Shown here piece by piece: positions 1-64,000 of a stretch of DNA of 64,000 nt. Under the pieces are notes generated by a model, which worked only from the letters and a program-made list of their open reading frames with translations, did not search any database and was not told where the DNA came from. Within the stretch, counting starts at the first letter, position 1. Each line of letters starts with the position of its first letter. The position numbers and the translations under genes are program-made. The stretch is taken from assembly GCA_022772735.1 (NCBI GenBank), contig JALEZD010000008.1, positions 1 through 64,000 of the forward strand. The letters run 5' to 3'. Source of the DNA: Erysipelotrichaceae bacterium (GTDB taxonomy: Bacteria; Bacillota_I; Bacilli_A; Erysipelotrichales; Erysipelotrichaceae).

Positions 1-1
1 T

Positions 2-199
2 TCATCATGGGAAAGAGGAAGCAATGAAGTAAATAATAGATTTATAAGAAGATACATACCTAAATTTACTTGTTTTGATAGTTATCCTGAAGAGTATTTT
101 AAAAAGATAGAAGATTTTATGAATAATTATCCTAGAAAAATGTTTAATGGAAGAACATCGCAACAATTATATTTAGAAGAAATGAAATTAATTGAATAA
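2..199 (+). CDS. IS30-family transposase, C-terminal fragment (cut by window edge)
   Basis: The first 65 codons visible read SSWERGSNEVNNRFIRRYIP and onward to a TAA stop. The ERGSNE..N..IRRY block followed by an N-x-R-P-R-K segment and an LY..E tail is the C-terminal end of the DDE integrase core of IS30-family transposases; the Glu of ERG is the third catalytic acid in that family. The upstream part lies outside the window, so whether the element is intact cannot be seen. The match is by recognition of the family signature, not a search. Confidence 0.85.
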   Translation, partial: SSWERGSNEVNNRFIRRYIPKFTCFDSYPEEYFKKIEDFMNNYPRKMFNGRTSQQLYLEEMKLIE

Positions 200-241
200 A
201 GAATAAATATAGTTTTTAATTAAAATTCAAATAAAAAATAG

Positions 242-411
242 AAAGATGTTTTTATAATGCTTAAAAACATAAAAATATCAAAAAAATATTAAAAAAATCA
301 TTTTAAATACTAATTTATTGTCATTTTAACGAAAAAATTTAAAAAATTGAAAAAAATATTAATTTAACTATTGCAATTTTCAAAATTTTCAGAAATATAA
401 AAAACATCTTT
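242..411. repeat. Inverted repeat pair flanking about 146 bp, possible IS end or small mobile remnant
   Basis: AAAGATGTTTTT at 242-253 is the exact reverse complement of AAAAACATCTTT at 400-411. The segment between is very AT-rich and has no open frame. The arms lie just downstream of the IS30-type transposase, so one arm may be the terminal repeat of that element, or the pair may bound a MITE-like insertion; no convincing target-site duplication was found. Apart from this repeat and the promoter below I see nothing in 200-455. Confidence 0.4.
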
Positions 412-437
412 ACATTATTTTAAAATTGATATAGTAT
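409..437 (+). promoter_or_regulatory. Sigma-A type promoter for the aromatic operon
   Basis: TTTACA (409-414), a 17-nt spacer and TAGTAT (432-437) fit a vegetative promoter. The expected start, near 444, would place the leader peptide ribosome site at the very 5' end of the mRNA. The -35 box overlaps the right arm of the inverted repeat, so a mobile-element end may supply part of this promoter. Confidence 0.55.
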
Positions 438-455
438 ATTCCTGAGGAAAAAATT

Positions 456-497
456 ATGAATACTAACTTATTTTCTTATTTTTATTTTTACTTTTAG
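456..497 (+). CDS. Aromatic operon leader peptide MNTNLFSYFYFYF
   Basis: A 13-codon frame starts at ATG 456, nine bases after a GAGG ribosome site (444-447), and ends at TAG 495-497. Seven of the last eight residues are aromatic: Phe at 6, 9, 11 and 13 and Tyr at 8, 10 and 12, with UUU, UAU and UAC codons. It is followed by alternative hairpins and an intrinsic terminator before aroB. This is the architecture of ribosome-mediated attenuation as in the classical trp and phe leaders, here with codons for Phe and Tyr, the two end products served by this operon. It is too short for automatic gene calling. The control mechanism is an inference; the peptide and terminator are seen directly. Confidence 0.85.
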   Translation: MNTNLFSYFYFYF

Positions 498-511
498 ATA
501 CCAGGGCTCTT

Positions 512-556
512 CTTATAGATGATGGCCCATTTTGAGTTGATGGAATTGTCTATAAG
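512..556 (+). promoter_or_regulatory. Leader RNA hairpin, candidate pause or antiterminator stem
   Basis: CTTATAGA at 512-519 pairs perfectly with TCTATAAG at 549-556, and the helix can continue through 520-523 with 545-548 using two G-U pairs. It lies just downstream of the FYFYF codons, where a stalled ribosome would cover its 5' edge. I could not find a strong competing pairing with the terminator arm, so its exact role is open. Confidence 0.5.
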
Positions 557-578
557 TAATTGTTTAATAAACTATTTA

Positions 579-609
579 CCATATGGACAACCATATGGCT
601 TTTTATTTT
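579..609 (+). terminator. Intrinsic terminator in the aro leader (attenuator)
   Basis: CCATATGG (579-586), loop ACAA, CCATATGG (591-598), then CTTTTTATTTTA. The 8-bp perfect stem and U-rich tail lie between the leader peptide and aroB, so this is a premature terminator inside the operon leader rather than an operon end. Confidence 0.85.
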
Positions 610-645
610 ATGTAATAAATGATTTGTTTATTATTGGAGGAAATT

Positions 646-1638
646 ATGGAATTAAATATAAATTGTAATCAAGAAAAATATAAAATAATTCTAGAAAAAG
701 GAATTATTAATAAAATTGGTGAATACATAAATTTAAATAGAAAAGTTGCTTTAATAAGTGATGAAGGTGTTCCTGAGCAATATATTACTGCAATAAAATC
801 TCAATGTAATAATTGTTTGACAATTATTTTAAAACAAGGTGAAATTTCTAAAAGTTTTGAAACGTTTGAATTTTGTTTAAAAGAATTAATTTCAAACAAT
901 TTTACAAGAAATGATTTGATTATTGCGCTTGGTGGTGGTGTTGTTGGTGATTTAGCAGGATTTGTAGCTTCAAGCTACATGAGAGGTATTGATTTTATCA
1001 ATGTTCCAACAACTACGCTTTCTCAAATTGATAGTAGTATTGGTGGAAAAGTAGGAATAAATGTAAATAAAATAAAAAATTGTGTCGGAGCTTTTTATCA
1101 ACCTAAGTGTGTATTTATTGATTTTGATGTTTTAAAAACATTAAATAAAAGATTATTTAATGAAGGTCTTGTTGAGGCTATTAAAGCAGGATTGATAATG
1201 GATAAAGAATTATTTGAAATGTTTGAGAGTGAACAATTAGATATAGAAAAAATAATTTACAAATCATTAGTTGTAAAAAAATATTTTGTAGAAAAAGATG
1301 AAAAAGAAATGCATGAAAGAAAGATTTTAAATTTTGGACATACAATTGGACATGCATATGAAAGCTATTATGGTCTTAAAAAATTTCACCACGGTGAATG
1401 TGTTGCAATGGGTATGATGAAAATTATTGATAATGAAAAAATAAAAAATAGATTAGAAAATATATTAAAAAAATTAGATATACCGACAAGTAATACTGCA
1501 AATAAAGAAGAAATATTTGAGTATATAAAAAATGATAAAAAAGCATTTTCTGATAAAATATCTATAATAAAGCTAAAAGAAATTGGTTGTGCATTTATTG
1601 AAGAGATTGAACTAGAAAGATTGAGGGATATTTTATGA
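646..1638 (+). CDS. aroB: 3-dehydroquinate synthase
   Basis: Converts DAHP to 3-dehydroquinate, step two of the shikimate pathway, using NAD and a divalent metal. The 330-residue product has the NAD-binding GGGVVGDLAGF segment (about residues 96-106), the substrate loop PTTTLSQIDSSIGGK, and the metal-binding regions EAIK and FGHTIGHAYE plus FHHGE. ATG 646 is preferred over the in-frame ATG 619 because TTGGAGG lies just upstream of 646 and nothing comparable precedes 619. It is the first structural gene after the leader peptide and overlaps aroC by four bases (ATGA), so it is translationally coupled. Length is slightly shorter than the usual 350-360. Confidence 0.97.
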   Translation: MELNINCNQEKYKIILEKGIINKIGEYINLNRKVALISDEGVPEQYITAIKSQCNNCLTIILKQGEISKSFETFEFCLKELISNNFTRNDLIIALGGGVVGDLAGFVASSYMRGIDFINVPTTTLSQIDSSIGGKVGINVNKIKNCVGAFYQPKCVFIDFDVLKTLNKRLFNEGLVEAIKAGLIMDKELFEMFESEQLDIEKIIYKSLVVKKYFVEKDEKEMHERKILNFGHTIGHAYESYYGLKKFHHGECVAMGMMKIIDNEKIKNRLENILKKLDIPTSNTANKEEIFEYIKNDKKAFSDKISIIKLKEIGCAFIEEIELERLRDIL

Positions 1639-2741
1639 AAAATTCTATAGGAAATAATATTATACTGACAGTATTTGGGGAATCACATGGTGAATTTGTC
1701 GGAGCAACTATTGATGGTTTTCCTGCTGGTATACAAATTGATATAGATTATGTTAACAAAGAGATTGCTAAAAGAAAGGCTGTTGGAAAAATTTCAACAC
1801 CAAGAAAAGAAGAAGATGAAATAAAAATAATTAGTGGGGTTTTTAATGGATTTTCAACTGGTACTCCAATAACGGTGATTATCAAAAATAATAATGTTAA
1901 TTCTAAAGATTATGAAAAAACAAAAAATATTTTAAGACCAGGACATGCAGATTTTACCGCAAATGAAAAGTATTTTGGTTTTCAAGATTATAGGGGTGGA
2001 GGACATTTTAGTGGTAGAGTTACTGTGGGAATTGTTGCTCTTGGTGCAATATGTAAAAAAGCACTTTTAGATAAAAATATTAAAATTGCTACACATATCA
2101 AACAGTTAAATAATATAAGTGATGTAGACTTTGATGAGGATTTTGAAAAACAAATTGATAAATTAAATAATATTAATTTTGCAGTTATAGATGATAATGT
2201 GCAAGAAGAAATGATTAAGAAAATTGAGGATATTCGAGATAGTAAAAATTCTGTTGGAGGAATTTTAGAAACTATTGTAATAAATCTTCCATCTGGACTT
2301 GGTGATCCTATGTTTGATAGTGTTGAAGGATGTATAAGTAAAGCATTATTTGGAATTGGAGCAATAAAAGGTATTGAATTTGGCGATGGGTTTAAATTTG
2401 CAAATATGCTTGGCTCAGAATCTAATGATAGTTTTATAATAGTTGATAATAAAATAAAAACTAAAACAAACCATAATGGAGGAATAAATGGTGGTATAAC
2501 AAACTCTATGCCACTCATTATTAAAACAGCAATAAAACCAACACCATCAATTTCTCTTAAACAAAAAAGTGTTGATATTAATTTAAATGAAGAAGTTGAT
2601 CTTGAAATTAATGGTAGACATGATCCATCAATAATACATAGGGTTAGAGTGGTAGTAGATAGTATTATTTCTATAGTTATTATGGATTTGATTGTTACAA
2701 GATTTGGTCAAAAATGGAGCGAAATTTTATGCGAGGATTAA
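1635..2741 (+). CDS. aroC: Chorismate synthase
   Basis: Final shikimate step: EPSP to chorismate, needing reduced FMN. The 368-residue product has the N-terminal GESHG motif, the RPGHADFTAN and DYRGGGHFSGR signatures that bind FMN and substrate, and NHNGGINGGI near the C-terminus, all typical and uninterrupted. Its ATG overlaps the aroB stop (ATGA), and its own 3' end overlaps the start of aroE-aroK by 13 bases. A reduced-flavin source is not encoded in the operon. Confidence 0.97.
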   Translation: MKNSIGNNIILTVFGESHGEFVGATIDGFPAGIQIDIDYVNKEIAKRKAVGKISTPRKEEDEIKIISGVFNGFSTGTPITVIIKNNNVNSKDYEKTKNILRPGHADFTANEKYFGFQDYRGGGHFSGRVTVGIVALGAICKKALLDKNIKIATHIKQLNNISDVDFDEDFEKQIDKLNNINFAVIDDNVQEEMIKKIEDIRDSKNSVGGILETIVINLPSGLGDPMFDSVEGCISKALFGIGAIKGIEFGDGFKFANMLGSESNDSFIIVDNKIKTKTNHNGGINGGITNSMPLIIKTAIKPTPSISLKQKSVDINLNEEVDLEINGRHDPSIIHRVRVVVDSIISIVIMDLIVTRFGQKWSEILCED

Positions 2742-3958
2742 TTGGACACCCATTAGGACATAGTTATTCAAAAATTATACATGAACAATTTATTAACAAA
2801 GAATATAAACTTTATGATATTGATGAAAACAAAATGATTGAAGTTTTATCAAATAAAGAAATTGATAAAGTTAATGTTACTATTCCATACAAAATTAAAG
2901 TTATTAACTATTTAGATGAACTAACCGATATTGCTAAAAAATTAAATTCAGTAAACTGTATTAAAAATAAAAACGGTATTTTAATTGGTCATAATAGTGA
3001 TTACGATGGTTTTTTGTGGATGTTAAAAAATAATTGTATTAACCTAAATAACAAAGTTGTAGCAATACTTGGTAGCGGTGGTGCAAGTAAATCTGTATAT
3101 CATGCAGCTAAATCTCATAATGCAAAAGAAATTTATATTGTTAGTAGAAATAGTGATGATAATAAAGTTTCATATGATGATTTGAAAAAGTTGAATATAC
3201 AGTGTTTAATTAATACAACACCTGTAGGAATGTATCCCAATATTGATGAAAATATAGTTGATTTAAATACTTTAAAAAATTTAGAGATTGTTATTGATAT
3301 AGTATATAATCCATTTAATACGCAACTTATTGTAAATGCAAAAGAAAAAGGTATTAAAGCAATAGGTGGTATTGAAATGCTTGTTGCACAAGCGAAAAGT
3401 GCAATAGAATTTTTTGACGAAGTAGAAATTGATGATTGTAAGGTTAATGAAGTTGTAAATTATATAAAATCACTAAAACAGAATTTAGTATTGATTGGTA
3501 TGCCTTCTTCTGGTAAGACATCTATAGGCAAGCTTATTTCTGAAAAATATGATTATAAACTAATTGATATTGATGAACTTATTGAAGATAGAATAAATAT
3601 GAAGATAAAAGATTATTTCTCGTTATTTGGAGAAGATAGTTTTAGAAAAATTGAATCTGATATTATAAAAGAAATACAAAAAGTAACTCATCATGTTATT
3701 TCATGTGGTGGAGGAGTTATTAAAAATAGTGAAAATATGAAGTTTTTAAGAAAAAATGGATTAATAATTATGATTGATAGAGATATTGATAAAATGGTAA
3801 TTTCTAATGAAAGACCTTTATCAAAAAATATAAATGATTTAAAAAAATTATATATAGAAAGATATGATTTGTATAAAAAGTATAGTGATATTACATTTGA
3901 AAACAATGACAGCATAGAAAATTTATTAGAAAAAATTAAGAGGGAAATAATTTTATGA
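2729..3958 (+). CDS. Shikimate dehydrogenase - shikimate kinase fusion
   Basis: A 409-residue bifunctional enzyme. Residues 1 to about 245 are AroE: substrate-binding GHPLGHSYSK, catalytic Lys55 in VTIPYK, Asp91 in NSDYDG, and the dinucleotide fold LGSGGASK. Residues about 252-409 are AroK: P-loop GMPSSGKT (257-264), DxD-type IDIDELIED, CGGG for shikimate binding and the RPL lid Arg. The fused product would reduce dehydroshikimate and phosphorylate shikimate in one chain. ATG 2729 is chosen over ATG 2714 because GGAG at 2716-2719 is properly spaced for 2729. The frame is open across both domains, so this is a true fusion. aroE-aroK fusions are known in some low-GC lineages but two separate genes are the more common arrangement. 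Confidence 0.93.
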   Translation: MRGLIGHPLGHSYSKIIHEQFINKEYKLYDIDENKMIEVLSNKEIDKVNVTIPYKIKVINYLDELTDIAKKLNSVNCIKNKNGILIGHNSDYDGFLWMLKNNCINLNNKVVAILGSGGASKSVYHAAKSHNAKEIYIVSRNSDDNKVSYDDLKKLNIQCLINTTPVGMYPNIDENIVDLNTLKNLEIVIDIVYNPFNTQLIVNAKEKGIKAIGGIEMLVAQAKSAIEFFDEVEIDDCKVNEVVNYIKSLKQNLVLIGMPSSGKTSIGKLISEKYDYKLIDIDELIEDRINMKIKDYFSLFGEDSFRKIESDIIKEIQKVTHHVISCGGGVIKNSENMKFLRKNGLIIMIDRDIDKMVISNERPLSKNINDLKKLYIERYDLYKKYSDITFENNDSIENLLEKIKREIIL

Positions 3959-4974
3959 TAATTACATTAAAAAAAGATGCATTACAAAATGAAATAGATT
4001 TACTAATAGATGAATTAGAAAAACTTGGAATAATAGTTAATTTAATTCAAGGGAATAATTTTAATGTTTTAGGGTTAGTTGGAGATACATCTAAAGTTGA
4101 TGAACAAAGATTAAAAGCCTATGAATGGATTAAAGATGTTACAAGAATTGCAGCACCATATAAACTAGCTAATAGAATGTTTCATCCAGAAGATACAATT
4201 GTAGATGTATCCGGAATAAAAGTTGGAGGAAATAATCCAATAGTAATAATTGGTGGACCATGTGCAGTAGAGGGTTTAGAGCCAATTATAAGCGTTGCAA
4301 ATAAGGTTAAAGATGCTGGAGGTGTGATGCTTAGAGGTGGTGCATATAAACCTAGAACATCACCTTATGCTTTTCAAGGTATGGGATATGAAGGGATTCT
4401 TGCGATGAAAGAAGCATCAAATAAAACAAAATTACCTATTGTTAGTGAACTTATGAGTGCTGACAAAATTGATGAATTTGTGGAAAATGTAGATTTAATT
4501 CAAATTGGTGCAAGAAATATGCAAAATTTTGATTTATTAAAAGCAGTAGGGAAAATAAACAAACCAATACTTTTAAAAAGAGGTTTATCAGCAACTATTG
4601 AAGAATGGATAATGTCTGCTGAATATATTATGGCAGCTGGAAATCCAAATGTAATATTGTGTGAAAGGGGAATAAGAACTTTCGAAAAATACACAAGAAA
4701 TACTTTAGATTTAGCAGTTATTCCAATTATTAAAGAAAGAACTCACTTACCAATTATTATTGATCCTTCTCATGCAGCTGGAGATTATAAATTGATAGAA
4801 TCAATTTCACTTGCTGCAATTGCAGCTGGTGCAGATGGGTTAATTATTGAAGTTCATGAAAATCCATCATGTGCTTGGAGTGATGGTGCACAATCTTTAA
4901 AGCCAGAGAAATTTAAAACACTTATTGAAAAAGCAAAGAAAGTTGCCAATGCTGTTGATAGGGAAATTTTATGA
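3955..4974 (+). CDS. aroF: DAHP synthase with N-terminal regulatory domain (class I-beta type)
   Basis: First committed step: PEP plus erythrose 4-phosphate to DAHP. The 339-residue length and layout match the Thermotoga-type enzyme: residues 1 to about 70 form a ferredoxin/ACT-like regulatory domain, then the TIM-barrel core with GGPCAVEG, RGGAYKPRTSPYAFQG, QIGARNMQN, LLKRG and DPSHAAG, supplying the PEP, phosphate and metal ligands (Cys, His, Glu, Asp). In that family the N-terminal domain gives feedback inhibition by Tyr or Phe; this is consistent with a Phe/Tyr-sensing leader upstream, but not shown here. It overlaps the aroE-aroK stop by four bases. Named aroF by Bacillus-style use; aroA or aroG are used elsewhere. 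Confidence 0.94.
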   Translation: MIITLKKDALQNEIDLLIDELEKLGIIVNLIQGNNFNVLGLVGDTSKVDEQRLKAYEWIKDVTRIAAPYKLANRMFHPEDTIVDVSGIKVGGNNPIVIIGGPCAVEGLEPIISVANKVKDAGGVMLRGGAYKPRTSPYAFQGMGYEGILAMKEASNKTKLPIVSELMSADKIDEFVENVDLIQIGARNMQNFDLLKAVGKINKPILLKRGLSATIEEWIMSAEYIMAAGNPNVILCERGIRTFEKYTRNTLDLAVIPIIKERTHLPIIIDPSHAAGDYKLIESISLAAIAAGADGLIIEVHENPSCAWSDGAQSLKPEKFKTLIEKAKKVANAVDREIL

Positions 4975-6236
4975 AAGTTAAAATAATTCCAAATATAAAC
5001 AATAACAAATCTATTAGAATTCCTAGTAGTAAATCAGTTGCGCATAGAAATGTAATTTGTGCAAGTTTATCAAGTGGATTAAGTATTATTGAGAATATTG
5101 ATTTATCAAATGATATAGAAGCAACAATTTCCTGTATGGAAGCTTTAGGCGCAAAAATAAATGTAATAAATAATAAATTATATATTGAAGGTATTAAAGA
5201 CTTTAATATTAAAGATAACCTGATTATTAATTGTGAAGAATCTGGTAGTACTCTTAGATTTTTAATTCCTATATTTGCGCTTTTTGATAAAGAAGTTGTT
5301 TTTAAAGGTAAAGGTAGATTATTGGAAAGACCATTAGATATATATAAAGAAATATTTGATAAACAAGGTTTGCTTTTTTCGTTAGAAAATGATGGACTAC
5401 ATATTAAAGGTCCGATTAAACCAGATGAATTTGTTATAAATGGAAATGTTTCGTCTCAATTTATATCTGGTTTATTATTTGCATTACCACTTTTAAATGA
5501 AGACTCTTATATTAGAATTATCCCTCCATTTGAATCAAAAAGTTATGTTGATATTACACTAGATATTTTAGAAAAATTTGGTATTAAAATAGTTAAAATT
5601 AATAAATATGAATATAAAATATTAAAAAATCAGACTTATACGAGTGGTACTTATTTTACTGAAGGTGATTTTTCACAAATGAGTTTCTTTCTTGCACTTG
5701 GATTAATAAATAGTGAACTAAAGATAGAAGGGCTAAATGCTAATAGTTTACAAGGAGATAAAGAAATAATAGAAATTGTTCGCAAAATGAATGGTAAAGT
5801 CAGTGAAGATTTTAGATGCTTTAAAAGTGATTTAATTTCAACAGAGATAGATTTAAATAATTGTCCTGATTTAGGACCGATAATAATGGCTATTGCAACA
5901 CAGGCTACTGGTAAAACACACATATTTAATGCAAAAAGATTGAGAATTAAAGAATCTGATAGAATTTTTGCAATGGAAAGTGAACTGAAAAAGCTTGGAT
6001 GTAATATTTTAAGTAATTATGATGAAGTTTTTATTGAAGGAAAAACAGAAATTGAAGGTAATGTTGTAGTTGATTCTCACAATGATCATAGAATTGTAAT
6101 GGCTCTTAGCATTTTATCAACTATTGCGAAAAACGCAGTTACAATAGAAAATGCTGAGGCAATTAATAAAAGTTATCCAAATTTCTTTAATGATTTAAGA
6201 AAATTAGGAATAGAGGTTATTGAATATGATATCTAG
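4971..6236 (+). CDS. aroA: 3-phosphoshikimate 1-carboxyvinyltransferase (EPSP synthase)
   Basis: Transfers the enolpyruvyl group of PEP to shikimate 3-phosphate. The 421-residue product has SKSVAHR (shikimate phosphate binding), ESGSTLRF (PEP loop), LLERP, SSQFISGL, PDLGP, RLRIKESDR and NDHRIVMA in the usual order. In the PEP loop the Gly equivalent to E. coli Gly96 is kept, while the position of Pro101 is Phe, as I recall for many clostridial-type enzymes. It starts inside the DAHP synthase stop (ATGA) and its own end overlaps tyrA by 11 bases. Confidence 0.96.
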   Translation: MKVKIIPNINNNKSIRIPSSKSVAHRNVICASLSSGLSIIENIDLSNDIEATISCMEALGAKINVINNKLYIEGIKDFNIKDNLIINCEESGSTLRFLIPIFALFDKEVVFKGKGRLLERPLDIYKEIFDKQGLLFSLENDGLHIKGPIKPDEFVINGNVSSQFISGLLFALPLLNEDSYIRIIPPFESKSYVDITLDILEKFGIKIVKINKYEYKILKNQTYTSGTYFTEGDFSQMSFFLALGLINSELKIEGLNANSLQGDKEIIEIVRKMNGKVSEDFRCFKSDLISTEIDLNNCPDLGPIIMAIATQATGKTHIFNAKRLRIKESDRIFAMESELKKLGCNILSNYDEVFIEGKTEIEGNVVVDSHNDHRIVMALSILSTIAKNAVTIENAEAINKSYPNFFNDLRKLGIEVIEYDI

Positions 6237-7089
6237 AAGTACAAAAATTGCAATAATTGGATTAGGTTTGATTGGTGGTAGTTATGCCAAAGGTTTGTCT
6301 AAATCAAATTATAATATTATTGGAATTGATATTGATGAAGAAACATTAAAGTTTGCAAAAGATTATAAATGGATAAACGAAGGTGGAAATAACCCTGAGT
6401 TAGTTAGTGATGCAGATATTGTGATTTTTGCCCTTTATCCTAGTGATTTTATTGAATGGATAAAAAATAATCAGAAATATTTTAAGAAAAATGCAATAAT
6501 AACTGATGTAACTGGTGTAAAGGAAAGTATAATAAGTTCTATTAATGAAATATTAAGAGATGATGTAGAATTTATTGCTTCTCATCCAATGGCTGGTAAA
6601 GAAGTAAGTGGAATTAAATATAGTGATACAAGTATGTTTAATGTTGCTAATTTTATAATTGTTCCAACAGAAAAAAATACTGAAAAAGCAATTAGTACAG
6701 TAAAAGATATTGCTGAAATTTTGAAGTTTAAAAATATAGTAATACTTCCTCCTAAGGAACATGATTTAATTATTGGATATGTTTCACAATTAACTCATGT
6801 TATTGCAGTAAGTCTAATGAACTGTAGAGATAGCGATAATCTTGTAAATTATACAGGTGATAGTTTTAGAGATTTGACAAGAATTGCTAAAATTAATGAC
6901 AAATTGTGGACAGAGTTGTTTATTTTAAATAAAAATAATCTTATTGATGAAATAGATAGTTTTATACAAACTCTTGAACATTTTAAAAATGCTTTAAATA
7001 TAGAAAATAAAGAAGAAATGAAAAAGCTATTTAATCAATCTACAGAAAGAAGAAAGAGGTTTGATAAAAATGAAACTACTAGTAATTAA
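6226..7089 (+). CDS. tyrA: Prephenate dehydrogenase
   Basis: Oxidative decarboxylation of prephenate to 4-hydroxyphenylpyruvate with NAD, the Tyr branch. The 287-residue product opens with the Rossmann motif GLGLIGGS, followed by an acidic residue at the end of beta-2 (IDIDEE, suggesting NAD rather than NADP), SHPMAGKEVSG, and GYVSQLTHV, where the His serves substrate binding or catalysis in this family. ATG 6226 lies nine bases after AGAGG; a TTG at 6220 is an in-frame alternative. No C-terminal ACT domain is present. Position after aroA in a Phe/Tyr-sensing operon fits. No chorismate mutase is fused or adjacent. Confidence 0.94.
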   Translation: MISRSTKIAIIGLGLIGGSYAKGLSKSNYNIIGIDIDEETLKFAKDYKWINEGGNNPELVSDADIVIFALYPSDFIEWIKNNQKYFKKNAIITDVTGVKESIISSINEILRDDVEFIASHPMAGKEVSGIKYSDTSMFNVANFIIVPTEKNTEKAISTVKDIAEILKFKNIVILPPKEHDLIIGYVSQLTHVIAVSLMNCRDSDNLVNYTGDSFRDLTRIAKINDKLWTELFILNKNNLIDEIDSFIQTLEHFKNALNIENKEEMKKLFNQSTERRKRFDKNETTSN

Positions 7090-7501
7090 TGGTCCAAATA
7101 TAAATATGATTGGTATTAGAGAAAAGAGTATATATGGCGATGTTTCATATGAAGAAATTGTTTCTGAAATAAAAACTTATGCAAAAAGTAAAAATATTGA
7201 AATAAAAGTTAAACAAAGTAATCATGAAGGTGATTTAGTTACATGGATACAAGATGCATATTTTAAAAAATATGATGGAATAATCATAAATCCAGCAGCA
7301 TATACTCATACAAGTATAGCAATCGCAGATGCAATAAAGGCAATTAGTCCTATTCCTGTAATAGAAATACACTTATCTGATATAAGTGATAGAGAAGACT
7401 TTAGAAAAATTTCCTATTGTGCTCCATACTGCATTAAACAAATAAAAGGGTTTGGATACAAAGGTTATTTAATGGCTATTGATGAGTTTTTAAGTTTGTA
7501 A
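7070..7501 (+). CDS. aroQ: Type II 3-dehydroquinate dehydratase
   Basis: Dehydrates 3-dehydroquinate to 3-dehydroshikimate; this fills the step between AroB and AroE and completes the common pathway in the operon. The 143-residue product is normal for the dodecameric type II enzyme: NGPNINMIG at the N-terminus, the catalytic Tyr in SIYGD, Arg in IREK, QSNHEGDLV, INPAAYTHTS, and the EIHLSD..REDFR His/Arg region. ATG 7070 sits ten bases after AGAGG; TTG 7061 is a less likely start. It overlaps the end of tyrA by 20 bases and closes the operon. Confidence 0.95.
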   Translation: MKLLVINGPNINMIGIREKSIYGDVSYEEIVSEIKTYAKSKNIEIKVKQSNHEGDLVTWIQDAYFKKYDGIIINPAAYTHTSIAIADAIKAISPIPVIEIHLSDISDREDFRKISYCAPYCIKQIKGFGYKGYLMAIDEFLSL

Positions 7502-7521
7502 ATTTATGTTAGAATAAAATG

Positions 7522-7546
7522 TAGTTAATTATTTAACTATATTTTT
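7522..7546 (+). terminator. Weak AT-rich hairpin after aroQ
   Basis: TAGTTAA (7522-7528), loop TTAT, TTAACTA (7533-7539), then TATTTTT. The stem is AT-rich, so termination may be partial and the next two genes could be read from the aro transcript. Confidence 0.45.
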
Positions 7547-7562
7547 ATTAAGAGGTATTACA

Positions 7563-7901
7563 ATGAAGAAAAAAGAAATTATCATTATTGCTGTATTTTT
7601 AATTGTTGTTGGTATAATGGCTTTTGCATATAAAATTTATAGTGATTCATTAAATAAAGAAACAGTTCAGGTTGTTTACAAAAATAAAGTTTTATTTGAA
7701 TTTGATCCAAACATTGATAAGGTGTATAAATTTGATGGTTCATATGGTCATATGGAGTTAGAAGTGAAAGATGGTAGCTGGAGAATTACAAATGAAGAAT
7801 GTCCAAATCATATTTGTAGTAGCGTAGGATGGGTTAACGAGCAAAGTTATTTTCCGATTATTTGTATACCAAATGAAGTTTATGTATCGGTGAAAGAATA
7901 A
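7563..7901 (+). CDS. Membrane-anchored NusG domain II-like protein
   Basis: A 112-residue protein with one N-terminal membrane segment (about residues 5-25) and an extracytoplasmic domain ending ECPNHICSSVGWVNEQ...IICIPNEV. The CPNHIC..xGW..PxxxI.C.PN signature is that of the NusG domain II (DUF1312) family, small exported proteins unrelated in role to the transcription factor NusG. It is followed with a one-base TAATG overlap by a Gx-transporter gene; the two families commonly occur as a pair. As I recall, the pair corresponds to EetA/EetB of flavin-based extracellular electron transfer loci, but no NADH dehydrogenase, quinone or flavin transfer gene is adjacent, so this role is only a possibility. 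Confidence 0.8.
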   Translation: MKKKEIIIIAVFLIVVGIMAFAYKIYSDSLNKETVQVVYKNKVLFEFDPNIDKVYKFDGSYGHMELEVKDGSWRITNEECPNHICSSVGWVNEQSYFPIICIPNEVYVSVKE

Positions 7902-8410
7902 TGAAAAATAATACAAAAAAATTTGTTTTAGTAACAATGTTAAGTGCTATGGCTATTACACTAAATATAATTGAAAGTATGTTTTTTGGAGGAATTTTAC
8001 CTCTAGGTATTCGTGTTGGTTTAGCTAATATAATTGCCTTAATAACAATTGTATCTTTAGGTGTAAAAGAAATGATAGTTGTAAATATTATGAGAGTTTT
8101 TATTGGAAATCTAATGCGTGGATTAATATTTGGTTCAACATTTTGGATTGCACTTGGTGGGGTTGTTTTGAGTAGTATTTTATTAATAGTATGTAATAAA
8201 ATTTTAAAAAGTTCTTTAATGTTTACATCAATTGTTAGTTCTATAGCTCATAGTATTGGGCAGGTTGTTGTCGTTGCAATTTTTTATAAACAACCTTACA
8301 TGTTTGCGATTGTACCGTATTTATTACTTAGTTCTGTTCCAATGGGAATATTAACAGGAATTGTAGGTAAAAATGCTCTAAGATTGATTGATAAGAATGT
8401 TAAATTATAA
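7901..8410 (+). CDS. Gx-transporter family membrane protein (heptaprenyl diphosphate synthase component I-like)
   Basis: A 169-residue polytopic protein with about five hydrophobic segments. ITLNIIES near the N-terminus, the Gly-rich LPLGIRVGLANIIALI, and MRVFIGNLMRGLIFG are the hallmarks of the family annotated both as Gx transporter and as heptaprenyl diphosphate synthase component I, related in fold to ECF S-components. The start overlaps the stop of the NusG-II gene (TAATG), so the two are coupled. Substrate unknown; the old synthase label is probably misleading. Confidence 0.78.
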   Translation: MKNNTKKFVLVTMLSAMAITLNIIESMFFGGILPLGIRVGLANIIALITIVSLGVKEMIVVNIMRVFIGNLMRGLIFGSTFWIALGGVVLSSILLIVCNKILKSSLMFTSIVSSIAHSIGQVVVVAIFYKQPYMFAIVPYLLLSSVPMGILTGIVGKNALRLIDKNVKL

Positions 8411-8423
8411 TTTGAATAAAATA

Positions 8424-8446
8424 AAAATGGGCTATTTGCCCATTTT
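8424..8446. terminator. Bidirectional terminator between convergent genes
   Basis: AAAATGGGC (8424-8432), loop TATTT, GCCCATTTT (8438-8446): a 9-bp perfect stem with A-run and T-run on the two sides. It serves the rightward Gx-transporter gene and the leftward uridine phosphorylase, whose last codons lie in the stem. Confidence 0.85.
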
Positions 8447-9214
8447 ATCATTTTCAATTAATTCTTTTAAAGCTTCAATTGCAACTTTTATAGCTATATT
8501 TGTATCATGTACTTGAGGATTTGGTAATCCTTTTTTTGCACGTTCTTGATTAGCTACAACAAGAAAACATGAACCGCATCTTACCCTTAAATAGCTTGCA
8601 ACAACGAACAATGCTGCAGACTCCATTTCAGATGCCAGACAGCCTAATTTACACCATGCATCCCATTTGTTTAAAAGTTCATATGAATTAGGGAGAGTTT
8701 CAGGTCTATGTTGACCATAAAATGCATCTTTACATTGAACAACTCCAGCATGATGAGATTGATTAAGTTTTTTTGCTGCATTTACCAATGAATTTGTAAT
8801 ATCTAAATTTGCGACTGCTGGAAATTCAATTGGTGCATATTCTTTAGTTGTACCTTCAAATCTTATCGCAGATGTGGCTATAACAACATCACCACTTTTT
8901 ACTTCTTCTTGCATACCACCACATGTACCAATTCTGATAAAAGTATCTGCGCCACATGCAACAAGTTCTTCCATTGCGATAGAGGCTGATGGACCTCCAA
9001 TTCCTGTTGAAGTGACCGAAACCTTTTCACCATTTAAATAGCCAGTATATGTTACATATTCTCTTGAATCAGCAATTAATACAGGATTATCAAAATATTG
9101 GGCTATTTTTTCACATCTTTTTGGATCACCTGGAAGTAAAACATATTTACCAACATCTCCTTTTTTTACCCCAATGTGATATTGTTTTCCAGTTCCTTCT
9201 GCATAATCAATCAT
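8432..9214 (-). CDS. udp: Uridine phosphorylase
   Basis: Phosphorolysis of uridine to uracil and ribose 1-phosphate. The 260-residue protein follows E. coli Udp along its length: [13 protein letters not shown] (phosphate binding), [23 protein letters not shown], and the nucleoside-binding [10 protein letters not shown] strong AAGGAGG precedes the ATG. It is the third gene of a leftward operon, 13 bases after the membrane protein gene, an unexpected companion for envelope genes. The specificity call (uridine rather than purine nucleoside) rests on overall resemblance. Confidence 0.9.
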
Positions 9215-9227
9215 TTTTTTCCTCCTT

Positions 9228-10289
9228 TTAATTTATATTGTTAGCTGGGTTTAAGTCGTTATCTACCGCAAAACCAGCAATTTTCCAGTTTCCTGATGTA
9301 TTAATTAAAGTCATTTGATAACCTATGTTATATGTTTTAGATGCACTTGATGATGCAACATAAAAATCAAGGTATACATTGGCTATTAATGAATTTTCAC
9401 TTTGTTTAACAATTTTTAACACATTTGTATTTGATATTGTTGCTGTTCCGTGAGTTGCATACCATTGGTTATCAAGTGTAGATATTCTTTTATAGAAATC
9501 ACTATCTTTTATTAAATATGAGTTTACTGATGCAAAAGATGAATCTTTTGTTGGATATTTTGCAAGTGTTTTTGCAATGTCAGATACAGTATCAATTAAA
9601 TTTGCATCATTGCTTTCTTCACCTATATAGTAATATCCATTTAATGAATCTCTAATTATTGTATAATTCCCATTTTCTATTGAAATACTTGGCTCACTTA
9701 TTAAGTTTTTTATTGAATATGTATTAACTTTTGGAGCATCGCTCGTATTAGCTAATCCACTAAAGTTATTAGCTACAACATTTTTTTCTGTTATATATGA
9801 CTCATCAACATTAATACCATTTATTTGTAATGTTAATCCTGTAGGAACTTGAATTGTATAATTGTTATCTCCAGTGAAAATAGTATTTGCAATCCATTTA
9901 TTTTCAATATTAACTAATTGAACTTCTGATACAAGTTTGTTATCTTCTATAATTTGATATAAATTTTCTACATTAGGATTTTGTACATATGTTACTTTAT
10001 CTAAATTTATTTGCCCATATATTTCATTTAATTTATTTATATAATCTTCTTTTGAATTTAAATGTGGGCTAATTAATAATGAATTTTCATACATTTTATC
10101 AAAATTATTATTTTTCACTTCTTTAAGGTACGAACTAATTGCACTTTCAGGTAGTTTTGATTCCATTTTAGCAAGACTTGTTTTTTGGATTTTTAGTGTA
10201 AAGAAACTAACTCCAAAACACAATATAGCTACAAATAATAAAATTGAAATAGCAAATAGGGGAGATAAACCTCTTTTTCTTCTACTCAT
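9228..10289 (-). CDS. Membrane-anchored extracytoplasmic protein of unknown function
   Basis: I do not recognise a family for the whole 353-residue chain. It has a basic N-terminus [12 protein letters not shown], one membrane segment (about residues 12-30), then an extracytoplasmic region rich in Asn, Ser and Thr. The C-terminal 120 residues ([11 protein letters not shown]... [25 protein letters not shown]) resemble NTF2-like lipoprotein/penicillin-binding accessory domains, where a final W-K-I strand is common. Its N-terminus is nearly the same as that of the upstream gene product (RRKRG-[LI]-S-x-LF), suggesting a shared targeting or partner-binding element. Start supported by AAAGGAG upstream; it begins one base after the preceding stop. 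Confidence 0.7.
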
Positions 10290-10290
10290 T

Positions 10291-11265
10291 TTATTCTCCT
10301 TTCTTTACAACAAATGCTGTGGGTAAATTTCTAGCACCATATATAGAAACTGTACTATTTAAAGTTTTACCATCATGAACCATAACTGTTGAATTTCCAC
10401 CGTCTAAATTCGCAGCAGTCATTGCCCCAAAATCTTGCATTATTTTTATTATATCTTGATAAGTTGCACCAAATGAAACAGGTTGTCTACCATCAATTAC
10501 AAGAAGTAAAAAAGTTCCATCTTCTCTTTGACCTATTACAGTTCTAGGGTTTAATCCTGGGTGTCTTCCATTTTCAAAAACAACCTTAAATTGATTAATG
10601 AAAATTGGACCAAATGTTACAGCATCTCTTACATTCCATTCTAATGCTTGTTTTGCAGACATATCTCCGACAACAAGTTCATTGTTATAATTTATTCCAA
10701 TGACTGAAGTAAAATCATTTAAATTACCAGATACAAGCTTACCATCCGATATAACTATTCCCCAAGCTTGACCACCATTTCCATTACCACCAGCATCTTC
10801 AAATCCACCGGCATTTATACCTGCAATTCCATTGTTTAATTCAATATATTCATCAAGAGATAAACCAGCACCAGAAGAATCTAAATTTGGGTTTACAGCA
10901 ACCATTAAGTCTTCGGGATTTTTAACAAGCATCATTACAGCTTGATAACTTGTACCTTTTAATCTATGTATTTCAATTCCATCTCCATTATCTTGAGTGA
11001 TTTGTTGAGTGTCTTCAACTATGGATGTGCCGTTTTGAATACGATTAATTTCTTCATCAGTGTAAAACAGTTTTGCGATTGTTCTTTCCATTCCAGAAGA
11101 GGGAAGCGATTTAATTAGATTTGTGCTATATGCAACAGCACTGCCTTTATATTTTTCTTTGAAAAATAAATATCCAGTAAGAATAGTTGTTGATAAAATT
11201 ATTAGCATTGATAATAACAATACAAATAATCCAGATATTCCTCTTTTTCTACGTTTATTTGTCAT
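10291..11265 (-). CDS. Phosphodiester glycosidase (NAGPA) domain protein, membrane-anchored
   Basis: The 324-residue protein has a cytoplasmic start MTNKRRKRG, a membrane segment (about residues 12-33) and an extracytoplasmic domain containing GINAGGF, WGIVISDGKLV, NPRTVIGQREDGTFLLLVIDGRQP and AANLDGGNSTVMV. The last is the hallmark of the NAGPA (N-acetylglucosamine-1-phosphodiester alpha-N-acetylglucosaminidase) domain, found in Gram-positive exported proteins that act on sugar phosphodiesters such as those in teichoic acids or exopolysaccharide. Substrate here is unknown. First gene of the leftward operon with the anchored unknown and udp; GAAAGGA precedes its ATG. Confidence 0.88.
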   Translation of the reverse strand: MTNKRRKRGISGLFVLLLSMLIILSTTILTGYLFFKEKYKGSAVAYSTNLIKSLPSSGMERTIAKLFYTDEEINRIQNGTSIVEDTQQITQDNGDGIEIHRLKGTSYQAVMMLVKNPEDLMVAVNPNLDSSGAGLSLDEYIELNNGIAGINAGGFEDAGGNGNGGQAWGIVISDGKLVSGNLNDFTSVIGINYNNELVVGDMSAKQALEWNVRDAVTFGPIFINQFKVVFENGRHPGLNPRTVIGQREDGTFLLLVIDGRQPVSFGATYQDIIKIMQDFGAMTAANLDGGNSTVMVHDGKTLNSTVSIYGARNLPTAFVVKKGE

Positions 11266-11401
11266 TTTATAATCCTTTCACTATATCATTCTATATAATT
11301 ATATATTGTGTATTGTGTTTACACAATTAAGATTTTGTTAATGAAAATAATAAATTTACTTTAAATATAATCAAAAATTTATTATTTAATTAAATATATG
11401 C

Positions 11402-11431
11402 TTGTTTTTTAAATTAGTTTTATGATATTAT
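11402..11431 (+). promoter_or_regulatory. tRNA promoter
   Basis: TTGTTT (11402-11407), 18-nt spacer, TATTAT (11426-11431), 12 bases before the tRNA-Glu gene. Confidence 0.55.
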
Positions 11432-11443
11432 ACTTAAGCAGTT

Positions 11444-11520
11444 GGCTCGTTGGTGAAGTGGCTTAACACAGCGCCCTTTCACGGCGTCATTCACGGGTTC
11501 GAATCCCGTACGAGTCACCA
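11444..11520 (+). tRNA. tRNA-Glu (anticodon TTC)
   Basis: Seven-base acceptor stem GGCTCGT/ACGAGTC with one G-U, D-arm TGGTGAAGTGGC, anticodon stem GCGCC/GGCGT, loop CTTTCAC with TTC at 11478-11480, T-arm GGGTTCGAATCCC, discriminator A and encoded CCA. Confidence 0.95.
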
Positions 11521-11522
11521 AT

Positions 11523-11596
11523 AGGGGTGTAGTACAATGGTAGTATGATGGTCTCCAAAACCACAGATGGGAGTTCGATCCTCTCCACCCCTGCCA
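11523..11596 (+). tRNA. tRNA-Trp (anticodon CCA)
   Basis: Perfect acceptor stem AGGGGTG/CACCCCT, anticodon stem TGGT/ACCA around CTCCAAA (anticodon CCA), T-arm with GTTCGATCC, discriminator G and encoded CCA. It reads UGG, in line with UGA serving as a stop in this window. Confidence 0.95.
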
Positions 11597-11607
11597 TTAT
11601 TAAAAAT

Positions 11608-11632
11608 AACGCCTCAAATAGGGCGTTTTTTT
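11608..11632 (+). terminator. Terminator of the tRNA-Glu/tRNA-Trp unit
   Basis: AACGCC (11608-11613), 8-base loop, GGCGTT (11622-11627), then a run of T to 11632. Confidence 0.85.
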
Positions 11633-11705
11633 GTTTATATATCAGGTAATTAATCAAAAAATACCATTTTAAAACACTTTACACAAAACTTTCACATATT
11701 AAACA

Positions 11706-11822
11706 TATAATTATCACAAATGGGATATATACTAAAGACAATCAATCAAAAGATTGATAAATAAATTTCTTTCCCCCGTATAAAATATAAAATAAAGAAA
11801 GCGAGTAGTAGCGCTTTTTTTA
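11706..11822 (+). promoter_or_regulatory. Structured leader or small RNA upstream of brnQ, ending in an intrinsic terminator
   Basis: TATAAT at 11706-11711 is a plausible -10. The following RNA could form a perfect hairpin ATCAATC-AAAA-GATTGAT (11741-11758), a stem TTTCTTT (11766-11772)/AAAGAAA (11794-11800), and a terminator AAAGCG (11798-11803)/CGCTTT (11812-11817) with a T-run to 11821. The second stem and the terminator share 11798-11800, so they may compete. A 14-codon frame from ATG 11720 (MGYILKTINQKIDK) contains Ile and Leu codons but lacks a clear ribosome site. No known riboswitch consensus was recognised. It could be a leader controlling brnQ or an independent small RNA. Confidence 0.45.
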
Positions 11823-11896
11823 TTTTGTATATAAAAGTATTCAAATTTTACATAGTTATATGATAGTATTAACTTAATATTTTTATGAGGGATAGT

Positions 11897-13282
11897 ATGA
11901 AAATTAAGTTAAATTTTTTCGAAAGCATGATTGTGGGCTCTTTAATTTTTGGACTGTTATTTGGAGCTGGTAATTTAATATTTCCTGTTTATTTAGGCTA
12001 TTTATCAGGTGATAAACTTTTTATGTCATCAATAGGATTTTTAATAAGTGCAGTTGGAATTCCTTTATTAGGTCTTATTGGTGCTGCAATATCAAAAAAA
12101 GATAGTTTATTTGAGCTTGCAAAACCAATTTCAAGAAAATATTCATTGTTTTTTACTGTTATTTTGTATTTAACAATTGGTCCATTTTTTGCAATACCAA
12201 GAACAAGTACAGTTGCATATGCGGTTGGAATTACACCATTTTTAAGTGAAGAAATGATTAAAATTGGTTTGTTGATTTTTACAATTGTTTTTTTCTTACT
12301 TGTTTTGATATTTTCTTTAAAGCCAAATAATTTGTTGGATTATGTTGGTAAATATCTTACGCCAATCTTCTTAATCCTTTTATCAATACTTTTAATTAAT
12401 TCAATATTTAACCCAATAAATGCATTTCAATCAGCAAGTAGTGAATATTCAAAAAACGCTTTAATATTAGGACTATATGAGGGATATAATACCATGGATG
12501 GTATTGCTGTTTTAGCGTATTCGATTGTTATTATTTCTGCAATACGAGGACTAAAAGTTACAGACTCAAATAGAATTGCTAAAGAAATATTTAAATCTGG
12601 AGTTATTATGTCACTTTTTCTTGGGATAATATATATTGCATTAATTTACCTTGGGGCAACAAGTTCAACTCTTTTTGAAAACGCAGAAAATGGCAGTGTT
12701 ATTTTATCTACAGTAAGTAAACATTATTTAGGAATTTTTGGTAGCGTTTTAATGGCACTAATAATAATTTTTGCATGTTTAAAAACAGCTATAGGACTTG
12801 TAGTTTCATCATCAGAAATGTTTTACGAAATGTTTAATAAAAAAATTTCTTATAAAACTTATGTATTTATTTTTACAGGAATTTCATTTTTAATTGCGAA
12901 TATTGGATTGTCAAACATTATACAATTTTCAATTCCAGTTTTACTATTTATTTATCCTTTAGCTATAGTTTTAATAATTTTATGCTTGATGTTTCCGATT
13001 ATAAAGAATAATAAGTATATTTATTTTTATTCTACGTTATTTACATTGTTTGTTTCTGTTTTAACTTTAATTAAATCTATAAATGAATTATTTATGAAAT
13101 ATTATAATGAAACAAATATTGAAATTTTTAATAAATTAAGTTCATTAACTTCATATTTTTCAATATTTCATAAATACATACCGTGGTTTAATATAGGATT
13201 TGGTTGGGTTTTACCTAGCTTAATTGGATTTTTAATAGGGGTTATATTGACATGGAAATATGGATACTCTGAAGTTGAATGA
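11897..13282 (+). CDS. brnQ: Branched-chain amino acid transporter, BrnQ (LIVCS) family
   Basis: A 461-residue membrane protein with about 12 hydrophobic segments. FGAGNLIFPVYLG near the N-terminus and GPFFAIPRTSTVAYAVG are the defining motifs of the LIVCS family of cation-coupled Leu/Ile/Val carriers. ATG 11897 is preferred to ATG 11885 because GAGGG at 11887-11891 lies at a good distance from it. A terminator-bearing leader precedes the gene. A pyridoxal kinase gene follows 12 bases later, probably in one transcript. Direction of transport and preferred amino acid cannot be read from sequence. Confidence 0.94.
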   Translation: MKIKLNFFESMIVGSLIFGLLFGAGNLIFPVYLGYLSGDKLFMSSIGFLISAVGIPLLGLIGAAISKKDSLFELAKPISRKYSLFFTVILYLTIGPFFAIPRTSTVAYAVGITPFLSEEMIKIGLLIFTIVFFLLVLIFSLKPNNLLDYVGKYLTPIFLILLSILLINSIFNPINAFQSASSEYSKNALILGLYEGYNTMDGIAVLAYSIVIISAIRGLKVTDSNRIAKEIFKSGVIMSLFLGIIYIALIYLGATSSTLFENAENGSVILSTVSKHYLGIFGSVLMALIIIFACLKTAIGLVVSSSEMFYEMFNKKISYKTYVFIFTGISFLIANIGLSNIIQFSIPVLLFIYPLAIVLIILCLMFPIIKNNKYIYFYSTLFTLFVSVLTLIKSINELFMKYYNETNIEIFNKLSSLTSYFSIFHKYIPWFNIGFGWVLPSLIGFLIGVILTWKYGYSEVE

Positions 13283-13294
13283 AAGGGGTAAAAT

Positions 13295-14125
13295 ATGAAA
13301 AAAGTATTAACAATTCAAGATATATCATGTATTGGAAAATGTTCACTCACTGTAGCATTGCCAATATTAAGTGTATTAGGTAATGAAACAGCTATAATAC
13401 CTACTGCAGTTTTGTCAGCTCATACTGCATTTAAAGATTTTACTTTTAAAGATTTAAGTGATGAAATATTAAAAATTGTTGAGCATTGGACTAAGGAAAA
13501 CTTTGTTTTTTCATCAATATATACAGGCTATCTAGGTTCTATAAGACAAATTAAAATTATTGAAAGTATTTTAGAAAAATTAAAATTTGATTATTTTATT
13601 GTAGATCCTGTAATGGCAGATAATGGAAAATTTTATAAAGGATTTAATGCAATATATGCAAATTCAATGATGGATTTGTGTTTAAAAGCAGATGTAATCA
13701 TTCCAAATGTTACTGAAGCACATTTTTTGCTTAAAAAAACTTATACTGAATATTATGATGTTAATTATATAAAGGAAATGTTGTTAGAATTTAAAGGAAT
13801 GGGTATAAAAAATCCAATAATAACGGGTGTAAAAGTTAATGATAAACTAGGTGTAGTCGCATATATCGGAAAAACTAATCAGTTTTTCGAATATTATAAA
13901 GACCATGTTGAAAAAAGTATACATGGTACAGGAGATATTTTTGCAAGTGTTTTTACAGGTTTATATTCTAATGGGATATCAATAGAAACATCTTTAAAAA
14001 TTGCAGTGGATTTTGTTTATGAATGTATACTAAATAGTCAAAATAGCGATATATGGTATGGTAGTGAATTTGAAAAAACTTTACCTTATTTAATTAAACA
14101 AGTTAATAGTGTAAAAAAACTCTAG
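13295..14125 (+). CDS. Pyridoxal/pyridoxamine kinase
   Basis: Phosphorylates B6 vitamers to make or salvage PLP. The 276-residue protein has the PdxK/PdxY layout in the ribokinase fold: QDISCIGKCSLTVALPILS at the N-terminus, YTGYLG, DPVMADNGKFY, PNVTEA, and the anion-hole/catalytic HGTGDIFAS near residue 210. The family is annotated as pyridoxamine kinase in Firmicutes. AAAGGGG precedes the ATG. Cotranscription with an amino-acid carrier fits a role in amino acid metabolism, since transaminases need PLP, but that link is inference. Confidence 0.92.
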   Translation: MKKVLTIQDISCIGKCSLTVALPILSVLGNETAIIPTAVLSAHTAFKDFTFKDLSDEILKIVEHWTKENFVFSSIYTGYLGSIRQIKIIESILEKLKFDYFIVDPVMADNGKFYKGFNAIYANSMMDLCLKADVIIPNVTEAHFLLKKTYTEYYDVNYIKEMLLEFKGMGIKNPIITGVKVNDKLGVVAYIGKTNQFFEYYKDHVEKSIHGTGDIFASVFTGLYSNGISIETSLKIAVDFVYECILNSQNSDIWYGSEFEKTLPYLIKQVNSVKKL

Positions 14126-14141
14126 AATTATAGAGTTTTTT
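14114..14141. terminator. Bidirectional terminator between convergent genes
   Basis: AAAAAACTCTA (14114-14124) pairs with TAGAGTTTTTT (14131-14141), an 11-bp stem flanked by A/T runs on both sides, ending the kinase gene and the leftward FemX-like gene. Confidence 0.85.
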
Positions 14142-15351
14142 GATTTTTAAATAATATACTATTTAATTTTCTTTTTATTTTATTTGAAAATTTAGTTATT
14201 TTACTAAAAAGTAAATATTTTTTATTGTTGATAATATAATCAAATTCACCAATCATTTCTATAAAATCAGGATTAAATGACTTTTTATAATTATATAAAC
14301 CATAATATTTATCATTTTTATCAGTTGAACCACTAAATCCACACATATCATATTGTGTTACACCCAAGTTTTTTAAATCATTCATTGCAAAAAAGTGTAA
14401 ATTATCTACAGGTTTAATAAAATTACAATTTTTTCTATTGTATGTATATAAATCCCATGACTTATTTTTTAAAAATATAAACAAGCCAGCAGCAATAACT
14501 AATACATCTCCATGTTTGTTTAAAAGATTTTTTGCGATTTCTAATTCATTTTCTTTTGATTTTCTTGCTTCTAAATCTTTTGAATATTTTTTTGATGATA
14601 ATTCATTATTTATTCCATCAATCATTTGTTGTAAGTTTATTTCCGTAATATAAATTCTACAATTATTTTTAAAGTTATCAATTATGTTTTTAAAAAAGTT
14701 GAATGAGTGAGGTTTAAAACCTTGAATATAGGCAAGTTCCTTTTCAAATTCCATAATATATTTAATATCATCAATATTACCTAACCTTGTTTTAACACCA
14801 ATAACAGTATGTCTGTTTAATGATGTTAATCTTGGTTTACTATAATTTTGTTTTATAGTATTAATATCTTTGGATAAATCAACAATCAGAGTATATCTAT
14901 TTGTAAAACTTCCATTGTATGCATAGCCATATCCTTTATGAATAAAACCCGCTTTTTTAAAAATCTCAGTAACATATTCATTGTTTATTAAGTCTGTTTG
15001 ATTTCCATTTATATCTCTTGAAACTCTTATAACATTTGGATCAATTCTTAAAAAGTCAACTTTTTCTTTTATTGCAAATTCCTTAATTAATTTAATAGAA
15101 CTTTTTAATATATCTAAATCTGTATAATCAATACACATACCAAGAGGAATATATATATATGAGTATATTCCAATTTTTTTTAGAGCTAATGCACTACCAA
15201 TCATTATGTTGTTATCAAAAAAACCAAGATAAATAGGGGTATACTCTTTCTTAATGTTTGCCCAGTAACTTGTTTTCATATAATGGCTGTATATACTATC
15301 TTTTACAAAATTGTCATAATCTTCAATATTTTTTAAAATTTTAATTATCAT
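14128..15351 (-). CDS. FemAB/MurM-like peptidoglycan branching aminoacyltransferase
   Basis: A 407-residue cytoplasmic protein of the FemABX/MurM group, which add amino acids from aminoacyl-tRNA to the lipid II stem peptide to build the interpeptide bridge. Visible features are two GNAT-like domains (SHYMKTSYWANIKKEY at the start, and the C-terminal YDMCGFSGSTDKND...YKKSF block typical of the family) and, between about residues 245 and 285, a charged Lys/Glu-rich helical arm like the coiled-coil arm of FemA and FemX. The ending YxMCG..G......GxxxFK-type motif is the best diagnostic. No sister fem gene is adjacent. Which residue is added is unknown. Confidence 0.87.
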   Translation of the reverse strand: MIIKILKNIEDYDNFVKDSIYSHYMKTSYWANIKKEYTPIYLGFFDNNIMIGSALALKKIGIYSYIYIPLGMCIDYTDLDILKSSIKLIKEFAIKEKVDFLRIDPNVIRVSRDINGNQTDLINNEYVTEIFKKAGFIHKGYGYAYNGSFTNRYTLIVDLSKDINTIKQNYSKPRLTSLNRHTVIGVKTRLGNIDDIKYIMEFEKELAYIQGFKPHSFNFFKNIIDNFKNNCRIYITEINLQQMIDGINNELSSKKYSKDLEARKSKENELEIAKNLLNKHGDVLVIAAGLFIFLKNKSWDLYTYNRKNCNFIKPVDNLHFFAMNDLKNLGVTQYDMCGFSGSTDKNDKYYGLYNYKKSFNPDFIEMIGEFDYIINNKKYLLFSKITKFSNKIKRKLNSILFKNQKTL

Positions 15352-15412
15352 ATAAATACCTTTTTTTTTATTTTAACATAAAATTATGATATTGTATCTT
15401 ATGAGGTTAGTT

Positions 15413-15976
15413 ATGGAATTTTGGTTAAATCATTTTTTAAGTGCAGTAAGCTATATATTATTTTTTATTCCAATCTATATATTGACAAGATTAGGATATA
15501 TCTATTTTTTAAAAAAAACTTTAAATTTAAAGCGAGAATTAATAATGTTTTTATTTATCATGTACATAATTGCACTTTTTTCTCAGACGGTTTTTATTAG
15601 TTTACCCAATGATATTAGCAGTATTTTAAAATTTGATTTTAAAGGAAGAATCAATACATATACATTTCAAGTTTTTATAGACTCATTAAGAAATTATAAA
15701 TTAGGGAATTATAGCTATTTTATAATAAATGTATTAGGAAATGTATTTGCATTTGTGCCTTTAGGGATATTTGTTCCTATACTATTTAAAAATAAAAAAC
15801 TATTTAGCTTAATTTTAATTGGTTTTACACTTTCTCTTGTAATTGAAATAATCCAGCTTACAGTTATTAGAGCAACAGATGTTGATGATGTAATGTTGAA
15901 TACAATAGGGACAATATTAGGATATTTAATTTATAGATTTATTCTCATTAAAATAGATATATGTGAAAAAAATTAA
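15413..15976 (+). CDS. VanZ-like membrane protein
   Basis: A 187-residue protein with five or six hydrophobic segments. NVLGNVFAFVPLGIFVPILF, EIIQLTV and DVDDVMLNTIGTILGYLIY are the typical VanZ family motifs. VanZ gives low-level teicoplanin resistance in enterococcal clusters, but most chromosomal members have no assigned role. ATG 15413 follows GAGG by six bases and is preferred over the in-frame ATGs at 15386 and 15401. Divergent from the FemX-like gene across about 60 bp, an envelope-related pairing. Confidence 0.88.
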   Translation: MEFWLNHFLSAVSYILFFIPIYILTRLGYIYFLKKTLNLKRELIMFLFIMYIIALFSQTVFISLPNDISSILKFDFKGRINTYTFQVFIDSLRNYKLGNYSYFIINVLGNVFAFVPLGIFVPILFKNKKLFSLILIGFTLSLVIEIIQLTVIRATDVDDVMLNTIGTILGYLIYRFILIKIDICEKN

Positions 15977-16048
15977 AATAAACAACATAATTTAATGAAA
16001 TATAATAAATAGGGTGTATAATTATTTTTAGTATTAGGAGGAAATAAA

Positions 16049-17008
16049 ATGTTTGAACAAATTGCAGAAAAAATTAAAGGCAATGGATTTAGACTTGTTT
16101 TTACTGAAGGGTTTGATCCAAGAATATTAGAAGCAGCAAGTAGATTGAAAAAGGAAAACTTGCTTGTACCAATATTATTAGGAAATCCAGAGCTTATATT
16201 GGAAAAAGCAAATGAAATTAAATGTGATATTGAAGGAATAGAAATAATTAATCCTTTAAATTATGATAAAATTCAGGAAATGGCTAATAAACTTTTTGAA
16301 CTTAGAAAAGGTAAAATGGATGAAGCAACAGCATTAAAAACTTGTAAACAAGGTAATTATTTTGGAACAATGCTTGTTAAGATGGGTTATGCTGATGGTT
16401 TGTTAGGCGGGGCAACTTATTCAACGGCAGATACAGTAAGACCAGCATTACAAATAATTAAAACATCACCAAATAGCAGAATAGTTTCTTCTTGTTTTAT
16501 TCTAGTAAAAGGCGATGAAAAATATGCTATGGGTGATTGTGCAATAAATATTAAACCAACATCTGATGAATTAGTTGATATAGCAATACAAACTGCAAAT
16601 ACTGCAAAGGTATTTGGTATAGAACCGAAAGTTGCGATGTTAAGTTATTCTACACTTGGTTCTGGTTCTGGTGAAGATGTTGATAAGGTTCGAACAGCTG
16701 CAACTAAATTGAAAATAATGAATATTGATTTTGATGTGGAAGGTGAATTGCAATTTGATGCTGCAATTTCAGAAACAGTTGCTAATATAAAAGCAAAAAA
16801 TTCAAAAGTAGCTGGTAAATGTAATACATTTATATTCCCTGATATAAATGCAGGAAATATTGGGTATAAAATTGGACAAAGGCTTGGTGGATATGAAGCT
16901 ATTGGACCTATTTTACAAGGGTTGGCAGCACCAATTAATGACTTATCACGTGGATGTACAGCAGAAGAAGTATATAAAATGGCTATTTTAACAGCCGCTT
17001 TAAAATAA
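16049..17008 (+). CDS. pta: Phosphate acetyltransferase
   Basis: Interconverts acetyl-CoA and acetyl phosphate in overflow and fermentative metabolism. The 319 residues correspond to the short, single-domain Pta of Firmicutes. Motifs include LVFTEGFDPRILEAA, MLVKMGYADGLLGGATYSTADTVRPALQII, LSYSTLGSGSGEDVDKV, EGELQFDAA, FPDINAGNIGYK and the Gly-rich C-terminus. AGGAGG precedes the ATG. It stands as a single gene with its own terminator; acetate kinase is not in the window. Confidence 0.96.
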   Translation: MFEQIAEKIKGNGFRLVFTEGFDPRILEAASRLKKENLLVPILLGNPELILEKANEIKCDIEGIEIINPLNYDKIQEMANKLFELRKGKMDEATALKTCKQGNYFGTMLVKMGYADGLLGGATYSTADTVRPALQIIKTSPNSRIVSSCFILVKGDEKYAMGDCAINIKPTSDELVDIAIQTANTAKVFGIEPKVAMLSYSTLGSGSGEDVDKVRTAATKLKIMNIDFDVEGELQFDAAISETVANIKAKNSKVAGKCNTFIFPDINAGNIGYKIGQRLGGYEAIGPILQGLAAPINDLSRGCTAEEVYKMAILTAALK

Positions 17009-17017
17009 AAAATATTT

Positions 17018-17062
17018 AGTGAATCTTTTGAGTTTAATACAATTTATAAGATTCACTTTTAA
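17018..17062 (+). terminator. Terminator after pta
   Basis: AGTGAATCTT (17018-17027) pairs perfectly with AAGATTCACT (17048-17057), followed by TTTT. The loop is 20 bases. Confidence 0.75.
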
Positions 17063-17180
17063 TTTAGAAAAAATTTTTAATAATGATAAATAAAATGCAA
17101 AAACTTAGAAAAAAATTACCTATATTTAAATTAATAAAAAATAATATAAAAAAACAAATATAATATGTTATATAACCTAG

Positions 17181-18610
<1,430 letters not shown>

Positions 18611-18611
<1 letters not shown>

Positions 18612-19417
18612 TGAAAAAATTATTTGTAAGTGATTTAGATGGTACACTATTTTATAATAGTAATGATATTAATAAACCTATCAGTGATGAAAATATTCAT
18701 GCAATTAATAAATTTGTTGAAGATGGAAATATTTTTGCAATCGCAACCGCAAGAAACCATAAATTTCTAGATGAGATACAAAACTATTTGGGTTTTAGAC
18801 CACCATACATATGTTACAATGGTGGAAAAATAATAGTTGAACAATATTTGGAAGAGTATACTTTATCATTAAGTGATTATAAATTATTTGAAGATTATTT
18901 TAATGAAAATAAAATAGATGGTTTTGTCAGTACATTAAGTGAAGGAATATATTATCAATCAAACAGAAAAAATTATCCTTATAATTTTGAAGGATATGAT
19001 ATAGAAAATAGAAAAAGCTTAATGTTTGAAGGAATTGATACTAGTCAAAGCAGATATGATATTAATAATAAGTGTCATAAAATATTGTTAATTATAAAAC
19101 CTGAGCTTGTTTTAAAAGTTAAAGAAGATTTAAAAGATAAATTTTCAGATAAATATGAACTTGTAAGTTCTGACATAGACAATATTGATGTTGTTTTAAA
19201 AGGAAGAAGCAAGGGAAAAGGAATTGAAACACTTAGCAGTTATTATAATATTCCTATAGAAAATATTGGAGTTATTGGAGATTCTGAAAATGATATTTCA
19301 ATGTTCAATTATTCAAAAAATAGATTTGCAATGAAAAATGGTATAGAAAGTTTGAAAAATAAAGCTGATTATATTGTTGAATCTGTTGCTGAAGCATTAA
19401 AAATTTTTACCAAATAA
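18611..19417 (+). CDS. HAD-superfamily (Cof-type) sugar phosphatase
   Basis: A 268-residue HAD hydrolase. Motif I is DLDGTLF (nucleophile Asp), the C2B cap domain lies in the middle, and the C-terminal motif is GDSENDISMF, giving the metal-binding Asp pair. Cof-type enzymes dephosphorylate small sugar phosphates or other metabolites. Translational coupling to the GH1 gene suggests it acts on phosphosugars from this pathway or drains them when they build up. Exact substrate unknown. Confidence 0.87.
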
Positions 19418-19436
19418 GCAAAAATAGTTGAGATAA

Positions 19437-19463
19437 TACTCTTAATATTTTAGAATTAGAGTA
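19437..19463 (+). repeat. Inverted repeat before the PTS IIB gene
   Basis: TACTCT (19437-19442) and AGAGTA (19458-19463) are exact complements about 20 bases before the IIB ribosome site. It could be an operator or weak RNA hairpin. Confidence 0.35.
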
Positions 19464-19483
19464 GTTAATTAAAGGAGAAACAT

Positions 19484-19789
19484 ATGAAAAAAATAACTTT
19501 ATTGTGTGCTGCTGGTATGTCTACAAGTTTACTTGTAACAAAAATGAAACAAGCAGCAGAAAAAAATGGATATGATTATGAGATTGCTGCATATTCTTTA
19601 GCAGAAGCACCTGCACAAGTTCCGTCTGCAGATATCGTGCTTTTAGGACCACAAGTTCGCTTTAATGAAAAGAAACTTCAAGCTCAATACCCAGATAAAA
19701 TAATTCGTTGTATTGAAATGAGAGATTATGGAACAATGAATGGTGAAGCTGTTGTTAACTTTGCTAGAAAAGAAATGGGAGAACAATAA
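19484..19789 (+). CDS. PTS lactose/cellobiose-family IIB component
   Basis: Cytoplasmic phosphocarrier that passes phosphate from IIA to the sugar during import. The 101-residue protein has the active-site Cys at residue 8 in LLCAAGMSTSLLVTKM, followed by the P-loop-like turn, as in CelA/ChbB. AAAGGAG precedes the ATG. It overlaps the IIA gene by one base. The matching IIC lies about 4 kb downstream at 23964, separated by four genes. Confidence 0.93.
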   Translation: MKKITLLCAAGMSTSLLVTKMKQAAEKNGYDYEIAAYSLAEAPAQVPSADIVLLGPQVRFNEKKLQAQYPDKIIRCIEMRDYGTMNGEAVVNFARKEMGEQ

Positions 19790-20100
19790 TGGAAGGAATG
19801 GAACTAATTAGCTTTAAAATCATTTCTGCAGTAGGTACTGCAAGAAGTATGTATATTGAAGCTATCCAACTTGCAAAAGAAGGTAAATTTGATGAAGCAA
19901 AAGCAAATATTGAAGAAGGAGAAAAAGTATTTGTTGAAGGGCATCATGCTCATGCTGAATTAATCCAACAAGAAGCTAGTGGAAACAGAGTGGAAATCCA
20001 ACTTCTACTTATGCATGCTGAAGATCAACTAATGAGTGCTGAAGCATTTAAGATTATTGCTACAGAATTAATTGAAATTTACGAAAGATTAGGTAAATAA
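19789..20100 (+). CDS. PTS lactose/cellobiose-family IIA component
   Basis: A 103-residue all-helical IIA. The segment FVEGHHAHAELIQQEASG contains the phosphorylated His of the family, and the C-terminal HAEDQLMSAE supplies the metal-binding Asp at the trimer interface. It accepts phosphate from HPr and passes it to the IIB encoded just upstream. Translationally coupled to IIB (TAATG) and closed by its own terminator. Confidence 0.93.
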   Translation: MEGMELISFKIISAVGTARSMYIEAIQLAKEGKFDEAKANIEEGEKVFVEGHHAHAELIQQEASGNRVEIQLLLMHAEDQLMSAEAFKIIATELIEIYERLGK

Positions 20101-20109
20101 TTGATTAAA

Positions 20110-20134
20110 AAGAAAGGTTATTAGTACCTTTCTT
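20110..20134 (+). terminator. Terminator after PTS IIA
   Basis: AAGAAAGGT (20110-20118) pairs with ACCTTTCTT (20126-20134) around TATTAGT; the tail CTTTAA is only moderately T-rich, so some read-through into the AEC gene is possible. Confidence 0.65.
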
Positions 20135-20156
20135 CTTTAATGTTAAAGGAGTACAT

Positions 20157-21071
20157 ATGGAAATAGGAATTACAATACTAAACCAAATAATAAAAATGTT
20201 TTTGTTAATGAGTGTTGGATATTATATTTATAAAAAAGAGTGGGTAAGTGAAGATGGTACACAACAAATATCAAATATTTTATTAAAAGTATGTACACCT
20301 GCATTGATGATTACATCATTTAATATATTGTTTAGTTATGAAACACTTATTCAAATTTTTGTTTCATTTGTCTTATCTTCTGTTTCAATAATTATTGGAT
20401 TAATTGTTGCAAGAATAATTTATAAAGATAAAAATAGAGTTGGACAATTTGCAATTGCATTTTCTAATTCTGGATTTATTGGAATACCACTTGTTCAAAG
20501 TTTAATGGGAGATAAATATATAATTTATTTAAGTGCATTTATTTTAGCGTTTAATTTATTCGGATGGACAATAGGAGTATATCTTGTTAGTGGTAGAAAA
20601 GATTTAATTACTCCTAAACTTATATTAAAATCTCCTGCTGTAATTGGGCTTGGACTTGGTATGCTAGTTTTTATATCACCAATAAAACTGCCAGAGCTTT
20701 TACATTCACCAATAGCTATGATTGGTAATTTGAATACACCACTTGCGATGATTGTACTTGGAACTTATATTGCAAAAAATAATATCTCTGAAGTTTTTAA
20801 AAGTATTGATGCATATAAAATTAGCTTTATTAGATTAATTATTGTACCAATTATTACTGCGTTGGTTTTGTATTTTGTTCCAGAAACATTTTATGATATA
20901 AAAAAAGTTGTATTAATTGCAACAAGTGCTCCTGTTGCAGTTATGGTTGCAATGTTATCGCAACAATATGGTGGTGATTTTGAATATGGAGCAAGGATTG
21001 TAAGTTTATCCACTATACTATGTTTATTTACAATTCCTGTCGTTCTTTTAATTGGAGAGTTTATATGGTAA
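20157..21071 (+). CDS. AEC-family transporter (auxin efflux carrier-like permease)
   Basis: A 304-residue membrane protein with about ten hydrophobic segments in two halves. SNSGFIGIPLVQSLMGDKYIIYLSAF and APVAVMVAMLSQQYG are the conserved broken-helix motifs of the AEC family. Bacterial members move malonate, malate or amino acids such as aspartate; the substrate here cannot be predicted. It lies inside the beta-glucoside region but has no evident pathway link to it. AAAGGAG precedes the ATG. Confidence 0.88.
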   Translation: MEIGITILNQIIKMFLLMSVGYYIYKKEWVSEDGTQQISNILLKVCTPALMITSFNILFSYETLIQIFVSFVLSSVSIIIGLIVARIIYKDKNRVGQFAIAFSNSGFIGIPLVQSLMGDKYIIYLSAFILAFNLFGWTIGVYLVSGRKDLITPKLILKSPAVIGLGLGMLVFISPIKLPELLHSPIAMIGNLNTPLAMIVLGTYIAKNNISEVFKSIDAYKISFIRLIIVPIITALVLYFVPETFYDIKKVVLIATSAPVAVMVAMLSQQYGGDFEYGARIVSLSTILCLFTIPVVLLIGEFIW

Positions 21072-21445
21072 AAAATAAAACATGTCAAAGATTGAATTTA
21101 GAAACTAATACTTATGAAACTGTTGAAGTTATTGGAAAAGTTAAGTTTGTAGGAGAAGCTATAAATGCTGACTTGACTCCAAATAAAATATATAATGTCA
21201 TTGGTATAAGAAATAATTTATTAAAAATAGTTGATGACACTGAAGATTATTATTTATATCTTCCTCAAGATGGTAATTTAATATTGCAAAAAAAAGCAAC
21301 AGGGGCAGGATTTATTCTAATTGATGATTACACTAAAAATAAAGATATTCAAAAAGTGTTCAAAATTGCAAAAGATAACATAATTAAACAAGAGAAATCT
21401 TTAAAAAATAGAATAATAAAATTTTTTATAAATTTAAAAAAATAA
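21065..21445 (+). CDS. Small conserved-looking protein of unknown function
   Basis: A 126-residue protein. The middle (KVKFVGEAINADLTPNKIYNVIGIRNNLLKIVDDTEDYYLYLP) has the pattern of a short SH3-like beta barrel seen in small Firmicutes proteins, followed by a Lys-rich helical tail. No catalytic motif is visible. ATG 21065 is chosen because GGAG at 21055-21058 precedes it; it overlaps the AEC stop by seven bases, so the two are coupled. Function not assigned. Confidence 0.65.
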   Translation: MVKNKTCQRLNLETNTYETVEVIGKVKFVGEAINADLTPNKIYNVIGIRNNLLKIVDDTEDYYLYLPQDGNLILQKKATGAGFILIDDYTKNKDIQKVFKIAKDNIIKQEKSLKNRIIKFFINLKK

Positions 21446-21476
21446 TGGTTTAATTGACAATTTACCATTATTTTTA
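21441..21476 (+). terminator. Terminator after the AEC operon
   Basis: AATAATGGT (21441-21449) pairs with ACCATTATT (21464-21472), followed by TTTTT. Confidence 0.75.
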
Positions 21477-21524
21477 TATTATGAACTAACTATATATAAC
21501 CCTCATATAGTAGGAGAAAAAAAC

Positions 21525-22403
21525 ATGTTATTACTTGATAAATTAAAGGATAAATCGCAATTTTCAAGCTTAGATTTAGCAATTGTTGATTATGTATTAG
21601 ATCATCCTAAAGAAGTTACAGATTTGACAGTTGAAGAGCTTGCAAAAGTTACATTTACATCACCTTCTTCTATTGTTAGACTATGTAAAAAGTTAGGAAT
21701 GAAAGGATATGCAGATTTTCGAATTAAACTAGCAATTGAGATAAATACTTTTTTAATTAATGAAGAAAGAATTGAAGTTGATATGCCTGTTGCTCCTAAT
21801 GCAAGTTTTGATGATATTGCAAAAACTTTTTTGAATCTACATTATCAAGCTTTATTAGACACATATAACATATTGGATAAAGATGCAATAATGCAAGCTG
21901 CTGATTTAATATATAAATCAGATTATATTGAAACAAGGGGTGTTGGACCATCTTTTATTATTGCTGAAGATTTTGCATATAAACTTGGTAAGATTGGTTT
22001 ACCAGTAATTTCTAGACCATTTACAGGGTATGATACTTTTATTAAAATAAGAAAGGCTAAATTACCTGTTGCAATAATTGTATCAAATTATGGTGTGGGT
22101 GGATTTATAAAAGATTGGATAAAAATTTTAAAAACCAATGAATGTAAAATAATTATGATATGTTCAAACAAAAATAGTATCAGTTTTAAACAAGCAGATA
22201 TTAAAATTTTGATTGAAGCAAATGAAAAGGATAAGGTAAATAAAATGGGTTCATTTGCCTCAAGAACTGCAATGCAGTATGTACTTGATTTAATTTACTC
22301 TATAATATTTTCTAAAGAGTACATAATGAATGTAAAGTTACAATATCAACATGGTGAAACAATTAAAAGTTTAGACAGAAATAAAGAAGAAAAAAAGTTT
22401 TAA
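21525..22403 (+). CDS. RpiR/MurR-family transcriptional regulator
   Basis: A 292-residue sugar-phosphate-responsive regulator. Residues 1 to about 77 are the RpiR HTH (SQFSSLDLAIVDYVLDHP, TSPSSIVRLCKKLGMKGYADFR), and about 110-250 form a SIS phosphosugar-binding domain (ETRGVGPSFIIAEDFAYKL, IIVSNYGVGG). The SIS nucleotide/sugar loop lacks the usual S-x-S-G. It sits immediately upstream of the GH4-PTS IIC operon, whose promoter holds two palindromes, so it probably senses phosphorylated beta-glucosides. Whether it activates or represses is unknown. Confidence 0.88.
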   Translation: MLLLDKLKDKSQFSSLDLAIVDYVLDHPKEVTDLTVEELAKVTFTSPSSIVRLCKKLGMKGYADFRIKLAIEINTFLINEERIEVDMPVAPNASFDDIAKTFLNLHYQALLDTYNILDKDAIMQAADLIYKSDYIETRGVGPSFIIAEDFAYKLGKIGLPVISRPFTGYDTFIKIRKAKLPVAIIVSNYGVGGFIKDWIKILKTNECKIIMICSNKNSISFKQADIKILIEANEKDKVNKMGSFASRTAMQYVLDLIYSIIFSKEYIMNVKLQYQHGETIKSLDRNKEEKKF

Positions 22404-22418
22404 ATTCTTCTTTTTTTA
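22383..22418 (+). terminator. Terminator after rpiR-like gene
   Basis: AAAGAAGAA (22383-22391) pairs with TTCTTCTTT (22405-22413), continuing into a T-run; the stop codon is in the loop. Confidence 0.7.
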
Positions 22419-22430
22419 TTTCATTAAAAA

Positions 22431-22473
22431 ATTTTTTCAGAAAAAATAATAAATATAAATTTTCTAAGAAAAT
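22431..22473. promoter_or_regulatory. Two palindromic operator candidates upstream of GH4-PTS IIC
   Basis: ATTTTTTC-A-GAAAAAAT (22431-22447) and ATTTTCT-A-AGAAAAT (22459-22473) are both perfect odd palindromes with centres 27 bp apart. Two related sites spaced on one DNA face before a catabolic operon and right after an RpiR-type regulator gene suggest that regulator's operators. A half-site-like CTTAGAAAAAAATT also occurs at 17104-17117 before the first GH1 gene. Confidence 0.5.
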
Positions 22474-22547
22474 AACTTTCATAAGTAGTAAATAATCTTT
22501 TTTTAAATTCTAATATATAGGATAATCACAACATAAAGGAGAAAGTT

Positions 22548-23942
22548 ATGGACAAACGAAAAGTAAAAATTGTAACCATTGGTGGTGGTTCAAGTTATAC
22601 TCCAGAATTAATTGAAGGATTTATCAAACGAAAAGATCAACTAAATATTAAAGAAATTTGGCTAGTTGATATTGAAGAAGGAAAAGAAAAACTAGAAATT
22701 GTTGGTGAAATGGCTAAACGTATGGTCAAAGCTGCAAATCTAGATTGGGAAGTTCATTTAACTTTAAATCGTAGAGAAGCTTTAAAAGATGCAACATACG
22801 TAACAACACAATTTAGAGTTGGATTACTTGATGCAAGAATTAGAGACGAAAGAATTCCACTTACATTTAATTTAATTGGTCAAGAAACAAATGGCGCAGG
22901 TGGAATATTTAAAGCGTTTAGAACTATTCCTGTAATTTTGGATATTATCAAAGATATGAAGGAATTGTGTCCTGATGCATGGTTAATTAACTTTACTAAT
23001 CCTGCAGGAATGATAACTGAAGCTGCAATAAACTATGGTGGTTGGGATAAAACTGTAGGTTTGTGTAATGTGCCAATTGGTTTCATTAATATGGATAATG
23101 CCGTTATGGGATTGCCAGAATTTGATGACACACTATATTTTAAATTTGCTGGTTTAAATCATTTCCATTGGCATAGAGTATGGGATAAATCAGGTAAAGA
23201 AATTACTGATTATTTGATTGATCAAATTTACAATCCTGAATTAAAAGGTAAATATGCAGGGATGAAAAATGTGCGTGATTTACCTATGAATTATGAACAA
23301 ATTAAGGATACGCACTTATTACCTTGTTCATACCAAAGATACTACTATATTACTGATGATATGCTTAATGATGAATTGGAAGAATACAAAAAACACAATA
23401 CAAGAGCTGAATTAGTAAAACAAACAGAAAAAGAACTATTTGAGCTTTATAAAGATACTAATTTAAATTATAAACCTGAACAACTTACTAAACGTGGGGG
23501 AACACATTATAGTGATGCTGCTTGTGAGGTTATTTGCTCTATTGAAAACGATAAAAGAACAACAATGGTTGTTAGTACAAAAAATAACGGAGCAATCAAT
23601 GATTTACCATACGGATGTATTGTTGAAGTTTCTTCTGTAATAACAAGTCATGGACCAGAACCAATTAACTGGGGTAGCTTTAACCCAAGTATAAGAGGTA
23701 TATTACAAAATCAAAAAGCAATGGAAGAAGTTGCTATTGAGGCTGCAGTTACTGGAGATTATGGTAAAGCATTACAATCATTTACAATTAATCCAATTAT
23801 ATCAAGTGGAAAAATTGCTAAAAAATTATTAAATCAAATGTTATTAGCAAATAAAAAATACTTACCACAATTTAAAGATGCTATTGAAAAACTTGAAGCA
23901 GATGGAGAAACATACAATCCATCTGATTATGGGATAAAATAA
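22548..23942 (+). CDS. 6-phospho-beta-glucosidase, GH4 family (LicH/CelF-like)
   Basis: A 464-residue NAD- and metal-dependent glycosidase that cleaves phosphorylated disaccharides by a redox elimination mechanism. GGGSSYTPELIEGF is the NAD site, QETNGAGGIFKAFRTIPV and NFTNPAGMITEA bind substrate, GLCNVPIG holds the metal-binding Cys, and GLNHFHW the metal-binding His. It differs in fold and mechanism from the two GH1 enzymes here, so the region carries both solutions to phospho-glucoside cleavage. AAAGGAG precedes the ATG; the IIC gene follows in the same operon. Confidence 0.94.
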   Translation: MDKRKVKIVTIGGGSSYTPELIEGFIKRKDQLNIKEIWLVDIEEGKEKLEIVGEMAKRMVKAANLDWEVHLTLNRREALKDATYVTTQFRVGLLDARIRDERIPLTFNLIGQETNGAGGIFKAFRTIPVILDIIKDMKELCPDAWLINFTNPAGMITEAAINYGGWDKTVGLCNVPIGFINMDNAVMGLPEFDDTLYFKFAGLNHFHWHRVWDKSGKEITDYLIDQIYNPELKGKYAGMKNVRDLPMNYEQIKDTHLLPCSYQRYYYITDDMLNDELEEYKKHNTRAELVKQTEKELFELYKDTNLNYKPEQLTKRGGTHYSDAACEVICSIENDKRTTMVVSTKNNGAINDLPYGCIVEVSSVITSHGPEPINWGSFNPSIRGILQNQKAMEEVAIEAAVTGDYGKALQSFTINPIISSGKIAKKLLNQMLLANKKYLPQFKDAIEKLEADGETYNPSDYGIK

Positions 23943-23963
23943 CAGAAAGGGATAGAATATAAT

Positions 23964-25280
23964 ATGAAAGATAAGATAATGAATGGCATATTATTTGTTG
24001 CAGAAAAACTTCAAACAAATAAGTACATGTCAGCAATTAAAGATTCATTTACTGCATTATTACCAATTATTATTACTGGGGCGTTTTGTACATTAATTTT
24101 AAATGTAGTGTTATCAACAACTACAACAGGGGTATCTCTTGCAAAAGTTCCAGGATTTGCTTGGTTATCTGAATTATCACCAATTTTTAGTGCAGCAAAC
24201 TATGCAACATTAAACTTCTTTGCAGTTGGACTTGTTGTACTTATTTCAATAAATTTAGGTAAACATTATGGAAGAAGCGAACACATGTTACCAATTGTTG
24301 CACTTGCTGCTTACGTTGCTCTTTGTACAACAAGTGTTTCAGGTGTTGTAAAAGATGCTGCAGGAAATGATGTTGCATATACAGTTGCAAATGTTTTACC
24401 AAGAAATTTTACAAACGCACAAGGTTTATTCTTAGGTATGTTTTCATCAATTTTAGCTACTGAAATTTACTGCAAAATATGTAATTCTGGTAAATTAGAA
24501 GTTAGAATGCCAGAAACAGTTCCTACAAATGTTGCTAAGGCATTTAACGTATTATTCCCATCTATTGTTACTGTTTTAGTTGTTTCAACAATTGGATTTA
24601 CTTTCCATAAATTATTTGGATTTACAATTTATGAAGCAATAGCTAAATGGATACAAGCACCTTTAGCAAACGTTTTAACAGGGTTACCTGGATATTTATT
24701 GATTTTCTTTATGAGTACTTTATTATGGACTTTAGGAATACATGGTACACAAGTATTAAAACCAGTTTATGAAACTACAATGTTAATTGCGTTAGATGAA
24801 AACTTAGCTGCAATTACTACTGGTCAAAAAGCTACAAATATTTTAAACTCTGCATTTGTTAGTGTATTTACTACAACTACAGGTGCTGGTATTACTGCAG
24901 GTTTAATTATTGCTATATTAATTTTTTCTAAACGTGATGACTATAAAGCTATTGCAAAATTGTCAATTGCTCCTGGTATTTTCAATATCAATGAAACAAT
25001 GACTTTTGGTTTACCAATCGTATTAAATCCAATCTTAATGATTCCATTTATGTTAGCACCAGCTGTATCAGCTATTATTGGTTATACATTTACAAAATTA
25101 GGAATTGCTGCTGTTATGGCATATAATATTCCTTGGACAACACCTCCACTACTTGCTGCATTCCTAGCAACCGGTGGTGACTTAGGAGCAGTATTGGCAC
25201 AATTTGTTGCAATATGTGCTTCAGTGTTAATTTATATTCCATTTGTATTAATTTCAAATAAACAAGCTGAAAAAGCATAA
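23964..25280 (+). CDS. PTS cellobiose-type IIC component
   Basis: The sugar-translocating membrane subunit, 438 residues with about ten membrane segments. KDSFTALLPIIITGAF, LWTLGIHGTQVLKPVYE and IAPGIFNINETMTFGLPIVLNPILMIPF are characteristic of the lactose/cellobiose IIC family; the NE in FNINETMTFG contacts the sugar. It works with the IIB and IIA encoded at 19484-20100. Terminator follows directly. Confidence 0.95.
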   Translation: MKDKIMNGILFVAEKLQTNKYMSAIKDSFTALLPIIITGAFCTLILNVVLSTTTTGVSLAKVPGFAWLSELSPIFSAANYATLNFFAVGLVVLISINLGKHYGRSEHMLPIVALAAYVALCTTSVSGVVKDAAGNDVAYTVANVLPRNFTNAQGLFLGMFSSILATEIYCKICNSGKLEVRMPETVPTNVAKAFNVLFPSIVTVLVVSTIGFTFHKLFGFTIYEAIAKWIQAPLANVLTGLPGYLLIFFMSTLLWTLGIHGTQVLKPVYETTMLIALDENLAAITTGQKATNILNSAFVSVFTTTTGAGITAGLIIAILIFSKRDDYKAIAKLSIAPGIFNINETMTFGLPIVLNPILMIPFMLAPAVSAIIGYTFTKLGIAAVMAYNIPWTTPPLLAAFLATGGDLGAVLAQFVAICASVLIYIPFVLISNKQAEKA

Positions 25281-25289
25281 GATAATAAA

Positions 25290-25320
25290 AAAAGAAGTTA
25301 CAAGAATTAACTTCTTTTTA
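25290..25320 (+). terminator. Terminator after PTS IIC
   Basis: AAAAGAAGTTA (25290-25300) pairs with TAACTTCTTTT (25308-25318) around CAAGAAT. Confidence 0.85.
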
Positions 25321-25359
25321 TTGTATATGATATAATTTACCAAGATTTGGAGTGATTTT

Positions 25360-25632
25360 ATGAATAAAAATAATGATTTAACAAAAACACAAAAGGAAAT
25401 ATTAGAAAGAAGAAAGAGAATAAATAGAAGAAGTCTTGAAGAAGAAAAGGTTGAACCATTTACAAAATATAAAATTATAACATATTTATTTATATTTTTA
25501 TTTACACCATATGGTTTATACAGATTACTTTGTAAAAACTCTCCATTTAAAAAAGGAGAGAAAATTGTTTATACAATTATTGGAATTGTTTATATTATTT
25601 CAATTTATGACACTATAATAAAAATGTTTTAG
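25360..25632 (+). CDS. Small membrane protein of unknown function
   Basis: A 90-residue protein with a highly charged N-terminal 35 residues (Lys/Arg/Glu) and two hydrophobic segments (about 38-55 and 69-87) separated by a Lys-rich loop. No family was recognised. GGAG lies upstream of the ATG and a strong terminator follows, so it looks like a real single-gene unit between two beta-glucoside operons. Confidence 0.6.
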   Translation: MNKNNDLTKTQKEILERRKRINRRSLEEEKVEPFTKYKIITYLFIFLFTPYGLYRLLCKNSPFKKGEKIVYTIIGIVYIISIYDTIIKMF

Positions 25633-25654
25633 TCCTTCCTTTGGAAGGATTTTT
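25633..25654 (+). terminator. Terminator after the small membrane protein gene
   Basis: TCCTTCC (25633-25639), loop TTT, GGAAGGA (25643-25649), then TTTTT. Confidence 0.88.
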
Positions 25655-25659
25655 CATTT

Positions 25660-25673
25660 TTAAAACGCTTACT
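25660..25673 (+). promoter_or_regulatory. cre-like catabolite repression site
   Basis: TTAAAACGCTTACT matches the CcpA consensus TGWAANCGNTNWCA at 12 of 14 positions (mismatches at 2 and 14). It lies about 100 bp before the second GH1 gene, a normal place for carbon catabolite repression. Confidence 0.5.
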
Positions 25674-25743
25674 TAAATTATGTATGAAATATAATTACAA
25701 TAGCATTCAGATTTATATACATATTTAATAAATGAATAAATAA

Positions 25744-27266
<1,523 letters not shown>

Positions 27267-27302
27267 ATATGGCATAATTTATTCATAAAAAAAGCTATTG
27301 AA

Positions 27303-29180
27303 TTAATCGATTTCAATAGCTCCTGTATAAAGTTCATAGTATCTGCCTTTTTTATCTAAAAGTGATTTGTGGTTTCCTCTTTCAATAATTTGACCTTTAT
27401 CCATAACCATAATAGCATTTGAATTTTTAATTGTCGAAAGACGATGAGCAATTACAAACGTTGTACGATTTGCCATTAATTTGTCCATTCCATCTTGAAC
27501 AATTTTTTCAGTTCTTGAGTCTATAGACGATGTAGCCTCATCTAATATTAATACAGGTGAATTTGCAAGAGCAGCACGAGCGATTGATATTAATTGTTTT
27601 TGCCCTTGAGATAATGGGCTTCCATCGCTACTTAAATGTGTATCATATCCATTTTCTAAATGTTTTATAAACTGATGAGCGTTAGCTAATTTTGCAGCCT
27701 TAATTACTTCATCATCTGTCGCATTTTGATTTGCATATTTTATATTTTCTTTGATTGTACCACTAAATAGGTGAGTATCTTGCAAAACAATCCCTAATGA
27801 TTTTCTTAAATCATCTTTCTTTATTAATTTTACATCTATGCCATCATAAGTTATTGAACCTTTTTGAACATCATAAAATCTATTTATTAAATTCATGATT
27901 GTTGTTTTTCCAGCACCAGTTGCGCCAACAAAGGCTATTTTTTGTCCTGGTTCAGCATATAAATCTACATCATGTAAAACAATCTTATTATCGTTATAAC
28001 CAAATGATACATTATTAAATTTCACATCACCTTTAAGTGGTACTAAATTGAATTTATCATCATGTGGATGTTTCCAAGCCCATTTTCCTGTGAAAGATTC
28101 ACTAATTGAATTTGTTTCTTCATCATAATTCACAAGAGTAACTTTTCCATCATCAATTTCAGAATCTTCATCCATCAAATTAAATATTCTTTGGGCACCA
28201 GCCATCGCCATTATTACAGAATTCATTTGTTGTGAAACTTGCATTATTGGCATGTTAAACGACCTATTTAAAGTTAAAAATGAAGCTAGTGTCCCAACAG
28301 ACATCGCATTAAACTTTATTGCAATTAAACCACCAATAAATGCAGTTAAAACATATGAAATATTGCCAATGTTTCCTAGTATAGGAAATAACATATTTGC
28401 AAATTGGTTTGCATTGTAAGAGCTGTCAAATAGATTATCGTTAATTTCTTTAAAGCGTTCAATTGCTTTGTCTTCATAGGTGAATACTTTTATAACTTTT
28501 ACACCCTCCATCATTTCTTCGATAAAACCATTTTCTTTTGCTAAATCATTTTGTTGTTTAATAAAATATGAACCAGATTTTACCATTAAATTTTTAACAA
28601 CTATCTGCATTATAATTACCATAAAAACTACAATCAATGTTAATGGAAAACTAAGCACTAACATTGAAATAAAAACAGAAATAATTGATATTAATGAGCT
28701 TAAAAATTGTGGCAATGATTGAGAAATAACTTGTCTTAAAGTATCAATATCATTTGTATAAACGCTCATTATTTCTCCATGTGGGTGAGTATCAAAATAC
28801 TTTATAGGTAATCTTTCCATTTTTTCAAATAAATCATCTCTGATTTTCTTTGTTGTTCCTTGTGTTATATAAACAAGTAATTTTTGGAATAGGAAATTAA
28901 ACAGTGTTCCAATTAAATAAATTGTACCAATAAATATTAGTGCATCTTGTAAAGGTTTAAAGTTTGGGTTTGAGCTAAGTATAAGTGGGGCAATATAATC
29001 ATCAATTAGTGACTTCATAAATATTGAACTTACTACAGATATTATTGCACTAATAAATATACTGATAATTACAATAACAGTTTGTATTTTATAATTTTTT
29101 ACGGTGTATTTTAATAATCTTATTAAAACTTTTTTATCAAGTTTTGAGTTAGGAGGAAGCATTGCTCTATGTCTACTCAT
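27303..29180 (-). CDS. Heterodimeric ABC exporter subunit, canonical ATPase half
   Basis: A 625-residue half-transporter: six membrane helices (about 25-335), then an ATPase with Walker A GATGAGKTT, Q-loop, signature LSQGQKQ and Walker B LILDEATSSID with an intact catalytic Glu, plus the switch His in AHRLS. About 40 extra residues sit between the membrane and ATPase domains. ATG 29180 is chosen over an upstream ATG because GGAGGTG lies just before it; it overlaps the partner gene by eight bases (ATGAGTAG). Together they form a multidrug- or lipid-type exporter; the substrate is unknown. Confidence 0.93.
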   Translation of the reverse strand: MSRHRAMLPPNSKLDKKVLIRLLKYTVKNYKIQTVIVIISIFISAIISVVSSIFMKSLIDDYIAPLILSSNPNFKPLQDALIFIGTIYLIGTLFNFLFQKLLVYITQGTTKKIRDDLFEKMERLPIKYFDTHPHGEIMSVYTNDIDTLRQVISQSLPQFLSSLISIISVFISMLVLSFPLTLIVVFMVIIMQIVVKNLMVKSGSYFIKQQNDLAKENGFIEEMMEGVKVIKVFTYEDKAIERFKEINDNLFDSSYNANQFANMLFPILGNIGNISYVLTAFIGGLIAIKFNAMSVGTLASFLTLNRSFNMPIMQVSQQMNSVIMAMAGAQRIFNLMDEDSEIDDGKVTLVNYDEETNSISESFTGKWAWKHPHDDKFNLVPLKGDVKFNNVSFGYNDNKIVLHDVDLYAEPGQKIAFVGATGAGKTTIMNLINRFYDVQKGSITYDGIDVKLIKKDDLRKSLGIVLQDTHLFSGTIKENIKYANQNATDDEVIKAAKLANAHQFIKHLENGYDTHLSSDGSPLSQGQKQLISIARAALANSPVLILDEATSSIDSRTEKIVQDGMDKLMANRTTFVIAHRLSTIKNSNAIMVMDKGQIIERGNHKSLLDKKGRYYELYTGAIEID

Positions 29181-30906
29181 TTGTTTCACCTCCGTTATTT
29201 TGAGTTTCATATATCTCTTTATATATAGAATTTGTTTCTATTAATTCTTGATGTGTTCCTATTCCACTTATTCTTCCATCATCTAAAACAATAATTCTAT
29301 CAGCATCTTCAATTGATGATATTCTTTGAGAAATTATTATTTTTGTTATATTTGGTATATCATTTTTAAATGATTTTCTAATAAATGAATCGGTTTTTGT
29401 ATCAACAGCGCTTGTTGAATCATCTAATATTAATATTTTAGGATTTTTTAAAAGTGCTCTAGCAATTGTAAGTCTTTGTTTTTGTCCGCCAGATACATTT
29501 GTACCACCTTGTTCAATATGTGTATCATATCCATCAGGAAAACTTTTAATAAATTCATCTGCTTGGGCTAATTTTGCAGCATTTATAATATCCTCATCAC
29601 TTGCGTTTTCATTTCCCCATTTTAAATTTTCTTTAATAGTTCCAGAAAATAAGACATTTTTTTGTAAAACCATTGCTACAGAGTTTCTAAGAGCTTTTAA
29701 ATCATAGTTTTTAACATTTACGCCACCGACAATAACTTCACCACTACTAACGTCATATAATCTAGGTATAAGTTGTACTAGAGAGCTTTTTCCTGAACCT
29801 GTACCACCCAAAATTCCAATTGTTTCACCTGATTTAATAGTTATGTTTATATTATCTAAAATATAATCATCTACATCATCGTAGTATTTAAACTTAACAT
29901 CTTTAAAAATAATACTTCCATCTTTAATATCTTGAATTGGATTTTCAGGATTTGTTAAATCAATTTTTTCTTCTAAAATTTCACTAATTCTTTTCATAGA
30001 TGCAAAAGAAATAGAAATCATTACAAATACCATAGAAATCATCATTAATGCCATAAGTATATTCATTGTATAAGTAAACATACTCATAAGCTCACCAGTA
30101 GTAAGTGCATTTTGTGTTATCATATTTGCACCAATCCAGCTTAAGGCAATAATGCAAGAATACATTGTTAACATCATTAGTGGACTAGCGAATATTACAA
30201 TATTTTCCGCTTTTACAAACATTTTATAAACATTGTAAGATGCTTTTTTAAATTTATCAGTTTCATCTTTTTCTTTAACATATGCTTTTACAACTCTAAT
30301 GTTAGAAACATTTTCTTGAATAGATTTATTCAAATCATCATATTTTTCAAATACTTTTCTAAAATGTTTGAATGCAAAATACATCATAATTGACAAGCCA
30401 GATGCTAAAAATAAAATTGAATAAACAAATACTATTGATAATTTAGCATTAATTGTATAAGCCATAAACATAGCAACAATAAGAGTAAGTGGAGCTCTAA
30501 CAGCCATTCTCAATATCATTTGATAACTATTTTGTGTGTTTGTTACATCTGTCATCATTCTTGTAACTAAACCAGATGTATTGTATTTGTCTGTATTTTT
30601 AAATGAAAAGCTTTGTATTTTTTTAAACATTTCCATTCTTAGATTTTTTGCTAGACCTGCAGAGGCATAAGAGGCAACTCTTGCACACATTGCACCAAAA
30701 AATAAAGATAAAAAAGCACACAAAATCATTAATGAGCCATATTTAAAAACCTCATTCATGTTTTGTTTATATACTCCTAAATCAATAATATATCCCATTA
30801 AAAATGGAAGCATCATTTCACATAACACTTCACCAACCATTAATATTGGGGCAGCAATGCTAGCATTTTTATATTCTTTTACATTTTTTAAAATTGTTTT
30901 AAGCAT
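29173..30906 (-). CDS. Heterodimeric ABC exporter subunit, degenerate-site half
   Basis: A 577-residue half-transporter with six membrane helices and an ATPase having Walker A GGTGSGKSS, signature VSGGQKQ and Walker B LILDDSTSAVD. The catalytic Glu after Walker B is Asp, and the switch His is Gln (ISQRIS rather than AHR). These two changes are the known marks of the degenerate ATP site in heterodimeric exporters such as BmrCD, LmrCD and TM287/288. It starts 19 bases inside the marR-like gene, with AAAGGAG upstream, so all three genes form one operon. Confidence 0.93.
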   Translation of the reverse strand: MLKTILKNVKEYKNASIAAPILMVGEVLCEMMLPFLMGYIIDLGVYKQNMNEVFKYGSLMILCAFLSLFFGAMCARVASYASAGLAKNLRMEMFKKIQSFSFKNTDKYNTSGLVTRMMTDVTNTQNSYQMILRMAVRAPLTLIVAMFMAYTINAKLSIVFVYSILFLASGLSIMMYFAFKHFRKVFEKYDDLNKSIQENVSNIRVVKAYVKEKDETDKFKKASYNVYKMFVKAENIVIFASPLMMLTMYSCIIALSWIGANMITQNALTTGELMSMFTYTMNILMALMMISMVFVMISISFASMKRISEILEEKIDLTNPENPIQDIKDGSIIFKDVKFKYYDDVDDYILDNINITIKSGETIGILGGTGSGKSSLVQLIPRLYDVSSGEVIVGGVNVKNYDLKALRNSVAMVLQKNVLFSGTIKENLKWGNENASDEDIINAAKLAQADEFIKSFPDGYDTHIEQGGTNVSGGQKQRLTIARALLKNPKILILDDSTSAVDTKTDSFIRKSFKNDIPNITKIIISQRISSIEDADRIIVLDDGRISGIGTHQELIETNSIYKEIYETQNNGGETNE

Positions 30907-31337
30907 TGTTCTTCTCCTTTTAATTCTTTTATTAGGGCATGTAAAAAGTTTTTAAATAAAATACTTTCTTCAATTCCTAAAGATTTTTGCAGTTTTTTTT
31001 CTAAGGAATCAATTGCTTTTGAAGCTTTTGATTCTGTTTCTAATCCTTTATTTGTTAGTTTAATTAATCTATATCTAGAATCTTCATTTGATTTATGAAT
31101 TTCAATAAATCCTTTTTCTTGCAATCTTTTTAAAATACCCAAAACTGTGGGGTGTGACAGATTAAATTTTTTCTCTAAATCTCTTGGATATATATTTTTA
31201 TCTTTATGAGCAAAAACAAAAAATAAAATCATGGATTGTGATGAAGTTAATTCATATTGACTTACTACATTATTTATTTCTTTATCTAATTTGATTGAAA
31301 GAATTTTAATCAATCTAACTAATTTTAAATCTTCCAA
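30888..31337 (-). CDS. MarR-family transcriptional regulator
   Basis: A 149-residue winged-helix regulator: ELTSSQSMILFFVFAHKDKNIYPRDLEKKFNLSHPTVLGILKRLQEKGFIEIHKS followed by the wing NEDSRYRLIKLT and a dimerising C-terminal helix. TTG 31337 is preferred as start because GGAGG lies eight bases before it; an earlier TTG at 31352 would put the start inside the ribosome site. First gene of the exporter operon, so it likely represses its own operon and is released by a transported compound. Confidence 0.88.
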   Translation of the reverse strand: MEDLKLVRLIKILSIKLDKEINNVVSQYELTSSQSMILFFVFAHKDKNIYPRDLEKKFNLSHPTVLGILKRLQEKGFIEIHKSNEDSRYRLIKLTNKGLETESKASKAIDSLEKKLQKSLGIEESILFKNFLHALIKELKGEEQCLKQF

Positions 31338-31356
31338 AAACACCACCTCCAATATG

Positions 31357-31396
31357 TAGCAAGCTATATATTATATTTAATTAATTGTATTGTCAA
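31357..31396 (-). promoter_or_regulatory. marR-exporter promoter with overlapping operator palindrome
   Basis: On the minus strand TTGACA (31396-31391), 17-nt spacer and TAATAT (31373-31368) form a near-consensus promoter. TAGC-TT-GCTA at 31366-31357 overlaps the expected start site, a natural place for MarR autorepression. Confidence 0.6.
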
Positions 31397-31438
31397 TAAA
31401 TATAAATAAATATTATAATTTAAAAAAGAGGTGTAGTT

Positions 31439-31720
31439 ATGGATAAAAAAATAGAATTAAATACTTTAGAAAATAAATTTGAACTATTTGATAAAGATAA
31501 GAAAATTGGAGAAATTTGTTTTAAGTTAGAAGGTAATATTATGATTGTTGATCATACAGAAGTCGACTTAGAATATAAAGGTCAAGGACTTGCAAAAAGA
31601 TTACTTGATAGTTTAGTTAAATATGCAGATGAAAATAACTATAAAATTAGACCTGTTTGTTCATTTGTTGTTAAAGCATTTGAAAAATACAGAAATTTAC
31701 ATTATTTATTAGAAAATTAA
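31439..31720 (+). CDS. Small GNAT-fold N-acetyltransferase (COG2388-like)
   Basis: A 93-residue protein with HTEVDLEYKGQGLAKRLLDSLVKYADENNYKIRPVCSFVVKAFEKY. The GQGLAKRL acetyl-CoA pyrophosphate loop and the RPVCSFV strand are typical of the minimal GNAT group that includes human and plant GTLF-type proteins. Substrate unknown. GAGGTG precedes the ATG. It is divergent from the MarR operon. Confidence 0.85.
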   Translation: MDKKIELNTLENKFELFDKDKKIGEICFKLEGNIMIVDHTEVDLEYKGQGLAKRLLDSLVKYADENNYKIRPVCSFVVKAFEKYRNLHYLLEN

Positions 31721-31736
31721 AAACAATGTAGTTAAA

Positions 31737-31785
31737 TTAAAGTGCACCCCATAATTTGGATATAGATTATAGAGGTGCACTTTAA
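31737..31785. repeat. 12-bp inverted repeat between convergent genes (terminator or IS3-type end remnant)
   Basis: TTAAAGTGCACC (31737-31748) and GGTGCACTTTAA (31774-31785) are perfect complements with a 25-base loop. It can act as a terminator for both flanking genes, although neither side has a long T-run. The left arm plus loop, AGTGCACCCCATAATTTGGA, resembles terminal repeats of IS150-type IS3 elements as I remember them. Confidence 0.5.
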
Positions 31786-31788
31786 ATA

Positions 31789-32175
31789 TTACATTGTTTT
31801 CTTTTCCATTAATTCAGCATAATGTTTTTTTATTACTTTAAATGTTTCATCACTAATCACATGTTCCATTCTGCATGCATCTTTATCAGCTACTTCTTGA
31901 GAAACACCTAGTTCAATTAATAAATTAGTAATTACAACATGTTTTTCATAAACATTACTTGCAATTTTTTCACCTTTTTCTGTTAAAGTGATGTATCCAC
32001 TGTTATCAACATCTATAAAACCTTCATCTTTTAAAATGGAAACAGCTCTACTAACACTTGGTTTAGAAAATCCCATATATTCTGCAATATCAATTGATCT
32101 AACTTTATTTGATTTACCACTTAAAATTATAATTGTTTCTAAATACATCTCTCCAGATTCTTGTAATTTTATCAT
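31789..32175 (-). CDS. DtxR/IdeR-type iron-dependent repressor, short form
   Basis: A 128-residue metal-dependent repressor with the winged helix (VRSIDIAEYMGFSKPSVSRAVSILKDEGFIDVD) and the metal/dimer domain, but no C-terminal SH3-like domain. The ligand set is diagnostic: Met10 in GEMYLETI and Cys101, Glu104, His105 in ACRMEHVISDE match Met10, Cys102, Glu105 and His106 of DtxR, while MntR has Asp and Glu at the equivalent positions. His79 of the ancillary site is also present. That points to Fe(II) rather than Mn(II). It is divergent from feoA-feoA-feoB. GGAGG precedes the ATG. Confidence 0.9.
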   Translation of the reverse strand: MIKLQESGEMYLETIIILSGKSNKVRSIDIAEYMGFSKPSVSRAVSILKDEGFIDVDNSGYITLTEKGEKIASNVYEKHVVITNLLIELGVSQEVADKDACRMEHVISDETFKVIKKHYAELMEKKTM

Positions 32176-32263
32176 TATTATAATCCTCCAAATACTTTTT
32201 TATATAATAACATCTATTTATTGATAAATATAGTAATGTACACAAATTTGTATTGATTTGATG

Positions 32264-32286
32264 TTAGGTTGGTAATTATTACCTAA
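32264..32286. promoter_or_regulatory. DtxR-box-like palindrome upstream of feoA
   Basis: TTAGGT (32264-32269) and ACCTAA (32281-32286) are the outer arms, and GGTAAT-T-ATTACC (32271-32283) is a perfect inner palindrome. The outer arms equal those of the DtxR/IdeR iron box (TTAGGTTAG...CTAACCTAA), but spacing is longer than the usual 19 bp. Confidence 0.6.
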
Positions 32287-32294
32287 ATTTTTGG

Positions 32295-32323
32295 TTGACT
32301 AATGAGTTAGTAAGTGCTAATTT
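32295..32323 (+). promoter_or_regulatory. feoA promoter with embedded palindrome
   Basis: TTGACT (32295-32300), 17-nt spacer, TAATTT (32318-32323). ACTAA-TGAG-TTAGT (32298-32311) lies between the -35 and -10, so a bound repressor would block RNA polymerase. Confidence 0.6.
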
Positions 32324-32365
32324 AGTACTGTATTGTTTATATCTAAAGAAATTGGAGGGGAATTT

Positions 32366-32605
32366 ATGTTACCGTTATCACTTATGCAAGAAGGTTTTGT
32401 TGGAAAAATTGTTAAGGTAAATGGATTAAAAGAAACAAAAGTTTTCCTAGAAAAGTTGGGTTTTACAAATGGAAGTAATGTTCAACTAATCCAAGTTTCT
32501 AATGGGAATATAATAGTTGGTGTGAAAGAAACAAGGGTGGCAATAAATAAAGATATGGCAAATAAGATTTTTGTAGAGGGAGTAGATAATGAGAACATTA
32601 AGTGA
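32366..32605 (+). CDS. feoA: FeoA-domain protein (first copy)
   Basis: A 79-residue SH3-like FeoA protein: LSLMQEGFVGKIVKVNGLKETKVFLEKLGFTNGSNVQLIQVSNGNIIVGVKETRVAINKDMANKIFV. FeoA assists the ferrous iron permease FeoB. ATG 32366 follows GGAGGGG; the earlier TTG 32333 lacks a ribosome site. It overlaps the second feoA by 17 bases. Two tandem feoA genes before feoB are common in Firmicutes. Confidence 0.92.
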   Translation: MLPLSLMQEGFVGKIVKVNGLKETKVFLEKLGFTNGSNVQLIQVSNGNIIVGVKETRVAINKDMANKIFVEGVDNENIK

Positions 32606-32810
32606 TGTAAAGGTCGGAAGTATTGCTAAAGTTGTGAAACTCCATGGAGAAGGCGCACTAAAAAGAAGAATTATGGATATGGGAATCACAAAAGGTGTTG
32701 AAATTAAAGTTGTTAAAGTTGCACCATTAGGGGATCCCATTGAACTAAATGTCAGAGGATATGAGCTTTCAATTAGAAATTCAGATGCATTAAATATTGA
32801 AGTGGAATAG
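32589..32810 (+). CDS. feoA: FeoA-domain protein (second copy)
   Basis: A 73-residue FeoA: LSDVKVGSIAKVVKLHGEGALKRRIMDMGITKGVEIKVVKVAPLGDPIELNVRGYELSIRNSDALNIEV. This copy has the canonical R-RRIMDMGI and PLGDPIELxxRGY motifs, more typical than the first copy, suggesting that the two have different tasks. GAGGG precedes the ATG; feoB starts nine bases after its stop. Confidence 0.94.
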   Translation: MRTLSDVKVGSIAKVVKLHGEGALKRRIMDMGITKGVEIKVVKVAPLGDPIELNVRGYELSIRNSDALNIEVE

Positions 32811-32819
32811 GAGTAGAAA

Positions 32820-34913
32820 ATGAAAATTGCTTTAGTTGGAAACCCAAATAGTGGAAAAACCACACTATTTAATGAATTAACTGGTTCAAATCAATATGTA
32901 GGAAATTGGCCAGGGGTTACGGTTGAAAAAAAAGAAGGTAAATTAAAAAAGTATAAAGATATTACAATTGTTGATTTACCTGGTATATATTCTTTATCTC
33001 CATATACTATGGAAGAAGTTATTTCTAGAAATTATTTAGTAGATGAAAAGCCTGATTTAATTTTAAATATTATTGATGGAAGTAATATTGAAAGAAACTT
33101 ATATTTAACAACACAAATATTAGATTTAAATATTCCTACAATTATAGCTTGTAATATGATGGATGTTGTTGAAAAAAATAAAAATACAATTGACTTTGAA
33201 GGTTTAACAAAAGAATTAGGTGTTAGAATTATACCTATTTCTGCAGCAAATGGAAGTGGTTTATCGGAATTAATAAACAGTTTATTTTTAATCAAAGATA
33301 AACCAAAAAATTTGAAAATATTCTCAGAAGATTTACAAGAAATTTTGAATGAAATTGAAAAAGGAATAGAAAATAAAGTAAGCAGTGAAGATTTAAAATA
33401 TTACAGTATTAAAATATTTGAAAGAGATGAAAAGATTGCACCTAAATTTTTAGATAATAACTTTGAGAACATTATTGCGTCTTATGAAAATAAAATTAAT
33501 GATGATTCAGAAAGTATAATTACAAGTGAAAGATATGATTATATTACTAAATTAATTAGTAAATATTTAAAAAAGTCTAATACTAATACATTAACTGTTT
33601 CTGATAAAATAGATAAAATTGTTACTAATAGGTTTTTAGCAATTCCTATATTTGTTTTAGTTATGTGGATTGTTTATTATGTTTCAGTTACAACTGTTGG
33701 AACTATTGTAACAGATTGGACTAATGATGTACTTTTTGGTGAAATAGTACCCCCTTTAGTAACATCATTTTTAGAAAGTATTAATACTTCAAGTTGGTTA
33801 ATTGGGTTAATCGTTAAGGGTATTGTTGGTGGAGTAGGGGCAGTAATTGGTTTTGTTCCACAAATGTTAATATTATTCATGTTTCTAGCTATTCTTGAAG
33901 ATTGTGGATATATGGCAAGAATTGCATTTATTATGGATAGAATTTTTAGAAAGTTTGGATTATCTGGTAAGTCATTTATTCCGATGATTATAGGTACAGG
34001 ATGCAGTGTGCCTGCAATAATGGCAAGTAGAACTATAGAAAATGATAGAGATAGAAAAATGACAATTACAACCACATCCTTTATACCTTGTGGTGCCAAA
34101 TTACCTGTAATTGCATTAATTGCAGGAGCACTATTTAATGATGCAGGATGGGTTGGAACAAGCGCATATTTCATAGGAGTAATCGCAATAATTATTTCAG
34201 GAATAATATTGAAAAAAACTAGTAAGTTTTCTGGTGATCCAGCACCGTTTGTTATGGAATTACCTGCATATCATTTACCTAGAATAAAAAATGTTCTAAA
34301 GAGTATGTGGGAAAGAGGTTCAAGTTTTATCAAAAAAGCTGGAACAGTAATTTTGCTTGCTTCAATCGTTATTTGGTTTTTACAAAATTTTGGATTTGTA
34401 GGTGGTCAATTATCAATGGTTGAAGATATGGAAAATAGTATACTTGCTAATATAGGGAATATTTTCGCACCAATATTTAATCCTCTTGGTTGGGGAAATT
34501 GGAAAGCAGCAGTTGCAACAATAACTGGTTTAGTTGCAAAAGAAGGTATAATAAGTACATTAGGTGTATTATATGGAATTGCAATTGAAAGTGAAGAAGG
34601 TATAGAAATTTGGGGTACTTTTGCTGAACAATTTAATGTAATCTCTGGTTATTCTTTCTTAATATTCAACTTACTTTGTGCACCATGTTTTGCAGCAATC
34701 GGAGCAATTAAAAGAGAGATGAATAATACCAAATGGACACTATTTGCAATTGCTTATCAAACAATATTTGCATATGTAATGGCATTTATCTTTTATCAAA
34801 TTGGAATGTATTTTTACACAAATTCATTTAGCTTTTATACAATAATTGCAGTTGCTCTAGCAATTTTAATAATATTTTTACTTGCTAGACCATATAATAA
34901 AAACATGAAATAA
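32820..34913 (+). CDS. feoB: Ferrous iron transport protein B
   Basis: The 697-residue Fe(II) permease. The N-terminal G-protein domain has G1 GNPNSGKTTLFN, G2/G3 region NWPGVTVE and DLPGIYS, and G4 NMMD; a helical GDI-like domain follows to about residue 260. The membrane part has the Gate motifs, including GTGCSVPAIMASR and PCGAKLPV with the Cys residues thought to lie on the iron path. Third gene of the iron-controlled operon, closed by a strong terminator. Confidence 0.97.
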   Translation: MKIALVGNPNSGKTTLFNELTGSNQYVGNWPGVTVEKKEGKLKKYKDITIVDLPGIYSLSPYTMEEVISRNYLVDEKPDLILNIIDGSNIERNLYLTTQILDLNIPTIIACNMMDVVEKNKNTIDFEGLTKELGVRIIPISAANGSGLSELINSLFLIKDKPKNLKIFSEDLQEILNEIEKGIENKVSSEDLKYYSIKIFERDEKIAPKFLDNNFENIIASYENKINDDSESIITSERYDYITKLISKYLKKSNTNTLTVSDKIDKIVTNRFLAIPIFVLVMWIVYYVSVTTVGTIVTDWTNDVLFGEIVPPLVTSFLESINTSSWLIGLIVKGIVGGVGAVIGFVPQMLILFMFLAILEDCGYMARIAFIMDRIFRKFGLSGKSFIPMIIGTGCSVPAIMASRTIENDRDRKMTITTTSFIPCGAKLPVIALIAGALFNDAGWVGTSAYFIGVIAIIISGIILKKTSKFSGDPAPFVMELPAYHLPRIKNVLKSMWERGSSFIKKAGTVILLASIVIWFLQNFGFVGGQLSMVEDMENSILANIGNIFAPIFNPLGWGNWKAAVATITGLVAKEGIISTLGVLYGIAIESEEGIEIWGTFAEQFNVISGYSFLIFNLLCAPCFAAIGAIKREMNNTKWTLFAIAYQTIFAYVMAFIFYQIGMYFYTNSFSFYTIIAVALAILIIFLLARPYNKNMK

Positions 34914-34937
34914 AATCGGAGAAATCCGATTTTATTT
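34911..34937 (+). terminator. Terminator after feoB
   Basis: AAAATCGGA (34912-34920), loop GAAA, TCCGATTTT (34925-34933). Confidence 0.9.
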
Positions 34938-34961
34938 TGTTATAATTATTGTGGAGGCAAT

Positions 34962-35750
34962 ATGAGAAGTATAAAATTAATTGTTTTTGATATGGATAAA
35001 ACTTTACTAAATGATGATGGTAAAATTTCTGATAAAACACTTTCAACATTAAGAAATTTAAAAAAATGTGGTTATAAATTGGCAATCGCAAGTGGAAGAA
35101 ATCATTTTTTAGTTAAAATAGATGAATTTAATGAAGATTTAATTGACTATTATATTTGTAGTAATGGTTCTATTATTTTTGATAATGAATTTAATTTGAT
35201 TTTTAAAGCATCAATTTCAAACGAAACATTAGAAAAAATAGTAAATATATGTGTAAATAACAATATTTCATTATTATTTAATTTTTTAGATGGAAGTTAT
35301 GTTTACAATAATTATAAGAGAATTGAAGATATGATATTACACTGGGTTGGCGGAATAGAAAATTTACATGATGAAACTATTTTTAAAAAACATCATAAAA
35401 CTGAAAATGCATTTTCTGGAATGATTGAAAATGCGTATGATATGGAAATTTTTAATTCTGTTCCAAACATTGGATATGACTTAATTTTTGAAGATAAATA
35501 TGATATTTTTGTAAAAGGAATAAATAAACTTACTGGAATAGAGAAGATATGTGAAATAATAAATGTACCTTTAAATGAAGTAATGGCATTTGGTGATAAT
35601 CATAATGATTATGAAATGATAAAAAATGTAGGAGTTGGAATTTCTATGAGAAATGGAATTGATAAAATAAAAAGTGTTGCAAAATATATTACATCTTCAA
35701 ATAACGAAGATGGTATCACAGAGGCAGTAAAACTATATAATTTAATATAA
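34962..35750 (+). CDS. HAD-superfamily (Cof-type) phosphatase
   Basis: A 262-residue HAD hydrolase with motif I DMDKTLL, motif II in LAIASGR, a C2B cap, and the final GDNHNDYEMI metal motif. In motif I the usual Gly after DxD is Lys (DMDKT), a tolerated variant. Substrate not predictable. GGAGG precedes the ATG. The following orphan gene begins two bases after its stop and probably shares its transcript. Confidence 0.87.
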   Translation: MRSIKLIVFDMDKTLLNDDGKISDKTLSTLRNLKKCGYKLAIASGRNHFLVKIDEFNEDLIDYYICSNGSIIFDNEFNLIFKASISNETLEKIVNICVNNNISLLFNFLDGSYVYNNYKRIEDMILHWVGGIENLHDETIFKKHHKTENAFSGMIENAYDMEIFNSVPNIGYDLIFEDKYDIFVKGINKLTGIEKICEIINVPLNEVMAFGDNHNDYEMIKNVGVGISMRNGIDKIKSVAKYITSSNNEDGITEAVKLYNLI

Positions 35751-35752
35751 GT

Positions 35753-36559
35753 ATGAAAAGATATGATACAGGCCTATACAACATAATTATTAATGAACAT
35801 TTTTTAGCTTTAGATTTAATTACGCCATTAAATACTGTAGAAAAATTAAAATCAATATTGAAAAATATAATTGATTTTAAAGAAAACTTTAAAGATATGT
35901 TTGAAAAAAGTGATAAATTAAAAAAAGAATATGATGAGTACAAATTAGAAAAGAATAAATTAAATAGTGAGTTAAGAGAGGCTGAAAATTTAAAATTTAA
36001 TTTATTTAAGAATAAAATTATTAATAAAGTAAAAGCAAAAATTGTTGAAATAGATTGTGAATTTAATAAAAAAAATTTAGATTATAGAGAATTTATGGAA
36101 AATTTTGATAAAGTTGTTAGTGATTTTTTTAAAAAAATAGTTAATACTTTTCAAAATATATTAAATAAAAGTTTATTTATAATCAATTTTAAAGGTGAAA
36201 ATTATAATTATTTAGATAGATGTAGAAATATTGATGAAATTTATTATTTTATAAATAATGAGTGTATACCTTATTTTGAATTTTTAAACTTGGTTTTATA
36301 TAGACATATAAATGATGTAATGAATAAAAGTTTAATAAAAAAATATACTTTTGATTTTATGAATAGTGGAGTAAATGAAATAATATTTGAATTTAATCAA
36401 ATGATTACTAATAAAAGAAATATTTTAAAACATAATGAAGTATTAAAACTTAATGATTATAAAAAAGATGAAAATTTAGAGAAATATATTCAAGAAAAAA
36501 TATGGGAAACAACATTAAAGATTATAAAATTAAAAAAGAGCGAATTTATCGCTTCTTAA
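35753..36559 (+). CDS. Lys/Glu-rich coiled-coil protein of unknown function
   Basis: No family was recognised in this 268-residue protein. Residues about 30-90 are almost entirely charged helix with a clear heptad-like pattern (KEYDEYKLEKNKLNSELREAEN segment), so a coiled coil is likely; the rest is helical and rich in Asn, Lys, Ile and Phe. No signal peptide or membrane segment is seen. There is no good ribosome site before the ATG, so translation probably depends on coupling to the HAD gene two bases upstream. Its end overlaps by four bases the convergent FeoB-associated gene. Confidence 0.6.
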   Translation: MKRYDTGLYNIIINEHFLALDLITPLNTVEKLKSILKNIIDFKENFKDMFEKSDKLKKEYDEYKLEKNKLNSELREAENLKFNLFKNKIINKVKAKIVEIDCEFNKKNLDYREFMENFDKVVSDFFKKIVNTFQNILNKSLFIINFKGENYNYLDRCRNIDEIYYFINNECIPYFEFLNLVLYRHINDVMNKSLIKKYTFDFMNSGVNEIIFEFNQMITNKRNILKHNEVLKLNDYKKDENLEKYIQEKIWETTLKIIKLKKSEFIAS

Positions 36560-36717
36560 TTTTTACAACTTTTATATTCTTCATAAATTGATTTTTTATC
36601 TGAAGAACATTTACAATTACAACCAGAACATGAACTTTTATTTTTCGAAAGATATCTTACTGCAATGGTAATCATTGTAATAATAATTAAAATTAAAATA
36701 ATATCTGCAATACTCAT
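36556..36717 (-). CDS. FeoB-associated Cys-rich membrane protein
   Basis: A 53-residue protein: one membrane segment (residues 2-21) followed by a Cys-rich tail with the pattern SSCSGCNCKCSS and a final Cys near the C-terminus. This is the FeoB_associated family, usually encoded right after feoB, where it is thought to help handle Fe(II). Here it lies about 1.6 kb away on the other strand. ATG 36717 follows AGGTGAT; it was found by reading the region between two larger genes. Confidence 0.85.
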   Translation of the reverse strand: MSIADIILILIIITMITIAVRYLSKNKSSCSGCNCKCSSDKKSIYEEYKSCKN

Positions 36718-36798
36718 TTTCATCACCTATTAATATAATAGTGCTTATAAAAATTTTAGTCAATAATTTTGGTTAGTTTAAGCTAATTGAATTATACA

Positions 36799-36846
36799 AA
36801 AAAAGATGATTATTTAAGTATAAATACTTAAATATGTCATCTTTTT
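36799..36846 (-). terminator. Terminator of the duplicated lipoprotein gene
   Basis: On the minus strand AAAAAGATGA and TCATCTTTTT close an extended stem (outer arms 36846-36837 and 36809-36800) with inner TTAAGTAT/ATACTTAA, followed by a T-run. Confidence 0.8.
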
Positions 36847-36855
36847 AATTTAAAT

Positions 36856-37923
36856 TTATTTTAAAGTGTTTGTGTTTTTTGAAGCAGCTTCAATAACTTT
36901 TAAGAATGAACCAATATCGATTGTAACTGAAGTTTTTAAATCATCACTTTCAGGAACAGCTTTATGGTTTTCATCTTTTTCATAAACAGGTGTAGCTAAT
37001 ACTTCATCTAAAGTTTTACCAATTGTATATTCTTCAAATGCATCAGCTTGTTCAAACCATTCTTTACCAATTGAAGAAGCAGCTTTCATTCCATAATCAG
37101 CACCTTTTTCAGTTTTTGTTAAAGTTGCAGCTTCTTTATCAGATGTGATTACACCTTTTGCATCAAATTTACCAGCATTTTGTGCTGTATCCAATGAAGT
37201 AAATACAAACTTACCATCAGCATCAGTTGCTGTTAAAGTATAGTAAGTGTTGAATTGAATTTGTCCATCAGCATCTGCAGCAGCATCTTTAAATTTTACT
37301 GATGTTACACTTGCAGTTTGAACATTTGCAACAGATTCAACTACAACAGAATTTGCATCAGCTTTTTCAATTGCTTTTAAGAATGAACCAATATCGATTG
37401 TAACTGAAGTTTTTAAATCATCACTTTCAGGAACAGCTTTATGGTTTTCATCTTTTTCATAAACAGGTGTAGCTAATACTTCTGCAACTGTTTTGCCAAT
37501 TGCATATTCTTCAAATGCATCAGCTTGTTCAAACCATTCTTTACCAATTGAAGAAGCAGCTTTCATTCCATAATCAGCACCTTTTTCAGTTTTTGTTAAA
37601 GTTGCAGCTTCTTTATCAGATGTGATTACACCTGCAGTGTCAAATTTACCAGAATTTTGAGCAACGTCAATATCTATGTAAGATATAACACCATCAACAG
37701 TAGCTAATGCTACAATTGTTGTACTTGCTTGTACACTTCCTTCTTTGTCTGCGCTAGCATCAGCAAATTTTAAGCTAGTAACAGAACCAATACCTAATTT
37801 TGTTTCTTTTGTTTCAGTAGCTTGTGGTTCAGCAGTTTTTTCAGCAGTAGTAGTTGCTGTATTACTATTTGCACAGCCAACAAGCATTAATGAAACAAGG
37901 GCAATACTAAATAACTTTTTCAT
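36856..37923 (-). CDS. Lipoprotein made of two near-identical tandem domains
   Basis: A 355-residue exported lipoprotein. The signal peptide ends in LMLVGC, the lipidated Cys. After a Thr/Ala/Glu-rich linker come two domains of about 159 residues each; the second half of each (VITSDKEAATLTKTEKGADY..., GMKAASSIGKEWFEQADAFEEY, PVYEKDENHKAVPESDDLKT) is nearly identical over about 85-95 residues, while the first halves differ. The family with a DYGMK...GKEWxEQxxAF...GKT motif is found in clostridial-type bacteria but has no function I know of. ATG 37923 follows GGAGG and is preferred to the upstream in-frame start. Confidence 0.85.
   Translation of the reverse strand: MKKLFSIALVSLMLVGCANSNTATTTAEKTAEPQATETKETKLGIGSVTSLKFADASADKEGSVQASTTIVALATVDGVISYIDIDVAQNSGKFDTAGVITSDKEAATLTKTEKGADYGMKAASSIGKEWFEQADAFEEYAIGKTVAEVLATPVYEKDENHKAVPESDDLKTSVTIDIGSFLKAIEKADANSVVVESVANVQTASVTSVKFKDAAADADGQIQFNTYYTLTATDADGKFVFTSLDTAQNAGKFDAKGVITSDKEAATLTKTEKGADYGMKAASSIGKEWFEQADAFEEYTIGKTLDEVLATPVYEKDENHKAVPESDDLKTSVTIDIGSFLKVIEAASKNTNTLK
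36897..37628. repeat. Internal tandem duplication, period 477 bp
   Basis: About 255 bp at 36897-37151 and 37374-37628 are almost identical at DNA level, offset by 477 bp (159 codons), which keeps the reading frame. Identity at the nucleotide level means recent duplication or gene conversion. Confidence 0.85.
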
Positions 37924-38002
37924 TATCTTTCCTCCATTTACATAACTTATTATACTTTTCACTAATAAGGTTAGTCAATGATACCTAAACAAAATATAAA
38001 AA

Positions 38003-38023
38003 AAAGAAGAACAAGTCTTCTTT
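38003..38023 (-). terminator. Terminator after ferritin gene
   Basis: On the minus strand AAAGAAGA/TCTTCTTT (38023-38016 with 38010-38003) followed by a T-run; the stop codon lies at its base. Confidence 0.7.
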
Positions 38024-38534
38024 ATAGTTGTAAAGATGGTGCTGTATATACTCTTTCAGATAACTCTTTATCTAAAAGGTATAATGAACGTTTGTCTTCG
38101 CCATACATGTCCCATTTAACAAGTAAATCATCTGCACTTTTTTCTTCTTCTAATTGTTCTTTTACAAACCAATCTAGAAATTGAGTTGTTCTATAATCTT
38201 TATTATTAATTGCTTCATCATATATTGTGTTTATTGAAGCAGTAACATATTTTTCATGGTTTAGCGCTTCCTGTAATACTTCCTTAATAGATGAGAAGTT
38301 TTGATTTGGTTTTTCTATTCCTTCTAACATAGGTAGTATTCCATTATTTTGTAAAAATTCTAAAAATAATAAAGCGTGATCTCTTTCTTCTTGAGCTTGA
38401 ATTTTAAAATAATTTGCAAATCCATCTAGACCATTATTATCAAAATAATTTGCGAATGCTAGATATAAATAGGCTGAATAAAATTCTTTGTTGATTTGAC
38501 TATTTAATAATTCTTTTGTTTTTTCATTTAACAT
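38022..38534 (-). CDS. ftnA: Ferritin
   Basis: A 170-residue non-haem ferritin that oxidises and stores iron. Helix A has INKEFYSAYLYLA with the ferroxidase Glu, helix B AQEERDHALLFLEFL with the bridging Glu and His, helix C NHEKYVTASINTIYDEA, and helix D FLDWFVKEQLEEEKSADDLL with further Glu ligands. ATG 38534 follows GGAGG; the longer upstream reading lacks a site. With the feo locus and the iron-type repressor nearby it makes an iron handling neighbourhood, although no iron box was seen before this gene. Confidence 0.95.
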   Translation of the reverse strand: MLNEKTKELLNSQINKEFYSAYLYLAFANYFDNNGLDGFANYFKIQAQEERDHALLFLEFLQNNGILPMLEGIEKPNQNFSSIKEVLQEALNHEKYVTASINTIYDEAINNKDYRTTQFLDWFVKEQLEEEKSADDLLVKWDMYGEDKRSLYLLDKELSERVYTAPSLQL

Positions 38535-38670
38535 ATTGTTTCCTCCATCACACAACTTCATTATAGTATAAGTTTTTATTATTGCAATAATGATACATTA
38601 ATATGGCTTTATAATATTTTTTTATTTCTACTCATATGATAAAATTATTAAATGTGTGAGGGTGATAATA

Positions 38671-39975
38671 ATGAAAATTGGAATAGTTTCTCTAGGTTGT
38701 AGTAAAAATTTAGTTGATTCAGAAAATTTGCTTAGTTTACTTAAAAACAGTGATCAAGAAATTGTTAGTAAATATGAAGAAGCAGAAGCAATAATTATAA
38801 ACACATGTGGATTTATTGAAAGTGCAAAAAAAGAAGCTATAGACACTATTTTACAAATGAGTGATTACAAATTATATGGCTCTTGTAAATATTTAATTGT
38901 TATGGGTTGTTTGGCACAAAGATATCAAAAGGACTTAACTGAAGAAATGCCTGAGGTAGATAGATTTATTGGAATATATGAATATAATAATTTAGGTAAT
39001 ATATTAAGTGATATTCTTAAAGTCAAAATTATTAATAATTATGGCAAAACTGTCAGAACATTATCAGGTAAACCATGGATGGCTTATTTAAAAATAGCTG
39101 AGGGTTGCGATAATAAATGTACATATTGTTCAATACCACTCATAAGGGGAAAACTTTGTTCTAGGAAATTAGAAGATTTATTGATTGAAGCGACTCAACT
39201 AGCAAAAATGGGAGTTAAAGAACTAAATGTTATTGCTCAAGATACTACAAGATATGGGCTTGATATATATGGTGAAAGAAGATTACTTGAACTTTTAGAA
39301 AAATTAAATGAAATTGAAGGAATTAAGTGGATAAGAATTTTATATATGTATCCGGATGAAGTTGATGAAAAACTCATAAAAGGAATGGCAAAACTTGATA
39401 AAGTACTACCTTACTTTGATATTCCAGTTCAATATGGTAATGATGAGCTATTAAAAATGATGAATAGACGAGGGAGTGTTGAAAGCATTAAAAAAACAAT
39501 AAATTTAATAAGAGAAACATTTAAATCCCCGGTCTTAAGAACAACGATAATTGTTGGTTTTCCAAATGAAACTGAAAAACACTTTGAAGATACATTAAAA
39601 TTTATAGAAGAAGTTAAATGGGATAGATTAGGAGGATTTACTTATTCAAAAGAAGAAGATACTCCTGCCTATAACATGAAAAATGAAGTTGAAGATTATA
39701 TAAAAGTTGATAGATTAAATAGATTGATGAAGTTACAAGAAAAGATTGTAGAAGAAAAAAACAATTTTTATATAAATAAAGAATTGGAAGTTTTAATTGA
39801 AGGATATGATGCATTAAGTAATAGGTATAGAGGAAGAAGTATATTGAGTGCTCCAGATGGAGTAGATTCTGAGGTTTATGTAATTTCAAATAAAGAATTA
39901 AACCAAGGTGATTTTGTGAATGTTAAAATTACTAAAGTTAAAAAACATGATTTAATAGGAGAGATAAAGGAATAG
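38671..39975 (+). CDS. rimO: Ribosomal protein S12 methylthiotransferase RimO
   Basis: Radical SAM enzyme that adds a methylthio group to an Asp of ribosomal protein S12. The 434-residue chain has the N-terminal cluster Cys residues in SLGCSKNLVDSE, NTCGFIESAKKE and GCLAQRY, the radical SAM cluster CDNKCTYCSIP, and a C-terminal TRAM domain. CSKNxVDSE marks it as RimO rather than MiaB (compare 55143). GAGGGTGAT precedes the ATG. It appears to lead an operon with a ROK kinase and aminopeptidase. Confidence 0.95.
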   Translation: MKIGIVSLGCSKNLVDSENLLSLLKNSDQEIVSKYEEAEAIIINTCGFIESAKKEAIDTILQMSDYKLYGSCKYLIVMGCLAQRYQKDLTEEMPEVDRFIGIYEYNNLGNILSDILKVKIINNYGKTVRTLSGKPWMAYLKIAEGCDNKCTYCSIPLIRGKLCSRKLEDLLIEATQLAKMGVKELNVIAQDTTRYGLDIYGERRLLELLEKLNEIEGIKWIRILYMYPDEVDEKLIKGMAKLDKVLPYFDIPVQYGNDELLKMMNRRGSVESIKKTINLIRETFKSPVLRTTIIVGFPNETEKHFEDTLKFIEEVKWDRLGGFTYSKEEDTPAYNMKNEVEDYIKVDRLNRLMKLQEKIVEEKNNFYINKELEVLIEGYDALSNRYRGRSILSAPDGVDSEVYVISNKELNQGDFVNVKITKVKKHDLIGEIKE

Positions 39976-39976
39976 T

Positions 39977-40876
39977 ATGAAAACTTATTTAGGAATTGAT
40001 TTAGGTGGTACAAATGTTAGAGTTGCTAAAGTTAGTGAAAATGGCGAAATTTTAGCTCAAGTTAAAAGTCCTTCTTATGCACTTGAAGGGCCAGAAATTG
40101 TTGTAAATAATTTGAAAAAACTAATTAGAGAAATACCCGATTATGAAAGTTGCAGTGGCATTGGAATTGGTGTTCCAGGACCTGTTGATACGCTTAATGG
40201 TATAATGGTTATTTCTACAAATTTAAAAGGATTTGCAGGGTATCCAATCGCAAAGGTATTACAAGATGAGTTTAATATTCCAACTTTTATTGACAATGAT
40301 GCAAATGTTGCAGGACTTGCAGAAGCGCTTGTTGGTGCTGGAAAATGTATGCCTGTTGTATATTATGTAACACTTTCTACAGGTATTGGAGGAGTTCTTA
40401 TTTCAAATGGGCAACCAATTAGTGGGCATAATGGATTTGCAGGGGAAATTGCAAATTTAATAGTGAAAAAGAATGGTAAGAAAATAAATGCTTTAAATGC
40501 TGGTGCAGTTGAAAATGAGGCAAGTGGAACGGCCATTGTTAGAAAAGGAAGAGAATTAATATCTGAAGAAATTACTCATGCAGGTGAAGTATTTAATCTA
40601 GCAGAAAGTGGAAATGAAATTGCTAAAAATATTGTCGATGAAGTTGTGGATGATTTAGCATTAATGTTTTCTATGATTGCACATGTATGTGATCCATGGG
40701 CATTCATTATTGGCGGTGGAATGATGAAATCAAAAGATATGTTTATTCCAAAAGTAGAAGAAAAATTTAAAGAATATGTGCATGAACAAATGAGAAATAC
40801 TTTATTTTTAAGTGCACAATTAGATGAACCAGGTGTAATAGGTGCAGCAATGTTACCAGTATCAAGAGGAGTGTAA
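39977..40876 (+). CDS. ROK-family sugar kinase lacking the zinc motif
   Basis: A 299-residue ROK protein, probably a glucokinase or related hexose kinase. It has the N-terminal phosphate loop GIDLGGTNVRVA, the catalytic Asp in FIDNDANVAGLAEA, STGIGGVLISNG and the adenosine motif IIGGGM. The family's zinc site GxCGCxxGCxE is absent: the region reads IANLIVKKNGKKINALNAGAVENEASG with no Cys. Clostridial ROK proteins without zinc exist, so it may still be active, but substrate orientation could differ. It starts one base after the rimO stop. Confidence 0.88.
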   Translation: MKTYLGIDLGGTNVRVAKVSENGEILAQVKSPSYALEGPEIVVNNLKKLIREIPDYESCSGIGIGVPGPVDTLNGIMVISTNLKGFAGYPIAKVLQDEFNIPTFIDNDANVAGLAEALVGAGKCMPVVYYVTLSTGIGGVLISNGQPISGHNGFAGEIANLIVKKNGKKINALNAGAVENEASGTAIVRKGRELISEEITHAGEVFNLAESGNEIAKNIVDEVVDDLALMFSMIAHVCDPWAFIIGGGMMKSKDMFIPKVEEKFKEYVHEQMRNTLFLSAQLDEPGVIGAAMLPVSRGV

Positions 40877-40878
40877 AA

Positions 40879-42117
40879 ATGATTATTAATGAAAAAGTTT
40901 TAAGAAAATATGCAAATTTAGCAGTTGTTTGTGGTGCTAATGTTCAAAAAGACCAATTTGTTGTTATTAACTCTGGGGTTGAATATTTTGAATTTACAAG
41001 AATGGTAGTAGAAGAAGCTTATAAGGCAGGTGCTAAAAAAGTATTAGTAAATTATAATGATGATATTTTAACAAAATTAGCTTATGAAAATGTTGAAACA
41101 GATGTTTTAAAAGAAGTTCCAGCATGGCAAGTTGATAAATATAAATATTGTATAGATAATAAATGTTGCTTTATTCATATAAGAAGCACAGTTCCTGGAT
41201 TACTTTCTCATATTGAAGGTGCAAAACTTCAAACAGTCAATTTAGAAAATGTAAAAGCTATGGAACCATTTAGATACTACACAATGGCTAATCATGGACA
41301 ATGGACAATTGTTGCAGTTCCAAACGCAATTTGGGCTAAAAAAGTATTTCCAGATTTAAATGAAAAAGAAGGAATACAAGCATTATGGAAAGCAATTTTA
41401 AAAACAGTTCATGTTGATGAAGAAAAAGATACATTAAAAATTTGGGAAAAACACAACCAAGATTTAAAACACTATTACACTATTTTAAATAATTATAATT
41501 TAAAATCACTTCATTTTAGCAATAGTTTAGGAACAGATTTAACAGTAGATCTTGCGATAAATCATATTTGGAGAGGTGGTCAAGATTATACTTTATCAAA
41601 TATAGCATTTAATCCTAATTTACCAACTGAAGAAGTATTTACAATGCCAAAAAGAGATGGAGTAAATGGTATTGTTTATGCAACAAAACCATTAAATTTC
41701 CAAGGTAAATTAATTGAAAATTTTTGGATTAGATTTGAAAACGGTAAAGCAGTTGAGTTTAAAGCAGAAAAAAATGAAGATGTACTCAGAAATCTTATTG
41801 AGTTAGACGAAGGATCAAGTTATTTAGGTGAAGTTGCATTAATCTCATTTGATACTCCAATTTGTGAAAGTAATATTCTGTTTTATGATACGCTCTTTGA
41901 TGAAAATGCTTCATGCCATTTGGCTTTAGGTGCTGCATATCCTACAAATTTAAAAAATGGTGAAAATATGAGTAAAGAAGAATTGTTAGAAAATGGTGCG
42001 AATGTATCAATGACTCATAATGATTTTATGTTTGGAAGTAAGGATATGAGTATAAAAGGATTTACTTTTGATAATAAACAAATTTCAATATTTGAAAATG
42101 GAAATTTTGTTATTTAA
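40879..42117 (+). CDS. M29-family aminopeptidase (AmpS/PepS-like)
   Basis: A 412-residue thermophilic-type (M29) metallo-aminopeptidase. The C-terminal catalytic domain carries the ligands in NLPTEEVFTMP and LDEGSSYLGEVAL (Glu), NASCHLALGAAYP (His) and SMTHNDFMFGS (His, Asp); an active-site Tyr lies in LFYDTLFDENA. Cytoplasmic, removes N-terminal residues from short peptides with broad specificity. It follows the ROK kinase by two bases. Confidence 0.93.
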   Translation: MIINEKVLRKYANLAVVCGANVQKDQFVVINSGVEYFEFTRMVVEEAYKAGAKKVLVNYNDDILTKLAYENVETDVLKEVPAWQVDKYKYCIDNKCCFIHIRSTVPGLLSHIEGAKLQTVNLENVKAMEPFRYYTMANHGQWTIVAVPNAIWAKKVFPDLNEKEGIQALWKAILKTVHVDEEKDTLKIWEKHNQDLKHYYTILNNYNLKSLHFSNSLGTDLTVDLAINHIWRGGQDYTLSNIAFNPNLPTEEVFTMPKRDGVNGIVYATKPLNFQGKLIENFWIRFENGKAVEFKAEKNEDVLRNLIELDEGSSYLGEVALISFDTPICESNILFYDTLFDENASCHLALGAAYPTNLKNGENMSKEELLENGANVSMTHNDFMFGSKDMSIKGFTFDNKQISIFENGNFVI

Positions 42118-42136
42118 TATATAAGAGGTTGAAAAG

Positions 42137-43594
42137 ATGTACCATATTAGCGATGTTAAAAACTTTAATAAATGTAAAAGGCTATTTCAAAAAAACATTT
42201 GCAATAATAGTGCATCTTTTAATATGTTTGTAAGAATTGAAAAAAACATAATTGATTTAGTAATAAAAAAATTAAGAATTTCAGATTATTTTAAAGGTGA
42301 AGCAAATGATGATAAATCTCTTGCTTTAAAACAAATGAATGAAAAAGATTGGTTAGTTAATTCTAGATTTGAATATAATAACTTAAGAATAAAAGTGCCA
42401 TTTTTGCACAAAAAGGAAAATAAATGGGATGTTTACTTTCTATATATCGGAAACTTTCCTAAAGATGACGATTTGTTGTTTTATCAATGTGTTATATGGG
42501 TTTTATATAAAAATAATATAGATTTAAATAACCTATACGTTATCCATTTAAATAGTGAGTATATAAGAAATGAAGAATTAAATTTAGATGAGTTATTTAT
42601 CATTTCTGAAAATTTTTATAATAAAAATAACAATATAGGTAAATCATTAAATAGCTTGTTTTTAAACAAAAAATTTGATTTTGAAAAAGCTTTAACTCAT
42701 ATGAATGAGTTGGAAAAAATGAATTTTGTTGATGCGATTAAGGTTAAAGCATGTACTAAAGTTAATAAATGTATTTATTATGATGAATGTTTTCAAAATG
42801 AAAATGTTGAAGATAATTCAATATTAACTCTGGTAAGTAGTCAGAATAAAACTGCAATGTATGATAGTGGCATTAGATATTTAAAAGATGCAAATATTAA
42901 TCTTATTGAAGGAACAAGAAAGCAATTTGCTCAAATAAAGGCAGATATTAATGGAGGGTTGTTTTTTGATAAACTAGCACTTTACACTTGGAAAAAAAGA
43001 CTTAAATTTCCTTTGATATTTTTGGATTTTGAATGGGAAACCTATGCAATTCCACCATATAAAGGAATGAAACCATATGATGTTTTATTGTTTCAATACT
43101 CAATTCATATTTATGATGGGGAAAAAATTGAGCACAAAGAATTTATTAAAACAGGAGATTCTAGAGAAGAAATAATACAGAGTTTATTAAATGATATACC
43201 TGAACATGGAAGTATATTGGCATACAATAGCGAAGCAGCTGAAAAAATCAGGATAAAAGAACTTGCAAAATTTAACGTAAAATATTCTGATAAACTTTTA
43301 AAAATTGTAACAAGAATGGTAGATTTACAATTTCCATTTGAATCAGGAATAATATATGATGTGAGAATGAAGGGGCAATATTCTTTAAAAACATTAATGA
43401 ATATTTTAGATAAAGATGGATATCACAAATTAGATATTTCCCAAGGGATTGATGCAGTATATTCTTTTAGAAAAATCGATGAAATAGATGACGAAAACGA
43501 AAAACAAAATATAATAAATAGTTTGAAAGAATATTGTAGTATGGATACTTATGCAATGTATGTTGTTTATAAGTGGATAGATAGTTTGCAATAA
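42137..43594 (+). CDS. RecB-like nuclease fused to a DnaQ-type exonuclease (TM0106/DUF2779-like)
   Basis: A 485-residue protein. The N-terminus ISDVKNFNKCKRLFQKN and the later CTKVNKCIYYDEC (about residues 199-211) give a Cys arrangement like the Fe-S cluster of Cas4/RecB-type nucleases. The C-terminal part (about residues 290-485) has FLDFEWE, ILAYNSEAAEKIRIKEL and YCSMDTYAMYVV, the DEDD exonuclease motifs. This architecture is the TM0106-type RecB-like nuclease family, of unknown biological role. No CRISPR or defence genes are near. Catalytic residues of the RecB-like part are not clearly visible and may be degenerate. Confidence 0.75.
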   Translation: MYHISDVKNFNKCKRLFQKNICNNSASFNMFVRIEKNIIDLVIKKLRISDYFKGEANDDKSLALKQMNEKDWLVNSRFEYNNLRIKVPFLHKKENKWDVYFLYIGNFPKDDDLLFYQCVIWVLYKNNIDLNNLYVIHLNSEYIRNEELNLDELFIISENFYNKNNNIGKSLNSLFLNKKFDFEKALTHMNELEKMNFVDAIKVKACTKVNKCIYYDECFQNENVEDNSILTLVSSQNKTAMYDSGIRYLKDANINLIEGTRKQFAQIKADINGGLFFDKLALYTWKKRLKFPLIFLDFEWETYAIPPYKGMKPYDVLLFQYSIHIYDGEKIEHKEFIKTGDSREEIIQSLLNDIPEHGSILAYNSEAAEKIRIKELAKFNVKYSDKLLKIVTRMVDLQFPFESGIIYDVRMKGQYSLKTLMNILDKDGYHKLDISQGIDAVYSFRKIDEIDDENEKQNIINSLKEYCSMDTYAMYVVYKWIDSLQ

Positions 43595-43663
43595 ATTTCA
43601 TCTAAAATTCATAAACATAAGTCTGCAATTGAAGTATAATATAGTTACCAAGGAGGAATAATT

Positions 43664-44200
43664 ATGAGATTTGAAATTATTGGTAAAAATATTACAGTAA
43701 CAGAAGGTATGAAGGAAAGTTTAGAGAAAAAATTATCTTTTCTAAATAAATATCTTCTAATTGATGAGGATACAATTGCAAGAGTTGTATGCAAAGTTTA
43801 TCCTAATGTTAAAAAAGTTGAGATAACTATTCCTACAAAAGTTGGCCAACTTCGTGCTGAAGTAGAGCATGTTGACTTTTATGCAGCAGTGGATTTAGCT
43901 ATTGATAAACTGGAAGATCAAATTCGCAAGCAAAAAACAAGATTATCTAGAAAACATAAAGATAAACTTGCGATTGCGTTTATTGAAGAAGAAAGTGAAG
44001 AAGTAAATTTAAATGATACTTTGGTTAAAACAAAATCCATTGAGCCAGAAACAATGGATGTAGAAGAAGCAATCATGAGAATGGAAATGCTTGGTCATAG
44101 CTTCTTTATATATAATGATTCAGAAACAGATGAAATAGCTGTTGTTTATAAGAGAAATGACGGACAATTTGGTTTAATTGAAACAACTAGAAGTAATTAA
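43664..44200 (+). CDS. hpf: Ribosome hibernation-promoting factor, long form
   Basis: A 178-residue long HPF. Residues 1 to about 105 are the S30AE/HPF domain that sits in the decoding region (MRFEIIGKNITVTEGMKESLEKKL...), and 120-178 the C-terminal dimerisation domain (KSIEPETMDVEEAIMRMEMLGHSFFIYNDSETDEIAVVYKRNDGQFGLIE) that joins two 70S ribosomes into 100S particles. AGGAGG precedes the ATG. TATAAT at 43635-43640 with TAAACA 17 bases upstream is a plausible promoter; strong terminator follows. Confidence 0.96.
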   Translation: MRFEIIGKNITVTEGMKESLEKKLSFLNKYLLIDEDTIARVVCKVYPNVKKVEITIPTKVGQLRAEVEHVDFYAAVDLAIDKLEDQIRKQKTRLSRKHKDKLAIAFIEEESEEVNLNDTLVKTKSIEPETMDVEEAIMRMEMLGHSFFIYNDSETDEIAVVYKRNDGQFGLIETTRSN

Positions 44201-44226
44201 AGCACCGATAAAAAGGTGCTTTTTTT
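44199..44226 (+). terminator. Terminator after hpf
   Basis: AAAGCACC (44199-44206) pairs with GGTGCTTT (44215-44222), then TTTT. Confidence 0.92.
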
Positions 44227-44236
44227 ATATTTTTGG

Positions 44237-44265
44237 TTGTTAAAGTTTACCTACTACTTTATAAT
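44237..44265 (+). promoter_or_regulatory. rny promoter
   Basis: TTGTTA (44237-44242), 17-nt spacer, TATAAT (44260-44265), about 45 bases before the rny start. Confidence 0.75.
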
Positions 44266-44311
44266 GGAAATAGAGAGTTTTTTACTCTTTTAAATATAAT
44301 GGAGGAAATAT

Positions 44312-45871
44312 ATGCAAAGCGAAGCATTATTATTTTCCATTTTAGTTGGTGGTATAGGTTTAGTTTTAGGGGTTATCTTAATGATAATTGCCGGTCGATT
44401 AGGGATTTCAAGAGCAAAGTCCATTGCTAAAAATACAATTGAGGAATCCAACATCAAAGCAGATAGTATAATTCGTCAAGCTACTCTTGATGGTAAACAA
44501 CAAGTATACGAGTTAAAACTACAAGCGGAAAAAGAAATTAAAGAATCAAAGGCTGCTTTACAGGTTGCTGAAAACAAGTTAATGCGTAGGGAAGATACGT
44601 TAAATTTAAGAGATGAAACTTTAATATCTAAAGAAAAACAAATTGATGAAAAAAATCGTCAAGCTACTAATAAATTAGCTAATTTGGAAAAATTAGAAGT
44701 AGAATTACAAACAAAAATTGATAAGCAAATAGAAGTTTTAGAAAAAGTTGCAAATATGAGTGCAGCAGAAGCTAAATCAGAATTAATGGATTTAGTTGAA
44801 AAGAAATCACAAAAAGAAATAGCAGTATTTTTAAGAGATCAAGAAGAAGAAGCATCAGCAAAAGCTGCTGATAAAGCTAAAAATATTATTGCACAAGCAA
44901 TACAAAGATATTCACAAGAAGAAGTGTTAGAAAGAACTATATCAGTTGTTGCTTTACCAAGTGAAGATATGAAAGGTAGAATAATTGGTAGAGAAGGAAG
45001 AAACATTCATGCAATTGAACAATTAACTGGTGTTGATTTAATTATTGATGATACTCCAGATATAATAACAATTAGCTGTTTTGATCCTATAAGAAGAGAA
45101 ATTGCAAGATTATCTTTAGAAACACTTATGAGGGATGGTAGAATTCAACCTGGAAGGATTGAAGAAGTTGTAAATAAGGTTACTAGTGAAATGGAAGAAA
45201 ACATCATGAAAATTGGTGATGAAGCAGTATTTAAACTAGGTATTGGTAAAATTGATCGTGAGATAATTAGATTAATAGGTAGATTAAGATTTAGATATTC
45301 ATATGGTCAAAATGTTTTACAACACTCTATTGAAGTTGCAACATTTGCAGGAATTATGGCTGCAGAATTAGGTTTAAATCAAACTTTGGCTAAACGTGCA
45401 GGACTATTGCATGATATAGGAAAAGCACTTGATTTTGAACAAGAAGGAACACACATTGAACTTGGTGCTAAAATTGCAAAAAAACATAAGGAAAATCCTG
45501 TTGTCATTAATGCGATTGAATCTCATCATGGAGAAGTTCCTACAATTGGAATAATACCTCAGCTTGTTATTGCTGCTGATACACTTAGCGCTGCAAGACC
45601 TGGAGCAAGATATGAATCAATGGAAGGATATATAAATAGACTTGAACAACTTGAAACAATTGCAAATAGTTTTGAAGGTGTTGAAAGAACTTATGCAATT
45701 CAAGCTGGTAGAGAAATAAGGGTTATGATTTTACCTGACAAGGTAGATGATGTAGGAATGATTAAAATTGCTCACGATATAAGAGAAAAAATTGAAAATG
45801 AACTTACATACCCTGGTCAAATTAAAGTAACATTAATTCGTGAAACAAGAGTTAATGAGATTGCAAAATAA
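44312..45871 (+). CDS. rny: Ribonuclease Y
   Basis: The 519-residue membrane-bound endoribonuclease that starts mRNA decay in Firmicutes. An N-terminal membrane helix (about residues 5-27) is followed by a long coiled coil, a KH domain (GRIIGREGRNIHAIEQLTGV), and an HD domain (LLHDIGKALD) with the metal-binding His/Asp. GGAGG precedes the ATG. It overlaps ymdB by one base, the conserved order in Bacilli. Confidence 0.97.
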   Translation: MQSEALLFSILVGGIGLVLGVILMIIAGRLGISRAKSIAKNTIEESNIKADSIIRQATLDGKQQVYELKLQAEKEIKESKAALQVAENKLMRREDTLNLRDETLISKEKQIDEKNRQATNKLANLEKLEVELQTKIDKQIEVLEKVANMSAAEAKSELMDLVEKKSQKEIAVFLRDQEEEASAKAADKAKNIIAQAIQRYSQEEVLERTISVVALPSEDMKGRIIGREGRNIHAIEQLTGVDLIIDDTPDIITISCFDPIRREIARLSLETLMRDGRIQPGRIEEVVNKVTSEMEENIMKIGDEAVFKLGIGKIDREIIRLIGRLRFRYSYGQNVLQHSIEVATFAGIMAAELGLNQTLAKRAGLLHDIGKALDFEQEGTHIELGAKIAKKHKENPVVINAIESHHGEVPTIGIIPQLVIAADTLSAARPGARYESMEGYINRLEQLETIANSFEGVERTYAIQAGREIRVMILPDKVDDVGMIKIAHDIREKIENELTYPGQIKVTLIRETRVNEIAK

Positions 45872-46653
45872 TGAAAATATTATTTTTGGGTGATGTTGTA
45901 GGAAAGGTTGGTAGAGATATAGTCAATACCAAGCTTTCTTTTCTTAAAGAAAAATATTCTGTTGATTTTACTATAGTTAATGGTGAAAATTCTGCCCATG
46001 GAAAAGGTATAACTACAAAAATATATAAAAGTTTTAAAAATATGGGTGTAGATATTATTACATTAGGAAATCATGCATTTTCTAAAAGAGAAATTTTAGA
46101 TAGTCTATATGATTGTACTGATTTACTTAGGCCTGTGAATTTAGATCCAATGAATATTGGAAGAAGTTATACTATAAAAGAAATTAAACGAAAAAAAATT
46201 GCAGTAATAAATATTTGTGGTTTGGCTTTTATGGATAATACAGTTGAAAATCCATATCAATCTATGGAAAGAATATTGAGCAGAATCAGTGCAGATATAA
46301 TATTTGTTGATTTTCATGGTGAAGCAACTGCTGAAAAAGTTACTTTTTTTGAATATTTCAAAGATAGAATTACTGTAGTTGTGGGTACACATACACATGT
46401 TCAAACAGCTGATGAAAGAGTTAAAAATGGTTGCGCATTTATTAGTGATGTCGGTATGTGTGGGGCTTTTGATAGTATTCTTGGAAGAGATATAGAAGAA
46501 GTATTTAATTTACAAATTAAAAAAATCCCATCAAAATTTAAACCTGCAGAAGGTAGTGCTATTTTATGTGGAGTTTTAATAGAAATTGATGATATTACAA
46601 ATAGAGCATTAAAAATTAAAAGAATTCAAATTAGACCTGAAGATGTAGAGTAA
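45871..46653 (+). CDS. ymdB: YmdB-type metallophosphoesterase
   Basis: A 260-residue member of the YmdB family, phosphodiesterases of the calcineurin fold with 2',3'-cyclic nucleotide activity and effects on RNA turnover and biofilm. Motifs are GDVVGKVGRD, NGENSAHGKG, LGNHAF, and VVGTHTHVQTADER. TAATG coupling to rny supports joint action with RNase Y. A strong terminator follows. Confidence 0.95.
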   Translation: MKILFLGDVVGKVGRDIVNTKLSFLKEKYSVDFTIVNGENSAHGKGITTKIYKSFKNMGVDIITLGNHAFSKREILDSLYDCTDLLRPVNLDPMNIGRSYTIKEIKRKKIAVINICGLAFMDNTVENPYQSMERILSRISADIIFVDFHGEATAEKVTFFEYFKDRITVVVGTHTHVQTADERVKNGCAFISDVGMCGAFDSILGRDIEEVFNLQIKKIPSKFKPAEGSAILCGVLIEIDDITNRALKIKRIQIRPEDVE

Positions 46654-46671
46654 ATAACTACATCTTTTTTT
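46641..46671 (+). terminator. Terminator after ymdB
   Basis: AGATGTAG (46641-46648) pairs with CTACATCT (46658-46665), followed by a T-run; the stop codon lies in the loop. Confidence 0.9.
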
Positions 46672-46778
46672 GTTTTTAGAAAATAAAGAATGTTAAAATA
46701 TAGATAACATAAAATATTTTCGTCACTATTTTTTAAAGATAATTTTGTGTCGAAAAAACATTTTTTTAAACTTTAGTG

Positions 46779-46808
46779 TTGAAATAATTTGCAACTAAAT
46801 ATTATTTA
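46779..46808 (+). promoter_or_regulatory. Candidate vegetative promoter of the levR-like/PTS operon
   Basis: TTGAAA (46779-46784), 18-nt spacer, TATTTA (46803-46808). No GG-N10-GC type sigma54 promoter was seen here or inside the operon. Confidence 0.45.
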
Positions 46809-46848
46809 AAAATTTTTATATATTATGAAAGTGTAATTGGTGAAGGGT

Positions 46849-49551
46849 ATGAATTTAAACATGTTGTCGACAATCAATCAAGTTTCAGAATACTTAAGAA
46901 AAATTACTCAGGTTAATGAATTTAATAATTTACATCTTTTTACAACCATAGATATTAGTAATTCTTTAAATATATCTAGGACATTAACTAGTCAATATTT
47001 AAATCAATTGAATAAAGAAGGTATTTTGATAAAAATTTCAACAAGACCTGTTTTATATTTTTTTAAAAAGGTTTTAGAAAATAAATTTAAAATTGAAATA
47101 TCTAATAATGAGTTTTTATCTATTGGTGAACTTAAACTTGAACTAAATAACAATACCAAAAAACCATATGATTTTGAATCTGCAATTGGTTATTATGGAA
47201 GCTTAGAAAATTGTTTTTCTATAATTTACTCAGCCATTCATTATCCACCTAATGGTTTACCAATTATGCTTGTTGGAGAATTTGGAGTAGGTAAAAATTA
47301 TATTGTTTCATTGATATACGAACATTTGAAAAATAACAATCTTTTAGAAAAAAATAAAAAATTTTATAAAATTATTGTAAGCAGAGATAATAACGAGTAT
47401 GTAAATGATGTTATTTTCGGAAATGGTGAAAATGTTGGAATATTAAATAATAAGGATATAGGTTTATTATATATTAAAAATGTAAATTTATTATCTGAAA
47501 CAATTCAAATAAAACTTTCCGAATATTTATCAACTGGAATGTACATATCAAATAATGATAAAAAAGTTAAAAAATCTAATATTAGAATTATATTTGATGT
47601 AACTGTTGATAGAATTAATGAAATTCATAATGAATTATTATTGAAACTCCCTACAATATGTAAAATTCCAAATTACAATGACAGATTTGATGATGAAAAA
47701 TATAAATTAATATTTAAGTTATTTAGCAATGAACAATTTAATTTGAACAAGGAAATATTTGTTTCAAAAAAGGTCATTGAAAGTCTAAAAAATTATTCGT
47801 TTTTACACAATATAAATGGGTTAGAAAAAACAATAAAAAACTTATGTGCAAAGGAATATTCAAAAGGAAAAGATAAATTGGAAATAAAGTTTCTTGATTT
47901 ACCAAATGATATTTTAAAAAATATTGAAACAGAATATTTAGAGTCAAACGATTTAGTAAAGATATCGAATTTTAGCATAGAAAGTGTAAATAGTAGTACG
48001 ATAACATTATTTAGAAGATTAATAGAATTATATTTTTTAAATAGAAATGATAATTCAACTAAAAGATTTTTAGAAGATGCATATAACATTATTAGAGATT
48101 ATTATGATTTTTTGATTTTTGAGTATAATTTTAACAATATAAGGCTGAAAACTTTAGAATCATTAGTATTTTCATTAATTTCTAAAATAAAAAGAGAATC
48201 TTATATAAATCTTCCAATGAATTGTTCTAATTTTATTGCAATGATGATTGAATTATCTACAAGAGAAAACTCTGAAATAAAAAAATTTGAAAAAGATTTT
48301 AAAGAGGAGATAGACGAATTTGAAAAATACTTATCAACTACTTTGTTTAACGAAAATATTATTGCGACAAACATAATAAAAAATATTAATAATGGATTTG
48401 AAATAAAATTGACAAGTATATCTAAGATATTTTTGATATTAAATTTAAATTTATATAATAAAGAAATTAGAAATCAGGAAACAGTTGGAATAATAATAAC
48501 TCATGGATATTCAACAGCTTCATCAATTGCGGATGCAGCAAATACTTTATTAAATAACAGATTGTTTGAAGCAATAAACATGCCACTTAATACATCTACA
48601 AATGAAATATTTGAAAAGGTTAATGAATTTATTGATCAACACCCATTTTATAAAAATATAATACTTATGGTTGATATGGGCTCATTAGAAAATATTGGCT
48701 CAAAAATTAATGCAAATGTTAATGTTGGAGTTATTAATAATATATCTACTTCTGTTGCTTTAAGTATTGGGAATTTATTAATACAAAACAAACAAATAGA
48801 AGATATATTGCATGAAGTATGTAGCAATACCCATTTTACGTATAAAATAATTTCTAATGTAAAAAAAGAAAATGCAATAATCTTTACTAATGATGCAGGG
48901 TTAAAAGTAAGTGAAAAATTAAGTAAATTATTTAGAAGTTCAATTAATAAGCAAATTGATTTGAAATTCATTGAATATGATTATCATAATTTGTTGAAAA
49001 ATGGAATAGAAGATTTAATTTTTGAAAAATATAATGTTTTACTTGTAGTCAAACCATATAATCTAGATTTGAAAAACATACCTCAAGTTTCTTTAGAAGA
49101 TATTGTAAGCTATAAAGATATTGATAAGGTAAATAATGCATTAAAAAGTTTTTTGAGCAAAAGTGAAATTGAAACATTTAATAAAGAACTTTTAAAAAAC
49201 TTTTCTTTAACTTCTATTATGGAAAATATCACAATATTAAATCCACATGTTTTATTAGATTATGTTTCAGATTCAATTAATACATTACAAAGTAAAATGA
49301 ATTGTAAGTTTCAAAGTAAAACTATTGTTGGATTATATATACATGTGTGTTTTTTGATTGAAAGATTAATTACAAAAAATCCAATTGAATCAACAAACAA
49401 TATTGAAGAGTTTGAAAAGGAAAATAAAAAATTTATTAAATATGTAAACAGTAGCTTTGAATCACTACTTAAAAATTATAATGTGACAATGCCTTTAGAA
49501 GAAATAGTTTATCTTTTTGATTATATAAAAAATGATATGGAGTTTAAATAA
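46849..49551 (+). CDS. LevR-like PTS-controlled regulator with degenerate AAA+ domain
   Basis: A 900-residue regulator. Residues 1-75 are an HTH domain, about 115-345 an AAA+ domain, 380-490 a first PRD-like region, about 545-680 a mannose-type EIIA domain with His552 in IIITHGYSTASSIADAANTLL, then a remnant EIIB-like part, and a C-terminal PRD with His832. In LevR and GfrR the AAA+ domain drives sigma54 polymerase. Here the P-loop reads GEFGVGKN (143-150), the GAFTGA loop is absent, and the Walker B acids are replaced (GLLYIKNVNLL). ATP-driven sigma54 activation is therefore unlikely; it may act as an ordinary PTS-tuned DNA-binding protein. Start uncertain: ATG 46849 (GGTGA upstream) or 46861. 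It leads the PTS operon with a seven-base gap to the next start. Confidence 0.85.
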   Translation: MNLNMLSTINQVSEYLRKITQVNEFNNLHLFTTIDISNSLNISRTLTSQYLNQLNKEGILIKISTRPVLYFFKKVLENKFKIEISNNEFLSIGELKLELNNNTKKPYDFESAIGYYGSLENCFSIIYSAIHYPPNGLPIMLVGEFGVGKNYIVSLIYEHLKNNNLLEKNKKFYKIIVSRDNNEYVNDVIFGNGENVGILNNKDIGLLYIKNVNLLSETIQIKLSEYLSTGMYISNNDKKVKKSNIRIIFDVTVDRINEIHNELLLKLPTICKIPNYNDRFDDEKYKLIFKLFSNEQFNLNKEIFVSKKVIESLKNYSFLHNINGLEKTIKNLCAKEYSKGKDKLEIKFLDLPNDILKNIETEYLESNDLVKISNFSIESVNSSTITLFRRLIELYFLNRNDNSTKRFLEDAYNIIRDYYDFLIFEYNFNNIRLKTLESLVFSLISKIKRESYINLPMNCSNFIAMMIELSTRENSEIKKFEKDFKEEIDEFEKYLSTTLFNENIIATNIIKNINNGFEIKLTSISKIFLILNLNLYNKEIRNQETVGIIITHGYSTASSIADAANTLLNNRLFEAINMPLNTSTNEIFEKVNEFIDQHPFYKNIILMVDMGSLENIGSKINANVNVGVINNISTSVALSIGNLLIQNKQIEDILHEVCSNTHFTYKIISNVKKENAIIFTNDAGLKVSEKLSKLFRSSINKQIDLKFIEYDYHNLLKNGIEDLIFEKYNVLLVVKPYNLDLKNIPQVSLEDIVSYKDIDKVNNALKSFLSKSEIETFNKELLKNFSLTSIMENITILNPHVLLDYVSDSINTLQSKMNCKFQSKTIVGLYIHVCFLIERLITKNPIESTNNIEEFEKENKKFIKYVNSSFESLLKNYNVTMPLEEIVYLFDYIKNDMEFK

Positions 49552-49557
49552 TAGTTT

Positions 49558-50379
49558 ATGAAGTTGTGTGGAATGAATTCTCATTGGAGATTTTATGAAT
49601 TAGAAGAATGCTTTAAAAATTTACATTTTATGGGATATAAACATATTGAGTTATGGACTGGTCCAATGCATTTTTACGTAGATTATTTGAATAATGAAAA
49701 TATTAATAAAATTAAAAAATTGTCAAAAAAATTTAACATAGAAATTGTTGCAATATGCCCTGAACAAACTAATCCCAAGCCTAATAATATTGCATCAAAA
49801 TTCAGAAAAAATGAAGTTTTTAAATATTATAAAAGGGTAATTGATATTGCAAAATATTTAAATACTAAATATGTAACAGTTACATCTGGGTGGGCATATT
49901 TAAACGAAGATAGAGAAACTGCTTATAAAAGGTCTATTTCCATGATGAAAAAGGTTGCGAGTTATGCGCTAAAAAAAGAAATAACACTTGTGCTAGAAGC
50001 TCTTCAATATGATGAGTCGATTTTAGTAAATACAAGTAAACAAATATATCAATATATTTTGGATGTTGATGTTGCATCACTCAAAGTTTGTATTGATTTT
50101 GGTGCAATGGCAAGAGCAAATGAGACTATAGATGATTATTTTGAAAACTGTCCAAATTTGATAAAACATATTCACTTTGTAGATGGAAATCCTACAGGTC
50201 ATTTGGCATATTCTGATGGTAATAGAAATATTGTTTATGATTTAAAGAGTTTAATAAAAAATAAATACGATGGATTTTTATCGTGTGAAAGTGTTTCTAG
50301 CAAATATTTTATAAAACCTTGGGAAGCAGATTTAAAAAATATCAGCTCATTTAAAAAAGGAATGGAGGTGATAAATTGA
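49558..50379 (+). CDS. Sugar isomerase/epimerase, FrlC-like TIM barrel
   Basis: A 273-residue xylose-isomerase-type TIM barrel. MGYKHIELWTGPMHFYVDYLN, AICPEQTNPKPNNIA, VLEALQYDESILVNT (metal Glu), KVCIDFGAMARANE (metal Asp), HIHFVDGNPTGHLAYSDG (metal His) and CESVSS (metal Glu) give the usual metal site. The GYxxIElW.G..H, PE.N..P.N and EpL..YES.(V/I) pattern is close to E. coli FrlC, the fructoselysine 3-epimerase. The product order with PTS and a FrlB-like deglycase supports this. Because import here would phosphorylate the sugar, the enzyme may work on a phosphorylated ketose-amine instead. Its stop overlaps the next start (TTGA). Confidence 0.82.
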   Translation: MKLCGMNSHWRFYELEECFKNLHFMGYKHIELWTGPMHFYVDYLNNENINKIKKLSKKFNIEIVAICPEQTNPKPNNIASKFRKNEVFKYYKRVIDIAKYLNTKYVTVTSGWAYLNEDRETAYKRSISMMKKVASYALKKEITLVLEALQYDESILVNTSKQIYQYILDVDVASLKVCIDFGAMARANETIDDYFENCPNLIKHIHFVDGNPTGHLAYSDGNRNIVYDLKSLIKNKYDGFLSCESVSSKYFIKPWEADLKNISSFKKGMEVIN

Positions 50380-50774
50380 GGGTATATATTGTTGCAAGTC
50401 ATGGATCGTTTGCTAAAGCTCTTGTGGAAACGGCAGAAATGCTAGTAGGGAAACAGGATAATATTCACACAATTTGTGCCTATTTAGATAATAATGATCC
50501 AAAAACTGAAATAGAGAATATTTTAAATAAAAATGATGAATTTATTATCATGACTGATATTTTTGGTGGTAGTGTAAACAATATAATGATGAAATACACA
50601 AGTGATAATGTACATGTAATTTCAGGGGTTAATTTACCACTTTTGTTGGAAATAATTTTATCTAAAGAATTAGCTATATTTGATTTGATGAGAAAAATAA
50701 ATCAATTAAAAAATGAAACAATTGTATATTGTAATACTAGAAAAGATTTAGTAATTGAAGAAGAAGATTTTTAA
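50376..50774 (+). CDS. PTS mannose-family IIA component
   Basis: A 132-residue IIA(Man) phosphocarrier. The phosphorylated His is in YIVASHGSFAKALVETAEML, and the partner Asp in IIMTDIFGGSVNNIMM; VNLPLLLEI is also typical. Start is TTG 50376, supported by a perfect GGAGGTGAT just upstream and by overlap with the epimerase stop. A TTG start before such a strong ribosome site may set IIA below the level of the membrane subunits. Confidence 0.92.
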   Translation: MRVYIVASHGSFAKALVETAEMLVGKQDNIHTICAYLDNNDPKTEIENILNKNDEFIIMTDIFGGSVNNIMMKYTSDNVHVISGVNLPLLLEIILSKELAIFDLMRKINQLKNETIVYCNTRKDLVIEEEDF

Positions 50775-50786
50775 GAAAGGAATAAT

Positions 50787-51254
50787 ATGATAAAGCTTGT
50801 TAGAGTTGATCATAGACTATTACATGGTCAAGTTGCATTTTCTTGGACAAATAGTCTAAATGCAAATTGTATACTTGTTGCAAGTGACAAAGTTGTAAAT
50901 GATGAAATATGGAAAACAACTTTAAAATTGGGTAAACCTAATGGTTCAAAATTAGTAATAAAAAATATTAATGATTCTATCGAGGCAATAAATAGTGGAG
51001 TTACTGACAAATATAATTTGATAGTGGTTGTTTCAAACATAGATGACGCTTATTTACTTGCAAAAGCATGTAAAGAAATAAGAAGCATTAATCTTGGTGG
51101 AACAAAAAATATAGAAAATTATACACAAATAGGAAAGCAAATTTTTGTAAGCCAAGATCAGATTAATAAAATTAATGAATTAATTGAATTAGGTATAGAA
51201 GTTGAAATTAGACAATTAGCTAATGAAACAAAACAAATTTTAAATAAAATGTAA
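50787..51254 (+). CDS. PTS mannose-family IIB component
   Basis: A 155-residue IIB(Man): LVRVDHRLLHGQVAFSW contains the phosphorylated His of the family, and the C-terminal QLANETKQIL helix is normal. It passes phosphate from IIA to the substrate in the IIC-IID channel. AAAGGA precedes the ATG. Confidence 0.94.
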   Translation: MIKLVRVDHRLLHGQVAFSWTNSLNANCILVASDKVVNDEIWKTTLKLGKPNGSKLVIKNINDSIEAINSGVTDKYNLIVVVSNIDDAYLLAKACKEIRSINLGGTKNIENYTQIGKQIFVSQDQINKINELIELGIEVEIRQLANETKQILNKM

Positions 51255-51264
51255 GGAGGATAAA

Positions 51265-52041
51265 ATGTTTATAGCATTTATATTAGCATTAATAGCTGCA
51301 TTAGGTGTTATGGATTATCAATTTGGTACTTTATACATCTTTAGACCAATAGTTTTAGGAACATTAACAGGGATAGTTTTAAATGATGTTAACCAAGGTT
51401 TAATAATTGGTGCAACACTTGAACTTTTTTTCATGGGTGCAGTAAGTATTGGAGCATATATACCACCCGATGTTATTGTTGGAGGTGTTTTAGCAACAGC
51501 TTTTGCCATAACTACAGGTTCTGGTGCTGAGGTTGCAATTACATTGGCAATGCCTATTGCACTTGTATCAGCAGCCGTAGGTAATTTATTGGATGCACTA
51601 TCACCAGTTTTATTAAGTATTGCAGATAAGGCTGCAAAAGATGGTGATGATAAAAAAATAGTTATAATACACTGGATTTTAGGGTTATTAAATGTTGGAA
51701 GAAGATTTTTCCTAGTATTTTTTGCATATTGGATTGGAGTAGATAAGGTTAGTTTATTACTTAATATCATTCCTAGTTACATAATTGATGGAATGGGTGC
51801 TGCGGCAGGACTATTACCTGCATTAGGTTTAGCAATGCTTATGAGAATGATTTTAAACAAAAAAATAATACCGTTTTATTTTTTGGGATTTGCATTGGCT
51901 GCATTTTTAAATGTATCTGTTTTAGGTACAGCAATACTTGGGCTTATCTTAGTTATTGTTAAATTTGGTTTTAATGAAACAGGTATGGTATTAAATAACA
52001 ATACAATTAATGAAAAGGTAGGTGAAGATGATGAGTTCTAA
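51265..52041 (+). CDS. PTS mannose-family IIC component
   Basis: A 258-residue membrane subunit with about seven hydrophobic segments. RPIVLGTLTGIVLNDVNQGLIIGATLELFFMGAVSIGAYIPPDVIVGGVLATAFAI is the classic IIC(Man) core that forms the sugar path. AAGGAGG precedes the ATG; its end overlaps IID by 11 bases. Confidence 0.95.
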   Translation: MFIAFILALIAALGVMDYQFGTLYIFRPIVLGTLTGIVLNDVNQGLIIGATLELFFMGAVSIGAYIPPDVIVGGVLATAFAITTGSGAEVAITLAMPIALVSAAVGNLLDALSPVLLSIADKAAKDGDDKKIVIIHWILGLLNVGRRFFLVFFAYWIGVDKVSLLLNIIPSYIIDGMGAAAGLLPALGLAMLMRMILNKKIIPFYFLGFALAAFLNVSVLGTAILGLILVIVKFGFNETGMVLNNNTINEKVGEDDEF

Positions 52042-52849
52042 TAACATTATTACTAAAAATGATTTAAATAAAATGGCAGTTAATATGGGAAGTTTAGGTA
52101 TGGAGTTTTCTTGGAATTATTTAGGTCAAATGAATTTAGCGTTTGGTTTAATGATGAATCCAATTCTAAAAAAGATATATAAAGATGATCCTGAAGGTTA
52201 TAAAGAAGCACTTATAAGACACTGTGAATTTTTTAATATAACACCACAGTTTGCACCTTTTGTTGGTGGTATAGTTGCCTCTATGGAAGAATCACATAAA
52301 AAGGGTGAAGTTGATGCTCAATCAATATCAAGTATAAAAACTGCATTAATGGGACCACTTAGTGGAATTGGAGATTCAATATTTTTAGGTTGTATAAGAA
52401 TTATAGCTCTTGGTGTTGGTATTGCACTTGCACTTGAAGGAAATATACTTGGGCCAATATTATATTTTCTAATTTATAATATACCAGCGTTTGCATTAAG
52501 GTTTTATGGAGCTAATAAAGGATATGAAATTGGTTTTAAATATTTATCTGAAATGCAACAAAATGGAATGATGGATAAACTAATGTATGGTGCTGGAATA
52601 CTTGGTATTATGGTTATTGGTTGTATGTCTAAGGATATGGTTTGGACAGGAATTGCTTTAGAATTTGGTTCTCAAGACTCATTAACATCATTACAGTCTG
52701 TTTTTGATTCTATTTTGCCTGGTTTAGTAGGATTAAGTGTTACTTGGTTTTACTACTATCTATTAAATAAAAAGGTTAATCCTATAATTATTATTTTAGG
52801 AACAATTATTTTTGGTATTTTTGGTGTATATATTGGTCTTTTAGGATAG
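52031..52849 (+). CDS. PTS mannose-family IID component
   Basis: A 272-residue IID(Man): long amphipathic N-terminus, SWNYLGQMNLAFGLMMNPILKKIY, PFVGGIVASMEE, KTALMGPLSGIGDSIFLGCIRIIALGVG and several C-terminal membrane helices. ATG 52031 is preferred (AGGTGA five bases upstream) over ATG 52028 and GTG 52022. It pairs with IIC as the transport complex. Confidence 0.95.
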   Translation: MSSNNIITKNDLNKMAVNMGSLGMEFSWNYLGQMNLAFGLMMNPILKKIYKDDPEGYKEALIRHCEFFNITPQFAPFVGGIVASMEESHKKGEVDAQSISSIKTALMGPLSGIGDSIFLGCIRIIALGVGIALALEGNILGPILYFLIYNIPAFALRFYGANKGYEIGFKYLSEMQQNGMMDKLMYGAGILGIMVIGCMSKDMVWTGIALEFGSQDSLTSLQSVFDSILPGLVGLSVTWFYYYLLNKKVNPIIIILGTIIFGIFGVYIGLLG

Positions 52850-52858
52850 GAGTTTATA

Positions 52859-53869
52859 ATGTTAAGATTTAATGAAAGTGAATATAGAGAAAGTGCAGAT
52901 TTGATAAGACAATCTAGAAAATCTGCAGAAGAAATTGCTGATAAATTGTATGAAGAAGGAATAAGTAATATATTTTTTACTGCAGTTGGTGGATCTATTG
53001 CACCAATGTATGCTATATATGAGTTTTCTAAGCAACTTACAGAAATACCTGTATATTGTGAGCAGGCTGCTGAACTTTTAATAAGAGGGCATAAATCACT
53101 AAATGAAAATTCTGTTGTGATTACATTGTCTAAGTCTGGTGATACAAAAGAAACAGTCGCAATTGCTAAAGATTTGAATAGTAAAGGAATTAGAGTGGTT
53201 TGTTGCACTGGAGATGTTGAATCACCATTATCAAGAAATTGTAAATATACAGTTTTAATGAAACATAAAAATGGTGTTGAATATGAATATATGCTTTTGT
53301 ATTGGCTATTTTTTAGAATTTTATATAATAACGGCGAATTTAATGATTATAATGAATTCGCAGATGGTTTGAGTAATTTACCTGAAAATTTATTAAAAAT
53401 TAAGAGTAAATTTGAAACTAAAGCCGATTTGATAGCTAAAAATCACTACAATTCTGATATTCAATATTGGATTGGTGGAAATGAGATGTGGGGGGAAGTA
53501 TATTTGTTTTCAATGTGTATTTTAGAAGAAATGCAATGGATAAAAACAAAAAGTGTTACCTCATCAGAATTTTTTCATGGAACACTGGAATTGATTGAAA
53601 AAGATACAAGTGTATTTATTGTTAAAAGCGAAGGTAAAACTCGTGTTTTAGATGACAGAGTTGAAAATTTTGTTAAAAAATACAGTGATAAAGTTGTTGT
53701 TATTGATACAATGGAATATTCTTTAGATAATTTTCCTTCTCAATATAGATGGATTGTAGCACCATTAATTTGTTCTACATGCCTTGTTGATAGACTTGCA
53801 GCATATTTTGAGAAATATACAGGGCATAACTTAGATTATAGAAGATATTACAGACAAATGGATTATTAA
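52859..53869 (+). CDS. SIS-domain deglycase, FrlB/GfrF/FraB-like
   Basis: A 336-residue double-SIS protein predicted to hydrolyse a 6-phospho Amadori compound (fructosamine or glucosamine-type glycated amino acid) to glucose 6-phosphate and the amine. TAVGGSIAPM and TLSKSGDTKETV are phosphosugar-binding loops. Glu224 in ILEEMQW and His240 in SEFFHGTLELIE keep the E-x15-H spacing I recall for the catalytic pair of FraB. The C-terminus YFEKYTGHNLDYRRYYRQMDY closely follows FrlB (Y...HNxDxRRYY...Y). Last gene of the PTS operon, AGGAG before the ATG. Confidence 0.85.
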   Translation: MLRFNESEYRESADLIRQSRKSAEEIADKLYEEGISNIFFTAVGGSIAPMYAIYEFSKQLTEIPVYCEQAAELLIRGHKSLNENSVVITLSKSGDTKETVAIAKDLNSKGIRVVCCTGDVESPLSRNCKYTVLMKHKNGVEYEYMLLYWLFFRILYNNGEFNDYNEFADGLSNLPENLLKIKSKFETKADLIAKNHYNSDIQYWIGGNEMWGEVYLFSMCILEEMQWIKTKSVTSSEFFHGTLELIEKDTSVFIVKSEGKTRVLDDRVENFVKKYSDKVVVIDTMEYSLDNFPSQYRWIVAPLICSTCLVDRLAAYFEKYTGHNLDYRRYYRQMDY

Positions 53870-53877
53870 AATTTTAC

Positions 53878-53903
53878 AAAGGGCTATAATATAGTCCTTT
53901 TTA
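53878..53903 (+). terminator. Terminator of the Amadori PTS operon
   Basis: AAAGGGCTAT (53878-53887) pairs with ATAGTCCTTT (53891-53900) with one G-U, then TT. Confidence 0.75.
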
Positions 53904-53951
53904 TGGAAAATTAATTAATAAAATGTTATTGTTATCCTCGAGGTGATAGTG

Positions 53952-54737
53952 ATGGGGAACGCAATTTTATGGGCGTTAATAGGAACATTTTTTACATTTT
54001 TTATGACAAGTGCTGGTGCTGCTTTAGTTTTTATTTTTAAAGGTAAACCAAGTGATAATGTTCAAAGAATTTTTTTGGGGTTTGCAGCTGGAGTAATGAT
54101 TGCTGCATCTGTTTGGAGCTTGTTAATACCTGCTATTGAAGAGGTTGAAGCTAATGGTGGTATAGGATGGATACCAGCAGCAGGTGGTTTTTTATTAGGT
54201 GTTGGGTTTTTGATGGTTTTAGATTTTATAATTCCACATTTACACATTGATTCAAAAGAAGCAGAAGGTGTTCCTTCGAGTTTTAAAAGGTCAACATTGT
54301 TATTTCTTGCAGTAACATTACATAATATACCAGAAGGAATGGCTGTAGGTTTAGCTTTTGCATTAGCATCTCAACATGGTGGAGAATATGCAAGTGCTAT
54401 GGCTTTGGCAATAGGTATTGGTATACAAAATTTCCCTGAAGGAGCTGCAATAGCTTTGCCACTTAGAAATGAGGGGGAAAGTCCATTTAAAGCTTTTTCA
54501 ATGGGAATGTTTTCAGGTATAGTAGAGCCAATTTTTGGAGTTGGAGTAGTTTTGGTTGCAAGTTTTATTAAACCACTTATGCCATGGTTACTTAGCTTTG
54601 CAGCAGGTGCAATGATTTATGTTACAATAGAAGAATTAATTCCTGAAGCACACCTTGGAGAACACTCTAATTTTGGTACATTAGGTGTAATTTTTGGGTT
54701 TGTTATTATGATGATATTAGATGTAGCATTGGGTTAA
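53952..54737 (+). CDS. ZIP-family metal transporter
   Basis: A 261-residue, eight-helix divalent metal importer. HNIPEGMAVGLAFA and QNFPEGAAIALPL are the paired metal-binding helices IV and V of the ZIP family; the first His of the second motif is Gln, as in some ZupT-like proteins. HLHID between helices III and IV is a small His cluster. Substrate could be Zn, Fe or Mn. ATG 53952 follows GAGGTGAT; GTG 53949 is an alternative. Confidence 0.92.
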   Translation: MGNAILWALIGTFFTFFMTSAGAALVFIFKGKPSDNVQRIFLGFAAGVMIAASVWSLLIPAIEEVEANGGIGWIPAAGGFLLGVGFLMVLDFIIPHLHIDSKEAEGVPSSFKRSTLLFLAVTLHNIPEGMAVGLAFALASQHGGEYASAMALAIGIGIQNFPEGAAIALPLRNEGESPFKAFSMGMFSGIVEPIFGVGVVLVASFIKPLMPWLLSFAAGAMIYVTIEELIPEAHLGEHSNFGTLGVIFGFVIMMILDVALG

Positions 54738-54740
54738 AAA

Positions 54741-54776
54741 ATTAGCTAAAGCTAACAACGGTTAGTGTTGGCTAAT
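54741..54776. repeat. 36-nt imperfect palindrome between ZIP and ferredoxin genes
   Basis: ATTAGC (54741-54746) and GCTAAT (54771-54776) enclose GCTAAC (54751-54756) and GTTAGT (54761-54766) around loop AACG. The helix runs 16 positions with one mismatch and two G-U pairs. On the plus strand no T-run follows; on the minus strand TTTTTT follows. It may be an operator, an mRNA hairpin or an antisense terminator. Confidence 0.55.
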
Positions 54777-54818
54777 GATAAAAAGGTGATTTAAACTATA
54801 TATAAGGAGGTACTTGTA

Positions 54819-54995
54819 ATGCCAGTTAAAGTAGATCAAGATACTTGTATTGGATGTGAAGCTTGTGTTTCTACATGTCCAGTTGAATCATTAAGTATGA
54901 ACGCTGATGGAAAATCTCAAGAAGATACATCTACATGTATCGATTGTGGAGCATGTATTCCTACATGTCCAGTATCAGCAATTTCAGAAATTTAA
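54819..54995 (+). CDS. Ferredoxin, 2[4Fe-4S] clostridial type
   Basis: A 58-residue electron carrier with two CxxCxxCxxxCP motifs: CIGCEACVSTCP (from Cys10) and CIDCGACIPTCP (from Cys40), each binding a [4Fe-4S] cluster. It would serve low-potential reactions such as pyruvate:ferredoxin oxidoreductase or hydrogenase, implying an anaerobic lifestyle. AAGGAGG precedes the ATG and a terminator follows, so it is a short stand-alone unit. Confidence 0.95.
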   Translation: MPVKVDQDTCIGCEACVSTCPVESLSMNADGKSQEDTSTCIDCGACIPTCPVSAISEI

Positions 54996-55005
54996 AATAT
55001 AAATT

Positions 55006-55034
55006 AGAGTATTTAGAGATAAATGCTCTTTTTT
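55006..55034 (+). terminator. Terminator after ferredoxin
   Basis: AGAGTATTT (55006-55014) pairs with AAATGCTCT (55021-55029) with one G-U, then TTTTT. Confidence 0.85.
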
Positions 55035-55142
55035 ATTTCTTTTTTCGTGAAATATAGTATTATTTAACATAGTTATACGATAGGATTGATTGACTATTAA
55101 TAATAAAAAATAGTAATATAAATTGCTAATTATGGAGGGAAT

Positions 55143-56582
55143 ATGGAAAAAATAAGTGTGAAATTACCATCACTAGCTGATGCGAAAAGAAGAAGTAAAC
55201 AACCTTCAAATATTGAAAGAGTTAACTATGATTTGCCAGAATATGTAAAAAACATAGGGGTAAATAGAAAATATTATTTAAGAACATATGGATGTCAAGC
55301 AAATGAAAGAGATAGTGAAACAATTTCTGGACTTTTAGAACAAATGAATTTTGAAAGAACAACTAAACCAGAAGATGCAGATTTTTTATTGTTTAACACA
55401 TGTGCAATTCGTGCAAATGCTGAAAATAAAGTTTTTGGTGAAATTGGTCAATTAAAAAGGCTAAAGGTTAACAATCCAGATATAATCTTTGGTATTTGTG
55501 GATGTATGGTTCAAGAAGAAGTTGTTGTTGATAAAATATTGAAACAATATGATCAAATTGATTTGATATTTGGTACCCATAACATTCATAGATTTCCTCA
55601 ACTTTTATACAATGCTATGATGTCAAAAGAAAGAACGGTTGAAGTTTTTTCTAAAGAAGGAGAAATAATAGAAAATTTACCTGTAAATAGATTTAATAAC
55701 TATAAAGCATGGGTAAACATTATGTATGGTTGTGATAAATTTTGTACATATTGTATTGTTCCATATACTAGAGGTAAACAAAGATCTAGACTAATGGAAG
55801 ATATAATAAACGAAGTAAAAGAATTAAAGGAAAAAGGGTATAAGGAAATTACTTTACTTGGGCAAAATGTTAATGCTTATGGAAAAGATTTAAATATGGA
55901 AGACGGATTTGCAGATTTACTTGAACAAGTAGCTAAGGTTGGTGTTGAACGTATTAGATTTTCAACAAGTCATCCTAAAGACTTTAGTATAAAAATGGTA
56001 GAAGTAATGCGTGATAATAAAAATATAATGCCATTTTTACATTTGCCAGTACAATCAGGTAATAATGAAATACTTAGAAAGATGGCTAGAGGCTATACTG
56101 TAGAACATTATAAAATGCTTTTTGATGAATTAAAGAAAAATATTCCCAATATTGCATTTAGCACAGATATGATTGTTGGATTTCCAAATGAAACAGAAGA
56201 ACAATTTCAAGATACATTAAAACTTGTAGAATATTGCCAATTCGATTTTGCATTCTTATTTATATATAGTCCAAGAGTAGGTACACCAGCTGCAAAAATG
56301 GAAGATAGTATTGATGAAAAGACAAAATCAAGACGTTTAAAAGAGTTAAATGAAAAAGTTGCTAGTTACGCTAATCTTAAAAATCAAGCTTATCTAAATA
56401 AAGTAGTTAAAGTACTTGTTGATGGTAAAAGTAAGAAAAATGATAAAGTTTATAGCGGATATTCAGAAGAAAATAAATTGGTTAATTTTACAGGTGAAAA
56501 TATAAAAACAGGTGATATTGTTGATGTATTAATCACAGAGATTAGAAGTTGGTCAATGAATGGTGAAAAGGTTGAGCGATAG
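55143..56582 (+). CDS. miaB: tRNA-2-methylthio-N6-dimethylallyladenosine synthase MiaB
   Basis: Radical SAM methylthiotransferase acting on i6A37 of tRNAs reading codons that start with U, which include Phe and Tyr codons. The 479-residue chain has a Bacilli-type N-terminal extension of about 40 residues, cluster Cys in RTYGCQANERDSE, NTCAIRANAENK and GICGCMVQE, the radical SAM motif CDKFCTYCIVP, and a C-terminal TRAM domain. GGAGGG precedes the ATG. It probably shares a transcript with the RNase J paralogue 60 bases on. Confidence 0.96.
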   Translation: MEKISVKLPSLADAKRRSKQPSNIERVNYDLPEYVKNIGVNRKYYLRTYGCQANERDSETISGLLEQMNFERTTKPEDADFLLFNTCAIRANAENKVFGEIGQLKRLKVNNPDIIFGICGCMVQEEVVVDKILKQYDQIDLIFGTHNIHRFPQLLYNAMMSKERTVEVFSKEGEIIENLPVNRFNNYKAWVNIMYGCDKFCTYCIVPYTRGKQRSRLMEDIINEVKELKEKGYKEITLLGQNVNAYGKDLNMEDGFADLLEQVAKVGVERIRFSTSHPKDFSIKMVEVMRDNKNIMPFLHLPVQSGNNEILRKMARGYTVEHYKMLFDELKKNIPNIAFSTDMIVGFPNETEEQFQDTLKLVEYCQFDFAFLFIYSPRVGTPAAKMEDSIDEKTKSRRLKELNEKVASYANLKNQAYLNKVVKVLVDGKSKKNDKVYSGYSEENKLVNFTGENIKTGDIVDVLITEIRSWSMNGEKVER

Positions 56583-56641
56583 TCTAGAAAAAAATTGTTT
56601 TTCGTGGTAGTCTTAACTTAAAGGTTTTGGAGGAATTAATA

Positions 56642-58306
56642 ATGGATAATATAAAGATTTTTGCATTAGGTGGTCTTGATGAAGATGGCAAAAACTGTTA
56701 TATAGTTGAAGTAAATGATAAAATTTTTGTGCTTGAATGTGGGTTGAAATATCCAGAAGGTGACCAACTTGGCATAGAAATGATAATACCTGATTTCAAT
56801 TATTTGATAGAAAATAAAGAAAGAATAAAAGGTGTATTTATTAGTCATGCAAATGAAGATGTAATGGCAGGAGTTATTAAACTTGCAAAGGTAATTAATG
56901 TTCCAATTTATACTGCACCATTAACTGCCTATATAATTGAAAATAGATTGAAAAAAGAAGGAATAAAGAAATATGGTATACATAGAATTCAAAGAAATTC
57001 TACTTTAAACATTGATGGAGTAACAGTAAAAACATTTGGAGTTACACAATCTATTGCAGATTCTTTTGGTGTTGCCATTAAAACGGATAAAGGATATGTT
57101 GTTTACAGTAGTGAATTTATTTTTGATTATGATATAAAAAATGAAGCATTTAAGTGTGACATAATAAATTTAACTAAAATTGGTCAAGAAGGTGTTTTAG
57201 CACTTTTGAGTGAATCAGTCGCATCTACAAGAAGTGGGCATAGTGCACCAAATCATAAAATAACACCTTTAGTAGAATCATATTTTGAAGAAACAGATAA
57301 TAGAATATGTATTACAATGTATAATCAAAACTTGTACAGACTTATAGAAATTATTGAGTTGGCTAATAAGTATAATAGAAAAATAGTTTTTTATGATGAT
57401 GAATTAAAAGAATTTATGAACGAGGTTGCAAAATTGGGTTATTATCATGTTCCAGTTGGACTTGAAATACCTAAGAGCCAGTTTAATAACGATTTAGAAA
57501 ATGTTTTGGTTATTATTTCTGGTGTTGGGTCAAATATCTTTAAAAGAGTTTTAACTATTGCTACAAAAGAAGATCCATTAATAGAATTTAGACCTACTGA
57601 TACAATTATAATTGCCTCTCCATCTGTTCCTGGTACAGAAAGAGAAGCAAACAGAATGGAAAATGGTCTTTATAAAGAAGGTGCAAAGGTTTATGCAACT
57701 GATAAAAAAAGAATGTTTTCAATGCATGCTGCAATTGAAGATTTAAAAATGATGATATATTTATTTAAACCAAAATATTATATTCCAATAAAAGGCGAAT
57801 ATAGACAATTAATATCAAATGCAAATATTGCACTTGATATGGGATATAATGCAAATAAAATAATTGTTTTAGATAATGGTCAAATTGCTACAATAAAAGA
57901 CGGTGAACTTCAAAAAGATTTTGGGAAAATCGAATTAGAAGATGTTTTAGTTGATGGTAATGATTCTTTAGACGCAAGTGGCATGGTTTTAAGAGATAGA
58001 GAAACATTATCAACAGATGGTGCAATTGTAGTTGGGGTTGTTATAAATCATACAACCAAAAAAATAATTGGTGGACCTGATGTACAAAGTAGAGGGGTTA
58101 TCTATTTAAAAGATGCAGACCATATTGTAAAAACAATTGGTGAAATGATGGAAAAAATTATTGAAGATTCTGTAAAAAGTGGTAAATATGATAATATGAA
58201 TTGTCGTTTAGAAGCTAGAGAAACAATTGGTAAATACGTTTTAAAAGAAACTGGTAAAAAACCGATGATACTTCCTGCGATAGTTGAAATAAATTCAGTT
58301 GAATAG
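56642..58306 (+). CDS. RNase J-family paralogue with degenerate metal site
   Basis: A 554-residue protein with the full RNase J layout: beta-lactamase fold, beta-CASP domain and C-terminal domain. The catalytic HxHxDH motif reads H69-A-N71-E-D73-V74, so two His ligands are missing; the usual GSQGEP loop reads ISGVGSNIF; and PIHGEYR reads PIKGEYR, losing another His. Hydrolytic activity is doubtful. By analogy with B. subtilis RNase J2, the weak partner in the J1-J2 complex, it may be a structural subunit of an active RNase J encoded elsewhere. ATG 56642 follows TTGGAGG. ftsK-like gene starts 10 bases after its stop. Confidence 0.88.
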   Translation: MDNIKIFALGGLDEDGKNCYIVEVNDKIFVLECGLKYPEGDQLGIEMIIPDFNYLIENKERIKGVFISHANEDVMAGVIKLAKVINVPIYTAPLTAYIIENRLKKEGIKKYGIHRIQRNSTLNIDGVTVKTFGVTQSIADSFGVAIKTDKGYVVYSSEFIFDYDIKNEAFKCDIINLTKIGQEGVLALLSESVASTRSGHSAPNHKITPLVESYFEETDNRICITMYNQNLYRLIEIIELANKYNRKIVFYDDELKEFMNEVAKLGYYHVPVGLEIPKSQFNNDLENVLVIISGVGSNIFKRVLTIATKEDPLIEFRPTDTIIIASPSVPGTEREANRMENGLYKEGAKVYATDKKRMFSMHAAIEDLKMMIYLFKPKYYIPIKGEYRQLISNANIALDMGYNANKIIVLDNGQIATIKDGELQKDFGKIELEDVLVDGNDSLDASGMVLRDRETLSTDGAIVVGVVINHTTKKIIGGPDVQSRGVIYLKDADHIVKTIGEMMEKIIEDSVKSGKYDNMNCRLEARETIGKYVLKETGKKPMILPAIVEINSVE

Positions 58307-58316
58307 GGGAAATATA

Positions 58317-60650
58317 GTGGCAAGAAAAAGTAAAAAAGAAACAAAAAAAGATCAAGAACTTTTGATGTTTATCTTTATTGTTACTTTTGTTGCGTTGAGC
58401 ATAATTGCGTATACAAGACAGGGTATAATAGGGATATTCTTTTCAAACTTGGTAAGATTTATTTTTGGAGAATATGCATATACTATTTTGTTGGTTCTGA
58501 TTGTAGTTTTAATAGGGATGTTATTTGATAGAAAAAAGGCAATATTTAACGGAAAAACAATTTTTGCGATATGTATTTTAATTAGTGCGTTGTTGTTGTA
58601 CTCATCAATAAATAGTATAAATGAAGAAGTAGGTTTCCAAATTTTTGAAAATTACCTGTCAAATTTACCAGATTATTTTAACAAGGAAACAATTCTAACT
58701 TACGGGGGAGTTATTGGTTCGTTCCTTTTATCAATATCAACTATTTTGTTTGCTAAAACTGGCACATATGTATTAATTGGCGCTTTATCAATAATAGGTA
58801 TACTAATTTTAATTCCGCTAAAAACTTATGGTGCATTTTGGGAATTTCTTAAAAAGTTTTTTGTTCTGCCTGAAAAGTATATGAATGCTGGGCTTGAAGA
58901 ATATGAAGAAGAGGATTATGAAGAGTTTGAACCAGTGAAAAAAGAGAGAATTGTACAAACAAAGTTTGCTGGTGCACTTGATGAAAAGGACGATTATAAG
59001 GAATATATTAAAGACTCTAAATCTTCAATATTTATGGATGTAGATCCAGAAATTGTTAAGAATGAAGAAATTGAAATAGTTGAGAAAGTAAATGAGCCTA
59101 CACTAAGTGTTGTAAATAATAAACCTGAAGTTGTTGAAGAAGTTAAAAATATTTCTAAAAAAGAAGAAGTTAAATCAGATGTAAGTTTGAAGGAACTTGT
59201 TAAACCAACATTTGATGGAGAATATATAATTCCTAATATAAACATTTTAGATGCAGTTTCTGCAAAATCGAAAAGTAGTTCAAATGCAATTGCTGCAAAG
59301 GAAAAAGGAATTAGATTATTGGAAATTTTAAAAAATTTTAATGTTGATGCAAATTTGATTGCAACTCATGTTGGACCATCAGTTACTAAATTTGAAATTA
59401 AACCAGATACAAATGTAAAGGTAAGTAAAATTATTGGTATACAAGATAATATAAAAATGGAGTTAGCTGCAAGAGATATTAGAATTGAAGCTCCAATTCC
59501 TGGTAAAAATGCAATTGGTATAGAAATACCAAATGTAGAAACAACACCAGTTAAAATGAAAGAAATTATTAGTGATATTCCACTTGATAAAAAAAATAAA
59601 CCTTTACTTTTAGCACTTGGTAAAGATTTGTTAGGAAAATCAGTTTTCTGCCAATTAGATAAAATGCCTCACCTATTAATAGCTGGTGCTACAGGTTCTG
59701 GAAAATCTGTGTGTATGAATGCAATAATAACATCTTTATTATTGAGAACAACTCCTGATGAAGTGAAAATGTTACTTGTAGATCCTAAAAAAGTTGAATT
59801 TACACCTTATGCAAATATTCCACATTTAATTGGACCTGTTATAAATGATTCAAATCATGCAAATAATGCACTAAAGATTATTGTACAAATTATGGATGAA
59901 AGATATGACTTGTTCTCATTAAATCAAGTGAGAAATATTCAAACCTATAACGAAAAGGTAAAAAAAGATCCAACTGATGCAAATCTTAAACCACTTCCAT
60001 ATATAGTAGTAATTATTGATGAGTTAGCTGATTTAATGGCAGTTGCTGGTAAAGAGGTTGAGGTTAGTATCCAAAGAATAACCCAGCTTGCTCGTGCTGC
60101 AGGTATTCATTTGATTGTTGCTACACAAAGACCTAGTACAGATGTAATAACAGGGGTAATTAAGTCTAATATTCCAAGTAGAATAGCATTTAGCGTTTCT
60201 AGTGGAATAGATAGTAGGACAATTTTGGATCAAATTGGTGCTGAAAGATTGTTAGGTAATGGAGATATGTTATATTTTCCAATTGGAGAACCAAGTTCTT
60301 TAAGACTTCAAGGAGTTTATGTTACTGATGATGAAGTTTCAAGAATTGCGGAATATTGTTCTGCGCAAAGAAGACCTATGTATGATGATGCGTTTGTTAG
60401 ACTTGAAGGTGTAGAAGGTAATGATGGAACAGCGATTTTACAAGCTAGCGAAGATCCATTATATATAGAAATAAAAGAATATGTTATTGAAGTACAAAAA
60501 GCTTCAACATCTCTTTTACAAAGAAGATTTGGTATTGGATATAATAGAGCAGCTAGAATGATTGATATTCTTGAACAAAATGGTGTTATTGGTCCAGCGC
60601 AAGGTTCAAAACCAAGAGATGTTTATCTTAAAAAAGATGATGAATTTTAA
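58317..60650 (+). CDS. ftsK: DNA translocase FtsK/SpoIIIE
   Basis: A 777-residue DNA pump for chromosome segregation at division. Four N-terminal membrane helices (about residues 15-170), an acidic linker (170-320), then the motor: alpha/beta domain, Walker A IAGATGSGKSV, Walker B VVIIDELADLM, and the C-terminal gamma domain (ASTSLLQRRFGIGYNRAARMIDILEQNGVIGP) that reads KOPS/SRS-type sequences. GTG 58317 is the start, six bases after AGGGGA; the upstream TTG 58299 lies inside the previous gene. Confidence 0.95.
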   Translation: MARKSKKETKKDQELLMFIFIVTFVALSIIAYTRQGIIGIFFSNLVRFIFGEYAYTILLVLIVVLIGMLFDRKKAIFNGKTIFAICILISALLLYSSINSINEEVGFQIFENYLSNLPDYFNKETILTYGGVIGSFLLSISTILFAKTGTYVLIGALSIIGILILIPLKTYGAFWEFLKKFFVLPEKYMNAGLEEYEEEDYEEFEPVKKERIVQTKFAGALDEKDDYKEYIKDSKSSIFMDVDPEIVKNEEIEIVEKVNEPTLSVVNNKPEVVEEVKNISKKEEVKSDVSLKELVKPTFDGEYIIPNINILDAVSAKSKSSSNAIAAKEKGIRLLEILKNFNVDANLIATHVGPSVTKFEIKPDTNVKVSKIIGIQDNIKMELAARDIRIEAPIPGKNAIGIEIPNVETTPVKMKEIISDIPLDKKNKPLLLALGKDLLGKSVFCQLDKMPHLLIAGATGSGKSVCMNAIITSLLLRTTPDEVKMLLVDPKKVEFTPYANIPHLIGPVINDSNHANNALKIIVQIMDERYDLFSLNQVRNIQTYNEKVKKDPTDANLKPLPYIVVIIDELADLMAVAGKEVEVSIQRITQLARAAGIHLIVATQRPSTDVITGVIKSNIPSRIAFSVSSGIDSRTILDQIGAERLLGNGDMLYFPIGEPSSLRLQGVYVTDDEVSRIAEYCSAQRRPMYDDAFVRLEGVEGNDGTAILQASEDPLYIEIKEYVIEVQKASTSLLQRRFGIGYNRAARMIDILEQNGVIGPAQGSKPRDVYLKKDDEF

Positions 60651-60671
60651 GCAATGGAAACATTGCTTTTT
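60650..60671 (+). terminator. Terminator after ftsK-like gene
   Basis: AGCAATG (60650-60656), loop GAAA, CATTGCT (60661-60667), then TTTT. Confidence 0.88.
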
Positions 60672-60752
60672 AATTTGTAAAAAATAATAAAAATTTATTG
60701 TGATTAGCAAAATTTTTATTATAATTTTATGATAAAGGTAAAAAAATAGTGT

Positions 60753-60781
60753 TTGACTACATTTAAAATAGTATATAAAAT
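60753..60781 (+). promoter_or_regulatory. Promoter of the BMP lipoprotein gene
   Basis: TTGACT (60753-60758), 17-nt spacer, TAAAAT (60776-60781). A small hairpin GGCAT-AA-ATGCC follows at 60790-60801, just before the ribosome site. No purine-riboswitch core was seen. Confidence 0.65.
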
Positions 60782-60823
60782 TATATATAGGCATAAATGC
60801 CAATTAATGTACGGAGGAAAGAC

Positions 60824-61906
60824 ATGAAAAAGTTAAGCAAAGTTTTATTTTCGCTTTTGATTTCTTCTGCGCTTATTGCTGGATGTTCAGCAAATAAAAG
60901 CACAGAAACAAAAACAAGCGAAGCAACAGCTACTACTGAAACAGCTTCAGGTGAATGTGCAGTTAAAATTGGTTTAGTTACAGATACAGGTGGAGTTGAT
61001 GATAAGTCATTCAACCAATCAGCATGGGAAGGTGTGCAAAAATTCGCTGAAGAAAATAATTTAAAAGATTGTGTACAATATTTACAATCAAATTCAGAAA
61101 CAGACTACATTCCAAATTTAACAACACTTGCTGAAGAAGGATATGATTTAGTAATTGCAGTTGGTTATTTATTCCAAGATGCAATTGATACAGTATCTGC
61201 TCAATTCCCTAATAGTAACTTCTTATTTATTGATTCAGTTAGTCCATCAACTAATGTTATGAACGCTGTTTATAGTGCTGAACAAGGTTCATATTTAGTT
61301 GGTATTGCTGCAGGTAGAAAAGCAATTGAAAATGGTTCAAAAACTGTAGGATTTGTTGGTGGTGCTGAAGGTGCTTTAATTGGTGCGTTCCAAGCTGGTT
61401 ATGAACAAGGTGTTTTATCAGTTTGTGCTGATTGCAAAATTTATGTAGATTATGCAGATAGTTTCTCTGATGATGCAAAAGGTCAACAATTAGCTTATAA
61501 ACAATATGGTGCTGGTGCAACTGTAATTTATCAAGCTGCAGGTGCTGCTGGTAATGGTGTAATAAAAGAAGCTAAAGAACGTGGAGATGTATGGGCAATT
61601 GGTGTTGATAAAGACCAATATGAAGATGGAAAAGTTGATGGAGATAAATCAATTATTTTAACTTCAATGGTTAAGAGAGTTGATATTTCTACATATACTG
61701 CTTCTACAAATGTATTAAATAAAAAATTTGAACCAGGTACAACAGTATTTGATTTAACAAATGAAGGTGTTGGTGCTGAAATTTCTACAGGAAGAAACTT
61801 AACTGATGAAGATATAACTGTAATAAAAGAAGCTGCAGAAGCAATCAAATCAGGTAAGATTGTAGTTGATGCAAACCCAACAATTAAAAACGGTTCTACA
61901 AACTAA
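60824..61906 (+). CDS. BMP-family ABC transporter substrate-binding lipoprotein
   Basis: A 360-residue lipoprotein with lipobox LIAGC (Cys21) and the BMP/PnrA fold: KIGLVTDTGGVDDKSFNQSAWEGVQKFAEEN, FLFIDSV, VGFVGGAEGALIGAFQAGYEQG, IYQAAGAAGNGVIKEA and GVDKDQ. Members such as PnrA and BmpA bind purine or pyrimidine nucleosides for ABC import. The ATPase gene lies at 62888, with a patatin gene between. ATG 60824 follows GGAGG. A terminator directly downstream suggests that the binding protein is made in excess of the later genes. Confidence 0.93.
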   Translation: MKKLSKVLFSLLISSALIAGCSANKSTETKTSEATATTETASGECAVKIGLVTDTGGVDDKSFNQSAWEGVQKFAEENNLKDCVQYLQSNSETDYIPNLTTLAEEGYDLVIAVGYLFQDAIDTVSAQFPNSNFLFIDSVSPSTNVMNAVYSAEQGSYLVGIAAGRKAIENGSKTVGFVGGAEGALIGAFQAGYEQGVLSVCADCKIYVDYADSFSDDAKGQQLAYKQYGAGATVIYQAAGAAGNGVIKEAKERGDVWAIGVDKDQYEDGKVDGDKSIILTSMVKRVDISTYTASTNVLNKKFEPGTTVFDLTNEGVGAEISTGRNLTDEDITVIKEAAEAIKSGKIVVDANPTIKNGSTN

Positions 61907-61930
61907 AGATGGATAAATCCATCTTTTCTA
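61905..61930 (+). terminator. Terminator after BMP lipoprotein gene
   Basis: AAAGATGGA (61905-61913), loop TAAA, TCCATCTTT (61918-61926), then TC. Confidence 0.75.
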
Positions 61931-61931
61931 A

Positions 61932-61965
61932 TATTAAAGACATAAATATTATTGTGTCTTTAATA
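61932..61965 (+). repeat. Second hairpin before the patatin gene
   Basis: TATTAAAGACA (61932-61942) pairs with TGTCTTTAATA (61955-61965), 11 bp perfect, 12-base loop, not followed by a T-run. It lies just upstream of the patatin ribosome site and may stabilise the mRNA 5' end or act as an operator. Confidence 0.6.
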
Positions 61966-61982
61966 CTAGAAATGGAGGCTAT

Positions 61983-62837
61983 ATGACTAGTTTAATTTTA
62001 GAAGGTGGATCATTTAGAGCTATATTTACTGCAGGGGTTTTAGATGGATTTATGGAAAACAATATTTATTTCCCATATGTAATAGGCGTTTCTGGTGGAA
62101 TAAGTAATGCTGCTTCATATATTTCAAAACAAAATGGAAGAAATTTAAAGGTAATTAAAGAATATAGGAATGATAAAAAATATGCAGGATTAAATAACTT
62201 TTTTACTGACAAAAGTATATTTGGAGTTGAATTTGTTTTTGAAACTATTCCAAACGAACTAGTTCCTTTTGATTATGAAACTTTTTATAATTATAAAGGT
62301 ATGGTTCTTGCCGCAGTGACAAATGCACATACAGGCAAGAGTGAGTATTTGGATGCACTTGCTGGTACGACACAGAATGAAGTATTTAAAGCAACATGCT
62401 CAATTCCAGCATTGTTTGAACCACAAAAAATTGGAGATAATTTATATTTTGATGGTGGAGTAAGTGATTCAATTCCAATTGTAAAAGCAATGAATGATAA
62501 AAATGATAAACATATAATAGTTTTAACACAGCCAAAAGGTTATAAAAAGGAACTTGATGTTCAAACAAAAATGGCAGCAATGATTATTGAAAAAAAATAT
62601 CCAATGATTGCATATAAACTAAGACATAGGTATGAACTGTATAATTTACAAGTTAAATTATGTGAAAAACTTGAACAAGAGAATAAGGCGATAATTATTA
62701 GACCAAATACCTTATTAAAGTCAGATGAAAATGATATTGAAATTTTAGAGAATACTTATAATGAAGGTAAAAAATGGGTATATGATAATTTAGATAAAAT
62801 AAAAAAATTTTTAGGAAATGAGAAATTGGATTATTAA
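61983..62837 (+). CDS. Patatin-like phospholipase (YjjU/RssA type)
   Basis: A 284-residue Ser-Asp dyad hydrolase. The oxyanion loop is LILEGGSFRAIFTAGVLDGF, the nucleophile Ser is in GVSGG (G-x-S-x-G), and the Asp in YFDGGVSDSIP. The family cleaves fatty acyl esters of phospholipids or lysolipids; the cellular substrate is unknown. GGAGG precedes the ATG. Its insertion between the substrate-binding lipoprotein and the ATPase of the BMP importer is unusual. Confidence 0.92.
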   Translation: MTSLILEGGSFRAIFTAGVLDGFMENNIYFPYVIGVSGGISNAASYISKQNGRNLKVIKEYRNDKKYAGLNNFFTDKSIFGVEFVFETIPNELVPFDYETFYNYKGMVLAAVTNAHTGKSEYLDALAGTTQNEVFKATCSIPALFEPQKIGDNLYFDGGVSDSIPIVKAMNDKNDKHIIVLTQPKGYKKELDVQTKMAAMIIEKKYPMIAYKLRHRYELYNLQVKLCEKLEQENKAIIIRPNTLLKSDENDIEILENTYNEGKKWVYDNLDKIKKFLGNEKLDY

Positions 62838-62887
62838 ATTAAAACTATTATCATGATATAATATTTTAAAATGAAAGGGTTTTAAAG

Positions 62888-64000
62888 ATGGAATATGCAA
62901 TAGAAATGCTTAATATCTATAAAGATTTTCCAGGTATTCGTGCTAATGATGATGTCACAATACGAGTAAAAAAAGGTGAAATACATGCGTTACTTGGTGA
63001 AAATGGTGCTGGGAAATCAACATTGATGTCAATCCTTTTTGGATTATATCAACCAACTTCAGGAATAATAAAAGTAAATGAAAAAGAAGTTAAAATAGAT
63101 AATCCCAATATTGCGAATGACTTAGGAATAGGGATGGTTCATCAACATTTTAAACTTGTTGATTGTTTTAGTGTTACTGAAAATATTATTCTAGGTAGAG
63201 AGGATTTAACTAAATTAAAAACTGTTGATTTAAAGAAATCTTCAATAAAAATTAAAGAATTATCTGAAAGATATGGATTGTCAGTTGATCCAAACTCAAA
63301 AATTCAAGATATTACTGTTGGAATGCAACAAAGGGTAGAAATATTAAAAATGTTGTATAGAAATGCAGATATACTTATTTTTGATGAACCAACTGCAGTT
63401 TTAACTCCTCAAGAAATTATCGAACTTATGGATATAATGAGAGAGTTATGTAAGGAAGGTAAAACAATTTTATTAATTACTCATAAATTAAAAGAAATAA
63501 AATCTGTTGCAGATAGATGTACTGTATTAAGAAGAGGGAAAGTTATTAAAACTGTTGATGTTAAAACTACTTCTGAAAAAGAAATGGCAGAATTAATGGT
63601 TGGAAGAGAAGTCGATTTTAATGTTGAAAAACCTGAAGCTAAAGTTGGAGAAGTTGTTTTAGAGGTTAAAGATTTAACTGTTAAATCTTTAAGAGGAACA
63701 ACAGCAGTAAATAATTTAAGTTTAAATGTTTCCAAAGGAGAAATATTAGGTATTGCAGGGATTGATGGTAATGGACAATCAGAATTAATATATGCAATAA
63801 CTGGTTTAATGAAGTCTACAAGTGGAAATATTTTTGTGAATGGTGTAGATATTACAAAATTCGATGTTAGAAAACGATATGAAAGCGGGCTAGGACATGT
63901 ACCTGAAGATAGACATAAACATGGATTAGTTCTTGACTTTAAGTTGAAGGAAAATTTTATTATTCATGGCTATAATACAGAATCATTTAGTAAAAATGGT
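62888..64000 (+). CDS. BMP-type nucleoside ABC transporter ATPase (runs off window end)
   Basis: The first 371 codons of a duplicated ABC ATPase like YufO/NupA. The first domain has Walker A GENGAGKST, VHQHFKLVD, signature ITVGMQQRVEI and Walker B LIFDEPTAVLTP with TH switch; a second domain begins with VVLEVKDLTVKS and IAGIDGNGQSE in place of a standard P-loop, as in sugar and nucleoside ABC ATPases. The gene is open to the last base. The permease genes presumably follow. AAAGGG precedes the ATG. Confidence 0.92.
   Translation, partial: MEYAIEMLNIYKDFPGIRANDDVTIRVKKGEIHALLGENGAGKSTLMSILFGLYQPTSGIIKVNEKEVKIDNPNIANDLGIGMVHQHFKLVDCFSVTENIILGREDLTKLKTVDLKKSSIKIKELSERYGLSVDPNSKIQDITVGMQQRVEILKMLYRNADILIFDEPTAVLTPQEIIELMDIMRELCKEGKTILLITHKLKEIKSVADRCTVLRRGKVIKTVDVKTTSEKEMAELMVGREVDFNVEKPEAKVGEVVLEVKDLTVKSLRGTTAVNNLSLNVSKGEILGIAGIDGNGQSELIYAITGLMKSTSGNIFVNGVDITKFDVRKRYESGLGHVPEDRHKHGLVLDFKLKENFIIHGYNTESFSKNG

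Follow-up and report, generated by a model that had tools for sequence, protein, structure and literature searches.

Near one end of the window (the whole stretch of 64,000 nucleotides analysed here) lies a complete shikimate operon that begins with aroB. Its leader region carries a short Phe/Tyr-rich reading frame, several mutually complementary segments and an intrinsic terminator. The features of the locus are as follows.

409-437, + strand: putative sigma-70-type promoter, TTTACA (409-414), 17-nt spacer and TAGTAT (432-437), suggested by a consensus scan (9 of 12 matches)
444-448, + strand: GAGGA, a Shine-Dalgarno-like sequence that would serve the leader peptide, read from the sequence
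456-497, + strand: predicted leader peptide MNTNLFSYFYFYF-stop, with four Phe and three Tyr, from the sequence and from the Phe/Tyr run that all 49 related elements share
488-500, + strand: segment A, overlapping the last codons and the stop codon, predicted partner of B in ribosome-free RNA (minimum free energy fold; swap test, 0 of 5000; covariation)
504-507, + strand: segment 1, GGGC, the 5' strand of helix P2 with partner 525-528, which would lie under a ribosome at the stop codon (sequence, alignment, in silico disruption)
512-528, + strand: segment 2, consisting of A' (512-523) and GCCC (525-528), partner of segment 1 or, in the hairpin of the initial annotation, of B (swap test, 0 of 5000; covariation)
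541-556, + strand: segment 3, or B, which takes A, A' or T as partner, one at a time, and is the 5' strand of the antiterminator (swap tests; covariation)
579-593, + strand: segment 4, or T, the 5' arm and loop of the terminator; antiterminator 582-593/541-554, 12 pairs (swap test; covariation)
579-609, + strand: intrinsic terminator with U tract, arms 579-586/591-598, CCATATGG-ACAA-CCATATGG, U tract from 600 (sequence; alignment)
646-1638, + strand: aroB, first gene of the operon (TIGR01357, 323.9 bits, over the cut-off)
1635-7501, + strand: aroC, an aroE-aroK fusion, DAHP synthase, aroA, tyrA and aroQ, in overlapping or adjacent frames (reading frames, profile matches)

The initial annotation had described a Phe/Tyr-rich 13-codon frame with a ribosome site, and this frame is present: it runs from ATG at 456 to TAG at 495-497, seven of its 13 codons specify Phe or Tyr, and its translation is predicted. 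Among the 146 short frames on the + strand of the window that have a Shine-Dalgarno-like site, it alone contains at least five Phe/Tyr codons per eight. The perfect intrinsic terminator reported ahead of aroB was likewise borne out, being the sole terminator-like site between 200 and 900, where shuffled sequences lead one to expect none. The annotation had also proposed a stable hairpin of 12 pairs, 512-523/545-556. The hairpin exists, with the outer eight pairs (512-519/549-556) perfect and two G-U pairs in the inner part; the best fold of 440-645, however, pairs 488-508 with 524-559 instead. We conclude that this fold and the hairpin are both real alternatives.

Shikimate dehydrogenase and shikimate kinase are fused in one frame of the operon (2714-3958). 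No such leader was seen upstream of pheA, which lies elsewhere in the genome of the window. This genome contains 17 T-box matches, 14 of them over the cut-off, and the genes behind them include tyrS and pheS (T-boxes at G000:C17:192859-193054 and G000:C11:20134-20328) as well as a TrpX-like binding protein. Such a repertoire lends some plausibility to the explanation that a T-box, or a protein acting like TRAP, governs the terminator before aroB. The T-box model, however, gave no match to positions 380-680 even at E 5, and Rfam models gave none in 40 aroB-upstream stretches of relatives, which makes this explanation extremely improbable. Since tyrS and pheS stand behind T-boxes and the biosynthetic operon stands behind a leader peptide, the genome appears to monitor these tRNAs by two different routes.

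Conservation of the codon run and of the pairing segments

The sample comprised 273 Erysipelotrichaceae genomes, 140 of which had an AroB match. The regions upstream of aroB in these relatives were searched, as the initial annotation had advised. The layout of the window, a Phe/Tyr-rich short peptide followed by a GGGC...GCCC hairpin and a terminator, was found there by eye and by pattern in 31 genomes. A covariance model (R1) of the RNA from the last peptide codons onward matched 49 elements in the 273 genomes at E < 1e-7, and 18 of these lay outside the 31. None of these matches keeps the leader RNA without the aromatic run; a Phe/Tyr run ends the short frame in all 49, the 18 new ones included. 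Within the last nine residues both Phe and Tyr occur in 44 of the 49 peptides and Tyr only in five, while Trp occurs in none. The third base is T or C in 317 of the 392 codons that make up the last eight positions of the 49 peptides, a bias that, at the level of sequence, is as expected for coding.

The distance from the start of the last aromatic codon to GGG is 10-12 nt in 26 of the 31 leaders, whereas the start of the stop codon varies from 2 to 9 nt before GGG. The spacing between the codon run and the RNA is thus better kept than the position of the stop codon. Outside the run the peptides have no sequence in common, Phe and Tyr replace each other freely, and the length ranges from 8 to 23 residues. 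These facts bear on the idea of a TnaC-like peptide that, while still nascent, would itself bind a free amino acid and arrest the ribosome. Although a short, hydrophobic peptide would suit such a role, the interchange of Phe and Tyr, the variable length and the absence of anything shared beyond the aromatic run render it highly improbable.

Variants of the arrangement were also seen. In G021 the genes behind the element are DAHP synthase and tyrA, not aroB. A Phe-only version (SFFFFFR-stop) stands before an ABC substrate-binding protein of PF04392 in G208 and G209, two genomes in which an AroB profile match was not found. Within genus g73, G247-G250 (L112, L114, L120, L121) lack the peptide and keep the terminator before aroB, while G246 has both. 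Five R1 matches (G034, G094:C79, G152:C9, G247:C17 and G061) look like chance and were set aside.

In many relatives, L116, L133, L144, L183 and L185 among them, a -10-like box lies a few bases before the ATG of the peptide and there is no ribosome site. Because of this arrangement, the attenuator peptide of such relatives may be translated from leaderless mRNA. The family also has two other classes of leader in which a Phe/Tyr peptide stands ahead of aroB (L005-L008, L011, L013, L014, L131, L141 and others); for these, classes 2 and 3, masked folding of full-length or loop-truncated RNA gave no consistent switch. Phe/Tyr-rich short frames with terminators occur in metagenome-assembled genomes of Clostridia as well, upstream of aroB itself or of frames that lie some kb ahead of it (L078, L080, L081, L082, L087, L092, L107).

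The antiterminator pairing, which the initial annotation had left open, was found between B (541-554) and T (582-593). In the window it comprises 12 pairs, UGG..UUGUCUAUA against UAUGGACAACCA. When each strand was paired with its partner from the same species or with one swapped from another species, the own partner was favoured for B:T (-14.9 vs -11.4 kcal/mol), for A':B (-14.8 vs -11.2 kcal/mol) and for A:B (-8.7 vs -6.6 kcal/mol), and in each case 0 of 5000 permutations were as good. In alignment A2, 87% of the cells of B:T are paired, and 10 cells are changed on both sides against 3.4 in shuffles, a count that is not a probability because the sequences are related. The proportion paired is 81% for A':B and 98% for A:B. 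The terminator helix is paired in 99% of cells, with 27 cells changed on both sides and five pairs showing two-sided changes. Controls in which the partner was slid by 1-3 columns, which preserve relatedness, were at most 50% paired for every helix. On this comparative evidence, B has three mutually exclusive partners, A, A' and T, all conserved with covariation.

Predicted effect of the ribosome on the switch

The folding of the 31 sequences was calculated with the ribosome footprint masked codon by codon, at equilibrium and without kinetics. The mean predicted B:T fraction with the A site at codons -7 to -2 before the stop codon was 0.06, 0.15, 0.23, 0.25, 0.29 and 0.11, and it was at most 0.02 with the ribosome at codon -1 or at the stop codon. 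Aromatic codons occupy positions -7 to -2 in 26, 29, 29, 29, 21 and 27 of the 31 sequences, and codon -1 in 3 of 31. In ribosome-free full-length RNA the terminator is predicted to be complete. Folding with a ribosome in place, which the initial annotation had proposed for 440-645, thus predicts antitermination only on the aromatic codons, and neither at the stop codon nor in the absence of a ribosome. In the window, the expected number of terminator pairs falls from 7.9 to 3.5 with the ribosome two to three codons before the stop codon. Footprints of 9-14 nt gave the same outcome with a shift of about one codon. Disruption of GGGC in silico removed most of the predicted antitermination, and disruption of B removed all of it.

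The antiterminator fraction averaged over the 31 full-length sequences peaks at only about 0.3 at equilibrium. In RNA ending at the terminator loop, B:T was higher in the stall than at the stop codon in 31 of 31 sequences, and higher than in the ribosome-free state in 22 of 31. The window RNA cut at this loop was predicted to form 9.2 B:T pairs unmasked, 9.0 with a stall on the aromatic codons and 7.4 at the stop codon; since B:T is predicted here whether or not a ribosome is present, the basis for the ribosome-free state is the full-length fold.

The following mechanism can be proposed. When the ribosome is absent, A:B would sequester B and the terminator would form. A ribosome stalled on the Phe/Tyr codons would cover A and leave GGGC (504-507) exposed, so that GGGC:GCCC would form and A' would be locked up; with A' locked, the free B would pair with T and transcription would continue. 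A ribosome at the stop codon would cover both A and GGGC, A':B would form, and so would the terminator.

The trp, pheA and his attenuators of E. coli share with the window a short peptide that contains codons for the amino acid under control, helices that exclude one another and an intrinsic terminator. In trp, segment 1 lies under the stalled ribosome, and the antiterminator is 2:3. In the window, in contrast to trp, the stalled ribosome would leave segment 1 free; 1:2 together with 3:4 would read through and 2:3 would terminate, and one segment, B, has three partners. The modelled switch therefore has odd parity relative to trp, as the finishing ribosome, not the stalled one, would uncover the terminator.

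The attenuation by a Phe/Tyr leader peptide that the initial annotation had suggested is supported by several lines of evidence: the codon run is conserved, an antiterminator has been identified, all the alternative helices covary, and codon position agrees with predicted antitermination. It is very probable, judging from comparative sequence and modelling, that the element is a ribosome-mediated transcription attenuator that senses charged tRNA-Phe and tRNA-Tyr and governs the whole shikimate operon plus tyrA. Its control would reach aroB, aroC, aroEK, DAHP synthase, aroA, tyrA and aroQ.

The annotation had further considered such a sensor notable in this lineage, and here the claim of rarity has to be softened. 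His leader attenuators of Firmicutes, including six from Erysipelotrichales, are described in PMC9413887; these six belong to the same taxonomic order as the window and likewise act by leader-peptide attenuation, and they respond to histidine, not Phe/Tyr. According to PMC8632094, uORFC-13-1 places Phe codons and a terminator before aroF in Acholeplasma, with the antiterminator not resolved; judged by this description, it is like the window in having both before a shikimate-pathway gene. Leader peptides have also been noted for hisS/hisZ in Firmicutes (PMC2965389) and reportedly for branched-chain synthesis in Staphylococcus aureus (PMC5794164), and the ilvB motif of Corynebacterium, a former riboswitch candidate, is reported to act as a uORF (PMC11109978; PMC10272879). 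In the literature searched, outside which most subscription papers fall, attenuation of an entire aro operon by Phe/Tyr was not described for Erysipelotrichaceae.

Relation to the trpB motif and to leaders for other amino acids

The trpB motif (RF04312, SRC-39-1) has been published with more than 900 representatives as a strong riboswitch candidate, for which its authors did not rule out an attenuator (PMC11109978). Like the window, it has a hairpin whose right-hand strand serves as the antiterminator, followed by a terminator; the motif as published does not include the upstream peptide or segment 1. The A':B hairpin and the terminator of the window align to the whole RF04312 model (1-107), with the antiterminator in the right shoulder of the P1 hairpin. 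Positions 512-609 score 30.5 bits (E 0.015 in 301 bases), below the gathering score of 59, and the window is therefore not filed as a member. The leader of G246 reaches 43.8 bits.

Sub-threshold RF04312 matches were taken from Bacilli and Clostridia (n = 28), and 22 of them follow a short frame with a codon run that would suit the gene behind it. Phe/Tyr leaders precede sodium-dependent transporters, TrpX-like or related ABC transporters and BrnQ-like carriers. Nine leaders from Clostridia (L260, L261, L263, L265, L269, L272-L275) carry HHH or HHHHH and a trpB-like RNA before hisZ, and these share the layout of the window; in its accessible part, PMC9413887 does not link the His leaders to the trpB motif. 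Two Leu leaders (L266, RVLLLLAELL; L278, RVLLLADLF) stand with a trpB-like RNA before a second type of sodium-dependent transporter. The matches L234, L255, L257, L258, L267, L270, L276 and L277 lack a suitable leader and appear to be spurious.

A comparison of 21 of the 22 showed a strong antiterminator between segments 3 and 4 in every one and, in most, a long helix between segments 1 and 2, the first strand of which is located upstream of the motif as published. Both pairings were stronger with the own partner than with swapped ones (0 of 5000 for both). Full-length masked folding was dropped for these RNAs, as the terminator nearly always wins at equilibrium and little contrast is left; they were folded ending at the terminator loop, the decision point. 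There, the mean number of antiterminator pairs in the Phe/Tyr group was 10.0 in the stall vs 4.3 at the stop codon vs 6.2 ribosome-free, and the corresponding values in the His group were 7.2, 2.3 and 5.9. Masked folding showed no contrast for L261, L271 and L278.

Bona fide members of RF04312 were also examined, few in number, namely two: L282 (a Fusobacterium vincentii record; 2427-2618) at 68.5 bits and L283 (2962-3148) at 69.8 bits. Both RNAs are preceded by a clear ribosome site and by a peptide that contains two Trp, MKQILTTTMRYWQNWHR-stop and MTQLSNVKEMHQSWQNWRR-stop, which end in WQNWHR and WQNWRR. No obvious amino acid gene was seen within 1.7 kb downstream in L282. L289, below the threshold, has NWRSWRR-stop, and a stall at either of its Trp codons is predicted to give about 10 antiterminator pairs vs 1.6 at the stop codon and 1.9 ribosome-free. 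L283, L288 and L289 come from unverified 'phage' records in which this bacterial gene for a TrpX-like transporter is present, and pattern scans of viral contigs found no trpB-motif cores.

RF02863, the Enterococcus 'sRNA_2410', is catalogued as a small RNA gene, and the window has no match to it. In L284 (817-1045) and L288 (788-1034) this RNA follows or overlaps peptides ending in AYFSYFR-stop and FYFSYFR-stop, and the gene behind it encodes a TrpX-like ABC transporter binding protein; here and elsewhere, the TrpX names rest on scores below the NCBIfam cut-off. In these two records RF02863 is probably an attenuator, not a free small RNA. Since Trp, His, Leu and Phe/Tyr leaders precede RF04312 and RF02863 RNAs, and the two members above the gathering score have WQNW, the trpB motif probably works as a leader-peptide attenuator for Trp. 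The literature searched, with most subscription papers outside it, did not report the trpB motif as such.

These observations also bear on the explanation that the RNA of the window is a metabolite-binding riboswitch, as proposed for the trpB motif, and that the short frame is incidental. The published status of RF04312 (PMC11109978) and the weak match of the window speak for it. The codon run, however, is kept in 49 of 49 elements at a near-fixed spacing to GGG, related RNAs carry runs of other amino acids according to the gene that they regulate, and a large conserved aptamer core is absent; we consider this explanation very improbable.

The likeness to the trpB motif may have arisen by convergence, as any attenuator of this size has a hairpin and a terminator, and a common origin with RF04312 is then not needed. 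The score of the window below the gathering score (30.5 vs 59) is in keeping with convergence, and attenuators may arise repeatedly (PMC2965389). Against it stand the G246 element, with 43.8 bits at E 4.8e-5 over a genome, and the features common to many of both groups: AGATA just behind the last regulatory codon, the sequence TATCTA within B and the order of the pairings. Convergence is a substantial possibility that falls somewhat short of an even chance. We incline, by a little, to the reading that one modular attenuator family spans Erysipelotrichaceae, other Bacilli, Clostridia and Fusobacteria, with the trpB motif and the Enterococcus 'sRNA_2410' as members; the switch would be constant, and the codon run (Phe/Tyr, Trp, His or Leu) would follow the gene.

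The analysis gives a full pairing model of how the supply of Phe and Tyr would control an entire shikimate operon in Erysipelotrichaceae. As a single case, this is a known kind of attenuator, and its interest comes from the parity of the switch and from the link to RF04312. That link offers a testable answer to what the trpB motif senses: charged tRNA-Trp, by way of the peptide just upstream, and not a small molecule. If this is true, ligand searches for the trpB motif would be misdirected, and the specificity of such leaders would be readable directly from their codons.
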